Assembly: GCA_030426355.1 (NCBI GenBank)
Contig: JAUHYQ010000002.1
Location: forward strand, 124,001-188,000
Direction of reading: 5' to 3'
DNA length: 64,000 nucleotides
Source: Gammaproteobacteria bacterium
Lineage (GTDB): Bacteria > Pseudomonadota > Gammaproteobacteria > Steroidobacterales > GCA-2729495
The notes under the pieces were generated by a model. That model did no database searches, was not told the origin of the DNA, and saw only the letters and a list, made by a program, of their open reading frames with translations. The stretch's first letter is position 1; each line of letters opens with the position of its first letter. Below, piece by piece: positions 1 through 64,000 of the stretch. A program made the translations under genes and the position numbers.

Positions 1-660
1 CTGCAGGCATTCCCGGGCAGTTTTTCCCGCCGCGTTCATGCGCGTACCATCGGCAATCCGGTGCGCGACGATATCCTGCGGATTCCGGTCCCAGGTTCCC
101 GCATGGCGGGTCGTGCGGGGCCGCTGAGGTTGTTGGTGATTGGCGGTAGCCAGGGTGCACTGGCGCTCAATCAATCGGTAGCGGGCGCAGTCAGCCTGTT
201 GCGCGAACCGACGAACGTTGCTGTTCGTCATCAGTCGGGAGAGGCGACATTCGATGCGGCCGTTGCAGCCTACCGCGAGAGCGGTGTGGACGTCGAGGTG
301 ACGAAATTTATCGACGATATGGCAGCGGCTTATGAATGGGCCGATGTGATTGTGTGCCGTTCGGGCGCGCTAACGGTTTCTGAAGTTGCTGCGGCAGGTT
401 TGGGGTCGGTGCTGATCCCGTTTCCGGCAGCGGTAGACGATCATCAGACACTCAATGCACATTATTTGGTAGATGCGGGTGCCGCTGTGCTGATACCGCA
501 AAGTGAGTTGACGCCCGAGCGGCTGGCACACGAATTGCAGCACTACCTGGATGACCGTAATCTGGTTATTCAGCAAGCGAACCGGGCACGTGAACTGGCG
601 AAGCCCGCCGCGACGGATGAATTGGTCGCTGCTTGCCTGGCGGCAGAGGTGGCTGCATGA
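1..660 (+). CDS. murG: MurG, UDP-GlcNAc:lipid I GlcNAc transferase (C-terminal part)
   Basis: This is the last enzyme of lipid II synthesis. It transfers GlcNAc from UDP-GlcNAc to lipid I on the inner face of the cytoplasmic membrane. The open frame runs in from the window edge, so the N-terminal acceptor-binding half is missing and about 219 residues remain. Visible motifs are GNPVR near the left edge, the glycine-rich GGSQGALALN at the start of the C-terminal Rossmann domain, and the donor-site elements CRSGALTVSE and DDHQTLNA, all typical of GT28 MurG. The stop codon overlaps the murC ATG as ATGA, so the two are translationally coupled. The identification is secure and only the start is unseen. 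Confidence 0.97.
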   Translation: MQAFPGSFSRRVHARTIGNPVRDDILRIPVPGSRMAGRAGPLRLLVIGGSQGALALNQSVAGAVSLLREPTNVAVRHQSGEATFDAAVAAYRESGVDVEVTKFIDDMAAAYEWADVIVCRSGALTVSEVAAAGLGSVLIPFPAAVDDHQTLNAHYLVDAGAAVLIPQSELTPERLAHELQHYLDDRNLVIQQANRARELAKPAATDELVAACLAAEVAA

Positions 661-2075
661 AAGATCGTATGCGCAAAATTACCCGGATCCATCTGATTGG
701 CATCGGCGGTGTCGGGATGGGCGGAATAGCGGAGGTGTTGCTCAATCTGGGTTATGAAGTGCAGGGGTCCGACCTGCGCGAGTCCAGAGTTACGCAGCGG
801 TTATCAGCGCAGGGCGCAAAGATATTTATCGGCCACGACGCTGCTTACATACAAGGTGTGGACGTGGTGGTGGTTTCCAGTGCCATCGATACCGGCAATC
901 CGGAGGCGGATGCGGCACGCAAGATGCGTATTCCGGTCGTGCGTCGCGCCGAAATGCTCGCCGAGCTCATGCGGTTTCGTCACGGGATAGCCGTCGCCGG
1001 TACGCACGGCAAAACCACTACAACCAGCCTGATTGCCAGTGTTCTTGCCGAAGCGGGAGAAGATCCGACATTCGTCATCGGCGGACGGTTGGTCAGTGCC
1101 GATTCCAACGCGCGCCTGGGAGCCGGCCAATATCTGGTTGCCGAAGCGGATGAGAGCGATGCCTCGTTTACTCATTTGCAGCCGATGTTGGCAGTGGTTA
1201 CCAATATTGATTTCGATCACATGGAGACGTACAACGGCGACCCGAAACGTTTGTATGCGAGTTTTATCGAGTTCTTGCACAATTTGCCCTTTTACGGGCT
1301 GGCGATTGTCTGCGCTGATGATGCCGGTGTGCAGCAGATTCTGCCGAAACTGAAGCGCGCCACACTGACTTATGGTGTTGCGCCGGACGCTGATGTGCGT
1401 GCCGTGCAAATAACACGCAGCGGCACGGTTTCACACGTGTCCATCGCGCGACCGGGGAAAACAGAATTGCTGGAACTCGCATTGGGCATACCGGGTCATC
1501 ACAACGTGCTGAATGCGCTGGCAGCAGTCGCGGTCGCGCACGAACTTGAGCTGGACGACAAAGCCGTGCAAAAAGCGTTGGCCACCTTCGAGGGTATAGA
1601 TCGGCGTCTGCAAGTGAATGGCGAACACATGATCGCCGCCAAACGCATTTTATTTGTTGATGATTACGGTCATCACCCGACTGAAATTTCAGCAACGCTG
1701 GATGCAGTGCGCCAGGGGTGGCCAAATCGGCGCATCGTTGTGGTGTTCCAGCCGCATCGGTATTCACGCACACGCGATCTGATGGACGATTTTGCGGATG
1801 TGTTAAGCCATGCCGATCGGCTGTTTGTCACTGAAGTGTATGCGGCGGGTGAAAAGCCCATTGCTGCGGCCGACGGCCGTTCGGTGTGTCGTGCGGTGCG
1901 CACGCGCGGACAAGTGGAACCGGTCTTTGTTGCCGATCTGAAGCGCTTGGCTGAAGACCTCGCGCCGGTGCTGGAGGACAACGATCTGGTGCTCACGCTG
2001 GGTGCGGGGAGCATCGGCGCGGCAGCACTGGAATTGCCGCAGCAGTTGGGCGGCCAGAAGGTGGCAGTGCGGTGA
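657..2075 (+). CDS. murC: MurC, UDP-N-acetylmuramate--L-alanine ligase
   Basis: This cytoplasmic ATP-dependent ligase adds L-Ala to UDP-MurNAc, the first step of the peptide stem. The product is about 472 residues, the usual MurC length. The N-terminal Rossmann domain starts with IHLIGIGGVGMGGIAEVL, the ATP-binding loop is AGTHGKTTTTSL, and the ADP-sensing region contains DDYGHHPTEI. I chose the ATG at 657 because it forms an ATGA overlap with the murG stop; an in-frame upstream start at 633 lies inside murG. It belongs to the dcw operon, and its stop overlaps the start of murB. Confidence 0.97.
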   Translation: MKDRMRKITRIHLIGIGGVGMGGIAEVLLNLGYEVQGSDLRESRVTQRLSAQGAKIFIGHDAAYIQGVDVVVVSSAIDTGNPEADAARKMRIPVVRRAEMLAELMRFRHGIAVAGTHGKTTTTSLIASVLAEAGEDPTFVIGGRLVSADSNARLGAGQYLVAEADESDASFTHLQPMLAVVTNIDFDHMETYNGDPKRLYASFIEFLHNLPFYGLAIVCADDAGVQQILPKLKRATLTYGVAPDADVRAVQITRSGTVSHVSIARPGKTELLELALGIPGHHNVLNALAAVAVAHELELDDKAVQKALATFEGIDRRLQVNGEHMIAAKRILFVDDYGHHPTEISATLDAVRQGWPNRRIVVVFQPHRYSRTRDLMDDFADVLSHADRLFVTEVYAAGEKPIAAADGRSVCRAVRTRGQVEPVFVADLKRLAEDLAPVLEDNDLVLTLGAGSIGAAALELPQQLGGQKVAVR

Positions 2076-3022
2076 TGACAGCTATTCCCGACAACATGGC
2101 TGGTCACAAGGCTTCGGTTTTGGCATGCCAGCGTGTCAATGAACCAATGGCCAGGCACACGTCATGGCGCGCCGGTGGTTCGGCTGATTTGTTTTTCCGT
2201 CCGTCCAGCCGCGAGGAACTGGTTTCCTGTCTGCAGGCATTGCCCGCAGAGTTACCGATCACTTTTATCGGTCTTGGCAGCAATGTGCTGGTGAGAGACG
2301 GCGGCATACGCGGTGCCGTGATCGCGGCGCAGGATGCCCTGGGGGACTGCAGGCAGCTGGGTGACGGGCGTATTTACGCAGGCGCAGGTTTGGCATGCAC
2401 GGTATTTGCCCGTCAGTGCGTGCGATTGAAGCTGGGGCCCGCAGAATTTTTTGCCGGCATTCCCGGCACCATTGGCGGGGCTCTGAAAATGAACGCGGGT
2501 GCCTTCGGTGGAGAAACCTGGGATCAGGTCGAATCGGTTGACGTGATCAACCGGAAGGGTGATATCACGACCCGGCAGCCCGGGGAATACGCGGTGAGAT
2601 ACCGGCACACGGAGTTAATTGGCAGAAGCGCGGAAGAATGGTTCATCGGTGCCGTGTTTCGCTTTGCTACGGACTTCGATACCAGCATGGAAAAGATGCG
2701 CAGCCTGGTGAATCAACGCAAGGAGACGCAACCGCTGGGTCTACCCAGTTGCGGCTCGGTGTTTCGCAATCCGCCGGGTGATCATGCCGCGCGGCTTATT
2801 GAAGCAGCCGGGCTCAAAGGTTTCGCACTAGGCGGCGCCGTAGTCTCGGAAAAGCATGCAAATTTTATTATCAATACCGGCTCGGCAACTGCCGCTGATA
2901 TTGAAGCGCTGATTGAGCATGTGCAGGCCGAGGTAAAGGCTCGGTATGGCGTTGAACTGCAGCGCGAAGTGCACATTATGGGTGAACCGTTGCCGCCACC
3001 GCGCGCAGGAAAGTTGTCGTGA
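2072..3022 (+). CDS. murB: MurB, UDP-N-acetylenolpyruvoylglucosamine reductase
   Basis: This FAD enzyme uses NADPH to reduce UDP-GlcNAc-enolpyruvate to UDP-MurNAc. The FAD-binding PCMH-type domain shows TFIGLGSNVLVRDGG and the loop MNAGAFGGETW. The catalytic serine segment reads SCGSVFRNPPGDHAARLIE. At about 316 residues it is of the shorter type without the extra E. coli-type insertion. The start is either GTG 2072, seven bases after an AAGGTGG element and overlapping the murC stop, or ATG 2075 immediately after. Its own stop overlaps the ddl GTG. Apart from the exact start the call is firm. Confidence 0.96.
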   Translation: MMTAIPDNMAGHKASVLACQRVNEPMARHTSWRAGGSADLFFRPSSREELVSCLQALPAELPITFIGLGSNVLVRDGGIRGAVIAAQDALGDCRQLGDGRIYAGAGLACTVFARQCVRLKLGPAEFFAGIPGTIGGALKMNAGAFGGETWDQVESVDVINRKGDITTRQPGEYAVRYRHTELIGRSAEEWFIGAVFRFATDFDTSMEKMRSLVNQRKETQPLGLPSCGSVFRNPPGDHAARLIEAAGLKGFALGGAVVSEKHANFIINTGSATAADIEALIEHVQAEVKARYGVELQREVHIMGEPLPPPRAGKLS

Positions 3023-3996
3023 GTGGCCAATATCCAAAAATCACCAACGCCAGTGATTTTGGAAAGGTCGCCGTGTTAATGGGCGGCACCTCTGCCGAGC
3101 GCGAGATTTCCTTGCTCACCGGCGAAGCGGTTTTGGCCGCGCTGAAAGAACGTGGAGTGGATGCGCACCGGGTCGATGCGATCGGCAATTTCTGGCAGGA
3201 ACTGATTGCGGCCCGCTACGACCGGGTATGGATTGCACTGCACGGACGCGGCGGGGAGGACGGCACCGTCCAGGGCTTGCTCGAATATCTGGGGATTCCG
3301 TATACGGGCAGCGGTGTGCTGGGGTCGGCCCTGGCCATGGACAAGGTGCGAACCAAACAAATACTGCAGGCATCCGGTTTGCCCACGCCTGCCTGGGTGA
3401 CGCCCACCAGCAGCGCCGAGCTGAGCGCGGCTGCCGCAACCCTGGGGTTGCCGCTGATTGTCAAACCGGCGCTGGAGGGTTCCAGTATCGGCATGTCCCG
3501 GGTTGAGCACACGGCCGAGCTGGAATCGGCGTGGCATAAAGCTCGCGCCGCCGATTCAACGGTGCTGGCCGAGTCGTGCGTCACGGGCGGCGAATACACC
3601 GCAGCCATTTTGAAAGAAACCGTGCTGCCGATCATACAGATAGAAGTGGCAGGCACCTTCTACGACTATCAGGCCAAGTACTTCAGTGACGAGACCCGCT
3701 ATCACTGCCCCTGCGATTTATCACCCGATGAAGAGCAGCGTATGGCGCAGCTGGCGCTGCAGGCGTTCCGGGCCGTGGGTGCCCGTGGCTGGGGCCGAGT
3801 GGATTTCATGCGCGATGCGGCGACAGGTCAGCCTCTTATATTAGAGGTCAATACGGTGCCCGGCATGACCAGTCACAGTCTGGTGCCTATGGCCGCTGAG
3901 GCTGCCGGCATCGACTTTGGCGGCCTGGTCTGGCGCATCCTGGAAACCGCGTTTGTTGCAGAGGCTGATGCCGGGGGGGCCAGCGATGCTGCGTAG
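3019..3996 (+). CDS. ddl: D-alanine--D-alanine ligase
   Basis: Ddl is an ATP-grasp ligase that makes the D-Ala-D-Ala dipeptide for the peptidoglycan stem. The family signatures are present in order: VAVLMGGTSAEREISLLTG near residue 17, HGRGGEDGTVQGLLE, the ATP-binding segment VKPALEGSSIGMSRV, and the C-terminal metal and substrate loop EVNTVPGMTSHSLVPMAAE. The length of 325 residues is slightly longer than usual because of a short N-terminal extension if the GTG at 3019 is used. That GTG forms a GTGA overlap with murB. The position between murB and ftsQ is the standard dcw order. Confidence 0.96.
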   Translation: MSGQYPKITNASDFGKVAVLMGGTSAEREISLLTGEAVLAALKERGVDAHRVDAIGNFWQELIAARYDRVWIALHGRGGEDGTVQGLLEYLGIPYTGSGVLGSALAMDKVRTKQILQASGLPTPAWVTPTSSAELSAAAATLGLPLIVKPALEGSSIGMSRVEHTAELESAWHKARAADSTVLAESCVTGGEYTAAILKETVLPIIQIEVAGTFYDYQAKYFSDETRYHCPCDLSPDEEQRMAQLALQAFRAVGARGWGRVDFMRDAATGQPLILEVNTVPGMTSHSLVPMAAEAAGIDFGGLVWRILETAFVAEADAGGASDAA

Positions 3997-4795
3997 ACGC
4001 GCCAACCGTCGCAAGTCGGCACCCCGTTCGCGGCAGAAGTTCCGCTGGCCAAGCTTGCCGCGCATCAATTGGGGGTTGCTGGCAAATGTCTGTCTGTTGG
4101 CAGTTTTTTCGGTTCTGACGTACTACGGGACTTTATGGTTAATGGATAGACCTATAAACTCCGTGCGTATAGAAGGGCGCTTCGAACGGGTGACTGCAAT
4201 GCAGGTCGAAGCAGCCCTGTCACCGTATCTGGACAAAGGGTTTTTGAGTCTGAATATCGGTGATGCGCAGCGTGCGGTGGCACGCTTGCCCTGGGTGGAA
4301 AGGGCCAGCATCAGAAGGAGCTGGCCGGCAGCGCTGAACGTGGCCGTGACGGAAGAGCGGGCGGCAGCGCGGTGGGGCGATAACGGGTTATTGAATGTTT
4401 ACGGGGAGTTGTTCGTCCGGGAAGCAAAGCACGTGCCGGCAGAGTTGCCGCGCCTGCGTGGTCCTGACGGTACCGAACTACAGGTGGCGAAGCGCTATTT
4501 CGATTTGGATGCACGTTTGCAGCAGCGCGGCTTGAAGGCCGTGTCGCTGAGTGTTGATGCCCGCGGTTCGTGGGAGCTGGGCTTGAGCAACGGGCTGCAA
4601 GTGCGTCTGGGTGCGGTCGACATTGATGGTCGTGCAGCGCGTTTCTTTGTTGCGCTGGACAACGTGCTCGCACCAATAGGCGATCAAGTTCACTACGTCG
4701 ACATGCGTTACACGAATGGTTTCGCAGTGGGCTGGAAAGCTCAGGCTGAAATGCGCATGGCCCGATTGGGAGAGGCAGCAGCGAATGGCTGGTAA
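3986..4795 (+). CDS. ftsQ: Cell division protein FtsQ
   Basis: FtsQ is a bitopic divisome protein that recruits FtsB/FtsL and links early and late division proteins. A very basic cytoplasmic tail (RRRANRRKSAPRSRQK) precedes one membrane segment at roughly residues 33-50 (LLANVCLLAVFSVLTYYG). A POTRA domain follows, beginning PINSVRIEGRF, and then the FtsQ beta domain. The chosen ATG at 3986 overlaps the ddl stop by 11 bases and gives 269 residues. ATG 3968 is possible but would add residues of no recognisable character. It lies directly before ftsA with overlapping ends. Confidence 0.93.
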   Translation: MLRRRANRRKSAPRSRQKFRWPSLPRINWGLLANVCLLAVFSVLTYYGTLWLMDRPINSVRIEGRFERVTAMQVEAALSPYLDKGFLSLNIGDAQRAVARLPWVERASIRRSWPAALNVAVTEERAAARWGDNGLLNVYGELFVREAKHVPAELPRLRGPDGTELQVAKRYFDLDARLQQRGLKAVSLSVDARGSWELGLSNGLQVRLGAVDIDGRAARFFVALDNVLAPIGDQVHYVDMRYTNGFAVGWKAQAEMRMARLGEAAANGW

Positions 4796-6017
4796 GACCG
4801 ATAAAGAACTGGTCGTTGCGCTGGACATTGGTACGTCCAAAATAGTCGCTATAGTTGGCGAGGTGCAGGAAGACCGCGAACTCGAAGTCATTGGTTTCGG
4901 TTCGCACCCGTCGCGCGGCTTGAAAAAAGGCGTGGTCAACAACATTGAGGCCACCGTTAATTCCATCCAGCGTGCGGTGGAAGAAGCCGAGTTGATGGCC
5001 GGTTGCGACATTCAGTCCGTATACACCGGAATCGCGGGGAGCCATATTCGCAGTCTGAATTCTCACGGCATCGTGGGTATCCGGGATCGTGAAGTGGGGC
5101 CCGGCGACGTGGATCGCGTGATTGAAGCTGCCCGCGCCGTGCCTATTCCGGCAGATCAGCGCATTCTGCATGTGTTGCCGCAGGAGTTCATCATTGACGG
5201 ACAGGACGGCATCCGCGACCCGATTGGCATGAGCGGTGTGCGGCTGGAAGCGCGCGTGCACATGGTGACCGGTGCCGCCTCGGCCGCGCAGAACATCGTC
5301 AAGTGTGTGCAGCGCTGCGGTCTGGAAGTCGAAGATATCGTGCTCGAGCAGTTGGCTTCCAGCTATGCCGTGCTGACGGAAGATGAAAAAGAACTGGGTG
5401 TCTGCCTGGTTGATATCGGCGGCGGCACAACCGACATTGCAGTCTTCCACGAGGGTGCTATCAAACACACCGCTGTGATTCCTATAGCGGGCGATCAGGT
5501 GACGAATGACATTGCGATCTCCCTGCGCACGCCGACGCAGTATGCCGAAGAGATCAAAATCAAGTACGCGTGCGCTTTATCGCAACTGGCAAACCGCGAC
5601 GAAACCATCGAGGTGCCCAGTGTGGGCGATCGTCCGCCGCGCCGGCTTGCCCGGCAGACGCTGGGCGAGGTCGTGGAGCCACGCTACGAAGAATTGTTTC
5701 AGTTGATTGCGAATGAATTGAGGCGCAGTAACTTTGAAGAGCTTATTGCTGCCGGCATCGTGCTGACGGGCGGCAGTTCAAAAATGGAAGGGGCGGTGGA
5801 GCTTGCTGAAGAAGTTTTCCACATGCCAGTGCGGTTGGGTATGCCGCAGTACGTAAAAGGTTTGGGTGAAGTAGTACGTAATCCGATTCACGCCACGGGA
5901 GTGGGCATTCTTTTATACGCCAGAGATAAGGCTGAAGGAGGTGTCGACACGGCGGTGCGGGGAGGATTGCGGGAAGTTTGGTCGCGAATGAGATCCTGGT
6001 TTCAGGGTAATAACTAG
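4785..6017 (+). CDS. ftsA: Cell division protein FtsA
   Basis: FtsA is an actin-like ATPase that tethers FtsZ to the membrane and controls divisome activation. The phosphate-binding element VVALDIGTSK lies at residues 9-18, the second phosphate loop is VDIGGGTTDIA, and the adenosine-site segment is VLTGGSSKMEG. The C-terminus (WSRMRSWFQGNN) is the amphipathic membrane-targeting helix. The length of 410 residues is normal. The start at ATG 4785 overlaps the end of ftsQ by 11 bases; upstream in-frame starts fall inside ftsQ. FtsZ follows after 36 bases. Confidence 0.97.
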   Translation: MAGKTDKELVVALDIGTSKIVAIVGEVQEDRELEVIGFGSHPSRGLKKGVVNNIEATVNSIQRAVEEAELMAGCDIQSVYTGIAGSHIRSLNSHGIVGIRDREVGPGDVDRVIEAARAVPIPADQRILHVLPQEFIIDGQDGIRDPIGMSGVRLEARVHMVTGAASAAQNIVKCVQRCGLEVEDIVLEQLASSYAVLTEDEKELGVCLVDIGGGTTDIAVFHEGAIKHTAVIPIAGDQVTNDIAISLRTPTQYAEEIKIKYACALSQLANRDETIEVPSVGDRPPRRLARQTLGEVVEPRYEELFQLIANELRRSNFEELIAAGIVLTGGSSKMEGAVELAEEVFHMPVRLGMPQYVKGLGEVVRNPIHATGVGILLYARDKAEGGVDTAVRGGLREVWSRMRSWFQGNN

Positions 6018-6053
6018 ATACATATATCCACTTAAGGATGAGGAGTGAAGGCA

Positions 6054-7247
6054 ATGTTTGAACTCATGGATGCGTACAGCCAAAGCGCTGTTATTAAAGT
6101 TGTCGGTGTCGGTGGTGGCGGCGGAAATGCCGTGAAGCACATGGCCTCGTGCGGCATAGAAGGCGTGGATTTCATCTGCGCGAATACTGATCGGCAGGCG
6201 TTATTGAGCGCCGATGTGAAAACCACGTTGCAGATCGGCTGCAATATCACCAAGGGCCTTGGCGCCGGTGCCAGTCCCGATATTGGCTATAAAGCCGCGA
6301 TGGAAGATCGGGATCGATTGCAGGAGTTGATCGAAGGTGCTGACATGCTGTTCATTACCGCCGGTCTGGGTGGCGGTACGGGCACAGGTGCGGCACCGGT
6401 GATTGCGCAGATTGCCAAAGAGCTCGGTATTCTGACTGTTGCGGTCGTGACCAAGCCCTTCGACATGGAGGGTGGCAAGCGCATGCAGATTGCGGACGAC
6501 GGTCTCGTCGAATTGGCCAAGAGCGTGGATTCGCTGATCACGATTCCGAACCAGAAGCTGCTGTCTGTTCTGGGCCCCGATGTCACGTTGCTTGACGCAT
6601 TCAAGTCGGCCAATGAGGTATTGCAGGGGGCTGTGCAGGGTATTGCCGAGCTGATCACCCGCGAAGGCCTCATCAACGTTGACTTCGCTGATGTTCGTAC
6701 CGTGATGTCCGAGATGGGTATGGCGATGATGGGCACCGGCGTCGCATCCGGTGAGGATCGTGCCCGTGAAGCAGCCGAAGCGGCTGTTTCCAGCCCGCTG
6801 CTGGAAGACATTAATCTTTCCGGCGCCAACGGCATTCTCGTTAATGTGACGGCTGGCGAAGACCTGTCCATTGGCGAGTTCGCGATTATTGGCGACACGG
6901 TAAAGGAATACGCTTCGGATGATGCCACCGTGGTTATTGGGACCGTGATTGACCCGACGATGAACAACACCATTCGAGTAACGGTGGTGGCGACCGGATT
7001 GGGCAAGGGTATTGTCGGTTCCGTGCAGCGCGACGGCAGAATTGAGCCGCTGCAGGCAACTGCCCGCACGGCACCCGCTCAGCCGGAAGTGCCGCTGACG
7101 GCGTCCGGAACCCCCGATTACGGCGATCTGGACGTGCCCCCGGGCATTCGCGGGCGTCAGAAAGCGGTCGGTCATGACGTAGTGGATTTACAGGAAGACC
7201 TTGATTTACTTGATATTCCTGCATTTTTGCGCCGCCAGGCGGACTGA
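6054..7247 (+). CDS. ftsZ: Cell division GTPase FtsZ
   Basis: FtsZ is the tubulin homologue that forms the Z ring. It has the N-terminal glycine-rich segment VVGVGGGGGNAVKHM, the tubulin signature ITAGLGGGTGTGAAPVIAQ, the catalytic T7-loop region (NVDFADVRTVM) and the conserved C-terminal tail LDIPAFLRRQAD that binds FtsA and ZipA. The length is 397 residues. ATG 6054 follows an AGGAG at about 6041-6045; a GTG at 6045 is an in-frame but less likely alternative. About 250 bases without a gene separate it from lpxC, which probably has its own promoter there. Confidence 0.98.
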   Translation: MFELMDAYSQSAVIKVVGVGGGGGNAVKHMASCGIEGVDFICANTDRQALLSADVKTTLQIGCNITKGLGAGASPDIGYKAAMEDRDRLQELIEGADMLFITAGLGGGTGTGAAPVIAQIAKELGILTVAVVTKPFDMEGGKRMQIADDGLVELAKSVDSLITIPNQKLLSVLGPDVTLLDAFKSANEVLQGAVQGIAELITREGLINVDFADVRTVMSEMGMAMMGTGVASGEDRAREAAEAAVSSPLLEDINLSGANGILVNVTAGEDLSIGEFAIIGDTVKEYASDDATVVIGTVIDPTMNNTIRVTVVATGLGKGIVGSVQRDGRIEPLQATARTAPAQPEVPLTASGTPDYGDLDVPPGIRGRQKAVGHDVVDLQEDLDLLDIPAFLRRQAD

Positions 7248-7495
7248 ATTTGGGGGTTGTTTTGTTGCGACTTCGGGCATTGCTGTGGTACTTTGCGCCG
7301 CGGTGACTGCCCCTATGTGCGCGTGGCTGCCAAAAAGTGGATTAGCAGCCAACAACTTACAGGGTAAACCTATGTTGTGAGGTTAACTCGGATGCGGTAA
7401 ATGGGGTACCCGAAACCGGGCGGTTTTGGGCACACCGCCAACTAACGGAACGATTGGATGGAATTCGACTCCATAAACTGGAGGCGAGCTTGCTT

Positions 7496-8407
7496 ATGCT
7501 GAAACAGCGGACACTTAAAAATGCGATCAGAGCCACGGGCGTGGGTCTGCATACCGGGCGAAAGGTTTTTATGACTTTGCGGCCGGCGGCGGACAACACG
7601 GGTATCGTGTTTCGTCGCGTTGATCTGGATCCGCCGGTTGATATTCCTGCGGATAGCAAAATTGTTGGCGAGACCATGCTGGGCACCACCCTTATCAAGG
7701 GTGATGTTAAAGTCGCGACCGTTGAGCATCTGATGTCAGCTTTTGCAGGTTTAGGTATCGACAATGCCTATGTGGATCTGAGCGCACCCGAAGTACCTAT
7801 CATGGACGGCAGTGCTGCACCTTTTGTATTTTTGTTGCAGTCTGCAGGCGTGACCGAACAGACATCACCCAAAAAGTTCTTGCGGATTCTCAAGCCTGTT
7901 CGCGTAGAACAGGGCGACAAGTGGGCTGAGTTTCGGCCCTACGACGGGTTCCGCGTTAATTTCCGCATTGATTTTGAGCACCCGGTGTTTAAAACTCATC
8001 TGCAATCGTCGTCTGTTGATTTCTCGACCACCTCATTCCTGCGAGAAGTCAGCCGCGCGCGCACGTTTGGTTTTCTGCGTGACATAGAAATGCTGCGTTC
8101 CAAGCGTTTGGCGCTGGGCGGCAGTATCGACAACGCCATCGTGCTGGATGACTTCCGGGTATTGAACGAAGGCGGCCTTCGCTACGAAGATGAGTTTGTA
8201 CGCCACAAGATACTGGACGCAATCGGTGATCTTTATCTAGCCGGTCACAGCCTGGTAGGCGAGTACACTGGGTACAAGTCCGGTCACGAACTGAACAATA
8301 TGCTGTTGCGTGAGCTTTGGGCCCGAACTGATGCTTGGGAAGAAGTGACGTTTTCCACGGCGGGCGATGCGCCAATTTGCTACAAGGCCGCGACCAGCTT
8401 TGCTTAG
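7496..8407 (+). CDS. lpxC: LpxC, UDP-3-O-acyl-N-acetylglucosamine deacetylase
   Basis: LpxC is the zinc-dependent deacetylase that commits UDP-3-O-acyl-GlcNAc to lipid A synthesis. The product of 303 residues matches the family. Zinc ligands are visible as the His of [15 protein letters not shown] and the His/Asp pair of [15 protein letters not shown], with the downstream GHELNN histidine as general acid. The N-terminus ([20 protein letters not shown]) is typical. ATG 7496 is chosen because the residues upstream of it are not family-like. The gene ends the (+) strand dcw block and is followed by an intrinsic terminator. Confidence 0.97.
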
Positions 8408-8430
8408 CACATTGCTATAATCCTCATTTG

Positions 8431-8456
8431 AAGCCCGCCTTGCGCGGGCTTTTTTC
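8431..8456 (+). terminator. Intrinsic terminator after lpxC
   Basis: An AAGCCCGC / GCGGGCTT stem with a five-base loop is followed directly by a T run. It lies 24 bases past the lpxC stop and also just past the dciA stop on the other strand. It probably ends lpxC transcripts and may work in both directions. Confidence 0.9.
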
Positions 8457-8467
8457 TGCAACAGCGT

Positions 8468-8770
8468 TTAGCCCGCGACGCGGACTTTAACCGCGGTTGC
8501 AGACGCACCGAAGTCGGTGCAAAGCGCCAGCAATTTCGGAGCCTCAAAACGGAGCCGCGAGGCCCATTCGGGGTTTGCGGCGATCACAATCAGGGTGCCG
8601 TCGTCGTGCACGTTGCAGTGCATGATGCCGTTGCTTAGGGGTTCGCCCAGATTGTTGCGCATATGCTGGCTGAGGTCGGAACGCAGGCGGGCGGCCACGG
8701 CCAGTTTCGCCAATCCCGTGTCATCAGCCGCTATCAGGTCTGACAACGACTTAGCCTTATCTTTTGACAT
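8468..8770 (-). CDS. dciA: DciA-like (DUF721) DnaB helicase operator
   Basis: This 100-residue protein belongs to the DUF721/DciA family, the ancestral bacterial factor that loads or operates the DnaB replicative helicase; DnaC replaced it in enterics. The conserved C-terminal core is visible: a beta-rich stretch around CNVHDDGTLIVIAANPEWASRLRF followed by a helix and a short terminal strand. Only a small N-terminal helical segment precedes it, so this is a compact version. The position between lpxC and secA, in reverse orientation, is the usual gammaproteobacterial place for this gene. Assignment rests on family pattern and synteny. Confidence 0.8.
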   Translation of the reverse strand: MSKDKAKSLSDLIAADDTGLAKLAVAARLRSDLSQHMRNNLGEPLSNGIMHCNVHDDGTLIVIAANPEWASRLRFEAPKLLALCTDFGASATAVKVRVAG

Positions 8771-8842
8771 AATTTCTCGAAAATTCGGTCAATTCCGTGA
8801 CCAGTTCCTTGTTGTAGAAGGCCTTTCTGCCTATTCTAGCCC

Positions 8843-8945
8843 CGCGATAAGGGCAAACGCGCTGAAAGGCGCGGACGCAAAGCTACCGATCTAAGGGCCA
8901 TCCCCTGTGAATTTGAGGGGTTCCTATGATAGCGGGGTTACCGAC
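8843..8945 (+). promoter_or_regulatory. Cyclic di-GMP riboswitch (GEMM-I)
   Basis: All the hallmark elements of the class I c-di-GMP aptamer are present in order. GGGCAAAC is at 8851-8858, followed by a short GC stem capped by a GAAA tetraloop at 8864-8867 and GGACGCAAAGC at 8873-8883. CTAAGG (8891-8896) and CCTATG (8923-8928) together resemble the 11-nt tetraloop receptor and flank a CCCCT/AGGGG hairpin, and the 3' element AGCGGGGTTACCGA is at 8931-8944. It sits about 120 bases upstream of the M23 peptidase ATG on the same strand. The aptamer is convincing from sequence alone; whether ligand turns expression on or off cannot be read. Confidence 0.94.
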
Positions 8946-9065
8946 AATGATGGCAAACAACGCATTGACGACCGTATTTTGTGCGCGCTGCGGGCGTCAA
9001 ATTTATCTATTAAAAGGGTTTTCCGCCCAACGTTGTTGTTTGCCTGCGGAGGATGTACGGCGGAT

Positions 9066-9992
9066 ATGAAACTGATTATATTGCATCGCGGCTCGCGAGC
9101 TGCGCGCTGTCTCGATTTTGCATCGGGTCAGGGTTGGTTTGCGGCGCTGGCCGTGGTGTTGACGATGGCCGTCGCGGTTACAGGTGGCTATCTGGCGGGA
9201 CGCGGCAACATGTCCGGGCCCGGGCTTGAAGATCTGTCTGCGTTGCGCGCCGATCTACTCCGCCAACGCAATGAGCTGGCAGCCATGCGCATTTCTGCTG
9301 ACGAGCACATTGATGCGCTGGCGTTGCGTATGGGCGAGCTCAATGCCCACGTTATCCGCCTGAATGCGCTCGGCAGTCGCCTGACCGGCATGGCCGACCT
9401 CGAAGACGGTGAATTTGATTTTGAGAATGCCCCGGCATTGGGTGGCCCTGCCGAGTTGTCGGAACCGGCGACCGGCGATGGACAGCTACCGAATTTGCTG
9501 GCCGATCTGCAGTCTCTCGACAACACGCTGGATCAGCAGTTGCAGCAGCTTACTGCCCTGGAAAGTCTGATGCTCGACCGCAAGTTGTCAGATCGGGCGC
9601 AGCCGCGAGGCCGCCCGATAAAAACCGGTTGGTTATCGTCTTACTTTGGCAAGCGCGCCGACCCTGTGAGCGGCAAGTCGTCATGGCATAAAGGCGTGGA
9701 TTTCGCCGGCAAACGCGGGGCCCCGGTCATTGCGGTCAGTGACGGTGTCGTCAGTTTCTCCGGTGACCGTTACGGTTACGGCAATATGGTGGAAATCCGG
9801 CACGGTAACGGCTATGTCACCCGTTACGCGCACAATCAGGAGAACGTGGTGGCTGTTGGCGACAAAGTTTCGCAAGGGCAGACGATCGCCCTGATTGGCT
9901 CTACGGGCCGATCCACCGGTCCGCACGTGCACTTTGAAGTGCATCGCAATGGCCAGCCGGTAGACCCGGCCAAGTACATTCGCGGCCGCTAG
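9066..9992 (+). CDS. M23 family murein endopeptidase, membrane anchored
   Basis: This is a LytM/M23 zinc peptidase of about 308 residues, predicted to cut peptidoglycan cross-bridges or to activate amidases in the periplasm. A membrane anchor lies at about residues 22-45 (WFAALAVVLTMAVAVTGGYLAG). A helical, probably coiled-coil region rich in Leu, Arg and Glu follows, and then the C-terminal M23 domain. Its zinc-site elements are SWHKGVDFAGKRGAPV and GRSTGPHVHFEVHRNG. ATG 9066 is chosen because the upstream reading frame lies inside the riboswitch; GGAGG is at 9048-9052. A homologue at this position upstream of secA is common in gammaproteobacteria. Here it follows a c-di-GMP riboswitch. Confidence 0.88.
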   Translation: MKLIILHRGSRAARCLDFASGQGWFAALAVVLTMAVAVTGGYLAGRGNMSGPGLEDLSALRADLLRQRNELAAMRISADEHIDALALRMGELNAHVIRLNALGSRLTGMADLEDGEFDFENAPALGGPAELSEPATGDGQLPNLLADLQSLDNTLDQQLQQLTALESLMLDRKLSDRAQPRGRPIKTGWLSSYFGKRADPVSGKSSWHKGVDFAGKRGAPVIAVSDGVVSFSGDRYGYGNMVEIRHGNGYVTRYAHNQENVVAVGDKVSQGQTIALIGSTGRSTGPHVHFEVHRNGQPVDPAKYIRGR

Positions 9993-10110
9993 GTCTCGCC
10001 GGCCCGCTAGCCCCCCCTGCGGCTCCCTCGCAGAACTGCACTGTGTAGCGCTCCGCAACCAGGCTGCATCTGCGCCGGGCGGTCTCCCCGCATAGCCGTA
10101 GGGCTTTAAC

Positions 10111-10221
10111 ATGAGTAAAATGCGCGCTTTCGCCCGTTTATCAGCCTGCCGTGAGCAGCGTCGGCGGGCCCGTATTGGCTACCCTGACAAGGTTCAGGGA
10201 CAGCCCGGGATACAACACTAG
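10111..10221 (+). CDS. Candidate 36-residue leader peptide upstream of secA
   Basis: A short ATG-initiated frame encodes a basic peptide with the central stretch SACREQRRRARIGYP. It ends with TAG immediately before, and in the same frame as, the secA ATG. This is the position SecM has in E. coli, but there is no signal peptide and no recognisable SecM arrest motif. The ribosome-binding site in front of it is weak. The same RNA folds into a nested hairpin. It may be a regulatory leader or a chance open frame. Confidence 0.3.
   Translation: MSKMRAFARLSACREQRRRARIGYPDKVQGQPGIQH
10165..10207 (+). promoter_or_regulatory. Nested hairpin in front of secA
   Basis: An outer CGGGC/GCCCG pairing (10165-10169 with 10203-10207) encloses a perfect CCCTGA/TCAGGG stem (10182-10187 with 10194-10199). 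The structure ends 14 bases before the secA ATG and covers the only purine-rich stretch that could serve as its ribosome-binding site. By analogy with secM-secA it could limit secA translation until a leader is translated. This is inference. Confidence 0.45.
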
Positions 10222-13134
10222 ATGGCAAATATATTTGCGCGGCTGTTTGGTAGCCGCAACCAGCGCATACTGCGCGGCTATTCGAAATTAGTCGCAGCGG
10301 CCAACGGGCACGAAGCCGCGTTCAAGGCGCTGTCCGATGCCGACTTGCGAGCCAAGACCGACGAATTTCGCGAGCGGCTCGCAGCCGGTGAAACGGTCGA
10401 CTCGCTTATTCCCGAGGCGTTCGCCGCTGTTCGGGAAAGCTCTTCCCGCACGTTGGGTCTGCGGCATTACGACGAGCAAATGATGGGTGCGCTTACCTTG
10501 CATGAAGGCCGCATTGCAGAAATGCGCACCGGTGAGGGTAAGACCCTGGTAGCCACCTTGCCCGCTTATCTGAACGCACTGGGCGGCGACAGCGTCCATA
10601 TCGTCACGGTCAACGATTATCTGGCCAGCCGTGATGCGGAATGGATGAAGCCCGTCTATGAATTTCTCGGCATGACTGTTGGCGTTATCTCCGCGGGTCA
10701 GAGTAAGCAGGAAAAGAAGTCCGCCTACCTTTGCGACATCGTCTACGGAACCAATAATGAGTTTGGTTTCGACTATTTGCGCGACAACCTCGAATACATA
10801 CCCGAGGCACAGGTTCAGCGGCGTCTGGCATTCGCCATTGTTGACGAGGTTGACTCCATTCTGATCGACGAAGCACGCACACCGTTGATTATTTCCGGCC
10901 CGGCGGATGACAGCACGGACGTCTATGTGCAAATCAACAAGCTTATTCCCAAATTGAAGCGACAGTACGGTGATGACAATGCAGCTCGCAACCGGGAAAT
11001 CAGTGCTACCAAGGTCTCGGTGACTGATCACAACAACAACGAGTTGGGCACGATGCCATTAAGCGATGCCATTGAGGCTGCTGCCGCAGCCGGTTTCGAC
11101 CTTGTGCAGCTGGATCCGAACGCGAGCGTACCGCCTTGTCGGTTCTCGGAGTCCGGCGATTATTCTGTCGATGAAAAAGTTAAACAGGCATTTTTGACCG
11201 AGGCTGGCCACGAGCACGTTGAGCGGTTGCTGATTCAGGAAGGTTTATTGCAGGCAGGCGGGAGTTTGTACGACGCCGGCAATATCCGGTTAATGCAGCT
11301 TATATCGTCGGCTTTAAGAGCCCATGCGTGTTTTAGCAAGGATGTTGAATATATCGTCAGCAACGGTGAGGTGGTCATCGTGGATGAATTCACCGGGCGC
11401 ACAATGCCGGGCCGCCGCTGGTCAGATGGATTGCATCAGGCGGTTGAGGCAAAAGAGGGGGTGACAGTCAAGGAAGAGAATCAGACTGTTGCGTCAATTA
11501 CCTTCCAGAATTACTTCCGCATGTATGACAAGCTGGCGGGTATGACCGGTACGGCAGATACCGAGGCATTCGAGTTTCAATCCATATACGGCCTCGAGGT
11601 TGTCGTTTTGCCCACGCACCGTCCGATGGTTCGTGATGATCAGCCGGACCTGGTATACCTGACCCAGCGCGACAAATTTCTGGCGATTATCGAAGATATT
11701 AAAGATTGCGTGGAACGTAAGCAGCCCGTGCTGGTTGGTACCACGTCGATTGAAGCATCGGAATTGCTTTCCGGGGAACTCAAGAAAGCTAATATTCAGC
11801 ATGAAGTGCTGAACGCCAAACAGCACGAGCGTGAAGCCCATATTGTTGCGGAAGCAGGTCGACCCGCGGCGGTAACCATTGCGACCAACATGGCCGGCCG
11901 AGGCACCGATATTGTATTGGGTGGCAGCCTGGAGACCGAGTTAGCCGCGCTTGATCCTGATAGCGATGAGGCTGCGATAGCAGCGCATCGTCAGGACTGG
12001 GCGAATCGTCACCAGCAGGTTCTGGAAAGTGGCGGGTTGCATATCATCGGTACCGAAAGGCACGAATCACGACGCATTGATAATCAGTTGCGCGGGCGTT
12101 CCGGGCGTCAGGGTGATCCAGGTTCCAGCCGCTTTTATTTGTCAATGGAAGACAATCTGATGCGCATCTTTGGCGACCCGGAGCGCACCAAATCGCTGCT
12201 TTCCCGCGTGGGTATGCGTGAAGGCGAAGCGATCGAAAGCGGTCTGCTGACGCGGCAGATCGAACGCGCCCAGCGCAAGGTGGAAGCGCACAACTTCGAT
12301 GCGCGCAAGCAACTCCTGGAATACGATGACGTCGCCAATGATCAACGTACCGTTATCTATCAGCAGCGAAATGAGCTGATGCAGGCGGAGGATATCGGCG
12401 ACTCCGTTGCCGGCATCCGTGTTGAAGTCGTGAACGCCGTGATCGATGATTATATTCCCGCGCAGAGCATGGAGGAGCAGTGGGATATACCCGGTCTGAC
12501 GCACGCGTTGGAACGAGAATTTGCGTTCAAGGGCGACATCGCTGCATGGCTGGAGCAAGAGGGCGTGTCCGAGGACGATATCCGTGAGCGGGTACTGGCT
12601 CAGATCGAGGCAGATTACGAGGCAAAGACCTCGCGGGTTGGTGCCGAAGTCATGCGCATGATTGAAAAGGAGTACATGCTCAAGTTTCTTGATATGTACT
12701 GGCGCGAGCATCTTGCCGGCCTGGACTACCTGCGACAGGGGATCGGCCTAAGGAGTTATGCCCAGAAAAATCCCAAACAGGAATACAAGCGTGAAGCTTT
12801 CGAAATGTTTGGCGGCATGCTCGACCGGGTTAAGCAAAATCTGATCCGCTTTTTGTCTCTGGTTGAGGTGCGTGGCGAGGAAGATATCAAAGCCGCCCAG
12901 CAGCGCCCGGCCGCAGAAAAAATGCAGTATCAACATGCGGAAGCTTCAGCGCTGGGAGCGGCTCGGCAGGCGGCGCCGTCGCCGGGTCCGGTGGCAAAAC
13001 CGGGCGGCGGACCGGCACAGCAGCAGGTACCGGTAGAACCGTTTGTGCGCGATGTGCCCAAGGTAGGGCGCAATGAATCATGTCCGTGCGGTTCGGGCAA
13101 AAAATACAAGCACTGCCACGGTAAGCTTTCCTGA
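10222..13134 (+). CDS. secA: SecA preprotein translocase ATPase with an IF3-N-like insertion
   Basis: SecA is the ATPase motor that drives preproteins through SecYEG. At 970 residues it is about 60-70 longer than typical gammaproteobacterial SecA. Standard parts are the Walker A segment MRTGEGKT (residues 101-108), the Walker B segment IVDEVDS near 207, the helicase motifs around [10 protein letters not shown] and [10 protein letters not shown], the scaffold and wing region, and the C-terminal zinc-binding [13 protein letters not shown] that recognises SecB or ribosomes. The extra length lies mainly at about residues 254-311, near the start of the preprotein cross-linking domain. There the sequence (for example [13 protein letters not shown] followed by PPCR) matches the N-terminal domain of translation initiation factor IF3. 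The frame is uninterrupted on both sides and codon use looks like the neighbours. MutT follows after 14 bases. Confidence 0.97.
10978..11154 (+). other. IF3 N-terminal-domain-like insertion inside SecA
   Basis: Between the SecA segment KLIPKLKRQ and the SecA strand DYSVDEK, where E. coli has about a dozen residues, there are about 58 extra residues. By eye the piece matches E. coli IF3 residues 16-72 at roughly 25 positions. Shared features are N-x-EI, LG, the A-x-AG-x-DLV core, PNA and PP/CR, in the same order and with the same spacing apart from one shift in the PP-CR loop. The IF3 linker and C-terminal domain are not present. I regard the homology as real; function is unknown. Confidence 0.85.
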
Positions 13135-13148
13135 CGGATCTATCCGGC

Positions 13149-13583
13149 GTGGCCCCGAGTCAGATCCATGTTGCTGCCGGCGTTATCAGAGACGACAGCG
13201 GCAACGTACTCATTGCTCAGCGCCCGGCCGGCAAGTCGATGGCGGGGGCGTGGGAATTTCCGGGTGGCAAAATAAACAGCGGCGAGCAGCCGCTGCACGG
13301 GCTGGCTCGCGAATTGCGCGAAGAACTCGGGATACACCTGAAAGTTGCGCGGCACCTGGTTCGCTACCACCACGACTATCCCCGGCAGCGCGTGCACCTG
13401 TATGTCTGGATCGTGGAAGCGTGGGACGGCGTTCCTGCCAGCCTGGAGGGGCAGGCGCTGAAATGGCTGCAACCAGCACGGTTAATGGCTGAAGGGCTGC
13501 TGCCGGCGGATCTGATAATCGCCAAATTGCTGCAGGCCCGGGCCGCGGTTAACGAGGCTTTGGTTGAACCGGCACTGCGTTAG
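13149..13583 (+). CDS. mutT: MutT-type Nudix hydrolase (8-oxo-dGTP diphosphatase)
   Basis: This 144-residue Nudix enzyme probably clears 8-oxo-dGTP from the nucleotide pool to prevent A:T to C:G transversions. The Nudix box is complete, starting GGKINSGE and ending RELREELGI. The N-terminus HVAAGVIRDDSGNVLIAQR and the segment AWEFPGGK are MutT-like. The start is GTG 13149, 14 bases after the secA stop, so it is probably co-transcribed with secA, an arrangement common in gammaproteobacteria. Its stop overlaps the convergent zapD stop by four bases. Confidence 0.9.
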   Translation: MAPSQIHVAAGVIRDDSGNVLIAQRPAGKSMAGAWEFPGGKINSGEQPLHGLARELREELGIHLKVARHLVRYHHDYPRQRVHLYVWIVEAWDGVPASLEGQALKWLQPARLMAEGLLPADLIIAKLLQARAAVNEALVEPALR

Positions 13584-14383
13584 CAGATTGTCAGCTCGAA
13601 CCCGATGTCCTCCATGCTTTGCGTTGGCCGGGCTTCCCCCATATGCCACTGCATAAAACGAACCGAGAATCGATGCTGGCTGCCGCTTATTTCGGGATAC
13701 AGTTCTGTGCCTTCGGGTAAAGTGATTCTTATAAGACCGTTGATCGTTTCTCGATTCATGGAATGCTGATAAACGCCGGCGGTTGCAATGCGCTTGCTCG
13801 GTTGTTTGCTGTTCCGAATAATCCATAGCAGACCCATCACTGCATCGCACAGTGGGCGAACGACTTCCAGCCATGCCGCCACGTCGTGCCTGCGGCGCTC
13901 AATATCCTGTCGCAGCCAGTGCGTGTACTCCGGAATATCAAACGCGCACGTGCCGCCCGGAATGCTACTGCGATGTCGGATTGCATTGAGAAACTCGTTG
14001 TCCTTGAGGGCCTGCAAATACTTGGGGCCTATCGCGCTCAGATTGCCGCGTAGCTCCTGCAGTTTGCGGGTGACGCTCCGCAGGCGCGTGGCATCAATAT
14101 CCTGAGCCTGCTGCAAGCGTTCCAGCACATAAAGCTGCCGCTCCAGTTCCTTTAGTACATCCCCGCGCACATCGCCGCGCGACAGGATCGCGACAATATC
14201 AAGCAGGCCGTCAATGGCATTGCGGCTGGCCCAGGCCGAGTCTTTCTCGGCCTGATAGCACAATTGCCGATACAAAAATTCCAGGCGCAGAAAAGTGCGC
14301 ATCCGCTCATTAAGCGGTTGCTCATATAAAGGTAATGCGGCCCCCGCAGATTGGGGTGCGGATATTTCGGCTGCCTGAGTCAT
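13580..14383 (-). CDS. zapD: ZapD, cell division protein that bundles FtsZ
   Basis: ZapD (YacF, DUF1342) cross-links FtsZ filaments and stabilises the Z ring in the cytoplasm. The 267-residue product shows the family's helical N-terminal region (ERMRTFLRLEFLYRQL) and the C-terminal beta-rich domain with QHRFSVRFMQW. A short extra N-terminal tail of about 20 residues precedes LYEQPLNER. It lies downstream of coaE on the same strand, as in E. coli coaE-zapD. The small zinc protein YacG that often follows zapD is absent here; a convergent mutT is found instead. Confidence 0.93.
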   Translation of the reverse strand: MTQAAEISAPQSAGAALPLYEQPLNERMRTFLRLEFLYRQLCYQAEKDSAWASRNAIDGLLDIVAILSRGDVRGDVLKELERQLYVLERLQQAQDIDATRLRSVTRKLQELRGNLSAIGPKYLQALKDNEFLNAIRHRSSIPGGTCAFDIPEYTHWLRQDIERRRHDVAAWLEVVRPLCDAVMGLLWIIRNSKQPSKRIATAGVYQHSMNRETINGLIRITLPEGTELYPEISGSQHRFSVRFMQWHMGEARPTQSMEDIGFELTIC

Positions 14384-14444
14384 CCCGGTGATTGTCTACG
14401 AGACACCGGATTACCGCAAACAAGTCATCGGATTGGACAGCGAC

Positions 14445-15068
14445 TCAGTGCTTTGGGGAAGGCGGGTCTGCGGCCAGGCGCAGATACTGCGCATGCAGGG
14501 CTGCTACGGCATCCCTCAGCTGGTCAAATGTGCCGTTGTTGTCGATAACGTCGTCTGCAGCCCCGAGACGCGTCGCGCGATCGGCCTGCTGACTGATGAT
14601 TCGTCTGGCATCGGGGGCGGTCAATTCGTCGCGTTCCATGAGCCTTTGAAGCTGAAGTTCCGGTTCAATATCTACAACAGCGACGCGATCCACCAGATCA
14701 GCAAAACGGGTCTCAACCAGCAACGGGACCACCAGAATTACGTACGGACACTCTGTGGCTGTTGCGCTGTCAGCCTTTAGCAGACTGCGGGCGCGAATTA
14801 GCGGATGCAAAATGGCTTCCAGAGCGGCTTTGTTTTCGGGCGCGGAAAAAATCAGCTCACGCATTTTTTTGCGGTCCAGACCGCCGTCTGGCAGCAGCAC
14901 GCCGGCGCCAAAATGATTCACGATGTCTTGCAGCCCGCTTTCGCCCGGTTCGACCACTTCTCTTGCAATCACATCTGTATCGACAACGCAGGCACCATGA
15001 CCGGCGAACAGATCTGCAACGGCTGATTTGCCGCTGGCAATCCCTCCTGTCAAACCCACTCTGAACAC
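14445..15068 (-). CDS. coaE: Dephospho-CoA kinase
   Basis: CoaE phosphorylates dephospho-CoA in the last step of coenzyme A synthesis. The 207-residue protein begins with FRVGLTGGIASGKSAVADLF, which contains the P-loop GGIASGKS. It has the CoA-domain segments DTDVIAREVVEPGESGL and VPLLVETRFADLVD and the lid arginines near MERDELTAPDARRII. The gene starts two bases after the pilD stop, so it is part of the pilD-coaE-zapD transcription unit. Confidence 0.95.
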   Translation of the reverse strand: MFRVGLTGGIASGKSAVADLFAGHGACVVDTDVIAREVVEPGESGLQDIVNHFGAGVLLPDGGLDRKKMRELIFSAPENKAALEAILHPLIRARSLLKADSATATECPYVILVVPLLVETRFADLVDRVAVVDIEPELQLQRLMERDELTAPDARRIISQQADRATRLGAADDVIDNNGTFDQLRDAVAALHAQYLRLAADPPSPKH

Positions 15069-15070
15069 CG

Positions 15071-15937
15071 CTACAGCCCGGCGAAGTCGAGATAAGTCGT
15101 TACCAGTTGTTCACCCCATAACAGCGTGATTAAACCGGCACCGGCCAGATAAGGGCCGAAGGGAATCGGAATCTGCCGATCACGACCGAGCACGGCGATC
15201 ATTGCGAGACCGGTGATCGCCCCGACCGCGGCGGACAGCAGAATCACGACAGGCAACTGCTGATAGCCGAGCCACGCACCGAGCGCTGCCAGCAGTTTGA
15301 AGTCGCCGTAGCCCATCCCTTCTTTTCCGGTGGCCAGTTTGAATAACCAGTAGATGCTCCACAGGCTCAGATAGCCAGCCGCGGCACCCAGCACACTGGA
15401 TCGCAAATCCGGCAGGGGCAGGTCATAGGCCGGCCCGATAGCGCTGAACAGCAGGCCTGACCAGAGCAGCAGATAAGTAAGGCTGTCGGGTAGCAGTTGG
15501 TGATCCAGATCGATCACCGTCAGTGCGATCAGGCACCATATAAACAGCAGCGCTGTCAGTCCAGCCAGGCCGGTGCCAAATTGCCAGATCATCGCTCCTG
15601 ACAGCAGCCCCGTCAGTAGCTCTATTAAAGGGTAGCGGCCGGAAATAGGAGTCTTGCATGCTGCACAATGCCCGCGCAGCAATAGCCAGCTGATAACCGG
15701 AATGTTCTGCCAGGCTTTAATCTGGGTTTCGCAGGCAGGGCAGCGCGAACGCGGTGTGAACAGGTTAAACGCAGTGTCTTCGTTCGTCGGCTGGTCGGCT
15801 GACGGGGCATCGTCGAGCAGTTCACGACACTGCTGCCGCCAGTCACGCTCCATCATGAGGGGAAGACGGTAAATGACGACGTTGAGAAAGCTGCCTACCA
15901 GCAACCCGAGTACGATGCCTCCGGCGATGCCCAGCAT
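15071..15937 (-). CDS. pilD: PilD, type IV prepilin leader peptidase and N-methyltransferase
   Basis: PilD is a polytopic membrane aspartic protease that cuts the leader from type IV prepilins and type II secretion pseudopilins and methylates the new N-terminal Phe. The N-terminal domain carries the paired cysteines CPAC and CAAC (metal-binding in the bifunctional family). The catalytic aspartates are in VIDLDHQLLPD and GYGDFKLLAALGAWLGY. The 288-residue length is normal. It sits between pilC and coaE, the classical Pseudomonas order, and its substrates PilA are encoded a few kilobases upstream on the same strand. Confidence 0.96.
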   Translation of the reverse strand: MLGIAGGIVLGLLVGSFLNVVIYRLPLMMERDWRQQCRELLDDAPSADQPTNEDTAFNLFTPRSRCPACETQIKAWQNIPVISWLLLRGHCAACKTPISGRYPLIELLTGLLSGAMIWQFGTGLAGLTALLFIWCLIALTVIDLDHQLLPDSLTYLLLWSGLLFSAIGPAYDLPLPDLRSSVLGAAAGYLSLWSIYWLFKLATGKEGMGYGDFKLLAALGAWLGYQQLPVVILLSAAVGAITGLAMIAVLGRDRQIPIPFGPYLAGAGLITLLWGEQLVTTYLDFAGL

Positions 15938-16004
15938 AGGTATATCCGTAGTGTCCTAAGCAGGCTATATCTTAATAGATGAACAGGTGTATCGGGTATA
16001 AACC

Positions 16005-17222
16005 CTAGATCACCGCACCCATCTTGAAGATCGGCAGATACATTGCGACTACCAGACCACCGACCAGCACACCCAGAATCGACATGATCATCGGTTCCAG
16101 CAGGCTGCTCAGGCTGTCAACGGCATTGTCCACGTCTTCTTCGAAGAAGTCGGCAACCTTGGCTGACATGTCGTCGAGCGAACCGGATTCTTCACCCACG
16201 GCAATCATCTGAATCACCATGTTGGGGAACAGCCCGGTGTTTTCCATACATTGCTGCAGTCTTGTTCCTGTGGCGACTTCGTCACGAATTTCGAGGGTTG
16301 CGACTTCGTAAACGATATTGCCGGTGGCACCGGCGACCGACTCAAGGCCTTCGACCAGCGGTACACCGGCAGCGAACATGGTCGACAACGTCCGTGCAAA
16401 GCGCGCGATCGCTGATTTTTCCAGAATCGGCCCCAAAATCGGCAGTTTCAGCATGACGCGATCCTGCATCATGCGCAGTTTCTTGCTGCGCTTGTACATG
16501 TACAGGTAGCTGCCGATGATGCCGGCGATGATCATTGCCAGCACAATGCCCTCGGCGCGGACAAATTGCGACAGGTTAATAACCATGCGGGTAAAGCCGG
16601 GCAGGTCGGCGCCAAAGCCCTGGAACAGGTTTTCAAACTCGGGAATCACGAAAATCAGCAAAATTGTGGTGACAATCGTTGCCACGACCAAAACGGCAGC
16701 TGGGTAGAACAGCGCCTTCTTGATCTTCTTTTTGATGGCTTCGGTCTTTTCTTTGTAAGTGGCAATCTTGTCGAGCAGCGTCTCCAGCGCACCGGCTTGC
16801 TCACCGGCAGTGACAAGATTGACAAACAGGTCGTCAAAATACAGCGGGTGCCGCGCCAGCGCGTCGGCCAGGCTGGTGCCGCCTTCAACGTCGGCCTTGA
16901 TGGCCAGAATCAGTTTCTGCATGGCCGGGTTGTCGTGCCCCGTGCCCACGATGTCGAACGCCTGCACCAACGGAATGCCCGCGGCGAGCATGGTGGCGAG
17001 CTGACGACTGAATATTGCGATATCGGCAGGCGTGACTGTGCCTTTTTTCTGAAACAGTGTGGACTGTTTACGGACTTTCTTGGCCACGACACCCTTGCGC
17101 CGCAGTTCTGCGCGCACCGCGGACTCGCTGGCACCCAGCGACTTGCCGCGAACCTTTTTGCCGTTGCTGTCTACACCTTCCCACTGGAAGGGTGTTTCCT
17201 TAATGGCGATGCTTTGAGCCAT
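16005..17222 (-). CDS. pilC: PilC, type IV pilus inner membrane platform protein
   Basis: PilC is the polytopic platform on which pilins are polymerised and with which the PilB motor engages. The 405-residue protein has two tandem GspF/PilC domains: the first cytoplasmic one at about residues 70-195 (IFSRQLATMLAAGIPLVQAF) and the second at about 275-395 (FARTLSTMFAAGVPLVEGLE). Membrane helices lie around residues 175-200, 220-245 and 380-400. It begins 22 bases after pilB and is transcribed with it. Confidence 0.96.
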   Translation of the reverse strand: MAQSIAIKETPFQWEGVDSNGKKVRGKSLGASESAVRAELRRKGVVAKKVRKQSTLFQKKGTVTPADIAIFSRQLATMLAAGIPLVQAFDIVGTGHDNPAMQKLILAIKADVEGGTSLADALARHPLYFDDLFVNLVTAGEQAGALETLLDKIATYKEKTEAIKKKIKKALFYPAAVLVVATIVTTILLIFVIPEFENLFQGFGADLPGFTRMVINLSQFVRAEGIVLAMIIAGIIGSYLYMYKRSKKLRMMQDRVMLKLPILGPILEKSAIARFARTLSTMFAAGVPLVEGLESVAGATGNIVYEVATLEIRDEVATGTRLQQCMENTGLFPNMVIQMIAVGEESGSLDDMSAKVADFFEEDVDNAVDSLSSLLEPMIMSILGVLVGGLVVAMYLPIFKMGAVI

Positions 17223-17244
17223 GATAATTGCCTACACCTGTGTA

Positions 17245-18960
17245 TTAACCAATGGTGACCCGGTTCACTTCTTCGAGACCGATGAGACCCTGTTTGACCT
17301 TCTCCAGACCCGCGCGGCGCAAGTCCCAGTAACCTTCTTTTTCCGCCTGCTCGGCGATGTCCTGAGCATTGCCGCCCCGCATGATGATGTGAGCGGTCTC
17401 GTCCGAGACGCTCATTACCTGAAAAATGCCCAACCGGCCTTTGTAGCCCGAATCGCACGAGCTACAGCCCACCGGGCCGTAAATCGTTAAACCCGCGTCT
17501 AAATCTTCCTGCTTGAAACCCTCAGCGAGCAGCGCAGCCTCAGGGATGTCTTTGACCTCTTTGCACTTGTCGCAGAGTTTGCGTGCCAGCCGCTGTGCAA
17601 TGATCAACTTGACGGAAGTTGCAATCGCGTACGGTTTGATACCCATGTCAACCAGACGAGTTAGGGTCGTCGGCGCGTCATTGGTGTGCAGTGTGGACAG
17701 CACAAGGTGACCCGTTTGGGCAGCCTTGATGGCTATCTCGCCTGTCTCCAGATCACGAATCTCACCCACCATGATCACGTCCGGATCCTGACGCAGGAAG
17801 GCTTTCAGAGCGCTCGCGAACGTCAGCCCCACCTTGGGATTGACGTTGACCTGATTAACACCGGGCAGGTTGATTTCGGCCGGATCCTCGGCGGTGGAAA
17901 TATTCCGTTCTTCGGTGTTGAGTATGTTCAGGCCCGTGTAAAGTGAAACGGTTTTACCGCTACCGGTCGGGCCTGTAACCAGAATCATTCCGTACGGTTG
18001 CGCCAGCATGTCGAGGTAGAGCTTTTTCTGCTGCTCTTCGTAGCCCAGAGCATCAATGCCGAGTTTGGCACTGCTGGGGTCGAGGATACGCAGCACGATT
18101 TTCTCACCGAACAACGTCGGACAGGTATTCACACGAAAGTCGATAGCACGTGACTTCGACAGCTTCATCTTGATGCGGCCGTCTTGAGGAACGCGTCGTT
18201 CCGCAATGTCGAGACGGGCCATGACTTTTACGCGGGCACACACCTTGTAGGCCAGCTGCACCGGCGGTTGCGCCACCGTCCGCAGCACGCCGTCCAGACG
18301 TGTGCGCACCCGGTAGGTCTTTTCGTACGGTTCAAAGTGTATATCCGAGCAGCCTTTCTTGATGGCATCCAGCAACACTTTATTAACAAATTTCACGACC
18401 GGCGCATCGTCGATGTCGCTGTCTTTGTCTTCTTCGAATTCATCGCCACCCGAGACTTCCAGACCTTCCAGGTCGAAGTCATCGTCTGCCAGATCCTGCA
18501 TTGAGGTATCAACCGCCTCAAGCGCACGTGCTACATAGTCTTCCAGCTTTTTCTGTTCGACAATTACCGGGTCAATGCGATAGCCGGACTGGAACTTGAT
18601 GTCGTCCATGGCCTGCAGGTTGGTGGGGTCGGACACGCCAAGGAACAAACGTTTGCCGCGCAATACCAGCGGCAGTACGCGGTGTTTCTGAATGAGTTTC
18701 GAGTCGACGGACTTGATAACGTCAACGTCCATTTCGTAAGCATTGAGGTCAAACAGCGGCACGCCGAATTCATGCGATGCTGCTACCGCAACCGCCTGCG
18801 GATCTGCCAGCCCTTTGTCGACCAGATGTGCAACCAGCGAACCGTCCGACTCCGAGGCCGCTGTCAATGCATCGTCGATGGCATCTTCCGCCACAATACC
18901 GTCCTGAACCAGGCGTCGTGGCAGACCGGTCAATGCTTTATTTGTCGCGCTTACAGCCAT
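17245..18960 (-). CDS. pilB: PilB, type IV pilus assembly ATPase
   Basis: PilB is the hexameric GspE-family ATPase that powers pilus extension. The 571-residue protein has an N-terminal MshEN-type domain (residues about 10-150, with repeated leucine-rich segments such as GLPRRLVQDGIVAEDAIDDA). The ATPase core follows with Walker A GPTGSGKT and the Asp box, and the tetracysteine zinc site CDKC/CSSC lies near the C-terminus. MshEN domains often bind c-di-GMP; whether this copy does cannot be settled by eye. It is followed by pilC. Confidence 0.96.
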   Translation of the reverse strand: MAVSATNKALTGLPRRLVQDGIVAEDAIDDALTAASESDGSLVAHLVDKGLADPQAVAVAASHEFGVPLFDLNAYEMDVDVIKSVDSKLIQKHRVLPLVLRGKRLFLGVSDPTNLQAMDDIKFQSGYRIDPVIVEQKKLEDYVARALEAVDTSMQDLADDDFDLEGLEVSGGDEFEEDKDSDIDDAPVVKFVNKVLLDAIKKGCSDIHFEPYEKTYRVRTRLDGVLRTVAQPPVQLAYKVCARVKVMARLDIAERRVPQDGRIKMKLSKSRAIDFRVNTCPTLFGEKIVLRILDPSSAKLGIDALGYEEQQKKLYLDMLAQPYGMILVTGPTGSGKTVSLYTGLNILNTEERNISTAEDPAEINLPGVNQVNVNPKVGLTFASALKAFLRQDPDVIMVGEIRDLETGEIAIKAAQTGHLVLSTLHTNDAPTTLTRLVDMGIKPYAIATSVKLIIAQRLARKLCDKCKEVKDIPEAALLAEGFKQEDLDAGLTIYGPVGCSSCDSGYKGRLGIFQVMSVSDETAHIIMRGGNAQDIAEQAEKEGYWDLRRAGLEKVKQGLIGLEEVNRVTIG

Positions 18961-19120
18961 GTTTCGTCCTTGAAAATAACCCCTGAAGTCAGCGAACCGT
19001 TATTACATAGTCCGGATGACGGTTTAACAGTATGTACCGAATATTAGGCCTTATTGAGGCGCTGAATCGGACGTGTTTCACAGTTTCCAACAGTGATCCA
19101 AATCTATTTTGATAAACGGG

Positions 19121-19143
19121 AAAGGCCCGCGCTGCGGGCCTTT
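19121..19143 (-). terminator. Terminator-like hairpin after the downstream pilin gene
   Basis: A perfect AAAGGCCCGC / GCGGGCCTTT stem with a tiny loop lies 18 bases past the stop of the downstream pilin gene. On the minus strand the T run is only three bases, so termination may be partial and allow some read-through to pilB. Confidence 0.7.
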
Positions 19144-19160
19144 CAGGAATTTGTCTGCGT

Positions 19161-19700
19161 CTATAATCGACACGTGGCCGGAAGGTAGCGATCATCAATG
19201 GTGGTCGCTGCATAACTGGCTGCGTTGCCGCCACCGGATGTGCCCATGGGGCCAACTGCTCCGTTGGGCACGGGTTCGCTCCCGCACCGCCATACCACAG
19301 CTCCGGTGGGGGTTTCATACGGAGTCAAATACAGCGTTTGGTTGGCAATGGTCTGGTTTGCGCGATTACCGAACATGACTTCCAGTCGACCGTTGTTCAC
19401 ATCCACTGATTGAACGTAGCTGCCCTGCGTGCTGTTTGCATTTGCAGTCAGGCCTGCTTCGACACGGTTGGCCGGTGCTTCACCGTTATTCTGGAACGCT
19501 TCCACTACGGTTACTTTGGCGTTACTCGCCATCAGGACGCCTTCGCTCACCTGCGCCCGAATCGTGTAGGTCTGGTAAGCGCCCATCGCAACCGAAGCCA
19601 GGATTCCGAGGATGGCCACGACGATCATCAATTCGATCAGCGTGAAGCCTGCCTGGCTTTCCGTGGTGCTCAATGATTGTTTCTTCCATGCGCCCAACAT
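19161..19700 (-). CDS. Type IV pilin, second paralogue
   Basis: This 179-residue type IVa prepilin has an 18-residue leader ending in Gly before [18 protein letters not shown], so PilD would cut between Gly and Phe; the essential Glu5 is present. The leader is unusually long compared with the six to seven residues of classical PilA. The globular part is close to that of the upstream pilin: [16 protein letters not shown]-like and VVWRCG segments and a C-terminal Cys, which would form the usual disulfide loop. It is separated from the other pilin by a strong terminator, and I see no sigma-54 promoter of its own. It could be an alternative major subunit or a minor pilin. Confidence 0.88.
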   Translation of the reverse strand: MLGAWKKQSLSTTESQAGFTLIELMIVVAILGILASVAMGAYQTYTIRAQVSEGVLMASNAKVTVVEAFQNNGEAPANRVEAGLTANANSTQGSYVQSVDVNNGRLEVMFGNRANQTIANQTLYLTPYETPTGAVVWRCGSEPVPNGAVGPMGTSGGGNAASYAATTIDDRYLPATCRL

Positions 19701-19751
19701 TTCTGAAACTCCGTATTAGATTCTGTGGTTATGTCTTGATTGCCCGGGGCG

Positions 19752-19782
19752 AAAAAAGAGGGGGCAAGCCCCCTCTTTTTTC
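19752..19782 (-). terminator. Strong bidirectional terminator between the two pilin genes
   Basis: A GAGGGGGC / GCCCCCTC stem is flanked by A and T runs on either side, so it works as an intrinsic terminator in both directions. It lies 41 bases past the stop of the sigma-54-driven pilin and separates the two pilins transcriptionally. Confidence 0.92.
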
Positions 19783-19822
19783 GTTAGAGCATGACTTACG
19801 TCGTACCCTCGAGCCTTAGGCC

Positions 19823-20332
19823 TTACAGGCGACAGGCAGCTGGCACGAAACGTGGGTCCATACCCGCACTCGGTGCGATGTAGGCAGCCGCGTTACCACC
19901 ACCAGACGTACCCATTACTGCCAGGCCAGCCGGAGCAGCTGCATAACCGCAGCGCCAGACAACCGAACCGTCAGCAGTTTCATAGGGAGTCAGTGAAATG
20001 GTTTCAGGAATGATTTCCTGGTTGGCGTCATTACCAAAACGAATGGTGATGGTGCCGTTGGTTACGTTGACCTGATCAACATACTTACCAGACGTATCAC
20101 CAGCATTGGCGCTCATGCCGGCTGCAGTACGGTTAGCCGGTGCTTCACCGTTATTCAGGAAGCTTTCAGCAACCGCAGCTTTAGCAGCAGCAGCCAGCGT
20201 CATGCCTTCAGAAACCTGGGCACGGATGGTGTAATCCTGATAAGCAGGAATAGCGATGGCGGCGAGGATGCCGATGATGGCAACAACGATCATCAATTCG
20301 ATGAGCGTGAAACCTTTTTGCAATGTTTTCAT
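19823..20332 (-). CDS. pilA: PilA, major type IV pilin
   Basis: This is the classical type IVa major pilin: a six-residue leader MKTLQKG cut before [20 protein letters not shown], Glu5, and a 169-residue precursor. The conserved alpha-1 helix continues to [11 protein letters not shown]. The C-terminal disulfide loop is bounded by the Cys of VVWRCG and that of PAACRL. A good ribosome-binding site (GGAG) lies within a perfect 10-bp GAGATATCTC palindrome just before the ATG. A consensus sigma-54 promoter is about 75-90 bases upstream, and pilR/pilS are encoded directly upstream, so it is almost certainly the PilR target. Confidence 0.95.
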
Positions 20333-20405
20333 GAGATATCTCCGTTAAAACAACAATAATTTTTGCAAAAACAAAAAAGCCAGAAGTAGAGGCTGCAGTA
20401 GTTAT

Positions 20406-20421
20406 TGCAAAGGGCGTGCCA
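20406..20421 (-). promoter_or_regulatory. Sigma-54 promoter of pilA
   Basis: On the minus strand the sequence reads TGGCAC, five bases, TTGCA, an exact match to the RpoN -24/-12 consensus with correct spacing. It lies 74 bases before the pilA ATG. Together with the adjacent NtrC-type activator gene pilR this makes PilR/RpoN control of pilA very likely. Confidence 0.93.
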
Positions 20422-20542
20422 ACTCATGGAGAAGTGGCGGAGGATATTTCGTAAGTCAATGATTTTTAATGCGTTAAAGGGTGTTGTGCGAGCATGTCTG
20501 TGCTTGCTGCAAGCACCGAAAAGCGAGGCCAGACGAACCGTT

Positions 20543-20572
20543 CGCGTCACATGTTGACGCGTAGCGTCACAT
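20543..20572 (-). promoter_or_regulatory. Candidate PilR upstream activator sites
   Basis: A perfect 7-bp inverted repeat CGCGTCA-(5)-TGACGCG (20543-20561) overlaps a direct repeat of GCGTCACAT spaced exactly 20 bp (20544-20552 and 20564-20572). It lies about 120-150 bp upstream of the sigma-54 promoter, the normal distance for an enhancer-binding activator. Assignment to PilR is inferred from position. Confidence 0.5.
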
Positions 20573-20639
20573 CGTTATTGCTTATGCCGCTTTATGTGAA
20601 GTAACGACGTGGATGGGTTCTCGCAGCTGGATAATGGTG

Positions 20640-21956
20640 CTATTCGATACCGAGCTTTTCTATCCGGTAACGCAACGCGCGCAGCGTGAGGCCCAGTTTT
20701 TTTGCCGCGGCCGTCTTGTTATAGCGCGTTGCTTCCAGCGCTTTAACAATGGCCTCGCGCTCCACGTTCTCTAATTGATCGCCCAGATCGGGTGCGGCGG
20801 CGGCCTTGGGATCGGCGGTGCCATGTTTTACCAATATGTCATCTGCGGTAATCAACTGGTTTTCACACAGGGTAACGGCGCGCTCCAGAATGTTTTCGAG
20901 TTCCCGCACGTTGCCGGGAAAGCCGTAAGCGGCAAGCTTGTCACGGGCGCGTGAGTCCAGCGTAGGTGCCGGCATTTGCATCTGGCCGGCCAGTCGCCGC
21001 AGTATCTGATCTGCCAGCAGGAAGACATCGTTGCCCCGGGCTCGCAGCGGCGGCACCTTGAGTTCGATGACGTTGATGCGGTAGTAGAGGTCCTCACGAA
21101 ACTCGCTCCCTTTAACCAGCGCTTCAAGGTTTTTGTGGCTGGCGCTGAGAATGCGCACATCCAGAGCCGTTTCATCCGCCGCGCCGACCGGCCGGACTTT
21201 CTTTTCCTGAATGACCCGCAGCAGCTTCACCTGCATGTGCAGCGGCAGATCGGCGATTTCATCGAGAAACAGGGTGCCACCCTCGGCGCTCTGAAACAGC
21301 CCCTGTTTGTCGCTAACCGCGCCGGTGAACGCGCCTTTTTTATGTCCAAACAGCTCGCTTTCCATCAGCTCTGAGGGAATGGCGCCGCAGTTGACCGGGA
21401 CGAAGGGACGATCCTGACGCGAACCCTGTTCGTGAATCATCCGTGCGACCAGTTCCTTGCCGGTGCCTGATTCGCCGCTGATGAATACCGGCGCCTGGCT
21501 GCGGGCAACTTTGGCGATCATGCGGCGCACATTCTCCAGCGCTGCCGATTCGCCCGTCAGACTGACTTTGCTATCGCCATTGCCGGTGGTGGCAAGACGC
21601 AGAGCGCTGTCAACCAGTTTGCGCAGATCCTGCAAGTCGACCGGCTTGGAAATGAAATCGAATGCCCCGTACTTAAGTGCCTTTACGGCAGTTTCGACAT
21701 TGCCGTGGGCAGTGATGACGGCCACGGGGGTGCGCAGGCCTTTGGTTTGCATCCAGCGCACCAGTTCCAGTCCGTCACCGTCTGGCAGCCGCATGTCGGT
21801 AAGGCAGAGGTCGTAATCCCTTTTGGCCAGCTTGTTGCGGGCAGTCGCCACATCGCCGCAGGTGTCTGCTTCGATATCCATGCGTTCCAGGGTAATGGCA
21901 AGCAGTTCGCAGATGTCGGGCTCGTCGTCGACGATCAAGGCCAGCGGCTTATTCAA
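20640..21956 (-). CDS. pilR: PilR, sigma-54-dependent response regulator
   Basis: PilR is an NtrC-family activator that switches on pilA when phosphorylated by PilS. The 438-residue protein has an N-terminal receiver domain (IVDDEPDICELL; phospho-acceptor Asp in LCLTDMRLPDGDG), a central AAA+ sigma-54 interaction domain with Walker A GESGTGKE and the sigma-54 loop GAFTGA, and a Fis-type HTH at the end (TAAAKKLGLTLRALRYRI). There is no suitable ATG. The best start is TTG 21956, seven bases after GGGAGG, which overlaps an upstream TGA as TTGA. The upstream region is a 50-bp duplication of the pilS end. Confidence 0.94.
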   Translation of the reverse strand: MNKPLALIVDDEPDICELLAITLERMDIEADTCGDVATARNKLAKRDYDLCLTDMRLPDGDGLELVRWMQTKGLRTPVAVITAHGNVETAVKALKYGAFDFISKPVDLQDLRKLVDSALRLATTGNGDSKVSLTGESAALENVRRMIAKVARSQAPVFISGESGTGKELVARMIHEQGSRQDRPFVPVNCGAIPSELMESELFGHKKGAFTGAVSDKQGLFQSAEGGTLFLDEIADLPLHMQVKLLRVIQEKKVRPVGAADETALDVRILSASHKNLEALVKGSEFREDLYYRINVIELKVPPLRARGNDVFLLADQILRRLAGQMQMPAPTLDSRARDKLAAYGFPGNVRELENILERAVTLCENQLITADDILVKHGTADPKAAAAPDLGDQLENVEREAIVKALEATRYNKTAAAKKLGLTLRALRYRIEKLGIE

Positions 21957-22029
21957 TTCTGTGCCTCCCAACGGGTGGGTACTGGAAGGTTGGCGTGGCT
22001 GTTCAATTCTGTGCCTCCCATCGGGTTGG
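21952..22029 (-). repeat. 50-bp tandem duplication at the pilS/pilR junction with a coupled micro-ORF
   Basis: The segment 21952-21979 repeats 22002-22029 with two mismatches at a 50-bp period. Each copy carries a GGGAGG ribosome-binding site, a TTG start and a TGA stop overlapping as TTGA. The first TTG (22006) opens a 17-codon micro-ORF that ends in PTRWEAQN, the same residues as the PilS C-terminus. It stops exactly at the TTG used for pilR. Translational coupling is therefore kept on both sides. Confidence 0.75.
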
Positions 22030-23667
22030 ATCCGCGAATACGATTTGAAAAATACTGCCGCCAGTGTCGCGCGGCCGATAGCGAAGATTAGCGCGATTGC
22101 GCTCGCAAAGTTCGCGGCACACATACAGCCCCAGGCCGGTACCGCCCGTCCGTCCGGTGGCGAAGGGTTCGAACACCGAGTCCTGCATATCGTCGGGAAT
22201 GCCCGGGCCGTGGTCGGCAATTTCCAGAAACGGTCGGCCGTTATTGGGTAGCCTGCCGAAACTGATTTCCACCGCGATGCCGCCGGCCGCTTCACTGGCA
22301 TATTTGAGAGCGTTTTCGCACAGGTTCCAGGTCACCTGATGCAGGTGACTCGGATCCATGCGCACATCGACATCGTCACCGGTCGCTATGCTCAGCTGGC
22401 CCTCAAATAATTCCAGGGTGGACTCGAATTCCTTGACGAAATCGGCGATCCACGGGCGTAAATGCATGATCTCGGGTTTTACTACGTCCTTACGCGACAG
22501 CTGCAGAATATTTTCGATGATCTCGCTGACCCGCGCCGAATTGGTTCGGATTATTTCGATAAAGCGCTGATCCTGCTCACTGACCTGCGCGGACTCACTG
22601 AGCAGCTGGGCCGCATGGCTCAGCGCGCCCACCGGGTTGCGTATTTCATGGGCGATGCTGGCGCTGAGGCGACCCAGCGCCGCCAGCTTGGATTGCTGCA
22701 CTTTCTCGGCCAGCAGGCTGGCATCTTCCAGAAACACCAGCACCGCGCCTTGATTACCGTCGTTCCCCAGCGGTGCGAAATGGGCATTGATCACCGCGTT
22801 GCCATCATCCGAGACGAACTGCGGCAGGTCTCGAGCGAGATCAATCTCATTGGCACGCCATTTTTTTAGCAAGGCCGACACTTCGGATGACACGGTTTTC
22901 AGGCTGCTGCCCGATTTCAGTTTGGGTGTTGCGAGAATTTCTATCGCGGCCTGATTGATCAGGCGTATCTGGTTGCGCTCATCGATGACAATAATCGCCT
23001 CGCGCAACGTCTGAATTATGTAGTCGTTGAGTTGCGCAAGGTTTTCAAGGTCTATGCCGCGTTGCCGGGCCAGGCTCTCCGTTTCGCTGATCCGCCGGAG
23101 CAGTGGCTGTAAGGCGACGATAATGGCCAGCATCATCGCGCCGACGATGCCGGCCTGCAGAAAATCGGAAGCCGGGGATACGCCGTCGTTGTAGCTGATG
23201 GTTTGTTCCAGCAAGACCATCAGAGCGGCGATGGCCGCTGCAAAATAACTGCGTTCCCTTGGCAGGGTCATGCCGCTGGCGGCGACGAAAACCACCAACA
23301 ATCCTTCGATGCCGGATCCCACGCCGCCGCTGGCATGAACTATCAGGGTAATACAGCTGATATCGAGCAGTAGCTGTAACCAGGCTATGCCCTGTGTGGG
23401 CCAGCCCTTGCCGCGCAGCAGAAACCCAATAATGAGCGCCCCGATGCTGTATGCACCCACGGTCAGGCTAAACAAGGCGGAATAGCGCGGGGCCAGAAAG
23501 CCAAGATCGGCGGGCAGCAGAACCAGAATCACCAGCGCAGCCGCCAACAGCAGGCGGAAACCGCCTACCAGCGTCAGGATTCGCCGGTTCAGATCCGGTT
23601 CGCCCGCTGCAAGGTCAGCTTGCCGGGCAGAACTTTGGGTTGCGTCAACCAAGTTGTGTGCGTCCAC
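22003..23667 (-). CDS. pilS: PilS, sensor histidine kinase
   Basis: PilS is the membrane sensor that phosphorylates PilR in response to pilin levels in the membrane. The 554-residue protein has about six N-terminal membrane helices (residues about 30-195) and a PAS domain at about 215-320 (EAIIVIDERNQIRLINQAA). The histidine box is SASIAHEIRNPVGALSHAA, and the HATPase domain shows WNLCENALKYA, DHGPGIP and GGTGLGLYVCRE. It starts with ATG 23667 and ends in a sequence that is duplicated before pilR. It is probably co-transcribed with pilR. Confidence 0.95.
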   Translation of the reverse strand: MDAHNLVDATQSSARQADLAAGEPDLNRRILTLVGGFRLLLAAALVILVLLPADLGFLAPRYSALFSLTVGAYSIGALIIGFLLRGKGWPTQGIAWLQLLLDISCITLIVHASGGVGSGIEGLLVVFVAASGMTLPRERSYFAAAIAALMVLLEQTISYNDGVSPASDFLQAGIVGAMMLAIIVALQPLLRRISETESLARQRGIDLENLAQLNDYIIQTLREAIIVIDERNQIRLINQAAIEILATPKLKSGSSLKTVSSEVSALLKKWRANEIDLARDLPQFVSDDGNAVINAHFAPLGNDGNQGAVLVFLEDASLLAEKVQQSKLAALGRLSASIAHEIRNPVGALSHAAQLLSESAQVSEQDQRFIEIIRTNSARVSEIIENILQLSRKDVVKPEIMHLRPWIADFVKEFESTLELFEGQLSIATGDDVDVRMDPSHLHQVTWNLCENALKYASEAAGGIAVEISFGRLPNNGRPFLEIADHGPGIPDDMQDSVFEPFATGRTGGTGLGLYVCRELCERNRANLRYRPRDTGGSIFQIVFADPTRWEAQN

Positions 23668-23923
23668 CAGGACATCGAAAGCCGCAGTTATTGTAACAAC
23701 ACGCGGCCGTTATCGGGGCACGACTGGATCACAGCCTGATCGAGTCGGAACCGGATTGGTCACACGGGTGGAGATCCCCGCCTATATATCTGCGATTATC
23801 CCTGCGGATATCTTGCCGTTGCGGGTTTAACTGTGGCGGTCTTTCGCGGACAATAGCGCTCTCGCGCCACCGTGCCAGCTAACGGCACGTACTGGAACGC
23901 AACCCCAATTCAGGATTTGTCGA

Positions 23924-25084
23924 ATGAATTTGCATGAGTTTCAGGCCAAGGGCCTGTTCGCTAAATACGGTATACCCGTGACCAAGGGTGAAGTGGCCGA
24001 TTCGCCCATAACAGCGCGCGCCGCGGCGGCTTCGCTGGGCGGGGAATTGTGGGTGGTGAAAGCCCAGGTGCACGCCGGTGGCCGGGGCAAGGCGGGCGGT
24101 GTCAAGCTGGCGCGCAGCCCGGAAGAAGTCGAACGTGCTGCAGCCGAAATGCTCGGCCAGCGCTTGATTACCAAGCAGACCGGGAGCGAGGGTCTGCCGA
24201 TTAATCAGGTGTTTGTGGAGGCTGGCAGCACAATTGAGCGCGAACTCTATCTCAGTATGGTGGTGGATCGCGCCAGCGAACGCGTTGCTTTTATGGCCTC
24301 CGAGGCGGGCGGTATGGACATCGAGGAGGTTGCCGCCAAGACACCCGAAAAAATCTTTACCGTCAGCATCAACCCGGGTGCCGGTCTGCAGCCTTATCAG
24401 GTTCGCAAGCTGGGCTTTGGTATGAACCTCACGGCGTCGCAGATGAAGCAGTTTGTGAATATATGTAATGGCTTGTATCGGCTGTTCGTGGAATGCGACC
24501 TGAGTCTGCTCGAAATCAACCCACTTATCGTCAACGGTGACGGTAACCTGATGGCACTGGATGCCAAAATCAACATCGACAGCAATGCTTTATATAGGCA
24601 ACCTGAACTGTTTGCTATGCGGGACATCACACAAGAGGATGAAATGGAGGCCAAGGCGGCCGCCCATGATCTGAACTATGTGTCGCTCGACGGGAATATA
24701 GCGTGCATGGTTAACGGTGCCGGTCTGGCGATGGCGACTATGGATCTGATCAAGTTGCACGGTGGTCAGCCCGCAAACTTTCTGGATGTCGGCGGCGGCG
24801 CCACGCCGGAACGGGTATCGGAAGCGTTCAAATTGATCCTGTCGAATACTTCGGTGACTGCGATCCTGGTCAATATATTCGGCGGCATTGTCCGCTGTGA
24901 TTTAATCGCCGAGGGCATTATTCAGGCGGTACGTGAAGTCAATGTCAGTGTGCCGGTGGTAGCGCGCCTCGAGGGCACCAACGTTGAGAAGGGCAAGGCT
25001 CTTCTGGCAGATAGTGGCCTGGATATTATGGCTGCCGACGATCTGACCGACGCCGCGCAGAAAGTTGTCGCGGCAGCAAGCTGA
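23924..25084 (+). CDS. sucC: Succinyl-CoA synthetase beta subunit
   Basis: SucC is the ADP-forming beta subunit, which binds nucleotide and succinate in the TCA-cycle enzyme that converts succinyl-CoA to succinate. The 386-residue length is standard. The ATP-grasp N-terminal part shows [20 protein letters not shown]. The C-terminal domain contains [16 protein letters not shown] and the glycine-rich [17 protein letters not shown]. An AGGA lies before ATG 23924, and a short CGTGCC/GGCACG hairpin is at 23871-23889. It is followed after 22 bases by sucD; sucAB are not next to it in this window. Confidence 0.97.
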
Positions 25085-25106
25085 ATACAGAACGGATTAG
25101 CAATTA

Positions 25107-25979
25107 ATGAGCATTCTCGTAAATAAGAATTCACGCATCGTCGTGCAGGGTCTGACAGGACGTCAGGGTACGTTTCACGCTGAGCAATGTATTGAATATG
25201 GAACCAATATCGTCGCCGGCGTTACACCGGGGCGCGGTGGCGAGACGCATCTGGACCGGCCTGTGTTTAACTCCACCCACGAGGCAGTCAGTCAGGAGGG
25301 AGCAGACGTCAGCATGATTTACGTGCCGGCTGCGTTTGCCGCCGATGCGATACTCGAGGCGGCTGATGCCGGTATTAAAGTTATCGTTTGCATCACCGAG
25401 GGTATCCCGGTGCAGGACATGGTGAGGGTTAAGCAGGGCTTGCGCGACTACCAGTGTCGCCTGATCGGCCCCAATTGCCCGGGCATTATTACTCCGGGTG
25501 AGGCCAAGATCGGCATCATGCCCGGCTTTATTCATAAACCCGGACGCATCGGTGTTATTTCCCGCTCCGGCACGCTCACTTATGAGGCGGTGTATCAGAC
25601 CACCAACAATGGCCTAGGCCAGTCGACGTGCGTGGGTATCGGCGGTGACCCGGTGCGCGGCATGAACTTTATTGATTGTCTGGAGCTCTTTGAGCAGGAC
25701 CCTGTCACCGAAGGCATCATCATGGTGGGTGAAATTGGCGGTACCGACGAAGAAAAGGCCGCTGCCTATATAAAGGAGCATGTCAGCAAGCCGGTGGTTT
25801 CCTACATCGCGGGCGTTACCGCGCCTCCGGGCAAGCGCATGGGCCATGCCGGTGCCATTATTTCCGGCGGCGAAGGCACCGCGGATGCCAAGTTTGCCGC
25901 GTTGGAAGCGGCAAACGTTCGCACCGTAAGGTCGCCTGCCGAACTCGGCAGCGCGATGCAGGAACAGCTCGGCCGCTGA
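25107..25979 (+). CDS. sucD: Succinyl-CoA synthetase alpha subunit
   Basis: SucD is the catalytic alpha subunit that carries the phosphohistidine and binds CoA. The 290-residue protein has the CoA-binding Rossmann segment [16 protein letters not shown], the conserved [20 protein letters not shown], and the active-site histidine loop [17 protein letters not shown]. It is directly downstream of sucC in one operon, and nadE follows after 31 bases and may be co-transcribed. Confidence 0.97.
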
Positions 25980-26010
25980 GCACTGTTGCGGCGCTCACAG
26001 CGTAACCGTC

Positions 26011-27645
26011 ATGACCGATAAGCTGCGTATTTGCCTGGCCCAGATCAACCTGACGGTTGGCGATGTCGAGGGCAATGCCGAGCGCATTGCCGCGGAGATC
26101 GACCTTGCACGCGCACAGCATTCGGCTGATCTGGTGGTGTTCCCTGAGTTGGCGCTGTGCGGCTATCCTCCCGAAGACCTGTTGTTTCATTCCGGATTGC
26201 AAAAGCGGGTGCTCGATGCCTTAGAGATGTTGCAGTCAAGAGCGACGGGCATTTCGGTTGTAGTGGGTTTCCCGGAGTTTGACGGCGAGCGTATTTACAA
26301 TTCGGCGGCATGGCTGCAAGACGGAGATCTCTGCGGCATATACCGCAAACGATGTCTGCCCAACTACGGTGTGTTCGACGAGGCGCGATATTTCACCGCC
26401 GGGACCGATGCACTGGTGCAGAGCATTGCCGGCGTGCGGGTCGGCGTTACGATTTGCGAGGACAACTGGGAAAGTTCAGTCGCTGCAGCCGATGCGGTCG
26501 AAGCCGGTGCCGACGTTATTGTTTCGATTAACGGTTCCCCGTTTGAAGTCGGCAAACAGCAAATGCGCGAGAGCAGGTTGGCCGAACGGGCCCGGGAGCT
26601 GGCCGTTCCGTTCGTTTACCAGAACATGGTGGGCGGTCAGGACGAACTTGTCTTTGACGGCGGATCCTGCGTGATCGATGGCCAGGGAAACACGGTCATG
26701 CGATGCCCGCCGTTTGCGGAGGGATTGTTCGATGTCCAATTCGAGCGCCGTCGATCTGCCCTGCTACCGCTGGCCAATGTACCGGACGAGTTGCCGGCCA
26801 ACGACGAGCTCGTTTATACCGCGATTGTCACGGGTATACGCGACTACGTAACCAAAAACGGTTTCGGCGGCGTCGTGCTGGGGTTATCCGGTGGTGTCGA
26901 TTCGGCGCTGTGTCTGGCACTCGCGGTTGATGCGTTGGGTGCCGAGGCTGTTCAGGCAGTCATGATGCCCTATCACTACACGTCGCCGATGAGTATAGAA
27001 GACGCGCGGCAGCAGGCCGATGCGTTGGGGGTGGCGTATCAGGTGTTGCCGATCGCGGATATGGTGGAAGTTATCACCGCGACGTTGCACCCCATGTTGG
27101 GCGGCATGCCTGCTGACACGACTGAAGAAAATGTTCAGGCCCGGTGTCGCGGCCTGCTGTTGATGGCGATTTCCAACAAGACGCATCGTATTGTGTTGAC
27201 CACCGGCAACAAGAGTGAAATGGCCGTGGGTTATGCCACGCTGTATGGCGATATGGCGGGCGGGTTTGCGCCCATCAAGGATTGCACCAAAACTCTGGTC
27301 TACCGACTGGCGCGTTACCGCAATGGTTTGTCGCCGGCTATTCCGGAGCGGGTTATTGCGCGTGAGCCGAGTGCCGAGTTGCGCCCTGATCAGAAAGACA
27401 GTGATTCCCTGCCGCCCTATGAAGTGCTGGATCCGATACTCGATGCGTTAATGATCGAGGATTTATCGGTGGACGATATTGCGGCACGCGGTTTTGATCG
27501 CGAACTCGTGGGCCGAATTCTGGATATGGTCCGGCGCAATGAATACAAACGGCGTCAATCACCGCCGGGTGTGCGTATCAGCGGCCGTGCATTTGGTCGC
27601 GATTGGCGATATCCGATTACGTCAGGCTACGGTCGCCGCAGCTAG
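26011..27645 (+). CDS. nadE: Glutamine-dependent NAD+ synthetase
   Basis: This two-domain enzyme converts deamido-NAD to NAD+ using glutamine. Residues 1-250 are a nitrilase-type glutaminase domain with catalytic Glu in VVFPELALCGYPPEDLL, Lys in YRKRCLPNYGVFDE and Cys in VGVTICEDNWES. Residues about 265-540 form the synthetase domain, with the pyrophosphatase loop LGLSGGVDSALCLALAVDA and the downstream TTGNKSEMAVGYATLYGDM. The length of 544 residues fits the family. Its stop faces the bamD stop nine bases away. Confidence 0.96.
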   Translation: MTDKLRICLAQINLTVGDVEGNAERIAAEIDLARAQHSADLVVFPELALCGYPPEDLLFHSGLQKRVLDALEMLQSRATGISVVVGFPEFDGERIYNSAAWLQDGDLCGIYRKRCLPNYGVFDEARYFTAGTDALVQSIAGVRVGVTICEDNWESSVAAADAVEAGADVIVSINGSPFEVGKQQMRESRLAERARELAVPFVYQNMVGGQDELVFDGGSCVIDGQGNTVMRCPPFAEGLFDVQFERRRSALLPLANVPDELPANDELVYTAIVTGIRDYVTKNGFGGVVLGLSGGVDSALCLALAVDALGAEAVQAVMMPYHYTSPMSIEDARQQADALGVAYQVLPIADMVEVITATLHPMLGGMPADTTEENVQARCRGLLLMAISNKTHRIVLTTGNKSEMAVGYATLYGDMAGGFAPIKDCTKTLVYRLARYRNGLSPAIPERVIAREPSAELRPDQKDSDSLPPYEVLDPILDALMIEDLSVDDIAARGFDRELVGRILDMVRRNEYKRRQSPPGVRISGRAFGRDWRYPITSGYGRRS

Positions 27646-27654
27646 ACAGTCTTA

Positions 27655-28479
27655 CTACCAGAATTTATACCAAGGGTCGTCATCTGCGTTGGTGACGGGT
27701 CGCAGCGGCTCTATGTTCGGATAGTTTTGTTTCATTACCCGCTCTGCATCCTGCGCCAGATCGTACATACCCAGCTTGCGGTATGACTCCACCATTATCT
27801 GCATGGTTTGCGGTGTGGTGGGTGCGCCGTCGTATACCTGCAGCGTGTAGTTGGCACGACTTAATGCGGCCGCGTAAGCACCGCGGTCAAGGTAGAATCG
27901 TGCGACATGGTTCTCGTGCTCAGCCACGCGATTGCGCAAAAAGATCATTCGCTGGCGGGCATCGGGGGCGTAGATGCTGTCCGGGAATCGCCGCAGAAGT
28001 TCTGCAAATGCCGAGTAAGCGTCGCGCGCGTCTTTCGGCGGCCTCTTGCTCAGGTCGACCCGGAACAATCGATGGAAGTAGCCTTTTTCTCCCGAGAACA
28101 GGGCCATGCCGCGCATATACAAGGTGTAGTCCACCCGCGGATGTGTCGGGTTCTCGCGCTCGAACTGCTCGGCTGCATCAATGACCGATTCGGGTTCCTG
28201 ATTGCGAAAATGCGCGTAAATAATATCCAGTTGGCCCTGACGCGCCTGATTGCTGAACGGAAAGCGTGCTTCCAGCGTTTCGTAGTAGCGGATTGCGTTA
28301 TTGAAATCGCCGTTATCCAGCGCCTGTCTGGCTTTGTCGTAAAACACTTGCGCACCGGACTCGGTGGTTTCAGTGTCATCCTTTTTAAACAGGCAGCCCG
28401 ACACCAGCAATGCGGCGCATATGCTGATCAGCGCCGCACGGGTCAGGCGCAAACTGGCAAAATGTCGTGATGCGGGCAT
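27655..28479 (-). CDS. bamD: BamD, outer membrane assembly lipoprotein
   Basis: BamD (ComL, YfiO) is the essential lipoprotein of the BAM complex, which inserts beta-barrel proteins into the outer membrane. The precursor of 274 residues has a signal peptide with the lipobox LLVSGC (acylated Cys at about residue 26) and five TPR-like repeats, including ARQALDNGDFNNAIRYYE and ARFPFSNQARQGQLDIIYA. The ATG at 28479 gives a clean signal peptide; longer frames run into the divergent gene. Divergence from rluD-pgeF over a 58-bp promoter region is the usual gammaproteobacterial arrangement. Confidence 0.94.
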   Translation of the reverse strand: MPASRHFASLRLTRAALISICAALLVSGCLFKKDDTETTESGAQVFYDKARQALDNGDFNNAIRYYETLEARFPFSNQARQGQLDIIYAHFRNQEPESVIDAAEQFERENPTHPRVDYTLYMRGMALFSGEKGYFHRLFRVDLSKRPPKDARDAYSAFAELLRRFPDSIYAPDARQRMIFLRNRVAEHENHVARFYLDRGAYAAALSRANYTLQVYDGAPTTPQTMQIMVESYRKLGMYDLAQDAERVMKQNYPNIEPLRPVTNADDDPWYKFW

Positions 28480-28537
28480 ATGATTCGAAGTGCGTCCAGT
28501 CGAGCGGAGCGCAAGTATAGCCCAACCCCGAGATTTC

Positions 28538-29512
28538 ATGGACACCTCTACCTTAAACGCAATCATTCCAGAAACCTGTGACGGCAAACGTTTTGACCAG
28601 GCGCTGGCGGAGATGTTCCCGGATTATTCACGTTCCCGGTTGCAGGGGTGGATTCGCGGCGGGCGCGCATTGCTGGACGGTGCCGAGGCGCAGCCGCGAG
28701 TGCGGGTGGTCACGGGCCAGGCAGTGGAAGTGCGGCCCGAGCTTGAGCAGCTTGTCGACGATGCTTCCGAGGCGATGGCGCTGGATATCGTCTATGCGGA
28801 TGAACACGTTCTGGTGATTAACAAGCCGGCCGGCCTCGTGGTGCACCCGGGTGCGGGAAACCCGGCGGGTACCTTGCTGAATGGCTTGCTGCATCTGGCA
28901 CCGGAGCTCGCCGTGTTGCCGCGCGCCGGGATCTTGCACCGTCTGGACAAAGACACCAGTGGCCTGTTGTTGGTGACTCGCTCGGTCGCTGCTCAGACAC
29001 AGCTGACCCGCGATCTCGAGCAGCGGCTGATTAGGCGCGAATACAGAGCGCTTTGTCAGGATCGCTTAACGGCGGGAGGCACGGTTGACGCACCGGTCGG
29101 ACGGCATCGCGTGCACCGCACCCGGATGGCGGTAACCAATGCCGGGCGCCCTGCCGTCACTCATTATCGAGTGCTGCACCGTTTTGATGCCCACACGTTT
29201 ATTGCGGTGCGACTGGAGACAGGGCGGACCCATCAGATTCGCGTGCATATGGCGCACGTGCATCACCCTTTGATTGGTGATCCGGTTTACGGAGGGCGTC
29301 TGCGCTTGCCGAAAGGTGCTGGCGAAACGGTACACAGCGCATTACAGGCCTTCCGCCGGCAGGCTTTGCATGCCAGTGACCTTGGTTTTGTTCATCCGGT
29401 CAGTGGTGAGCAGATGCAGTTTCATGCGCCGCTGCCGGAAGACATGCTGGTTTTGCTGAATACCCTGGCTGAGAATCAAAGGCTCAACTTCGATGCGATG
29501 CAATGGCCATGA
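28538..29512 (+). CDS. rluD: RluD, 23S rRNA pseudouridine synthase
   Basis: RluD isomerises uridines 1911, 1915 and 1917 of 23S rRNA (E. coli numbering), important for late 50S assembly. The 324-residue protein has an N-terminal S4 RNA-binding domain (RSRLQGWIRGGRALLDG) and the RluA-family catalytic motif HRLDKDTSGLLLV with the nucleophilic Asp. The segments VINKPAGLVVHPG and GRTHQIRVHMAH support the subfamily. I start at ATG 28538; an upstream in-frame start would overlap the bamD promoter region. It overlaps pgeF as ATGA. Confidence 0.95.
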   Translation: MDTSTLNAIIPETCDGKRFDQALAEMFPDYSRSRLQGWIRGGRALLDGAEAQPRVRVVTGQAVEVRPELEQLVDDASEAMALDIVYADEHVLVINKPAGLVVHPGAGNPAGTLLNGLLHLAPELAVLPRAGILHRLDKDTSGLLLVTRSVAAQTQLTRDLEQRLIRREYRALCQDRLTAGGTVDAPVGRHRVHRTRMAVTNAGRPAVTHYRVLHRFDAHTFIAVRLETGRTHQIRVHMAHVHHPLIGDPVYGGRLRLPKGAGETVHSALQAFRRQALHASDLGFVHPVSGEQMQFHAPLPEDMLVLLNTLAENQRLNFDAMQWP

Positions 29513-30255
29513 ATAAAGCAGAGCGAGCGTTTTTGTATCCTGACTGGGCCGCTCATCCCGCCGTGCGCGCCCTGAGTACTGTGCGCGGCGGCGGCACTGG
29601 CTACGGTGATTTTAATCTGGCTGCTCATGTCGGTGATGACGATACCCGCGTCCGCGAAAATCGCGTCATGTTGCGCCAGCAGGCCCGATTGCCGTCATCA
29701 CCACGGTGGTTAACGCAAGTGCACGGGCCGCTGGTGGTTAATGCGGATGATGCCGACGAGTCGGTCGAAGCCGACGGTTCGTGGACCTGCACACGCGGCG
29801 TGGTGTGTGCGGTGCTTACCGCCGACTGCCTGCCCGTGTTGTTCAGTGATCGCAACGGGTTTGCGGTTGCGGTCGCGCATGCCGGCTGGCGGGGTTTGTG
29901 CTCAGGCGTGCTTGAGCTGACCGCGCAGCGCTTTTTCCAGCTGGATGTTCCGCCGGAGGATGTGTTGGTCTGGCTGGGGCCGGCCATCGGCCCGGCGTCC
30001 TATGAAGTGGACGAGAATGTGCGTGATGCATTTTTGCAGCGGGAGCCGAACTGCGCCGGCAGTTTCTTGCAAACCTCAACCGGCCACTGGCAGTTTGACC
30101 TCTACGACGCGGCCACCACGGTACTGGCAGCGCAAGGCGTAACAAATATCAGTGGTGGTGATTTCTGCACGTACAGGGACATACGATTCAATTCTTATAG
30201 GCGCGATCCGCATTGCGGGCGGCAAGCGACGCTGATCTGGCTCGACGAATCTTAG
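29509..30255 (+). CDS. pgeF: PgeF, multicopper-oxidase-like purine nucleosidase / peptidoglycan editing factor
   Basis: This YfiH/DUF152 protein of about 248 residues carries the family's conserved metal-site motifs: TADCLPVLFSD with its Cys, and HAGWRGL with its His. YfiH in E. coli removes wrongly incorporated L-Ser from UDP-MurNAc-peptides, while homologues act as purine nucleosidases. It starts at ATG 29509, overlapping the rluD stop as ATGA, or possibly at the in-frame ATG 29503. The rluD-pgeF pair is conserved across gammaproteobacteria. Confidence 0.93.
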   Translation: MNKAERAFLYPDWAAHPAVRALSTVRGGGTGYGDFNLAAHVGDDDTRVRENRVMLRQQARLPSSPRWLTQVHGPLVVNADDADESVEADGSWTCTRGVVCAVLTADCLPVLFSDRNGFAVAVAHAGWRGLCSGVLELTAQRFFQLDVPPEDVLVWLGPAIGPASYEVDENVRDAFLQREPNCAGSFLQTSTGHWQFDLYDAATTVLAAQGVTNISGGDFCTYRDIRFNSYRRDPHCGRQATLIWLDES

Positions 30256-30265
30256 CGGCATAGGC

Positions 30266-30340
30266 GGTCTCTGTGAGCCGGCTACTCGTCTTGCTCTGCT
30301 GCGCGAAGTCGCTGCGCCGAGCACCTGGCTCACAGAGACC
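30266..30340. repeat. Long hairpin (14-bp perfect inverted repeat) after pgeF
   Basis: GGTCTCTGTGAGCC (30266-30279) is repeated exactly in inverted orientation at 30327-30340, and an inner TGCTC/GAGCA pair (30292-30296 with 30319-30323) extends the fold. The loop carries two near copies of GCTGCGC. There is no T run, so it is not a simple terminator. It could be a REP- or MITE-like element or an mRNA end-stabilising structure. No second copy was seen in the window. Confidence 0.7.
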
Positions 30341-30390
30341 TTAAGTTTTGAGCTAACATTCCGGCAAGCAAGAGTAACGAGGCCTAATGA

Positions 30391-31185
30391 ATGAAACCAA
30401 CACGCGCCTACACCAATGGAAACTTCGGTCAGATTCACTATTGTTCGCTGGGTGAGGGTAAGCCCTTGGTGCTAATGCATCAGTCGCCCACCTGCATGGT
30501 GCAGTTCGACAAAGTCTGGCAGTTGTTGGCGGACCGTGGCTATCGGGTGATCGGCATCGACTTGCCGGGCTTCGGCGGATCGGATGGCCCCGCGGAGCTT
30601 CCGACTATTTCTGATTACGCGCATATTGTGCCGGCCGTGCTCGATGCACTGGGCATCGACCAGGCTGACATACTCGGTCATCACACCGGTGCCATCGTCG
30701 CCACCGAAGCAGTGCTTCAGTACCCGGAGCGGTTTTCACGGTTTGTGCTAAACGGCCCGTTGCCGCTTTCGGATGATGAGCGTGCTTATTTCAAACAAAG
30801 CCTGGCGCAGGAAAAAGAATGGTATCCCAAAGAAGACGGCAGCCATCTTGCCGCACAGTGGCAGTTCCGCATCGCTGCGCAGCCGGGATGGACGGATCTG
30901 GAGGCCATTCACCGGCATGTGGTGGCGGGCGCAGCGGCGTGGCCTGATGCATGGTTCGCACACGATGCGGTGATGTCATACGACCATGGCGAGGCCATGA
31001 AGAAGCTCGCGCTCCCTTGCCTGGTTTTCAGCAACACCGGGGACGCCATTCACGACATCGCAAAACGCACCATGGAGCTAAGGCCCGACTTTGACTACGC
31101 CGAGATCGAAGGGGGCACCTTCGATATCATTGATGAGCAGCCCGAGGCATGGGTGGATGCGGTGGTTGCGTGGCTGGACAATTAG
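30391..31185 (+). CDS. Alpha/beta hydrolase fold protein lacking the canonical Ser and His
   Basis: This 264-residue protein has a clear alpha/beta hydrolase fold: the oxyanion strand PLVLMHQSPTCMVQFDKV, IGIDLPGFGGSDGP, and a nucleophile elbow at residues 96-100. The elbow reads GHHTG, so the usual nucleophilic Ser is His98. At the place of the catalytic histidine the sequence is EIEGGTFDIIDEQPEAW, with Thr243 instead of His. The acid position is kept in NTGDAIHD (Asp218). It is either a non-canonical enzyme or a pseudo-hydrolase. It is the first gene of a small catabolic-looking cluster. The substrate is unknown. Confidence 0.8.
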   Translation: MKPTRAYTNGNFGQIHYCSLGEGKPLVLMHQSPTCMVQFDKVWQLLADRGYRVIGIDLPGFGGSDGPAELPTISDYAHIVPAVLDALGIDQADILGHHTGAIVATEAVLQYPERFSRFVLNGPLPLSDDERAYFKQSLAQEKEWYPKEDGSHLAAQWQFRIAAQPGWTDLEAIHRHVVAGAAAWPDAWFAHDAVMSYDHGEAMKKLALPCLVFSNTGDAIHDIAKRTMELRPDFDYAEIEGGTFDIIDEQPEAWVDAVVAWLDN

Positions 31186-31208
31186 CCCGGCCGGCGACGG
31201 CTCTTGAA

Positions 31209-31245
31209 GTGATGTAAATCAACGTTTTGCATTGACGAGGATCAA
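31209..31245 (+). promoter_or_regulatory. Two tandem FNR/Anr-like boxes
   Basis: GTGAT-GTAA-ATCAA (31209-31222) and TTGAC-GAGG-ATCAA (31232-31245) each match the FNR consensus TTGAT-N4-ATCAA at nine of ten positions. Their centres are 23 bp apart. A TATAGT that could be a -10 element lies at 31279-31284, placing the nearer box at about -52. They precede the 88-residue protein and cupin genes and suggest control by oxygen level. Inference from sequence match only. Confidence 0.5.
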
Positions 31246-31331
31246 TGCCCGGGCGCTAGCGGCGGGGCGGATTTCTGCTATAGTTCTTATCCGAATTTAT
31301 TACTTCGACAACAAGATATTAAGAGGGAAGC

Positions 31332-31598
31332 ATGCCCAACCCGATCCCGCATAAAATCCCGGCCGCTACCAAGGCATGGGTTAAGAAAGAGATCAAGAAC
31401 ATGCGCGAGCTGCATAAGAAGATCGCGAAAGAAATGAATGTTGATCTGGCCCCAAAGCGTGCCAAGTGGTACGACGAGTTTCTGGAACGTATTCAGCGTC
31501 CGGGGCGGGGTTTCAATGTGCACTTTGAAACTCGCCGCGTGATCCCTGATGAGGAGATGCCCAAGAAGCCGCGTCGCAAAGACAGGGTTGTCTGGTAA
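31332..31598 (+). CDS. Small basic protein of unknown function
   Basis: This 88-residue protein is rich in Lys and Arg and has no membrane segment or signal peptide. Its middle part (KEIKNMRELHKKIAKEMN) is predicted to be helical, and the end is basic (PKKPRRKDRVVW). I do not recognise the family. The ATG follows a good AAGAGGGAAG ribosome-binding site, and coding is supported by codon structure. It lies 64 bases upstream of the cupin gene with no terminator between, so the two are probably co-transcribed, and downstream of two FNR-like boxes. It might be a small subunit or partner of the cupin protein. Confidence 0.72.
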   Translation: MPNPIPHKIPAATKAWVKKEIKNMRELHKKIAKEMNVDLAPKRAKWYDEFLERIQRPGRGFNVHFETRRVIPDEEMPKKPRRKDRVVW

Positions 31599-31662
31599 TC
31601 AGCTGCAGGGGCTCTAGGGCCGCTGCAAGCAATAGCAAGAATAAACTTTCTAGGAGTTAATC

Positions 31663-32568
31663 ATGGCGCGCAAGCACATCGAGCCATTTGTTGATACGGA
31701 TGTTCCGTTCAAAAAAATGACGCTGCCCGGCTTTAAAAAGGGTATGCACTACAAGATGCTCAGTATCGACGAAGATACCGGCGCTTGTACGATGACGGTT
31801 AAGTTCGATGCGGGATATCGCATGCCACCGGGTATGAGTTATACCGAATGGGAAATGCAGATACTGTCGGGTTCGATCAAGTATGGCGATGAGGTGCATA
31901 CGGCAGGCTACTATTTTCGTGTGCCTGCAGGCGTTCACCTTCCGGAAATGCATGTGCCACGTGGTGCGACGGCTCTGCTCATGTATAACTTTGCCGAGCC
32001 CAGCTTTGTCGAGTCAGATGAAGATCATCATCTGGCATTCCGCGACCAACTTACCATTGTTGACTCGTATGACGGCATTCAGTGGATGGGCGGCAACGGC
32101 GGCATGATTTATCCGGCTGTTGCCCCGGGCTGTTTGCTGAAAGTGCTGAAGTACGATCCTTTGACTGAAGCGCTGACTTTCCTTTACAGCATGACCGCTC
32201 GTTTCTGGCAGGACAATATTTCTTACCATGATTGCGCGGAAGAGGGTTATCACATCTGGGGTAACTCTCATATGATGCAGTTTGGTGACCTGCCGACCGG
32301 TGGTTATTTCTGGCGTCCACCGTGGATTAACCACGGTGCATTCTCAAGTGAGTTGGGTATTCTTGGCTTCGGTCGGACCGACAGCAAGTTGCACAACTAT
32401 TTCCACTTCAATCCGTGGACAACACCGGAAGAAAACCGTGAGCGTGCTGCTGCGCAGCTGGCGCGCACGAAACCGGATTTGTTTAGATGGGCGGTGTCCA
32501 AAGACGGGCACAATCACCCGCACGACTTCGAGCATCCGGATTGGAAGAAAAATTCGGAGTACATCTAA
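31663..32568 (+). CDS. Two-domain cupin-like protein (DUF4437/ChrR type)
   Basis: This 301-residue protein appears to contain two beta-barrel cupin units. The first, residues about 35-125, has segments such as GYRMPPGMSYTEWEMQILSG and FRVPAGVHLPEMHVP, which carries metal-type His and Glu. The second, about 170-260, includes YHDCAEEGYHIWGNSHMM and GGYFWRPPWINHGAF. The His-rich loops suggest a metal centre, but I cannot tell dioxygenase, isomerase or sensor roles apart. There is no signal peptide. A strong AGGAG lies before ATG 31663, and the gene ends at an intrinsic terminator. Confidence 0.7.
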   Translation: MARKHIEPFVDTDVPFKKMTLPGFKKGMHYKMLSIDEDTGACTMTVKFDAGYRMPPGMSYTEWEMQILSGSIKYGDEVHTAGYYFRVPAGVHLPEMHVPRGATALLMYNFAEPSFVESDEDHHLAFRDQLTIVDSYDGIQWMGGNGGMIYPAVAPGCLLKVLKYDPLTEALTFLYSMTARFWQDNISYHDCAEEGYHIWGNSHMMQFGDLPTGGYFWRPPWINHGAFSSELGILGFGRTDSKLHNYFHFNPWTTPEENRERAAAQLARTKPDLFRWAVSKDGHNHPHDFEHPDWKKNSEYI

Positions 32569-32589
32569 GTACTTCGGGCGATTAGCCAC

Positions 32590-32617
32590 AACCCCGCCCG
32601 GAAGGGCGGGGTTTTTT
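32590..32617 (+). terminator. Intrinsic terminator after the cupin gene
   Basis: A CCCCGCCC / GGGCGGGG stem with a four-base loop is followed by six T residues, 22 bases after the cupin stop. It separates the 88-residue/cupin pair from the CoA-transferase gene. Confidence 0.93.
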
Positions 32618-32709
32618 AGTTTGAAAATGCCGGTTCTGCCGGCGTTGCTGTGTATGCGGGGCGAATAGTCGAGCCGCATAGCCATGTATATCGAGAATAG
32701 GTGAGCCTC

Positions 32710-33903
32710 ATGGCAGGTCCTTTGGCAGGCGTAAAAATACTGGAGTTAACAGCCGTGGTGCTGGGCCCGTGGGCCTGCCAGATCCTTGCGGATATGGGTG
32801 CCGAGGTCATAAAGATCGAGCCGCCTTACGGCGATAGTAACCGCAGTCTGGGTGCTTCGCGTAATCCGGGCATGGCTGCGCTCTATCTGACTTGTAATCG
32901 GAACAAGCGCAGTCTGATGCTCGATTTAAAGAAGCCGGGCGCGCGTGAGGCCGTCATGAAAATCGCCAGGGACGTTGACATTGTAATCCACAACAATCGT
33001 CCGCAGGTGATGACCAAGCTTGGTCTCGAGTACAAAGATTTTAAGGAAGTAAACGACAGGATTATCTATTGCGGCACTTATGGATATGGCAAGGACGGCC
33101 CTTACGGCGAGAAGGGCGCTCTGGACGACTCCATTCAGGCGATCAGCGGAATTGCATGGCTGACCAATATGGTTTTAGGCGAGCCGCGTTATCTGCCCAC
33201 CATAGTTTGCGATAAAACAACCGCACTAAACGTCGTGTATGCGGTTACCGCCGCGTTGTACAGTCGGGAGAAAACGGGTCAGGGGCAGGAGATCGAAGTG
33301 CCCATGTTCGAGAGCATGGTGTACTACAACATGGCCGAGCATTTGTGGGGGCAAACGTTCGACCCGGCTATAGGTACAGCAGGCTACAAGCGCCTGATGA
33401 GCTATCACCGCAAGCCATACAAGACCAAAGACGGTTACATCGCTATTCTCCCGTATCTTGATGCTCACTGGCACAAGTTCTGCACGTTGGCCGGTCGCGA
33501 AGACTTGCTTGACGACGCGCGCTTTGCAACGCTGGCTGACCGGGTCGCAAATATTGACGACACGTATGAGGAGACCGCCAAGACCATGGTTCACCGCACG
33601 ACGCAGGAGTGGCTGGACATGTTCGGTGCAACCAGTGTGCCCACCAATGCGGTAAACACTTTGGACGGCATCATTGATGACCCGCATCTGAAGGAGGTGG
33701 GTTTCTGGCAGGAACTCGATCACCCGACCGAGGGCAAACTGCGTATGACGCGGTTCCCGGTTAATTTTTCGGGCACACCGGCGGAAAACCGCCGGCACCA
33801 GCCGGTCCTTGGCGAGCACAGCACCGAAATCCTTTTGGAAGCCGGGCTATCGCAGCAAGAGATCGACGCAATGGTCGCAGCAGGGGTGACCCGGCAGGTC
33901 TGA
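32710..33903 (+). CDS. Class III (CaiB/BaiF) acyl-CoA transferase
   Basis: This is a family III CoA-transferase of about 397 residues, which would move CoA between carboxylic acids through an aspartyl-CoA anhydride. The N-terminal PLAGVKILELTAVVLGPWA and ADMGAEVIKIEPPYGD are diagnostic. The catalytic Asp is in ALDDSIQAISG near residue 140, and the C-terminal lobe includes TNAVNTLDGIIDDPHLKE. ATG 32710 has an AGGTGAG in front; GTG 32701 is an in-frame alternative. Neighbouring hydrolase, cupin and amidohydrolase genes suggest catabolism of an organic acid, but the substrate cannot be inferred. Its stop is three bases from the convergent amidohydrolase gene. Confidence 0.9.
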   Translation: MAGPLAGVKILELTAVVLGPWACQILADMGAEVIKIEPPYGDSNRSLGASRNPGMAALYLTCNRNKRSLMLDLKKPGAREAVMKIARDVDIVIHNNRPQVMTKLGLEYKDFKEVNDRIIYCGTYGYGKDGPYGEKGALDDSIQAISGIAWLTNMVLGEPRYLPTIVCDKTTALNVVYAVTAALYSREKTGQGQEIEVPMFESMVYYNMAEHLWGQTFDPAIGTAGYKRLMSYHRKPYKTKDGYIAILPYLDAHWHKFCTLAGREDLLDDARFATLADRVANIDDTYEETAKTMVHRTTQEWLDMFGATSVPTNAVNTLDGIIDDPHLKEVGFWQELDHPTEGKLRMTRFPVNFSGTPAENRRHQPVLGEHSTEILLEAGLSQQEIDAMVAAGVTRQV

Positions 33904-33906
33904 GCT

Positions 33907-34779
33907 TTATCCCTGGATGCCGTATATTCGCAGCACGTTATCCCGCATCAATTTGCGGCGTGCTTCCGGTTTCAGCCCCAGTGCATCGATATCTTCCACC
34001 GTGCGCTTGAACGGCAAGACCGGAAAGTCGGTTCCAAAAATGACTTTGTCCTGTCCGAAAGAATTGATGTAGTGCGTGAATTCTTTGGGCCAATACTTCG
34101 GACGGTGGGCGTCGCAGCCGATGTAAACGTTTTTGTGTTTCCATGCCATGGCAATCATTTCTTCTACCCATGGGATGCCCACGTGTATGCCAATTAATTT
34201 GAGCTCGGGAAAGTCGCACGCGATCTGGTCCAGAGTGATGGGTTTTGCCGGGCTGATACACGGATAGTCAGGGTTGTAGACCATGGATTGCCCGACTTGC
34301 ATCTGAATGGGTACGCCCAGCTCCCAGCACTTTGCATAGAACGGGTACACCTTGGCATGGCGGGGGTCCATCTCGAACCAGTGCGGATAAAAGTGCGCGC
34401 CGATGAATCCCATGTTGGTGACAGCATCTTCGAAGGCTTTCACACCGTTCATGCCCATTGTCGGGTCTATTCCGGCAAGGCCGTACAGGCGGTCAGGGTA
34501 TTGTTCACAGGCCCGGGCCACTATTTCGTAAGGCATGTGGTAGCAACCGGGCAGGCCAATGCGGCCACTATAGGCCGCAATCAGGAATGCTTTTTCAATA
34601 CCCGCGTCGTCAAGAATTTCTATCAGCTGGTCAATCTCAATTGGGTCGCCAGAGCTGGATTTTGAATTCATTTTCCCCTGGAAAAAATCGTCGCCCCATC
34701 CGGGTCGTTGCTGCAGGGCTTCCTGATTCCAGATATTGACCACCGCGTCGATGGCTTTGTAGTCGTAGTCAGACATCAT
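33907..34779 (-). CDS. Amidohydrolase-2-like TIM-barrel protein
   Basis: This 290-residue protein belongs to the amidohydrolase-2 superfamily, which includes ACMSD and resorcylate decarboxylases. Recognisable parts are the barrel segment GFIGAHFYPHWFEMDPRH, the IGIHVGIPWVEEMIAMAW strand with its His, and the C-terminal FGTDFPVLPFKRTVEDI with the conserved Asp. The N-terminal metal motif that normally reads H-x-H after the first strand is VVNIW here (AIDAVVNIWN), so two metal ligands are missing. It may be a decarboxylase-like enzyme, may bind metal differently, or may not be catalytic. It is convergent with the CoA-transferase and belongs to the same accessory region. Confidence 0.8.
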   Translation of the reverse strand: MMSDYDYKAIDAVVNIWNQEALQQRPGWGDDFFQGKMNSKSSSGDPIEIDQLIEILDDAGIEKAFLIAAYSGRIGLPGCYHMPYEIVARACEQYPDRLYGLAGIDPTMGMNGVKAFEDAVTNMGFIGAHFYPHWFEMDPRHAKVYPFYAKCWELGVPIQMQVGQSMVYNPDYPCISPAKPITLDQIACDFPELKLIGIHVGIPWVEEMIAMAWKHKNVYIGCDAHRPKYWPKEFTHYINSFGQDKVIFGTDFPVLPFKRTVEDIDALGLKPEARRKLMRDNVLRIYGIQG

Positions 34780-34944
34780 TTTGTTCCTGATTTAATTAGT
34801 GTTTTTTTTCTGCGGTGCCGGTGCAGGGGCTGGAACCATAGCAGAGAATCCGGCTTGTATAAACGGGTCTGGCGCTGGTGTAAATGAGTTCCGGCCGCCG
34901 CGGGCTTTCGGCCGCCGCGCATATCGTCTATATTCATTTCCGGC

Positions 34945-35030
34945 CTTAGGGGTGGCTCGTGTGAGCCTGAGATTCCGGTATTCGGAAAACCCTCGGAACC
35001 TGATCCGGTTAGTACCGGCGTAGGAATAGG
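34945..35030 (+). promoter_or_regulatory. TPP (THI-box) riboswitch
   Basis: The thiamine pyrophosphate aptamer is recognisable from GGGGTG at 34949-34954, CTGAGA at 34967-34972, the core GAACCTGATC at 34996-35005 and GCGTAGG at 35018-35024, with the P3 and P4 stems between them. A TATATT that could be a -10 element lies at 34929-34934. Downstream are two mutually exclusive hairpins that reach the start of the receptor gene. The riboswitch controls the thiamine uptake operon and would lower expression when TPP is plentiful. Confidence 0.96.
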
Positions 35031-35090
35031 ACAGACCTTACTCCCGCTCGTTCTAAGCCGGGTCTCTAAGTAACTACTAGAGATCCGATC

Positions 35091-37262
35091 ATGAATAAAC
35101 ACCCGTTAGTATTTTGGACAGGGCTGTTGCTGGCATTCGTTGCTTATGCAGACAGTATTCCGGACGAGCTCGTTGTCTCCGGCTATCGACCTGCAAATAG
35201 TCGGGAACTGGGCACCAGTATCAGCGTCATCGATAACCAGAGCGTTGCGCTCGCTACGGTGTCGGGTTTTGAGCAGGTGGTGCAGTTGGTGCCCAATATG
35301 AATTTTTCGGGCGAGGCATCACGCGCCCGGTATTTTCAATTGCGCGGTGTCGGCGAGCGCGAACAATATGAGGGTGCACCAAACCCATCGGTAGGGTTTG
35401 TCGTTGACGATATTGACCTTTCCGGAATCGGTGGTGTCGCGTCGACTTTCGATATAAGGCAGGTGGAAGTACTGCGCGGGCCCCAAAGTGCGCGCTACGG
35501 ATCCAGCGCGCTGGCCGGCATGATCTACATGCAGACCGAGCAGCCCGATGATGCATTTTCGCTGCACGGTGAACTTACCGGCGGGAGTGACGATACGCGG
35601 GCCATCAGTTTGGCCGTTGGAGGGGGTTTGACCGACCGGCTTGCCGGGCGACTGGCAATTCATCGCTATCAGGACAGCGGTTTCCGCGACAATCTCTATC
35701 TCGGTCGTGACGATACCAATGGGCGCGATGAGCTCACCGTAAGAGGTAAATTGAACTGGGATATTCGTGATGGCTGGAGTGCTTTGTTGACGGTGCTGTT
35801 GGCCGACTTCGACAATGGCTACGATGCCTGGTCCCTGCGCAACAACGACAAGGTTTGGTCAGATCAGCCGGGCCGCGACGAACAGAATACCCAGGCAGCT
35901 TCTCTGCGCATAAGGGGGCCGTTGCACGACAGTATGGACTTGGTCAGCATTACCACGGTCGCGGATTCCGATATTGTTTTCGGATTCGATTCCGATTGGG
36001 CAAATCCCACAACGTTTCTACCGGCGTATCAAATTGCCTATAGCTCGAACAGTTTGCGAGAACGAAAAACCTGGAGTCAGGAATGGCGCCTGGTTTCGCG
36101 TACCCCGTCGGTGCTTGCCGGGCATGCGACGGACTGGACTGTGGGCCTTTTTCTGCAGCGTCTGCAGGAAGACAACGATCTGACTGATCCGGGCAACTAC
36201 GTTGATTTTGATCCTTTATCCTGTCCGTTACCGGGGTGCAGCGGACGACGTGAAGTTTCAAGTCAATACGAGGCCGACACCTTCGCAATTTTCGGCTCAA
36301 CCGAAACCCGGCTGGGAGAGCGCTGGTCGTTGTCTTTGGGTATGCGCGTCGAGCGCTGGGATGCGGAATATTTTGATCGTTGGTTCGACAATAATTTGTT
36401 TGATATTAATTTCAATCCAATCCCCGTTGATGGGAACAATGCGTTCCGCCCGACGGAAACAATGCTGGGTGGTCATGTCTCAATCAGCTATGACTGGAGT
36501 GGCGACTTGCGGGCCTATGCGCGCTTGGCCCGCGGTTTTAAGGCCGGTGGCTTCAACCCGTCGCTGGCCGCTTTTGTTCGAGCCGGTGTTACGGGGCCTT
36601 ACGGCGGCGAGCTGGTGCCCTACACGCCCGAATATTCCTGGAATTACGAGCTTGGTTTGAAGGGCGTATGGATGGACGGCGACTTGAATGCAGATCTGAA
36701 TATCTTTTACATGGATCGCGACGATGCGCAGCTCAGCCAGTCCGATCAGCTCGACAACCCGTCATCGTTTATCTATGTCACGGCCAACGGGGCCGCTGAG
36801 AGCTATGGGCTGGAGGCCGATGCACAGCTGCGGTTGTCCGACTCGCTCGAGCTGCACGCCACCCTCGGTTTGTTAAGAACCGAGATTCGTGACTGGCAAG
36901 TTCGGCCCAGCGTGGAAGGGCGCGATCTTGCGCATGCGCCCAGATTCACTAGCAATCTCGGTATAACCTGGACGCACCCGCGGGACTGGTATGTGCGTGC
37001 TGATATTCGCACGGTCGGGTCGTATTTCTTTGATATCAGTCACGATCAGAAGTCCCATCGCTACCGTCTGGTGAATCTTCGTGTCGGCAAAGACTGGACG
37101 CACTGGTCCGCGTCACTCTGGGGGCGCAATATATTTGATCGCAAGTATGCGACCCGCGGATTCTATTTCGTCAATGAGCCGCCGTATACGCAGCCGCCGG
37201 TGAAGTACACCAAGTTTGGCGATCCCCGGCAGATTGGCCTGACGGTGAAGTATCGTTATTGA
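35091..37262 (+). CDS. TonB-dependent outer membrane receptor, probably for thiamine
   Basis: This 723-residue outer membrane receptor has a signal peptide cut after about residue 20 (LLLAFVAYA) and a TonB-box-like start of the mature protein, DELVVSGYR. The plug domain includes FQLRGVGEREQYEGAPNPSV and VEVLRGPQSARYGSSALAG. The barrel ends in an aromatic residue, GLTVKYRY. The general family is certain. Thiamine or a related precursor is inferred from the TPP riboswitch directly upstream and from the downstream PnuT and kinase genes; such receptors are called OMR1-type in thiamine regulon studies. Confidence 0.9.
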   Translation: MNKHPLVFWTGLLLAFVAYADSIPDELVVSGYRPANSRELGTSISVIDNQSVALATVSGFEQVVQLVPNMNFSGEASRARYFQLRGVGEREQYEGAPNPSVGFVVDDIDLSGIGGVASTFDIRQVEVLRGPQSARYGSSALAGMIYMQTEQPDDAFSLHGELTGGSDDTRAISLAVGGGLTDRLAGRLAIHRYQDSGFRDNLYLGRDDTNGRDELTVRGKLNWDIRDGWSALLTVLLADFDNGYDAWSLRNNDKVWSDQPGRDEQNTQAASLRIRGPLHDSMDLVSITTVADSDIVFGFDSDWANPTTFLPAYQIAYSSNSLRERKTWSQEWRLVSRTPSVLAGHATDWTVGLFLQRLQEDNDLTDPGNYVDFDPLSCPLPGCSGRREVSSQYEADTFAIFGSTETRLGERWSLSLGMRVERWDAEYFDRWFDNNLFDINFNPIPVDGNNAFRPTETMLGGHVSISYDWSGDLRAYARLARGFKAGGFNPSLAAFVRAGVTGPYGGELVPYTPEYSWNYELGLKGVWMDGDLNADLNIFYMDRDDAQLSQSDQLDNPSSFIYVTANGAAESYGLEADAQLRLSDSLELHATLGLLRTEIRDWQVRPSVEGRDLAHAPRFTSNLGITWTHPRDWYVRADIRTVGSYFFDISHDQKSHRYRLVNLRVGKDWTHWSASLWGRNIFDRKYATRGFYFVNEPPYTQPPVKYTKFGDPRQIGLTVKYRY

Positions 37263-37291
37263 GATAGTGAGATTTTCTCCGGAGGTTAAAC

Positions 37292-37561
37292 ATGAAAATA
37301 TCGGTTGATATCAGTATGTACCCACTTCAGGCCGACTATAAGCCAGTTATTAAGGCCTTCATTCGCAAACTGCGGGATTGCGATGGTTTAACAACGGTCA
37401 CCAATCAGATGAGCACCCAGATAAACGGCGAATTTGAGGCCGTTACCGAAGCGCTCAACCAGTGTATAGGTGAAAGCATGGCTGCACAGAACAAAGTCAT
37501 TTTTGTCGCACGGTATATAAATGCTGATCTCGATATAGAACGTCTGCCCGACATTGGCTGA
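37292..37561 (+). CDS. YkoF/MTH1187-like thiamine-binding protein
   Basis: This 89-residue ferredoxin-like protein begins MKISVDISMYPLQ and contains TVTNQMSTQINGEFEAV, the pattern of the small thiamine-binding YkoF/MTH1187 family. There is no signal peptide, so it would act in the cytoplasm, perhaps handing thiamine from the permease to the kinase or buffering it. A strong GGAGG precedes ATG 37292. It is the second gene of the TPP-riboswitch operon and overlaps pnuT by eight bases. The family call is by pattern; binding is inferred. Confidence 0.78.
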   Translation: MKISVDISMYPLQADYKPVIKAFIRKLRDCDGLTTVTNQMSTQINGEFEAVTEALNQCIGESMAAQNKVIFVARYINADLDIERLPDIG

Positions 37562-38162
37562 GTTGTTTTTATCTCTGCAGGACGTGATCTTCGCCGTGTC
37601 GGCATGGGAGTTTGCAGCTGTGGTGCTGGCGATAGCCTACCTGGTGCTGGCTATCCGTCAGAGTCTGGCATGCTGGGGCGCCGCAATCGGCAGTGCTGGC
37701 ATATACACGGTGCTCATGTTCAATGCAGGCCTCTACATGGAGTCTTTGTTGCAGCTCTTCTATATAGCGATGGCATTCTACGGTTGGCGACACTGGGCCG
37801 CCGGTGACGACAGTAATGCGCCGCTGCCGGTCACGGACTGGCCGCTGGCATTCCATATTCTGCCACTGTTGGCGATTATGGTGCTGAGCCTGGCGAGCGG
37901 ATACCTGCTGGAAAATTTCTCGACCGCGGCGTTTCCCTACGTGGATTCATTCACGACATGGGGTGCAATTGTCACGACGTGGATGGTGGCGCGCAAAGTA
38001 CTGCAAAACTGGCATTACTGGTTTGTCATCGACAGTGTATCGGTGTACCTGTATACGCAGCGAGGCCTGTATCTGACCGCACTGCTGTTCGTCGCTTATT
38101 TGCTGCTGATTGTTATCGGCTATCGTGCCTGGCGCAGGTCTTTACAGGAGCGCTATGCGTGA
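37554..38162 (+). CDS. pnuT: PnuT, PnuC-family thiamine transporter
   Basis: This 202-residue inner membrane protein has about seven membrane helices and the PnuC-family signatures LLQLFYIAMAFYGWRHW and NWHYWFVIDSVSVYLYTQ. PnuT proteins move thiamine by facilitated diffusion and depend on phosphorylation inside the cell. This fits the kinase encoded by the next gene, which overlaps by eight bases. The start appears to be TTG 37554, overlapping the preceding stop. The thiamine rather than nicotinamide riboside assignment rests on the TPP riboswitch context. Confidence 0.9.
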   Translation: MAELFLSLQDVIFAVSAWEFAAVVLAIAYLVLAIRQSLACWGAAIGSAGIYTVLMFNAGLYMESLLQLFYIAMAFYGWRHWAAGDDSNAPLPVTDWPLAFHILPLLAIMVLSLASGYLLENFSTAAFPYVDSFTTWGAIVTTWMVARKVLQNWHYWFVIDSVSVYLYTQRGLYLTALLFVAYLLLIVIGYRAWRRSLQERYA

Positions 38163-38928
38163 GCCTTTAAAGCTGATGGGGAAAGCGGCAAACGAAATGC
38201 CCGAACTGGCGGGCATCCGGGTGGAACGCAAGCTTTCAGCCGGGCCTTTGAGCGATAAATGGCTAATTGCGAGCGATGCCGGGCAATGGGTGCTGCGCAA
38301 AGACAAGCCGCTGGCGGCGCGTTTGCATCTTGATCGATATGCCGAGGCCAGAGTGCTAAACACGCTGGCGGCAAGTGGCTGGTGCAGCAAAGCCTTGTGG
38401 AGTGATGTGCAGCAAGGAGTCCTGGTTGTGCCCTATGTGTCCGGGCGCGTTTGGACTAACGAGGATGTGCAGCAGTCGGGCCAACTGGAGCGACTGGCCA
38501 TGTTGTTGAGCCGCTTGCACAGCAGTGCTGCGCAACTGCCGCCGTTTGGGTTGATTGAACGCGTGCATAACTATGCGCGGTTTATCGGCACATCGGCCGC
38601 AGAGCAGTGCGCGCAGGATATTGGCCATATGTTGATGGAGGTAAGCGATTCCGGACGTATCGCGGTTTGTCATAATGATCCTGTTGCGGGCAATGTCGTG
38701 GATGACGGTGAGCTGCATCTAATTGATTTTGAATTTGCTGCCGCAGGCGACCCGCTGTTCGATCTCGCCGCGGTTATTGAACACCATCGCCTGCCGCTGG
38801 ACAGGGTCCAATTGCTTGTTGACGCATACTGTCAGGCAGGCGGAGGCTGTGACATGCGGCAATTGGAACAATGGCGCATGATTTATGGTCAGACTGTGAG
38901 TCTCTGGTGCCAGGTTGTGGCTGCCTGA
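38155..38928 (+). CDS. Thiamine kinase-like phosphotransferase (APH fold)
   Basis: This 257-residue protein has the aminoglycoside-phosphotransferase-type kinase fold shared by thiamine kinase ThiK. The catalytic loop is CHNDPVAGN at residues 172-180 (the H-x-D-x4-N pattern), followed by the metal-binding DFE at 191-193 in LHLIDFEFAAAGDPLFDLA. It is the last gene of the riboswitch operon and overlaps pnuT, so it should trap incoming thiamine as thiamine monophosphate. Confidence is high for the fold and moderate for the substrate. Confidence 0.85.
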   Translation: MREPLKLMGKAANEMPELAGIRVERKLSAGPLSDKWLIASDAGQWVLRKDKPLAARLHLDRYAEARVLNTLAASGWCSKALWSDVQQGVLVVPYVSGRVWTNEDVQQSGQLERLAMLLSRLHSSAAQLPPFGLIERVHNYARFIGTSAAEQCAQDIGHMLMEVSDSGRIAVCHNDPVAGNVVDDGELHLIDFEFAAAGDPLFDLAAVIEHHRLPLDRVQLLVDAYCQAGGGCDMRQLEQWRMIYGQTVSLWCQVVAA

Positions 38929-38965
38929 TCACCAAAAACTAAAACAATAACGACGGAACGCCGCT

Positions 38966-40633
38966 TTGAACGTTTTGCTTAAACGACTGGCCCTGTATCT
39001 GCATACCCTGCGTTGGTTGCAGCTCCGCCAATTGATATGGCAAGTTTACCGGCGCATTCGGCCTGTCATTGCCACGCCCCAAGTCAGTGCAGAAGCATGT
39101 CGTCAGCGGATAGCTGCAACCGGCTTCACCTTGGGGCCGCAGCCGCGACAATGCGAACTGCGCTTCCTGAATATCAGCAGTCCGGCTGAACCTGAGCGTA
39201 TCGACTGGCACCCCGCTGAACGCTCACGCCTGTGGCGCTACAACCTGCACTATTTTGATTATTTGCACTGGGATTCGATTCCCGAGAATTACAAAGTTGC
39301 CTACATTGATAGCTGGATCGCGGTCAATCCTCAGGGCACCGCAGATGCCTGGGAGCCTTATACGCTGTCATTGCGGGTGGTGAACTGGATCAAGTTCTTT
39401 AATGCCCGCAGGGCCGTTCCCGAAGTGTGGCAGCAAAGCCTGATCAACCAGGTGTATTGGCTGCAGCATAATCTGGAGCATCACATACTCGCCAATCACT
39501 ACTACAAAAATGCCAAGGCACTGTTGTTTGCGGGAGTCTGGTTTGAAGGTCGGCACGGTGCGGAATTTTTGCGACGCGGGCTGCAGTTGCTCGTGGATCA
39601 GACGCGGGAGCAGGTGTTGCAAGACGGCGGTCACTATGAAAGATCCCCCATGTATCACTGCATCGTGCTGGAAGATTGTCTGGATGTGTTGAACCTCATG
39701 CGGGGTTCGCCGGAGCTGTTTGCCGATGCAGAAGTGGCAATATTTACTGATGCGGCATCGCGCATGTTGCGCTTTGCCGACGAAGTGCGCGGTGCAGACG
39801 GTAGGATCCCGCTGTTCAATGATGCCGCATTTGGTATTGCCGCTGAGCCCGCCGATTTGCTGGACTATGGCGCCCGCCTGATTGGCTTCATGCCCAGCGC
39901 GCCATCGCTTCAGCCATCGACGATTCGTTACCCGCAAAGCGGCTACTACGGTTATCGTCATCACAACGACAGTCTGATTATTGATTGCGGCAATTTAGGC
40001 CCTGATTATCAGCCCGGTCACGCGCATTGCGACATGCTGAGTTTCGAACTCTGTATTGATGGCCGGCGCATTGTGGTTGATTCGGGAGTGCACGGTTACG
40101 ACGATGACGAAACCCGTCACTACCTGCGCAGCACGGCTGCTCACAACACCGTCACGCTGGATAACGCGGAACAGTCGGAGATCTGGGGAACCTTTCGCGT
40201 TGCTCGCCGGGCCAGGCCCCTGAATCCGGGTATTACCGATTTTCTCGAGGGCACACAGACCTTTTCCGGCGGCCATGACGGCTTTTGCAGGTTACCGCAG
40301 CGCGCCCGCCACTGGCGGACGGTTGTCAGCAATCTTGCAGGCCACTGGGATATCGTCGATGAAGTCCGGGGCAAAGGAGCAGGCGTTGTGCATGCCTATC
40401 TGCATTTCGCGCCAGGTCTCGTCGTGCGGCCTGTCAGGGAGCACGGCTATGCCATTGTGCGAGGGAACACGGTCCTGGCGCACGTATGGCCGGATAAGGG
40501 TTGCGATACCGAAATTGTGGACTGCTATGTGGCCTTCGAGTTTGGTCGCAGGGAGAATGCTGTGGGGTTGCACATGTTGCGCCGAGGCAAGCTGCCCCTG
40601 AGGTTGAGCTATCGCATTGAGAAGGCCGATTAA
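38966..40633 (+). CDS. Heparinase II/III family protein (polysaccharide lyase-like)
   Basis: This 555-residue protein has the N-terminal alpha-helical toroid of heparinase II/III-like enzymes (NLHYFDYLHWDSIPENY, EHHILANHYYKNAKALLFA, DGGHYERSPMYHCIVLEDC with the putative catalytic Tyr/His). The C-terminal beta domain starts near residue 330 and includes GHAHCDMLSFELCIDG. There is no signal peptide, so cytoplasmic action is likely. Such genes recur in exopolysaccharide clusters with exosortases, where they may trim or turn over polymer. The start is TTG 38966. It follows the thiamine operon by 37 bases but fits the exosortase block by function. Confidence 0.85.
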   Translation: MNVLLKRLALYLHTLRWLQLRQLIWQVYRRIRPVIATPQVSAEACRQRIAATGFTLGPQPRQCELRFLNISSPAEPERIDWHPAERSRLWRYNLHYFDYLHWDSIPENYKVAYIDSWIAVNPQGTADAWEPYTLSLRVVNWIKFFNARRAVPEVWQQSLINQVYWLQHNLEHHILANHYYKNAKALLFAGVWFEGRHGAEFLRRGLQLLVDQTREQVLQDGGHYERSPMYHCIVLEDCLDVLNLMRGSPELFADAEVAIFTDAASRMLRFADEVRGADGRIPLFNDAAFGIAAEPADLLDYGARLIGFMPSAPSLQPSTIRYPQSGYYGYRHHNDSLIIDCGNLGPDYQPGHAHCDMLSFELCIDGRRIVVDSGVHGYDDDETRHYLRSTAAHNTVTLDNAEQSEIWGTFRVARRARPLNPGITDFLEGTQTFSGGHDGFCRLPQRARHWRTVVSNLAGHWDIVDEVRGKGAGVVHAYLHFAPGLVVRPVREHGYAIVRGNTVLAHVWPDKGCDTEIVDCYVAFEFGRRENAVGLHMLRRGKLPLRLSYRIEKAD

Positions 40634-40674
40634 GTGCATGGTTGACATAAGCAATTTCGGGCATGGCAATGTGG

Positions 40675-40721
40675 TCAGGTGTGACCTGAAAGCTAGTTTG
40701 CAAGGGGATACGGCTTATAAT
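40675..40721 (+). promoter_or_regulatory. Candidate promoter with operator-like palindrome before the exosortase gene
   Basis: A perfect inverted repeat TCAGGT-GTG-ACCTGA lies at 40675-40689 and a TATAAT hexamer at 40716-40721, about 117 bases before the exosortase ATG. The palindrome would be centred near -46 from a start at about 40728, a typical regulator position. No good -35 hexamer is present, which would fit an activated promoter. Inference. Confidence 0.45.
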
Positions 40722-40837
40722 CCCAAGCTTTTGCCGGGTTCATGTTGGCCCGGTTGTCGGCGCCGAGTTGGGGTCGGCCGGCAGTGATTGCGGTTACTAA
40801 CACCAAACGGTAAGAGAAATTGGGAACGAGAAATTGA

Positions 40838-42445
40838 ATGAGCACGGCTAATGAAAACGAGGGTACCGAACCGGCCGGCAACGCCAGCCGACTGAACTGG
40901 GCCTCACTGCTGCCGGCAATACTGGTTTTGGCTGCCCTGCTTTACGCCTATCGCGACGGCCTGTCTTTAATGGTTACATGGTGGGAGCGGGAAGAATACA
41001 ACCATGGCTATCTCATCCCGGCCGTTGCCGCCTATCTGTTGTTGCTGCGCGCCGATGCATTCTCTAAGGCAACGATTGCGGGAAGTCCCAGCGGTTTTAT
41101 TGTCGTGTTGCTCGCGGCTGCGGGTTTAATTCTTGGCGAGCTAAGTGCGGTCTACACCATTATTCAGTATTCCTTTTTGCTCGCCCTGGTAGGCGTCCTG
41201 ATCGTAGCCATTGGCTGGAGCGGAATTAAAATAATATGGGCACCGGTCTTCTACCTGTTCTTCATGATTCCGCTGCCAAATTTTCTCTATAACAACCTGT
41301 CGGCGGAATTGCAGCTGATCTCTTCTGATATTGGTGTTGCTGTGTTGCGCCTGGCCGGGATATCCGTGTTTCTGGAGGGCAACGTCATTGATCTCGGTAC
41401 CTTCCAGTTGCAGGTAGCCGAGGCTTGCAGTGGCTTGCGATACTTGTTTCCGCTTACCAGTTTCGGCTTTCTACTCGCTTACCTGTATCGCGGCCCGGTC
41501 TGGCAGAAGCTGATCATTTTTCTGTCGACCGTGCCGATCACAGTGTTCATGAACAGCTTCCGGATTGGGGTGATCGGCATTCTGGTGGAATACTATGGTA
41601 TCGCCATGGCACGCGGTTTTCTGCATGACTTTGAAGGCTGGATCGTGTTCATGGCCTGTGTCGGTGTGCTGTTTGCCGAAATGTGGGTATTTGCGTTATT
41701 CAGCCGGCGTCGCTTCGTTGATGTGTTTGAAGTGGATGTTCCGCCGCTTAGCGAGTTGCTGGCGTTTTTTCCGCGCCGGACATCCTATGTACCTGCAGCA
41801 TCCATCGTTGCCGTTATGCTGGTTGCCGGCTACACGGCCACCACATTTCAGGCCCGCGAGGAAGTTGTTCCCCCTCGGGAAGAATTAAGCACCTTCCCGT
41901 TGGTACTCGATGAGTGGAAAGGACGGGAAAAGTCCATTGAGCGTGTGTTTCTTGATGAACTCAAGCTAGACGATTACCTGATGGCCAATTATGGGCGGTC
42001 TGACGACCCGGTCCCTGTGGAATTTTATGTGGCGTATTACGATTCGCAGCGCAAGGGCGCATCTGTTCATTCGCCACGCGCCTGTTTGCCGGGCGGAGGC
42101 TGGAAAATCGAAGCGTTTGATCAGCATCAGATTGACAATGTCGGACCGGACGGATCCTCCGTGCGGGTCAACCGTGTACTTATAAAGTTGGGCACTAGTC
42201 GCCAGCTGGTTTATTACTGGTTCCAGCAACGCGGCCGAAACCTGACTAACGAATATCTGGTCAAGTGGTACATCTTCTGGGATTCGCTTACCAAGAATCG
42301 CACTGACGGGGCGATGGTTCGGCTGGTTACGCCTGTGCCCGAAGGCATGGATCTGGCCGAAGCGGACCAGCGCATGGAGAAGTTTTTGCGCAAAGTGGAT
42401 CCGTTACTGGCCTATTATGTGCCCCGCGGCCTCGAAGACTCGTAG
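40838..42445 (+). CDS. Exosortase fused to an EpsI domain
   Basis: Exosortases are membrane cysteine transpeptidases that process proteins with PEP-CTERM-type tails and are linked to exopolysaccharide export. Residues 1-310 form the eight-helix exosortase with the catalytic triad Cys197 (AEACSGLRYLFPL), Arg242 (NSFRIG) and His263 (RGFLHDFEGW). Residues about 330-535 are an EpsI domain with the segment SPRACLPGGGWKIEAF. The fusion length of 535 residues fits the XrtA or XrtD classes, which I cannot separate by eye. The gene is followed by wecB and prsT in one direction. No sortase target tail was found in the window. Confidence 0.88.
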   Translation: MSTANENEGTEPAGNASRLNWASLLPAILVLAALLYAYRDGLSLMVTWWEREEYNHGYLIPAVAAYLLLLRADAFSKATIAGSPSGFIVVLLAAAGLILGELSAVYTIIQYSFLLALVGVLIVAIGWSGIKIIWAPVFYLFFMIPLPNFLYNNLSAELQLISSDIGVAVLRLAGISVFLEGNVIDLGTFQLQVAEACSGLRYLFPLTSFGFLLAYLYRGPVWQKLIIFLSTVPITVFMNSFRIGVIGILVEYYGIAMARGFLHDFEGWIVFMACVGVLFAEMWVFALFSRRRFVDVFEVDVPPLSELLAFFPRRTSYVPAASIVAVMLVAGYTATTFQAREEVVPPREELSTFPLVLDEWKGREKSIERVFLDELKLDDYLMANYGRSDDPVPVEFYVAYYDSQRKGASVHSPRACLPGGGWKIEAFDQHQIDNVGPDGSSVRVNRVLIKLGTSRQLVYYWFQQRGRNLTNEYLVKWYIFWDSLTKNRTDGAMVRLVTPVPEGMDLAEADQRMEKFLRKVDPLLAYYVPRGLEDS

Positions 42446-42472
42446 CGAGTCGCAACGGATAATGGGCTTGGC

Positions 42473-43579
42473 ATGACTGGCACCAAAACGGTTCATCTTA
42501 TTGCGGCTGCGCGACCAAACTTCATGAAAGTTGCGCCGCTATACCATGCGTTGGTCGCGGACGGCGGTTTTGACGTGAAGCTGGTGCATACCGGTCAGCA
42601 CTATGACGAGAACATGTCACAGGCTTTTTTCGATGATCTGGGGCTCCCGAAGCCGCATTATTATCTGGAAGTGGGCAGCGGTACTCACGCCCAGCAGACC
42701 GGCAAGGTCATGATGCGTTACGAAGAGACCGCCATGGCCCAACGGCCTGACATTACCGTGGTTGTCGGCGACGTTAATTCGACTGCCGCCGTCGCTATGG
42801 TCTGTGCCAAGTTGCATATACCGGTGGTTCATCTGGAGGCGGGCCTTCGCAGTGGTGACAGAACCATGCCCGAGGAAATTAACCGGTTGGTCACCGATGC
42901 CATATCCGATCTGCTCTGGACCCCTTCGCCGGACGGCGATGAAAATCTTCTCAGGGAAGGCGTGCCGGCGGCTCGCATTGTGCGTGTTGGCAATATCATG
43001 CTGGACTCTTTCGAAATGCAGCGCGAGCGAATTTCTGCGGATGATTCAGTAACGCGGTTGGGTTTAACACGCGGGGAATACGGCGTCGTCACTTTGCATC
43101 GTCCGGCTAACGTGGATGGCTTTGCGGCACTGGATTTGCTGACGACCCAATTGATAGCGGCGGCCGAGATGGTGCCGCTGGTGTTTCCCGTGCATCCGCG
43201 CACCCGCGGTTCCTTGCAGCAGCACAAGTTGCTTGACCGGCTGGAGGCATGCCCCGGTATTGCATTGACCGACCCGCTCGGATACATACAGTTTATGGGC
43301 GTGGTGACGGGCGCCATGCTCGTTATAACCGACTCCGGTGGTTTGCAGGAAGAGACCACGTATCTGGATATACCCTGCATTACGCTGCGGCCAAATACAG
43401 AGCGGCCCATAACCATCAGTGAGGGAACAAATCGATTGGCGCAGCCCGCAGAATTATCCGCCAATGTCAGAAAAGTCATTCAGGGCGAATGGCCGTCGGG
43501 TCGCAGACCCGAATATTGGGATGGCAACACCGCGTTACGTTGCGTTGCCAGCCTTAAAGCATATCTTGCGAACGCTTGA
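42473..43579 (+). CDS. wecB: UDP-N-acetylglucosamine 2-epimerase (non-hydrolysing)
   Basis: WecB interconverts UDP-GlcNAc and UDP-ManNAc for surface polysaccharides. The 368-residue protein has the family's segments HTGQHYDENMSQAFF, VVVGDVNSTAAVAMV, HLEAGLRSGDRTMPEEINR and TDSGGLQEETTYLDIPC, with the catalytic Asp, Glu and His residues in place. It is the second gene after the exosortase-EpsI fusion (27-base gap), so the product probably feeds the exopolysaccharide associated with the exosortase system. Confidence 0.95.
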   Translation: MTGTKTVHLIAAARPNFMKVAPLYHALVADGGFDVKLVHTGQHYDENMSQAFFDDLGLPKPHYYLEVGSGTHAQQTGKVMMRYEETAMAQRPDITVVVGDVNSTAAVAMVCAKLHIPVVHLEAGLRSGDRTMPEEINRLVTDAISDLLWTPSPDGDENLLREGVPAARIVRVGNIMLDSFEMQRERISADDSVTRLGLTRGEYGVVTLHRPANVDGFAALDLLTTQLIAAAEMVPLVFPVHPRTRGSLQQHKLLDRLEACPGIALTDPLGYIQFMGVVTGAMLVITDSGGLQEETTYLDIPCITLRPNTERPITISEGTNRLAQPAELSANVRKVIQGEWPSGRRPEYWDGNTALRCVASLKAYLANA

Positions 43580-43605
43580 AAAACTGTCAGGAAGTCAAAT
43601 AAGTC

Positions 43606-46059
43606 ATGAATACAAGAAATTCTTTGAATACCGGAATTGTCAACTGCCCCGCAGCCCTGTCGCGCTGGTTAAAGCTGTTCGCTGTCGCTGCCGCATTTGT
43701 CGCAATTACCGGTTGTGAGCCACAGGAAGAGCGCGTCGCCAATTACGTTGCCAGCGCCGAGCAGTTTTTCGATGAGGATAATCTGATCAAAGCAGAGCTG
43801 GAGGCCAAGAACGCTCTGCAGATTGAGCCCAAGAACGCGGATGCGCGGTATTTGCTGGCGCGTATCGCTCTCAGCAAAGGGGAGTTCAACAATGTGGTCG
43901 GGAATCTACTTATCGCGATTGAATCCCGCCCGGATTTTGTCGAGGCGAGGTCCCAGCTTGGCACAATATACGTTCAGGCCGGCATGCCAGAATCTGCCGA
44001 AGAACAGTTGCTTGAGTTGGAACAGATTGCTCCGGACCATACAGAAACACGCCTGCTCAGGGCCCGTTTCCTGGCCAACAAGGGTGAACTTGAGCAGGCT
44101 GTCGTGGAGCTTAGAGCAGCCATCAGCGCAGAACCGGACAATATCGTTGCCAGAGGTGTTTTGGCGAGCCTGTTATCAGCCACCGACATTGAAGAAGCTT
44201 TGGTTGTCGTCGATGAGGCTATTGCCACGACCGAAGCCAATACTAATTCAGTGGAAAACGGCGCATTGCGGTTGCTGAAGATCGATATCTTGACCAAAGC
44301 GGCGAGGAGCAAAGAGGCCGAGGCTGCTTACCGATCGCTGATCAGCAATTTCCCCGACGAAAGTGACTACCGCTTTATGTTAGCGAAATTCCTTGCCGAT
44401 GAGGGCCGACTCGATGACGTCGATGATGTGCTGATGGATGCTGTAGAGCATGATCCGTCAAACCAACAGGCAAAATTGTCACTGATACAGTTCATTTCGG
44501 CAACGCAGGGTGTTGAACAGGGTGTCTCGAAGCTCAAAGAGTTTCTGGAGCAGGATCCATCGGCTACAGATTTACGAATGCTATTGGCGGATCAGTATCT
44601 GAAGGATGGTGCTACCGAGAGCGCCACAGTCGAGTTTCAGAAAGTTGTGGAAGCCGAGGGCAATGAAGATGCGGGCCTGGCAGCAAGAACCCGAATCGCC
44701 GGCATTTATATTGCAAAAGGCGAACTGGAGGCGGGTAAGACCATTGTCGAGGATGTTCTGGCTCTTGATCCCCTGAATGCGAACGCCAACTATCTAAAAG
44801 GCATGCTCAATTTCGGGGATGGCAACTGGAAGGGCGCCGTGGCTGATTTGCGCACCGCGTTGCGCGAAGAGCCAAATAACGCACGCGCCCAGTGGTTACT
44901 GGCGCGCACGCATGTCAGAGCCGGCGACCTTCTGCTAGCTGAAGAGGCGTACCGTAATTTGCTGCGAATTGCGCCCGTCAACGGGCGCGCATCGCTTGAA
45001 CTGGCCCGATTGCTGGTCGATCTAAAGCAGTTGGACAGGGCCAGGGAGTTGTTATCCGGGCAAATCGGGTTGATGCCGCAAGATGTGGAACTGTCCCGCG
45101 CTCTGATTGGCGTGCTGGTTGAAATGGAGCGCTATGACTATGCCATAGCCGAGGCCAAACGCTTTGGTGCCATTGAAGGCAATGAGGCCATAGGTAATTA
45201 CTTTGTCGGCGGAATTTATCAGGCAAGCGGCGAGTTGGACAAGGCATCCGATGCGTTTCGTGCGGCGTTGAAAGACCGACCGGATGCGCGTGAACCTCTG
45301 CAAGGGCTGGTTGCCAGTCTGGCTGCACAGGGCAAAGTGGCTGAGGCACGCAATTATCTTGAGGATCTTACCCGGCAGTATCCGGAGAACCTGTTCATCA
45401 AGACGCTGCTCGGTCAGGTGATGGCTGTCGCAGGGGACACGGGCGCGGCCCGTGAGATTTTTGAAACCGCGCTGAGTAATCAGTCCGACTGGTTGCCGGC
45501 TTATGCTGCATTGGCCAGCCTGGATTCAGACAATCCTCAGGCGCAGATTGACCTATACCAGCGTGGCTTGCAGGCATCCCCGGGTAATCAGCAAATGGCA
45601 CTTTTGCTGGGTTCGGCCTACGAAAAAAGCGGTGAGATTGAGAAGGCGATCACTACTTATGAGGAGGCTTTGGCTGCAAATCCCGATATGCCCATTGTTG
45701 CCAACAATCTGGCCGCACTGCTGTGCGACTATCGTCAGGATCGTGCCAGTTTCGAGCGTGCGCTGGAATTGGCTCGTCAGTTTGAAAGTCTGGATCAGCC
45801 ACTACTGCTGGATACCCTGGGCTGGGTCTACTACCGTCTCAATGACTACGATAAGGCGCAGCGCTTTTTGGAGCGGGCGGTCGAGGGTGAGCCCAATGTC
45901 CCGGTGCTCAGGTATCATCTGGGCATGCTTTATCAGGCTCAGAATAAAAAGCAATTGGCTACAGAGCAATTGCGCGCCGCTACGGATAACCCGGATGTGC
46001 AATACCCGGGCCGCGATGTGGCAGCAAAGGCGCTGGCTGATTTAACGGGAGGCAATTGA
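43606..46059 (+). CDS. prsT: PrsT-like TPR lipoprotein of the PEP-CTERM/EPS system
   Basis: This 817-residue protein has a signal peptide with lipobox AITGC (Cys at about residue 37), followed almost entirely by tetratricopeptide repeats of 34 residues, such as AKNALQIEPKNADARYLLARIA and YEEALAANPDMPIVANNLAAL. The architecture and its place after exosortase and wecB match PrsT, the TPR lipoprotein of PEP-CTERM systems, which is thought to scaffold export at the outer membrane. The terminal repeats resemble those of PgaA/AlgK-type secretion proteins. The stop overlaps the next gene by one base, after a GGGAGG. Confidence 0.87.
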   Translation: MNTRNSLNTGIVNCPAALSRWLKLFAVAAAFVAITGCEPQEERVANYVASAEQFFDEDNLIKAELEAKNALQIEPKNADARYLLARIALSKGEFNNVVGNLLIAIESRPDFVEARSQLGTIYVQAGMPESAEEQLLELEQIAPDHTETRLLRARFLANKGELEQAVVELRAAISAEPDNIVARGVLASLLSATDIEEALVVVDEAIATTEANTNSVENGALRLLKIDILTKAARSKEAEAAYRSLISNFPDESDYRFMLAKFLADEGRLDDVDDVLMDAVEHDPSNQQAKLSLIQFISATQGVEQGVSKLKEFLEQDPSATDLRMLLADQYLKDGATESATVEFQKVVEAEGNEDAGLAARTRIAGIYIAKGELEAGKTIVEDVLALDPLNANANYLKGMLNFGDGNWKGAVADLRTALREEPNNARAQWLLARTHVRAGDLLLAEEAYRNLLRIAPVNGRASLELARLLVDLKQLDRARELLSGQIGLMPQDVELSRALIGVLVEMERYDYAIAEAKRFGAIEGNEAIGNYFVGGIYQASGELDKASDAFRAALKDRPDAREPLQGLVASLAAQGKVAEARNYLEDLTRQYPENLFIKTLLGQVMAVAGDTGAAREIFETALSNQSDWLPAYAALASLDSDNPQAQIDLYQRGLQASPGNQQMALLLGSAYEKSGEIEKAITTYEEALAANPDMPIVANNLAALLCDYRQDRASFERALELARQFESLDQPLLLDTLGWVYYRLNDYDKAQRFLERAVEGEPNVPVLRYHLGMLYQAQNKKQLATEQLRAATDNPDVQYPGRDVAAKALADLTGGN

Positions 46060-47657
46060 TGTCGACTGAAGCAGCTGCCGGAGTGGGTGGGTCTGCAGGC
46101 TCACTGCTTGAGCAGTTGTCTGCCGTTGTGGGCAACAAGCACCTGTTGACCGACGACGAGTCGCGATTGTTTTACTCCACTGATGTGTTCCGTCGTGCCG
46201 ATGTATTGGCGACGGCGGTCGTACAGCCGGGCACCGTCGAGGAGCTTTGCGAAGTGGTGCGTTTGTGTGCTGCCGCGAAATGCAGCATGGTTGCGCGCGG
46301 CGGCGGGGCGTCTTATACCGACGGTTATCTGGCGATTAGGGAACCTACCGTCTGTATCGACACAGGACGTCTCAAACGGATCGATATCAACGCCGAGGAC
46401 ATGTATGTCACGGCTGAAGTCGGGGTGACCTGGGAAGAGCTCTATCGGGCGCTTAAGGCACAGGGTTTGCGCACGCCTTTTTGGGGCCCGTTTTCCGGAA
46501 AGGTGGCGACCATCGGCGGATCCGCGTCATCTCATGCAGTCAATTACGGTTCTGGACAGTACGGAGTTTCGGCGGAGTCGGTGACGGGCATGGACGTTGT
46601 GCTCGCAAGCGGGGAATTGTTATCGACGGGTTCCGGTGGTGGCACGAATGCATCGTCTTTTTTTCGTTTCTACGGGCCTGACCTTACGGGGTTATTTGCC
46701 GGAGACGCAGGCGCACTCGGCATAAAGGCGCGCGTGAGCATGCGGCTAATGAAACGTCCGGAGGGCTTCGCCGCCTGTTCTTTCGGCTTCCCCGACGGTG
46801 AAAGTGCATTGACGGCCATGATGGAAGTTGCCCGCTTGGGCGCAATTGCACAATGTTTTGGCCTTGATCCCCGCCAACAGAAAACGGCATTGACGCAAAT
46901 GGAGTCGACGGATCCTATTGATGCGGCTAAATCCGTAATGCGGTCTGCCCGCAATCCCTTTGACGGGTTGTTGCAGCTAATGAAAATGGCATTAGCAGGC
47001 AGAAGCTTCCTTAAAAAGGCAAATTACTCGGCACACTTTTCGGCCGAGGGCGTGACCGACGGCGAAGCCAAAGCCAAGATTGCCCAGGTGCGAAAGATTG
47101 CAAGTAAATACGGCGCCGAAGTTGCCAATTCCATACCGACATTCTTTAACGCTGAGCCTTTTATGCCCTTGACCCCGATATTGGGGCCAGGCGGCGAGCG
47201 CTGGAAGCCCACACACGGTGTCCTGCCCTTTTCGAAGGTGCTAAAGCATCATGCCGAAATAGAAGCCATGTTGGGTGAGTACCGCGAGCGCATGAATCGG
47301 CACGGAGTGCACTTGACGCGTATGTTGATGCCTTTCAGCACCAATGCCTTTATATACGAGCCCACATTCCTCTGGAAGGATGCACGTTCGGTGTATCACG
47401 AAAGAATGTATCCGCCGGAATTGCTACCTGGCAAGCCCGTACATGAAGACAATCCCGAGGGCAGGGCGCTGCTAAAGGAAATCAAGCAGCGCATACAAGA
47501 ACTTTGCACTCAGAACGGTGCTTGCCACATGCAGATTGGCAAGGATTATCCTTTCCTGGCAACGCGTAAACCGGAAACTGCCGCATTGATTCGCCAGCTC
47601 AAAACCACCCTTGACCCTGAAGGCTTGATGAATCCGGGGGCTCTGGGACTGGACTAG
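46059..47657 (+). CDS. FAD-binding oxidoreductase (VAO/GlcD type)
   Basis: This 532-residue flavoprotein of the vanillyl-alcohol oxidase superfamily is related to D-lactate and glycolate dehydrogenase subunits. The FAD domain shows ARGGGASYTDGYLAIREPT and KVATIGGSASSHAVNYGSGQ. The C-terminal cap domain ends with LKTTLDPEGLMNPGALGL. There are no cysteine clusters for Fe-S centres. The substrate is not predictable. ATG 46059 is preceded by GGGAGG and overlaps the prsT stop, so it may be co-transcribed with the exosortase block, although its role there is unclear. Confidence 0.87.
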   Translation: MSTEAAAGVGGSAGSLLEQLSAVVGNKHLLTDDESRLFYSTDVFRRADVLATAVVQPGTVEELCEVVRLCAAAKCSMVARGGGASYTDGYLAIREPTVCIDTGRLKRIDINAEDMYVTAEVGVTWEELYRALKAQGLRTPFWGPFSGKVATIGGSASSHAVNYGSGQYGVSAESVTGMDVVLASGELLSTGSGGGTNASSFFRFYGPDLTGLFAGDAGALGIKARVSMRLMKRPEGFAACSFGFPDGESALTAMMEVARLGAIAQCFGLDPRQQKTALTQMESTDPIDAAKSVMRSARNPFDGLLQLMKMALAGRSFLKKANYSAHFSAEGVTDGEAKAKIAQVRKIASKYGAEVANSIPTFFNAEPFMPLTPILGPGGERWKPTHGVLPFSKVLKHHAEIEAMLGEYRERMNRHGVHLTRMLMPFSTNAFIYEPTFLWKDARSVYHERMYPPELLPGKPVHEDNPEGRALLKEIKQRIQELCTQNGACHMQIGKDYPFLATRKPETAALIRQLKTTLDPEGLMNPGALGLD

Positions 47658-47674
47658 CCAGACGCCCGCCAGAT

Positions 47675-48052
47675 TCAGTTGAGCCGCTCGGCGGCAGGTA
47701 TTTCTCGAAAAAACAGCTCTTCGGATTGACTCTGCTGCGAAGCAGTCTCTGTTTGCAAGCTGATACGTATGAGCTCTTGCGACAGGCTGAGTATGCGGAG
47801 CGTTTGTTGGGTTGCCTGACGAGCGGACATTTTTCGAACGGACGCTTTCGCTGCCGATTCGTGGGGCAGCGGGTCTGCCGCGCTCATGGCTTCTCGCAAG
47901 CGGCGGAAGTCGGGACGTAACTGCGCGGGTAGTTCGCTAATCCCAATATCCTCCAGCTCGGTGATCCACGCTTGCGCAAGGCGCTGTTTTACTGGCTCAG
48001 CACCCATGCAAAGTTTTACAGCAGCAAGAAAACGATCGGTAATCTGACGCAT
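47675..48052 (-). CDS. Conserved-looking hypothetical protein, 125 residues
   Basis: This small helical protein begins MRQITDRFLAAVKLCMGAEP and contains PVKQRLAQAWITELEDI. I do not recognise a family with certainty. It has no signal peptide or membrane segment. Its pattern (early K-R-L-A-Q-A-W helix, then a region with AAKASVRKMSARQA) resembles short uncharacterised proteobacterial proteins found next to various housekeeping genes. It is transcribed divergently from glnS over about 214 bases, and its stop faces the flavin oxidase stop 17 bases away. Confidence 0.72.
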   Translation of the reverse strand: MRQITDRFLAAVKLCMGAEPVKQRLAQAWITELEDIGISELPAQLRPDFRRLREAMSAADPLPHESAAKASVRKMSARQATQQTLRILSLSQELIRISLQTETASQQSQSEELFFREIPAAERLN

Positions 48053-48145
48053 GGCAGGCCCTTTAGTTATTTTTGTTATTTGGCCGATTGTGTGCCCCGC
48101 AGGGCGTGTAGACAGTTACCATTATGTAAAATAATGAGATTAAAT

Positions 48146-48167
48146 CAAGGCTTAGCTGAAAGCCTTG
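48146..48167 (+). promoter_or_regulatory. Hairpin in the glnS leader
   Basis: A perfect CAAGGCTT / AAGCCTTG stem with a six-base loop lies 100 bases before the glnS ATG, in the region between two divergent genes. It has no T run. It could be a leader structure or an operator; there is no direct evidence for either. Confidence 0.4.
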
Positions 48168-48266
48168 TGCAGCAGCACTTTGGCGCCGCAACTTCAGACT
48201 ATAATGGCCGCCGCTCGGGCATTGTGGGGTGCGCCCGGGGGGTGACTGTTTTTTTACGGGTAAAGC

Positions 48267-49964
48267 ATGACTGAAACATCGGAAAGCGCGGGCCTTGATT
48301 TTATTCGTCAGGGCATTGTTGATTGGCTGAAAAAGGCGCCGGACGGTGCCCAGGTAGTTACCCGTTTTCCTCCGGAGCCTAACGGATACCTGCATATTGG
48401 CCATGCAAAGGCCATTTGTCTGAATTTCGGTATCAGCGAAGAGTATGGTGGGCCGTGCTTTCTGCGATTCGACGATACCAATCCATTGAAAGAAGATCAG
48501 GCCTACGCAGACGCCATTGTCAAAGATGTGCACTGGTTGGGGTTTGATTGGGGCGACCGGCTTACCCATGCTTCCGACTACTATCCGCATTTCTATGATT
48601 GCGCTTTGCAACTGATTCACGCGGGCAAGGCTTATGTCGATAGCCTCAATGGCGACGAAATTCGCGAATATCGAGGTACGTTAAAGGAGCCTGGAAGGAA
48701 CAGCCCTTACCGTGACCGATCTGTCGAAGAAAGTCTGGAGCTTTTTGCAGCCATGCGAGCCGGTGACTTTGCCGACGGAGAGGTGTGCCTGCGGGCCCGT
48801 ATTGACATGGCTTCGCCGAACATCAATATGCGCGATCCTATTCTGTATCGGATTCGCAAGGCCGCGCATCAGCGCACAGGAGACGAATGGTGCATTTACC
48901 CCATGTACGATTTTGCGCACCCCATCTCGGATGCGCTCGAGGGTATTACCCACTCGCTCTGTACTCTGGAGTTCGAGGATCATCGCCCGCTCTATAACTG
49001 GGTAATTGACAATCTCGACTTCGAAGCCCGGCCGCGGCAAATCGAGTTTTCGCGATTGAATCTGGCGTACACCATCACGAGCAAGCGCAAACTGTTGCAG
49101 CTTATAGAAGAGGGCGTGGTGGCCGGATGGGATGACCCGCGGATGCCAACGCTTGCCGGGATGAGGAGGCGCGGCTATACGCCCGCTGCGATCCGCGATT
49201 TTTGTGGCCGCGTAGGCATTACCAAGAAAGAAAACATCATCCAGATGGGTGTACTGGAGAATTCCGTGCGCGAAGATTTAGGCGAATCTGCGCATCGGGT
49301 TATGGCCGTGCTGGATCCGCTTAAGGTTACGTTAACCAACTGGCCCGGCGACAAGGTGGAAATGCATACCGCGCAGAATCACCCTGCTTATCCTGAAATG
49401 GGTGAGCGCGAGATTCCATTGACGCGGGAAATATATATCGAGCGGGATGACTTCATGGAAGATCCGCCGCGTAAATTTTTTCGTCTTCGTCCCGGCGGTG
49501 AGGTCAGGCTGCGCTACGGATACATTATCAAGTGCGAGCAAGTAATCAAAGACGACAACGGTAATATCATCGAACTGCTGTGCAGTTACGATCCTGACAC
49601 CCGTAGCGGTGGTGACAATCAGCGTAAAGTTAAAGGCACCATCCACTGGGTTTCGGCTACCGAGTCATTGCCGGCCGAAGTCCGGTTGTATGATCGACTG
49701 TTCTCTGTGCCTCGCCCCGATGCGGACAGCTCTGGCCGCGATTTTCGTGAATTCCTGAACCCGGATTCATTGCAAGTTATGCACGGTTGCAGGGTAGAAG
49801 CATCACTGGCCAGTGCCGATGATGCCGCTGTTCAGTTTGAGCGCACGGGTTACTTTGTGCGCGATCCTCTGGATTCGCGTGCCAATAAGCTCGTATTCAA
49901 TCGTGTCGTAACACTGCGGGATTCGTGGGCAAAACTCGAAAAGCAGGATGTCGCTCAGGCCTGA
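48267..49964 (+). CDS. glnS: Glutaminyl-tRNA synthetase
   Basis: GlnS charges tRNA-Gln in the cytoplasm. The 565-residue class I enzyme has the HIGH-type motif [17 protein letters not shown], the catalytic-core segments [13 protein letters not shown] and [13 protein letters not shown], and the KMSKS counterpart [11 protein letters not shown]-terminal anticodon-binding double barrel follows. The presence of GlnS indicates direct glutamine charging rather than an exclusively indirect pathway. Its 3' end overlaps the convergent yhhQ gene by 10 bases. Confidence 0.97.
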
Positions 49965-50707
49965 GCTGCAACATCCTCTTTGTGGGTCCAGCTGCGTGCC
50001 CAGTATATAAACGGTGTGTCGATGATGGCGATGGCCACTTTGAAGCCGTATTTGACTGCGCCCAGCGCCAGTGCCGTGTCCAGTTCCACGACCCCCCACC
50101 AGACAACGAAGGAATAAATGAGCGTGTCCGCTGCCTGCGACACGAGGGTGGAAAGGTTATTTCGCAACCACAGGTGTTTGCCAGCCGTGGCTCGTTTTAT
50201 GCGGTGAAACAGCCATACGTCAAGACTTTGGCTAAGCAGGTAGGCAAGCAGCGAGCCAAAGACGAAACGAGGCGTAAAGTCTAGAATGGTTTCAAACGAT
50301 GTTTGTATGCGTCGCGAGAATTCTGCCGTTTCGGGGTGGGTGGACGGCTCAAATAGTAATGCCACACTGAGCATCAGCACGATGATGCAACTCACTCCAA
50401 ACCCGATCAATACCGCCTTGCCGGCTTCAGCACGACCGTAACGCTCGCTCATCAGGTCGGTGGCAAAGAATATGCTGGAATAGAAAATGACGCCCAGGGT
50501 GGTTTGAAAACCCAGTATGGTCGTCAGTTTCGGGCCTTGCAGATTGGCCAGCAGTATCGACAGCACAATGCAGCCGAGCAGCCCTTCTTTGCCAAACAAG
50601 CGGTACATCACCACTGTCAGCCCCAGGTCCAGCATCAGCGTGCATACCCAAAGCAAGTCTTGATTCGAGCTAAGGTGCTCCGCTAAGGCACTTGGCAGCA
50701 TTGGCAA
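49955..50707 (-). CDS. yhhQ: YhhQ-type queuosine precursor transporter
   Basis: This 250-residue polytopic membrane protein of the VUT/YhhQ family imports 7-cyano- or 7-aminomethyl-7-deazaguanine for tRNA queuosine synthesis. Six membrane helices are predicted, with family segments [22 protein letters not shown] and [20 protein letters not shown] and the terminal [21 protein letters not shown]. It begins 12 bases after the RND pump gene on the same strand and may be transcribed with it, though a functional link is not obvious. Confidence 0.9.
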
Positions 50708-50719
50708 CGATGGCCTGAC

Positions 50720-53700
50720 TTAAGTGGCCGTAACACCCTGACGCTGTTGTTTGATGCGGTGGCGCCGCTCGCGTAGCTTTCTTGATACATTCGCCTGCAA
50801 CATTAGCAGCGCGGGTGTGAGCAGCAGAGTCAGGATGGTGGCAAATGCGAGTCCGCCCACAATGCCAACTGCCATTTGTCGCCACCATTGGGTACTCGGG
50901 CCGCCGGTATAAATCTCCCGCGCGAATATATCAACGTTTAGTGCCATTGCCATTGGCATCAGGCCCAGTATGGTTGTGACGGTAGTCAACATTACCGGCC
51001 GCATGCGCTGCGCACAGGTGCGCATTATGGTCTCTTTCGATGTTTCGAACTTGTCGCGCAATTGATTATAGGTATCAATTAATACGATATTGTTATTAAC
51101 CACAATACCAGCGAGCGCAATCGTGCCAATACCGCTGTTAATAAGGCTGAACGTCTGGCCGGTCACCAGCAGCCCCAACAGCACGCCGCCGGTGGAAAAA
51201 ACCACGGCCGTCAGAATTAAAAGTGCCTGGAAGATGCTATTAAACTGAGTAACCAGAATCATGGCCATCAGGGCCAAAGCGAGCCCGAACGCATTGCGCA
51301 GGAAGATCATCGTCTCCTCCTGGTTCTGCGCGCTGCCCTTGACCCGGAAGTTTACTGACGGGTCTATGCCAAGTTCGGGGACACGAGCCATGAGCTGATC
51401 AAGCACGGGACGAACCAACGTGCCGGGTTCGAGATCAGACTGCACCAGCAACGTGCGGCGCATATCCGTGCGCATGATGGTTCGCGTCGCATCGCCGGCC
51501 TCCCGCGTGACGAAGGTGCCGATAGGCACGCTGCCTTGCTGCGTAGGAATGCGCAGTTGGCCCAACTGGTCAAGACTGCGATTGTCGCGCGGGAAGCGCA
51601 CGCGGATGTCGATTTCGGAGTCTGAATCATCCGGCCGGTACTCGCCGACCTTGATGCCGTTCGTGACTAACTGAATGATGGTGCCCACCAGAGTCACATC
51701 CGCGCCGAAGCGCGCCGCTTCGGCGCGGTCTACCGTCAATTCCCATTCGATACCGGGCATCGGGCTGGTGTCTTCGGCATTAATAACACCCGGAATTTCC
51801 TGCAGCGCCTCGCGCAAGCGCACAGCAGCGTCTTGCAGAGCATCTCGATCAATAGCAGACAGCTCGATGTTGATGGGTTTGCCTTCTTGTTCACCACCTT
51901 GCTGAGTGCGAGTCTCGATATAAACCCCACCTATATCGCTGGTGCGTTCACGAATATCCGCCAGGATCTCTTTGGCCGGCCGGCGATCCCGCCAGTTGAC
52001 GAAATTGAGGCGTACCGAACCAATCATGTCTGGCGCGGCTCCGCGACCTGTAGCGCCACTCTTGACGTAGGCATAGCGAATGCCTTCGATCCCGTAAATT
52101 CTGTTTTCTACCTGTCTGACGATGCGATCTTTTTCGTCCACCGACATGTCACCACGGGCACGAATATCCACACTGGCGGCGCTCGGTTCGACTTTCGGAA
52201 ACATCTCGATACCCTTGCCGAACATGCCATAGGCGACAAATAACCCCACGAGAGTCAGCAGGACAGCGGTAAGAGTCGCCACCGGGCGATCAAGTACCTT
52301 CTTCAGTACTCCCAGATATCTGCCAGTGAATCCGCCAATAGAGTCTAGATCGCCGTCTTCAGCCGCCAGCAGGTCACGGCGAATTTTCTCATTGAAAAGG
52401 CCGGGTCGGCCGAACGTTGAACCCAGTGTTGGCACGAAAATCAGCGCCATCAGCAACGAGGCGGAGAGAATATAGATGAGTGTCAGTGGCATCATCTCCA
52501 TAAATTTGCCGGTAAAGCCGGGCCACATGACCAATGGCAGAAATGCTGCCAGCGTTGTTGCGGTTGAGGCGATAATCGGCCACGCCATTCGTTGCGCCGC
52601 TTCTGTGTAAGCCCGGCGACGATGGAGGCCTTCGGCCATACGCCGGTCCGCCAGCTCGGTGACGACGATAGCGCCGTCAACCAGCATGCCCACAGCGATA
52701 ATTAATGCAAAATGCACCACCATGTTGAGAGTTGAGCCCGTTATGCTCAGCATGAAGAATGTAATGCAGAACGAACCGGGAATCGCAACGCCAACAAGCG
52801 CAGCATTCCGTATGCCCAGGATGCCGATAAGTACAACAAACACAAGCACAACCGCGGTGATTACGTTATTGAACAGGGCATCCATATTTTTTCGGATGTG
52901 GTACGACTTGTCGGCCGAATAGGTCAGGCTTACGCCCGGTGGCCATACTTCTGCTGATTTGCTGACGATCTCTTTGACCTGATCGATGGTGTGCAATGCA
53001 TTGGATTTGCCGCGCTTAACAACTTCAATGGCCACTGCGGGCTGACCGTTAATGCGGGCATATCCCTCCGGGTCTTTATAGGTTCGCCGGACGGTTGCAA
53101 TATCCTTGAAGCGCACCACGCGGCCTTCCTTAACCTTGATTGGCAGGTTAAGTACGTCTTCCGGTTCCTGAATTACGCCAGGAACCTTGATAGCGAAACG
53201 ACCCTGCTCACCTTGTACCGCGCCGGCCGCGACAAGACGGTTGTTGCTGTCAACAAAGTTGAGTACGTCATTTGGGGAGAGGTTGTAGCTGTCCATCAGC
53301 AGGGGGTCGATGATGACTTCCAGCAGTTCCTCGCGCAGGCCGACGACATTGACTTCCATAACGCCTTCCAGGCCGGCAATTTCATCGCGCAGTTGCTGCG
53401 CCAGTCGGTTCAGTACCCGTTCCGGGGCATCACCACCAAGCAGCATGACCAGCATGGGGTTGAATCGCGAGAATTTGACCTGCATGACGCGCGGCTCTTC
53501 TGCAGTCGCCGGCAGCTTGGCCTTGGCGAGATCAACTTTCTCCCGCACGTCATTCAAAGCCTTGGTGACGTTTGCTTCAGGTTCGAACTCCAGAGTAATG
53601 GTGGCGCGGTTCTCGGCGCCTGAGGAGACCATCTCTTTAACGCCCTCAACTGCCTGCAGTTCCTGCTCCAGGGGGCGTGCCAGCAGTCGTTCGGCATCTT

Positions 53701-53872
53701 CAGGTGCAACGCCCTCCAGAAACACCTCTACAAAAATAAAGGGTACTTCGACTTCGGGCTCGGACTCTTTGGGGATGTTGTTGTATGAAATCGCACCCGC
53801 CAAGATGATAACGACCAGCGCGATTAATACCGTCCGACTTCGGCTGTTGGCGGCTTCAATAATGTTCATCAT
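50720..53872 (-). CDS. RND-family efflux pump, inner membrane transporter
   Basis: This 1050-residue proton-driven exporter of the AcrB/MexB superfamily has 12 membrane helices in two repeats, each preceded by large periplasmic porter loops. The N-terminal segment SYNNIPKESEPEVEVPFIFVEV, the TM4-region helix LNMVVHFALIIAVGMLVDGAIVV and the C-terminal repeat LINSGIGTIALAGIVVNNNIVL are typical. The substrate is not predictable; the sequence is closer to the general HAE group than to heavy-metal CusA types. Its ATG overlaps the adaptor stop as ATGA. An outer membrane channel gene is not present in the window. Confidence 0.93.
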   Translation of the reverse strand: MMNIIEAANSRSRTVLIALVVIILAGAISYNNIPKESEPEVEVPFIFVEVFLEGVAPEDAERLLARPLEQELQAVEGVKEMVSSGAENRATITLEFEPEANVTKALNDVREKVDLAKAKLPATAEEPRVMQVKFSRFNPMLVMLLGGDAPERVLNRLAQQLRDEIAGLEGVMEVNVVGLREELLEVIIDPLLMDSYNLSPNDVLNFVDSNNRLVAAGAVQGEQGRFAIKVPGVIQEPEDVLNLPIKVKEGRVVRFKDIATVRRTYKDPEGYARINGQPAVAIEVVKRGKSNALHTIDQVKEIVSKSAEVWPPGVSLTYSADKSYHIRKNMDALFNNVITAVVLVFVVLIGILGIRNAALVGVAIPGSFCITFFMLSITGSTLNMVVHFALIIAVGMLVDGAIVVTELADRRMAEGLHRRRAYTEAAQRMAWPIIASTATTLAAFLPLVMWPGFTGKFMEMMPLTLIYILSASLLMALIFVPTLGSTFGRPGLFNEKIRRDLLAAEDGDLDSIGGFTGRYLGVLKKVLDRPVATLTAVLLTLVGLFVAYGMFGKGIEMFPKVEPSAASVDIRARGDMSVDEKDRIVRQVENRIYGIEGIRYAYVKSGATGRGAAPDMIGSVRLNFVNWRDRRPAKEILADIRERTSDIGGVYIETRTQQGGEQEGKPINIELSAIDRDALQDAAVRLREALQEIPGVINAEDTSPMPGIEWELTVDRAEAARFGADVTLVGTIIQLVTNGIKVGEYRPDDSDSEIDIRVRFPRDNRSLDQLGQLRIPTQQGSVPIGTFVTREAGDATRTIMRTDMRRTLLVQSDLEPGTLVRPVLDQLMARVPELGIDPSVNFRVKGSAQNQEETMIFLRNAFGLALALMAMILVTQFNSIFQALLILTAVVFSTGGVLLGLLVTGQTFSLINSGIGTIALAGIVVNNNIVLIDTYNQLRDKFETSKETIMRTCAQRMRPVMLTTVTTILGLMPMAMALNVDIFAREIYTGGPSTQWWRQMAVGIVGGLAFATILTLLLTPALLMLQANVSRKLRERRHRIKQQRQGVTAT

Positions 53873-55002
53873 CGCAGCGATTCCGCCGCCAGTGCAGTCT
53901 CGGATTTGTCGCGGGGATTGATGATCTCAACACGCTGGCCAGGTCGCACAAAGCCCTGACCTACCGTAATCACGGTTGCCGTATCTCCCAGACCGGATAC
54001 CCAGACGCCGTTGGTGCCCGATTTTTCTATTTTTACCGGCACGAAGCGAGCCGTTTGGGTCGAGTCCACGACCATCACGCCAATCTCGCCGTCCGGGTTA
54101 AGTGAAAGTGCGGCCGGCGACATCGGGTAGGCAAGCACCTCGCCGCTATCGAGCAATATTTCCGCAGTTACGCCCGCCGGTATTGCGCCATCGGTATTGT
54201 CAATTTCCATCTCTATGCCAAACGTGCGGGTCTCCCGGTCAGCAACCTGGGATATGTACCTTACTTTACCGACCACGTCATGGCCGGTAACCAGTCGTGC
54301 GGACGCTTTGTCGCCAATATGAATATTGGCAATTTCCTGTTCAGCCAACGTGCCGGTGACAATCAAGGTGAGGTTGTCAACGAATGTCGCGACCTGATCG
54401 CCCGAGCGCACAAAATCGCCCGCTTCAACCTCGCGTTCCTGCAGCACGCCATCAAACGGTGCGCGAATGATGCGATTGTCCAGATCAAGACGAGCGCGCA
54501 ACAGATCTGCTCGAGCTGATTCCAGTTTCGCCAGTGTTTCAGCAATTTGGGTTTCCGAGACATAGCCGTCGGCCTGCAGTGTGATTTGCCCCTTGTAAGC
54601 CGTTTCGTGTTCACGAACGCTGGCCTCTGACTGCCTTACTCGGGCCTCACGATCGCGCATATCCAGGGTCAGAATAGGCTGGCCTTTCTTGAGCAGTTTG
54701 CCGCGCGGCGCGTTGACGGACTCAACGCGGCCCTCGGTTTCTGCGGCAATTGTTATTTCGCGCGCAGGCGCTGTGCGCCCGTTAACGCTCACAGTTCGCG
54801 TAATAACCTCGGCATCCAGAGTTTCGACCTGAACGGATACAATGCCGGCTTCGTTGCTGCTCGCGGCCTTGATCTGGGATGCCTCATCGGTGTGCACCGG
54901 ATCGGTAAAAAGCATGCCAGAGGCCATCCAGACCGCCAGCCCCATGAAGACAATAACCGCAAGTATCCACGGCTTATTTGATATTGTTGTTTTGATGTTC
55001 AT
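53869..55002 (-). CDS. RND efflux adaptor (membrane fusion protein)
   Basis: This is the periplasmic adaptor of the adjacent RND pump, 377 residues. An N-terminal membrane anchor (ILAVIVFMGLAVWMASGML) is followed by the lipoyl half-motif ETEGRVESVNAPRGKLLKKG, a coiled-coil hairpin at about residues 125-165, the second lipoyl half with RAPFDGVLQEREVEAGDFV, and beta-barrel and membrane-proximal domains. The ATG directly follows the PadR stop without a gap, and the stop overlaps the pump gene, so padR-adaptor-pump form one operon. Confidence 0.92.
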   Translation of the reverse strand: MNIKTTISNKPWILAVIVFMGLAVWMASGMLFTDPVHTDEASQIKAASSNEAGIVSVQVETLDAEVITRTVSVNGRTAPAREITIAAETEGRVESVNAPRGKLLKKGQPILTLDMRDREARVRQSEASVREHETAYKGQITLQADGYVSETQIAETLAKLESARADLLRARLDLDNRIIRAPFDGVLQEREVEAGDFVRSGDQVATFVDNLTLIVTGTLAEQEIANIHIGDKASARLVTGHDVVGKVRYISQVADRETRTFGIEMEIDNTDGAIPAGVTAEILLDSGEVLAYPMSPAALSLNPDGEIGVMVVDSTQTARFVPVKIEKSGTNGVWVSGLGDTATVITVGQGFVRPGQRVEIINPRDKSETALAAESLR

Positions 55003-55572
55003 TTATCCGTTCGCTGCCCATTTGCAATTCGTCAATGCGTCTTCTTGCGGCTCTGACTCCGGAGCCGGTGTCAGCATATGACGATGTGACTCAATGTATT
55101 CAGCGGCGGCCTGAGCAATCACGGCACCAAAGCCCGCTACGAAGGATGCGCCGGCGGTTTTACTGCCGGCCATTTCCTGATGCTCTATATAGCGCACCGT
55201 TTCGCGAAGTTGCTCGACGTGGTCATCAAGCACCTCGGCCAAACGATTGTCATCCATCAAGTCGGCGAAGTAGATCATGGCCAGAAACTCCGACCGCAGC
55301 TTGTGTTGGGGTTCGGTTCGATTCAAGGCATCAATGAAAGCGCGTTCACCGGCTTTTGTAATGCTGTAAACCTTGCGGTCTGGTTTGCCAACCTGAGGAA
55401 TTTCTTCGCAGTTCACCAGTCCTTTTGCCGCGAGGTCGGCCAGCGCCGGATATATCGAGCCGTAGCCGGCTGGGAAGAAGTGCTTGAATGAAGTTCCAAA
55501 AGTCTTTTTCAAGTCGTAGCCGCATGCTGGGCGCACGCTGAGCAGTCCAAGACACAGTGTTTTAACGTCCAT
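55003..55572 (-). CDS. PadR-family transcriptional regulator
   Basis: This 189-residue regulator has the PadR winged-helix domain at about residues 4-85, with KTLCLGLLSVRPACGYDLKK, FPAGYGSIYPALADLAAKGLV and the wing GKPDRKVYSITKAGE. A C-terminal helical dimerisation region of the PadR_C type follows. It is the first gene of the efflux operon and probably represses it in the absence of a ligand, as other PadR proteins do for pumps. Start ATG 55572 places the conserved domain at the N-terminus; longer frames add an unlike sequence. Confidence 0.9.
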   Translation of the reverse strand: MDVKTLCLGLLSVRPACGYDLKKTFGTSFKHFFPAGYGSIYPALADLAAKGLVNCEEIPQVGKPDRKVYSITKAGERAFIDALNRTEPQHKLRSEFLAMIYFADLMDDNRLAEVLDDHVEQLRETVRYIEHQEMAGSKTAGASFVAGFGAVIAQAAAEYIESHRHMLTPAPESEPQEDALTNCKWAANG

Positions 55573-55585
55573 AATCACCAAACAT

Positions 55586-55631
55586 GTTGCAATACAACGA
55601 GTTAGTAAATCAGCCCGATATATATCAGGCT
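55586..55631 (-). promoter_or_regulatory. Palindromes in the padR promoter region
   Basis: Two inverted repeats lie 14-60 bases upstream of padR: GTTG-CAATA-CAAC around 55586-55598, and a 20-bp near-perfect palindrome AGCC-(12)-GGCT at 55612-55631 with a GATATATATC centre. Either could be the PadR operator for autoregulation. Which one is used cannot be told by eye. Confidence 0.45.
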
Positions 55632-55870
55632 GAGGAAGATGAATCTTAGGGGATGGTTTTGCGCTCATCCACCGACCCGATCACCCTCGCGGGACCGTGA
55701 GAGCCTGAAAAGCCTGGCCGGTGAAGGCTCGGAGAAGGGCTAAGTCACGGAATAACAAAACATTAGTACTATCGGGTCGAGGTATGGCTGCGTGGGGGTA
55801 ACAGTCTGTAACTTTTTGTAACGCCGGGAGCCCGGATTATGAGCACGCTGCCGGTGCCGGCAGGCGCAGT

Positions 55871-57091
55871 CTACTGAGCTGACAGTGCGACGCTCTGGGT
55901 CAGCTCAAAGCGGTCGGTGGTCTGATAGGACTCGCTGGCCTGATTGTCGCAAACGCGATTGCGGCCTTCTTCTTTAGCTGCGTAGCAGGCGGCGTCGGCG
56001 GCCTTCAGCATGCTTGTGGCGGTGTGTTCGCCAACCAGGCCATACGAAACACCGATGCTTGCTTGTACTGAGTAATAGCGGCCTTCGTATTCCACGCGTA
56101 GGTTTTCAATTTGCGAGCGAATCTGCTCAGCGATTTCCAGCGCGCGTTGCTGCGGGCAGCCCTCCAGTATGACGGCGAACTCGTCGCCGCCGACGCGCGC
56201 GGCGGTATCCGCGTCGCGCGTATTGCGCCGTATGATTTCGCCGACGTTGCGGAGGATCAAATCGCCGGCCGCATGACCGCCGCTGTCGTTCACCTCTTTA
56301 AACAAGTCGAGATCAATGAATATCAGCGAGTAGTCGTCGTCGGCGCGACGGTTGTCAGCAGTTAGCTTGCGCAACCGACGGTTAAACTCGCCGTGGTTGA
56401 CCAGGTTCACCAGCGAATCATGCGTCGCGCGATGATGCAGTTCACGTGTCAGGTCCGCATTTTTCACCTGCAATTCCAGCAGGCTGACGACGTTCTTGCG
56501 TGCTTCCCCGGCCGCCCGAATCAGGGCCAGTGCGAACAGTGTTACGAGCAACGCCATGACATTGCCGTGCGAGCCTTCAGACCACCACATTTGCAGAGCG
56601 AACGGCGCCAGTGTGGGGACGATAAAAAACGGAAAGGCGCCCGGTACCGGTGCGTAAGCGGATACCGCCCCCGCGGATATGCCTGCCAGTACGAGCGCCA
56701 GATAAGCCTGGTGCAAAACGGATTCTGAGGGAAACACAAATGCTGCTAGGCCGCCCCAAACCACTCCGGCCAGAAAGGTCGCACCCGAATAGCCGCGCTT
56801 CCAGCGCATAAACATTACAGCGGTTTTTTCGCTTCGACCGTACTGTTGCTGCATCATGAGCCGCAGCAAAGTCAGGGTGGACAGCGAGCCCAGCCAGAGG
56901 ATGAGGGTCTGACTGTCAGCTACCGGCCACAACAGTACGACGATCACAAAAGCAGTGAAAATACTGGTTGCCAGAGCGGCGGTCAGGTTTTCAAAAGCGA
57001 TACGCAGCTGTTCGCCCTCGGTCCAAGCAGGGCCTGCTGCAAGGTCTCTAAGGGTACCTACCTGGGTATCGTCAGCGCGTGTGTTTGGCAT
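55871..57091 (-). CDS. Membrane-bound diguanylate cyclase
   Basis: This protein of about 406 residues makes cyclic di-GMP from two GTP. Six membrane helices fill residues about 40-195. A GGDEF domain follows with the intact active site RVGGDEFAVILEG and an inhibitory I-site RDAD exactly five residues before GGDEF, so product inhibition is expected. Other domain motifs are DLDLFKEVNDSGGHAAGD and QASIGVSYG. The helical N-terminal region resembles a MASE-type sensor. ATG 57091 is preferred. It is 94 bases downstream of ccoS on the same strand and could be transcribed with the cbb3 cluster. Confidence 0.93.
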   Translation of the reverse strand: MPNTRADDTQVGTLRDLAAGPAWTEGEQLRIAFENLTAALATSIFTAFVIVVLLWPVADSQTLILWLGSLSTLTLLRLMMQQQYGRSEKTAVMFMRWKRGYSGATFLAGVVWGGLAAFVFPSESVLHQAYLALVLAGISAGAVSAYAPVPGAFPFFIVPTLAPFALQMWWSEGSHGNVMALLVTLFALALIRAAGEARKNVVSLLELQVKNADLTRELHHRATHDSLVNLVNHGEFNRRLRKLTADNRRADDDYSLIFIDLDLFKEVNDSGGHAAGDLILRNVGEIIRRNTRDADTAARVGGDEFAVILEGCPQQRALEIAEQIRSQIENLRVEYEGRYYSVQASIGVSYGLVGEHTATSMLKAADAACYAAKEEGRNRVCDNQASESYQTTDRFELTQSVALSAQ

Positions 57092-57185
57092 GGTGCGTGG
57101 AGGGCTTATGACCAATCCGCACTCTCGCACTCCGTACGCATCATTACCGTGAAACCCGACACATTACGGGATCCGCGGGAGAACT

Positions 57186-57395
57186 TCAGGAGCGCGGCGG
57201 ATCGGCCTCAAAGGCCTCAGTCGCTTTGGTGGTGCGGGTTTCAGGTGGAGGTGCCCGGTCATCGTCCAGTACTATCCGCCAAGCAGGCGATTCCAGATCG
57301 TCAAACTGCCCGGACCGCACCGCCCAAAAGAATGCTGCAACCGCGATAAGCAGCAGCACCAGGCCTAAAGGGATCAGCAGGTAAATGATATTCAC
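57186..57395 (-). CDS. ccoS: CcoS, cbb3 oxidase assembly protein
   Basis: This 69-residue single-span membrane protein is needed for haem and copper insertion into cbb3 oxidase. It begins MNIIYLLIPLGLVLLLIAVAA and continues WAVRSGQFDDLESPAWRIL-like, the conserved CcoS pattern. It starts 10 bases after ccoI and is part of the ccoG-H-I-S assembly operon. Confidence 0.93.
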   Translation of the reverse strand: MNIIYLLIPLGLVLLLIAVAAFFWAVRSGQFDDLESPAWRIVLDDDRAPPPETRTTKATEAFEADPPRS

Positions 57396-57405
57396 AGCGG
57401 CAGCC

Positions 57406-59718
57406 TTAAGGAAGCGCTGGCTTACTGCAGCACGCGGAGGCGACAGAGCTTGCGGGCGCGGCGGGCACAGCCGCGGCAGTGATCCTGCCCAGCCGCAGGG
57501 CGTTCAACATCACAATCAGGGAACTTAACGACATACCCAACGCGGCCATCCACGGTTCAATGCTACCGGTAACGGCCAGCGGTATCGCAAGCACATTGTA
57601 TGCCAGCGCCCATAGCAGGTTTTGTTTCACAATGCGCATGGTTTTGCGGGCAACCAGAAAGACGTGATCCAGCCCCTGCAATTGTTCGCCCAGCCATACG
57701 CAGTCTGCAGAGTGTTGTGCAATGGCCGAGCCGCTCCCCATGGCGATCGAAACGTTAGCGCCGGCCAATACCGGTGAATCGTTAATGCCATCGCCCACTG
57801 CGGCGACGTTTTGCTGTTGCGACTGTAATTGGCGCAACAACTTTAATTTATCTTCCGGCAGCATGGCGGCATGGCATGCCGACAGGTGCAGGCGGGTGGC
57901 CAGAGCATTGACCGGTCGCGGCTGGTCGCCGCTCGCCAGCGTGGTATTTATACCGATATCGGCCAGACTGCGAATAACCGCAGCGGCACCTGCGCGCAGG
58001 TTCTCGGCGATATCGAACCGTGCAACAAGCCCGTGTTCATCTGCCAGGTAAACCTGACGATTATCGCTTTCCTCGATCAATGCCGAGAGGTTTTCACGCC
58101 GTGTATTCTGACACGCGAAATCAAGATGGCCGATACGGTACTCACGATTGTCTATCCAGCCGCACAACCCGCCGCCCGGCACGACAGTGATGCGGCGTGC
58201 ATGCGTATCAAGTGCTGCATGCGCGCGAAAGGCGCGTGCAATGGGATGGCCCGATGACGACTCCAATGCCGCAGCAATACCCAATGCAGACTCACAGGTG
58301 ACGCCAGTGCGCGTAACTACCGTGTCGATACTGAGCCGGTTATCCGTGAGGGTGCCGGTTTTATCAAAAATAATATGGTTGATGTGTGCCAATCGCTGCA
58401 GGGCGCCGGCGCGGCGCACCAGAAAGCCATCCCTTGCGAGTCGGCTGGTAGCCACTGTGAATGCCGCCGGCGTGGCCAGTGCCAGTGCGCAGGGGCAGGT
58501 TACCACCAACACACTTAGCACGATCTCGAAAGCACGGGAAGGCTCTATTTGCCACCATACAAAGCCAGTCATAATGGCCACGAAAATTATCGCAGCCACG
58601 AAAACCGAAGCGATGCGGTCAGTCAATTCGACCAGCGGCGGACGCTCGCGGCCTGCTTGAGTGACCAGCCGACCGATTTGCGCCAGTACGGTGTCGGGGC
58701 CTGTTTTGCGCACCTTCATGGTCACGGCATCGCCGCTATTCAGTGTGCCGGCGATGACAGCATCACCGCGTTGCCGGGCAATCGACATCGACTCTCCTGT
58801 CAGCATGGATTCGTCGACTCTGGCGCTGTCGCTGCAGAGTACGCCGTCGGCAGGAAACGCTACGCCAGCGGGAACCAGCACTTCATCGTCGGTTTCCAGT
58901 TCCATGACGCCGACTTCTTCCTGACCGCTCGCGGTTACGCGTAAAGCCGTGCAGGGAAGTTGCTGCGCCAGAGCGTGCGTCAGATCTAAAGCTCGATGAC
59001 GACCCGCGGCCTCCAGATAGCGTGTACCGGATAGGAAGAATACGAACATGGTCGCGGAGTCGAAATACACCTCGCCGGTGCCCGCATAGGTGTTCCAGAT
59101 GCTGGCCAGCCATGCGCCGCCGATAGCGAGTGCCACGGGCAGATCCATTCCCGGCCGCAGTTGCTGCAGGGATCGCCAGGCACCCTGAAAAAACGGTGCG
59201 CCGGAGTAGATGACTATCGGAGTTGCAACCAGCAGGCTGATAAGGCGCAGAAAATATTCGATTTCCGGATCCATGCCCTGAAACGCTCCGGCATACATTG
59301 CTACGGCGTAACTGGTGACCTGCATCATGCCGAGGCCGGCAACCAGCAAGCGACGCAGGGCGACGCGACGCTGCTCTTCGGCGGCATCCTGTGTGGCTTT
59401 GCTGGTGAAGGGCATGGGCCGGTATTTGAGTTCCGCAATGGCGCGCAGCAGCTCCGCCAAGCGCACTTGCTTCGGATCCCATTGCAATTGGCCCCGCGTG
59501 GTTAGCGGATTAACTTCGATGGAAATAACGCCCGGTATTTTGCTGAGAGCCGTTTCAATCGACCATGTGCACGCAGCGCAGGTAACACCGTGCACCAGCA
59601 AATCAGCGACCAAAGTACCGTCTTCCATCTGACGCACAAATTCCTGCATCACGGCAGGACGTTCAAAACTGGCCCAGTTTTGCACCGGCGTGGTCTTTAG
59701 TGAGCAGCTGTCAGTCAT
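57406..59718 (-). CDS. ccoI: CcoI (FixI), copper-transporting P-type ATPase
   Basis: CcoI is a P1B-type ATPase that delivers copper for CuB of cbb3 oxidase. The 770-residue protein has an N-terminal metal-binding domain with VHGVTCAACTWSIETAL, eight membrane helices, the ion-channel motif CPCALALATPAAFTVAT, the phosphorylation site DKTGTLT, and the hinge GDGINDSPVLAGANV. The C-terminus carries two further cysteines (ACCSK). ATG 59718 overlaps the preceding stop by eight bases. The neighbours ccoG, ccoH and ccoS make the role unambiguous. Confidence 0.96.
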   Translation of the reverse strand: MTDSCSLKTTPVQNWASFERPAVMQEFVRQMEDGTLVADLLVHGVTCAACTWSIETALSKIPGVISIEVNPLTTRGQLQWDPKQVRLAELLRAIAELKYRPMPFTSKATQDAAEEQRRVALRRLLVAGLGMMQVTSYAVAMYAGAFQGMDPEIEYFLRLISLLVATPIVIYSGAPFFQGAWRSLQQLRPGMDLPVALAIGGAWLASIWNTYAGTGEVYFDSATMFVFFLSGTRYLEAAGRHRALDLTHALAQQLPCTALRVTASGQEEVGVMELETDDEVLVPAGVAFPADGVLCSDSARVDESMLTGESMSIARQRGDAVIAGTLNSGDAVTMKVRKTGPDTVLAQIGRLVTQAGRERPPLVELTDRIASVFVAAIIFVAIMTGFVWWQIEPSRAFEIVLSVLVVTCPCALALATPAAFTVATSRLARDGFLVRRAGALQRLAHINHIIFDKTGTLTDNRLSIDTVVTRTGVTCESALGIAAALESSSGHPIARAFRAHAALDTHARRITVVPGGGLCGWIDNREYRIGHLDFACQNTRRENLSALIEESDNRQVYLADEHGLVARFDIAENLRAGAAAVIRSLADIGINTTLASGDQPRPVNALATRLHLSACHAAMLPEDKLKLLRQLQSQQQNVAAVGDGINDSPVLAGANVSIAMGSGSAIAQHSADCVWLGEQLQGLDHVFLVARKTMRIVKQNLLWALAYNVLAIPLAVTGSIEPWMAALGMSLSSLIVMLNALRLGRITAAAVPAAPASSVASACCSKPALP

Positions 59719-59914
59719 GGCTGCGCGTTTCGGCGGACGGAGTCGCCGGGGCAAGGGTTCGTTCGATGAGTTCCGGTGGATTGGTTGCCGCCAGAAAGAG
59801 CAGGGCGACGCTGGACACAACGGTGAAGGCAAGTACGCCAAGCACTATCCACATAGTTGGTTGCTGATGCCAGGCATTGCCCGGGTGCGATATTTCAGCT
59901 TGCTCGTTGCTCAT
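59711..59914 (-). CDS. ccoH: Short CcoH (FixH)-like membrane protein
   Basis: This 67-residue protein has one membrane segment (WIVLGVLAFTVVSSVALLFLAA) followed by NPPELIERTLAP. Its place between ccoG and ccoI is that of ccoH/fixH, and the start resembles the FixH N-terminus (a W-x-x-x-P-x-MW context). However, FixH is normally about 150-170 residues with a periplasmic domain that is absent here, and no frameshifted remainder is visible downstream. Either the family is reduced to its membrane anchor or this is a different small assembly protein. Overlap with ccoI indicates tight coupling. Confidence 0.55.
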   Translation of the reverse strand: MSNEQAEISHPGNAWHQQPTMWIVLGVLAFTVVSSVALLFLAATNPPELIERTLAPATPSAETRSHD

Positions 59915-59946
59915 GCTTTTATTGGCCCTATGTGATCAGCAAACCA

Positions 59947-61317
59947 TCATTCTATCGGAAGGAAAAAGCGTGATTTCGATTCTGCCGTAATATCGGCAGC
60001 ATTTTCCGATTGCACGGTAAAGCTGATGGCATGTCCGCCTTCAGGAGCGACATCAGGGTCAGCGTGCACCCGGGCCGCAATAGTGGTCAAATCGCCTGCC
60101 CTGACGGTGAAACGCCGTGTGGCATCATCGACAATCAGCCCCGGCAGGCCGCTTACGCTGAGTGTCACCTGATGGTCACGGTCGCTCTTGTTGGTAAGGC
60201 GCAGCGTATAGACGTTTTCAATATTGCCGTCAGAAAGTTCGCGGTACAGCGCATTTCTGTCGCGCATAACGTCCAGGCGCAGTTCCTGACGATTGCTCAG
60301 CGCCGCCGCAAGGCCCAGCAGCAGTACAAGCAGCAAAGCCCCGTATATTGCCGTGCGGGGCCTGAGAATGCGGCTCTTGTTGCCTGCCAGCGCATTTTCC
60401 GTGGTATAGCGCACCAGCCCCCGCGGGTAGCCCATTTTGTCCATGACGCTGTCGCAGGCATCCACGCACGCTGCGCAGGCGATGCATTCGTATTGCAGGC
60501 CTTCGCGTATATCAATTCCCGTGGGACAGACTTGAACGCACAAGGTGCAGTCTATGCAGTCGCCCAGCTCACGGCCGCCCTTGCCATTTTTCCTGCTGCG
60601 GCTGCCGCGCGGCTCGCCGCGTAACGTGTCGTAGGAAACAATCAGGCTGTCGCGGTCGAACATGGCGCTCTGGAAACGCGCATAGGGGCACATGTACTTG
60701 CAAACCTGTTCCCGCATGAAGCCGGCGTTGCCATAGGTCGCAAAGCTGTAAAACAATATCCAGAATGTTTCCCAACCACCCGTACTGAAGCTGATAATTT
60801 CCGGTGCGAGTTCACGAACCGGGGTGAAATAGCCGACGAATATAAACCCCGTCCACAAAGCGAAACTGATCCACAATACTTGCTTGGCGCCTTTGCGCAG
60901 AATTTTTTCGGCGGTCCACGGGGCTTTATCAAGCTTGATACGTTTCGAGCGATTACCTTCGGCAAGGCGCTCCATCCAGACAAAGGCATTGGTCCACACT
61001 GTCTGCGGGCATGCATAGCCGCACCAAAGGCGCCCTGCCAGCGCGGTTACAAAAAACAGCCCGACGCCCGCGATGATTAAAAGCCAGGCCATGTAGATGA
61101 AGTCTTGTGGCCAGAATGTCAGCCCAAAAATATAGAAACGGCGGGCGGGGAGATCAAACAATACAGCCTGACGATCGTCCCATGTAAACCAGGGCAATAC
61201 ATAGTAAAGCCCCAGCAACAAGATCGTGCTGGCTGATCGTAGCCGGTCGAAGCGACCGTCAACTTCTCGCGCGTGAATTTTCTCGGCGGAGACGTAGAGT
61301 CCTTGTTGTGCGTCCAT
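59947..61317 (-). CDS. ccoG: CcoG (RdxA/FixG), cupric reductase / polyferredoxin
   Basis: CcoG is a membrane ferredoxin that reduces Cu(II) during cbb3 oxidase assembly. The 456-residue protein has about five membrane helices, cysteine motifs GYACPQTVWTN and CKYMCPYARFQSAMFD, and two 4Fe-4S ferredoxin motifs (CIDCTLCVQVCP and CIACAACVDACDSVMDK). A C-terminal Ig-like domain ends the protein. It is directly upstream of ccoH and ccoI. Confidence 0.95.
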   Translation of the reverse strand: MDAQQGLYVSAEKIHAREVDGRFDRLRSASTILLLGLYYVLPWFTWDDRQAVLFDLPARRFYIFGLTFWPQDFIYMAWLLIIAGVGLFFVTALAGRLWCGYACPQTVWTNAFVWMERLAEGNRSKRIKLDKAPWTAEKILRKGAKQVLWISFALWTGFIFVGYFTPVRELAPEIISFSTGGWETFWILFYSFATYGNAGFMREQVCKYMCPYARFQSAMFDRDSLIVSYDTLRGEPRGSRSRKNGKGGRELGDCIDCTLCVQVCPTGIDIREGLQYECIACAACVDACDSVMDKMGYPRGLVRYTTENALAGNKSRILRPRTAIYGALLLVLLLGLAAALSNRQELRLDVMRDRNALYRELSDGNIENVYTLRLTNKSDRDHQVTLSVSGLPGLIVDDATRRFTVRAGDLTTIAARVHADPDVAPEGGHAISFTVQSENAADITAESKSRFFLPIE

Positions 61318-61337
61318 GGGTGTCTCGGTTGCCTGTT

Positions 61338-61670
61338 TTAGCGGCGTGGTTCGCGGGGAGTTCCGTCTCGTCGGCGTGAGGTACGTATCAGAAAGACCGA
61401 GAGCAGGCTGGAAAGCCCGCAGATGATCCAGAAAAAGAAAAAGCCAATGGCGTATCCCGCTTCAATCGGGAAATCCATCAACGGCGTCGTGATGGCATCC
61501 AGCTCAACCGGGTCAACATGACCAAAAAAGATGCCCGTGGCTATGCAGGCCATCAGGAAAGAGCCCCAGGCAATAGCTGCAATATCCTGCGCGCGTCGTG
61601 ACCAGCGCCGCCATGCACGCGGCGCATCTTCGGGCAGGCCTTGCGTATTTTTGCCAACTCCCGTGGTCAT
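61338..61670 (-). CDS. Two-span membrane protein between ccoP and ccoG
   Basis: This 110-residue protein has two predicted membrane helices (ASFLMACIATGIFFG-like at about 36-52 and GYAIGFFFFWIICGLSSLLSVFLI near 72-95), a basic N-terminus and a basic tail (RTSRRRDGTPREPRR). I do not recognise a named family. Unnamed membrane proteins at this site between ccoP and ccoG occur in several gammaproteobacterial cbb3 clusters. It is in the same direction with short gaps, so it is co-transcribed and may assist oxidase assembly. Confidence 0.75.
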   Translation of the reverse strand: MTTGVGKNTQGLPEDAPRAWRRWSRRAQDIAAIAWGSFLMACIATGIFFGHVDPVELDAITTPLMDFPIEAGYAIGFFFFWIICGLSSLLSVFLIRTSRRRDGTPREPRR

Positions 61671-61710
61671 ACCTCATCACCTGTTTAAAGCGCCGAACTG
61701 ACCGCTGGTA

Positions 61711-62595
61711 TTAGCGACTCATGCTCAGCACATAAGCGGCTACCAGTCTTACGCGATCTTCACCCAACAAATCAATATGAGCGGGCATTTCATTGGTCTT
61801 GCCGCCCATTATGATGCCCTTCATGTCGGCAGTGCTGTCGCCGTGCAGCCAAATATCATCGCGCAGATTAGGCCCTCCCAGAGCCTGATTGCCTTCGGCG
61901 TTCAGTCCGTGGCAGCCAATACAGCCCGACGTCATGAATTTCTGCTTGCCGGCTGCTGCCTCAGCGCTGTCCGGGTTATCGCTGCGCAGAAATGCAATGA
62001 TGGCATCGGCACCGTCATCACCGACGACCGCGCCCATCGGCGCCATGATGCCCGTCCGGCCATTCGCAATGGTCGCATACACGGTCTCCGGATTGCCGCC
62101 GTAAAGCCAGTCATTGTCCGTCAGGTCGGGGAACCCCTTGGCGCCTCGTCCGTCCGAGCCATGGCAAGCAGCGCAAACGTTCAAGAACACGTTACGACCA
62201 ATGCTAAGCGCGGCCTCATTGCTGCTTAGCTCCATCAGATTCTGATCACGAAAGGCCGCGTAAACATCGTCAAGTTTTTCAGCGCTGGCGGCCATTTCGT
62301 TCTCATACTGGCCGTATTGCGACCACCCGAGGGTACCTGAAAAGTTACCAAAACCCGGATAGAGAATCAGGTATGCGATCGTGAAAATGATCGTCAGATA
62401 AAACGTATTCAGCCACCACTTTGGCAGCGGGTTATTGTTCTCCTTTAGATCGCCATCCCAGGTATGTCCCGTGGACAGATCACCTTCGGCTTGTTCATCG
62501 GTGCGCATGTGCATGGTCCACCAGATCAGCCAGCCGCAGCCGCCGACATTGATAATGACCAGCACGATGACAAATATGCTCCACGAAGTGCTCAT
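61711..62595 (-). CDS. ccoP: CcoP, dihaem cytochrome c subunit of cbb3 oxidase
   Basis: CcoP carries electrons into the cbb3 cytochrome oxidase. The 294-residue protein has N-terminal membrane segments (residues about 5-27 and 62-82) and two periplasmic c-type haem sites, CAACH at residues 141-145 and CIGCH at 225-229, with distal methionines in GIMAPMGAV and NEMPAHIDLLG. It follows ccoQ with a two-base gap. Confidence 0.96.
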   Translation of the reverse strand: MSTSWSIFVIVLVIINVGGCGWLIWWTMHMRTDEQAEGDLSTGHTWDGDLKENNNPLPKWWLNTFYLTIIFTIAYLILYPGFGNFSGTLGWSQYGQYENEMAASAEKLDDVYAAFRDQNLMELSSNEAALSIGRNVFLNVCAACHGSDGRGAKGFPDLTDNDWLYGGNPETVYATIANGRTGIMAPMGAVVGDDGADAIIAFLRSDNPDSAEAAAGKQKFMTSGCIGCHGLNAEGNQALGGPNLRDDIWLHGDSTADMKGIIMGGKTNEMPAHIDLLGEDRVRLVAAYVLSMSR

Positions 62596-62597
62596 GA

Positions 62598-62783
62598 TTA
62601 TTTTGCTCCTCCGTTAACACCCGGAATACGCCCCGAGCTTTCCCGGGCATCGTTTTCAAGGGGCAGATTGGCGGCTTCTTCAAAGTCGTCCTTTCGGCGT
62701 GCGCTCCAGGCCCACCAGACAACGCCTATAAAAGCGACAAACATAATTAATGTATACAGTCCTCTGAGAAATCCGGCATCCAT
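62598..62783 (-). CDS. ccoQ: CcoQ, small subunit of cbb3 oxidase
   Basis: CcoQ is a 61-residue single-span membrane protein that stabilises the oxidase complex. It starts MDAGFLRGLYTLIMFVAFIG and has the WWAWS segment, typical of the family, followed by a charged tail. It lies between ccoO and ccoP with one- and two-base gaps. Confidence 0.93.
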   Translation of the reverse strand: MDAGFLRGLYTLIMFVAFIGVVWWAWSARRKDDFEEAANLPLENDARESSGRIPGVNGGAK

Positions 62784-62784
62784 G

Positions 62785-63402
62785 TCATTGCCCCCGCGTT
62801 TTTATCGCCATGCCCAGATTTTGCAGGTATGCGATCAGTGCTTGCAGTTCGGTTTTGCCATCTACCGCGGCCGTCGCGCCTGCAACGTCATCATCGGTAT
62901 ATGGAACACCGAGCGTTTTCATTCCCGCCATCTTGATCGGGGTGCGGCTGGCATCGATTTCCGCCTCCGCCAGCCACGGATAAGAAGGCATATTGGATTC
63001 AGGCACCACATCCCGTGGATTCATGAGATGTACGCGATGCCATTCATCGGAGTAGCGACCGCCCACCCGAGCCAGATCCGGTCCGGTGCGTTTGGAGCCA
63101 AACTGAAAGGGATGATCCCAAACGGTTTCCCCGGCTTCCGAGTATGGCCCATAGCGCTCGGTCTCTGCGCGGAAGGGGCGAACCATCTGCGAATGGCAGT
63201 TGTAGCAGCCTTCGCGAATGTAAATATCGCGACCTTCCAGTTCCAGGGCCGTGTAAGGACGCATGCCTTCCACCGGATCCGATGCAGTTCGTGACAGCAT
63301 CAGCGGAATGATTTCTGCCAGGCCGCCCAGGCTGATGACAACAATGATGAGGATGGCCATCAAGCCGATATTTTTTTCAACGATATCGTGTTTCATATTC
63401 AT
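62785..63402 (-). CDS. ccoO: CcoO, monohaem cytochrome c subunit of cbb3 oxidase
   Basis: CcoO passes electrons from CcoP to CcoN. The 205-residue protein has one N-terminal membrane anchor and a periplasmic cytochrome c domain with haem site [14 protein letters not shown], plus the CcoO-specific segments [16 protein letters not shown] and NMPSYPWL with the axial Met. It lies between ccoN and ccoQ, seven bases after the ccoN stop. Confidence 0.97.
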
Positions 63403-63409
63403 CCCCTCC

Positions 63410-64000
63410 TTAAGCCGGATCAGCGACGGGCACGGGTGCCGGCGTTTTTGACTCGGCCACTGTCTTCCAGACGTTGTAGGCCATGATCAATGCGCCCGCC
63501 AGGAACAACGTGCCCCCCACAAGTCTGATGGCGTAGAAGGGATAGGTGGCTTTGAGACTTTCGACAAACGTGTAAGTCAGTGTGCCGTCCTCGTTCACAG
63601 CGCGCCACATCAGCCCTTGCATGACGCCTGCCATCCACATTGAGGCGATATACAAGACGGTGCCAATGGTGGAAGTCCAGAAATGCGTGTCAATGAGCTT
63701 AATGCTGTACATGGATTCGCGTCCCAGCACGCGAGGCAGGAGTGCGTAGATGCAGCCCATGGAAATCATCGCCACCCAGCCAAGCGCCCCGGAGTGCACA
63801 TGCCCGATGGTCCAGTCAGTGTAGTGAGACAGCGCGTTGACCGTCTTGATCGACATCATCGGCCCTTCAAAAGTGGACATGCCATAGAAGGACAAACTGA
63901 CGATCATGAACTTGAGGATAGGGTCGGTGCGTAACTTATGCCACGCGCCGGAAAGGGTCATGATGCCGTTGATCATGCCGCCCCAACTCGGTGCAAACAG
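63410..64000 (-). CDS. ccoN: CcoN, catalytic subunit of cbb3 oxidase (C-terminal part)
   Basis: CcoN is the haem-copper catalytic subunit. Only the last 196 or so residues are within the window; the frame stays open to the right edge, where it reads [20 protein letters not shown]. Diagnostic features are [19 protein letters not shown] and [17 protein letters not shown], which carry the haem-ligating and proton-path residues of the C-terminal helices. The remaining N-terminal part and the cluster promoter lie outside the window. Confidence 0.96.

Follow-up and report, generated by a model that had tools for sequence, protein, structure and literature searches.

Does cyclic di-GMP (c-di-GMP) act directly on the synthesis of a cell-wall peptidase, and does its influence extend to the genes that follow? 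The question is raised by a locus in the window, i.e., the whole stretch of 64,000 nucleotides of gammaproteobacterial DNA analyzed here, in which a c-di-GMP-I (GEMM-I) riboswitch had been proposed ahead of an M23 peptidase gene, secA and mutT. The features of the locus are collected in Table 1. The reading that we favor, with a probability of about 0.85, is that the M23 mRNA, which is started from the promoter at 8809-8837, begins with a c-di-GMP-I riboswitch, and that it changes the folding of the leader and the translation of M23.

Table 1. Features of the M23 locus, in coordinates of the window
Feature	Position	Strand	Basis or remark
DciA/DUF721 gene, transcribed divergently to M23	8468-8770	-	PF05258, E = 2.3e-8
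Promoter: -35 TTGTTG 8809-8814, -10 TATTCT 8832-8837	8809-8837	+	Pattern conserved in relatives
c-di-GMP-I (GEMM-I) riboswitch aptamer	8842-8945	+	RF01051 match; covariation over 32 orthologous aptamers
Expression platform, 120 nt, aptamer to start codon	8946-9065	+	Structure conserved in genus; no U-tract terminator
Long-range leader stem, 5′ strand GGCAAACAAC	8952-8961	+	Pairs with 9035-9044
Platform-internal hairpin UUGACG ... CGUCAA, enclosed by the long-range stem	8965-9000	+	Predicted fold; covariation in genus
Long-range leader stem, 3′ strand GUUGUUUGCC	9035-9044	+	Ends 3 nt before the Shine-Dalgarno sequence
Shine-Dalgarno GGAGG	9048-9052	+	Sequence; GGAGG also in 3/4 genus relatives
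M23 (LytM-type) peptidase, N-terminal hydrophobic membrane segment	9066-9992	+	PF01551, E = 3e-37
GTAAAAT, -10-like element, probable separate secA promoter	10115-10121	+	Motif conserved in M23-secA gaps
secA, IF3_N-like insertion at residues 257-322	10222-13134	+	Pfam

The whole window was scanned with cmscan against all 4227 Rfam families. RF01051 gave a match of 74.5 bits (E = 8.8e-13 for the whole window), compared with a gathering score of 35, on the + strand at 8842-8945, and the model was covered completely from position 1 to 87. The length of the aptamer, 104 nucleotides, is due to an insert that P3 carries relative to the model. The GAAA tetraloop occupies 8863-8866, and the CTAAGG/CCTATG receptor pair of P3 is present, as seen in the sequence and the RF01051 match. 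The aptamer ends 120 nucleotides before the ATG of the M23 gene at 9066. The initial annotation had described a complete GEMM-I aptamer with these motifs, 120 bases before an M23 peptidase gene, and its coordinates and motifs were right.

The ligand-contact residues are canonical, both in the window and in an alignment of 32 rows: G20 within AAGGGC, A47 within CGCAAAG and C92 within TTACCG, in what we take to be the numbering of Vc2. The role of position 20 is supported by earlier work (PMC9262584; PMC6456294). Across the 32 orthologous aptamers 96.7% of the structure cells are paired, and seven pairs have changed on both sides. This count was reached by 4 of 500 shuffles, and the other covariation measures by none of the 500. 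The element in the window is a genuine aptamer of the well-known c-di-GMP-I class, and as such it would bind c-di-GMP. Some relatives match RF03167 (c-di-GMP-I-GGC) better; a separate ligand class was rejected for them, because their contact residues are identical.

Might the aptamer of the window genus sense another cyclic dinucleotide, 3′,3′-cGAMP? GEMM-I aptamers with A20 are selective for cGAMP (PMC6456294), and one related genus, g18, carries A20 at its M23 locus. Against this, G20 is found in the window and in each of the five genus members, A20 being confined to g18, and we regard cGAMP sensing in the window genus as highly improbable. The cGAMP-responsive GEMM-Ib riboswitches of Geobacter belong to the same aptamer family, and differ from the window in having A20 rather than G20. 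In genus g18 (family f10) the aptamer upstream of M23 has A20 in all five available genomes (L056, L060, L157, L158 and L159), and in two of these genomes the other GEMM-I aptamers that were checked, six in number, have G20. A change of ligand at one gene is thus possible in that genus.

The host genome encodes 15 GGDEF domains and contains four GEMM-I aptamers including that of the window. Taken together, the GGDEF domains and the three further aptamers make c-di-GMP signaling plausible in this host. Those three (L001, L002 and L004, on contigs C9, C9 and C7 of the host assembly G000) are followed by genes for a thioredoxin-like protein, an FAD-binding/ALO-type oxidase and a secreted protein with a PEP-CTERM-like tail VPVPAAVWLFGSAIGLLGFRRK. 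A GGDEF domain protein is encoded in the window itself, at about 55955-56428 on the - strand (G000:C5:179955-180428). The window also contains a TPP riboswitch at 34938-35043 on the + strand (RF00059, 75.5 bits).

If the aptamer is to control M23, it should be transcribed with it. Just before the aptamer, 32 of the 38 relatives from the order share the pattern CTTGN...CATAGT/TATTCT, its spacing almost constant, and the same pattern is retained at -64 in two genomes that have lost the aptamer (L040 and L044). The aptamer begins about 5 bases past the -10 element. From the position of this promoter, transcription is predicted to start at about 8843-8845, in the first bases of the aptamer. The initial annotation had named a promoter downstream of the aptamer as evidence that would count against it; between the aptamer and the M23 start codon none was found by a generic consensus scan, which also missed the conserved promoter upstream.

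We searched 60 related genomes for the aptamer and for the M23 protein, surveying the loci by Rfam scans and with a model built from the 32 M23-linked aptamers. The sampled genomes were mostly gammaproteobacterial MAGs, among them a Woeseiaceae MAG (L066). Members of the window genus and most of the sampled genera of family f1 carry the aptamer ahead of the M23 ortholog, and M23-linked aptamers occur in nine families of the order (f1, f2, f3, f4, f7, f8, f10, f11 and f12), mostly some 90-140 nt upstream of the gene. No aptamer was found before the best M23 relative in families f5, f6, f9, f13, f15 and f16, nor at 66 further M23 loci (L068-L133) from Microbulbifer, Alcanivorax, Endozoicomonas-like, Lysobacter and other gammaproteobacteria. 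Genus g2 has kept the promoter and lost both aptamer and platform; just 13-17-bit remnants of the aptamer occupy the orthologous place in genus g5 and in G039 (f4), and in G026 hardly more than the P2 hairpin is left. Several stages of riboswitch loss can be seen at loci that retain the promoter: deletion in L040 and L044, remnants in L042, L043 and L054, and a hairpin alone in L041. Judged from this distribution, the pairing of aptamer and M23 gene is old within the order; a small number of lineages have retained the promoter while the aptamer decayed or was deleted.

The target protein resembles M23 endopeptidases of known structure, its relatives in the PDB being 3slu, 6muk and ShyA (6ue4). 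The hydrophobic segment, read from the sequence, is N-terminal and the M23 domain C-terminal. The active-site motifs are complete: HxxxD (HKGVD) at residue 208, YAH (YAHN), and HxH (HVHFE) at residue 287. Since these are retained, hydrolase is a fair description of the protein. No named NCBIfam equivalog fits it, the scores falling far under every cut-off, that of MepM included, and we therefore call it an M23 peptidase with no assigned substrate. The window genus keeps HxH, whereas the first histidine is replaced by asparagine (NxH; NLH) in 20 of 34 aptamer-linked loci, and in several loci that have no aptamer. Catalysis may differ in those relatives, as the substitution may alter or abolish it. 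The proposal of the initial annotation that the riboswitch sets the level of a cell-wall hydrolase is strengthened in part: the M23 leader has its promoter upstream, the host has its GGDEF domains, the arrangement is retained across the order and the LytM motifs are kept. The setting of the level itself stands as a prediction.

How might ligand binding be communicated to the M23 gene? As we envisage it, transcription would initiate at the promoter at 8809-8837 and the aptamer would fold first, ahead of the 120-nt leader. Binding of c-di-GMP would then alter the folding of this downstream leader, and its refolding would set the efficiency with which M23 is translated. The secA gene would be driven mainly by a promoter of its own, read-through from M23 having at most a partial effect.

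In the leader, the long-range stem and the hairpin that it encloses show double changes in 10 of 16 pairs, compared with a shuffle mean of 3.5, in an alignment of only five sequences from the genus. This signal vanishes when the partner strands of the same five sequences are slid relative to one another; the stem is missing or weak in one genus member (G003). No intrinsic terminator, i.e., a stem followed by a run of U, was found between the aptamer and the start codon. The absence of such a terminator, together with a covarying long-range stem that ends just before the Shine-Dalgarno sequence, favors translational control, and we infer that the riboswitch acts on translation or mRNA stability rather than on transcription termination. 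Attenuation of transcription, by Rho or by a terminator that we have not recognized, seems to us the less probable course, with some arguments in its favor. The relatives Cd1 (OFF) and Geobacter pilM (ON) work on transcription (PMC9262584), a Rho site could fit into the 120-nt leader, and one hairpin of 6 bp covaries in the genus. The lack of a stem and U-run anywhere from the aptamer to the start codon speaks against it, as does the sequence that follows the hairpin, which is not U-rich in G002 and G004.

We computed the accessibility of the start region. In the window leader it is barely altered when the aptamer is forced to form, changing from 0.43 to 0.47, and the leader as a whole folds no better than shuffled sequences (z = 0.67). 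Over 32 leaders there was no consistent shift on forcing the aptamer, the mean change being 0.02 ± 0.10. Relief of Shine-Dalgarno sequestration by aptamer folding was therefore rejected as a general rule. The platforms differ among genera, which therefore do not share one conserved mechanism of switching.

In family f2 the leader is only 47 nt long. Here the P3 strand of the aptamer, GCGGGGUUACCG, pairs near-perfectly with CGGUGGCCCCGUG over the GTG start, and this pairing of the ribosome-binding site and start by the 3′ strand of the aptamer is calculated at -25.4 kcal/mol (z about -2.6). The computed accessibility of the start region is 0.05-0.11 when free and 0.33-0.37 with the aptamer formed, and folding of the aptamer is thus predicted to free the start, as in an ON switch. 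Genus g8 has a similar, weaker pairing with the ribosome-binding site (z about -2.4), and no computed gain in accessibility on formation of the aptamer: the value falls in L050 and is unchanged in L052. As a general mechanism the pairing was rejected, because it stands out only in f2 and g8, with a mean z of -0.1. For the window we lean weakly toward an ON switch, from the f2 analysis, in which the strand that can cover the start codon would be pulled away as the aptamer folds.

Two other pairings were considered and set aside. Folding of the alignment proposed that the Shine-Dalgarno sequence pairs with TTCCTT upstream of the aptamer; this was rejected because TTCCTT overlaps the -35 side of the promoter, lies upstream of the point where transcription is predicted to begin and persists at loci that have no aptamer. 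A speculative pairing, noticed by eye, of GUUUGCC before the Shine-Dalgarno sequence with GGCAAAC of the aptamer itself forms 7 bp in the window, and is less well kept in G001.

Does control by the riboswitch extend to secA and mutT, as the initial annotation had suggested? The M23, secA and mutT genes are co-directional, M23 and secA are adjacent across the sampled gammaproteobacteria, and the interval separating these two yielded no strong terminator, so that read-through is possible. A long M23-secA-mutT transcript governed by the riboswitch would let c-di-GMP set the level of SecA as well. The gap between M23 and secA measures 229 bases in the window and ranges over about 100-230 nt across the order. 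It is otherwise poorly conserved, yet GTA[ACG]AAT occurs in 21 of 38 such gaps, compared with 0.53 expected from shuffles, and this -10-like motif is invariant in the window genus. Its conservation before secA indicates that secA probably has its own promoter. SecA is, moreover, normally required at all times, a constant need that also argues against the long transcript. We therefore consider it unlikely that the riboswitch governs secA and mutT, and that part of the original proposal is weakened.

In the SecA protein itself, an inserted segment (residues 257-322, window 10990-11187) matches the N-terminal domain of translation initiation factor IF3 (PF05198, E = 6.7e-14) and sits in the region of the preprotein cross-linking domain. 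It recurs patchily, in about 19 of the 60 genomes searched, and no report of such an insertion was found in the literature searched.

Riboswitches for c-di-GMP are usually discussed in relation to adhesins, pili, flagella and the matrix. In its aptamer sequence, secondary structure, ligand-contact residues and predicted place at the start of an mRNA, the window element is the same as the known c-di-GMP-I riboswitches Vc1 and Vc2 of V. cholerae and Cd1 of C. difficile. Unlike them, its target is an M23 peptidase, at an lpxC-dciA-M23-secA locus, and its platform is a long structured leader with no recognizable terminator. A search of one review turned up no peptidase, hydrolase or peptidoglycan target except a surface protease of C. 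difficile (PMC6366702). The genes affected by the Geobacter GEMM-Ib riboswitches include an operon of lipoprotein transpeptidases (PMC6456294), a precedent for possible wall-related targets. In the parts of PMC7705223 consulted, c-di-GMP affects autoaggregation of Erwinia amylovora through EagA, a MepM-type M23 murein hydrolase, and no riboswitch is described for it there. EagA contains a LysM domain and is encoded within a Zur-linked znuA/znuCB cluster, whereas the window protein has no LysM match and its gene adjoins secA. Within the open literature searched, the original GEMM surveys lying outside it, we found no paper that connects an M23 peptidase or secA with a riboswitch for c-di-GMP.

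The class of riboswitch is known, and the conserved M23 target is the new part. As a tentative and rather doubtful extension, c-di-GMP may directly set how much of a membrane-anchored M23 peptidase is made from a core envelope locus in a mostly uncultured order of gammaproteobacteria. It would do so via an RNA switch that lineages have retained, re-wired or lost and that one genus, whose other aptamers have G20, has changed to A20 at this gene; remodeling of the wall might then be a direct output of cyclic-dinucleotide signaling. A conserved switch ahead of a peptidoglycan peptidase gene located between lpxC and secA would link c-di-GMP directly to wall remodeling, and a single locus whose copies form a natural series, from intact through decayed to deleted or altered to A20, provides a useful system in which to follow changes of riboswitch ligand and mechanism.
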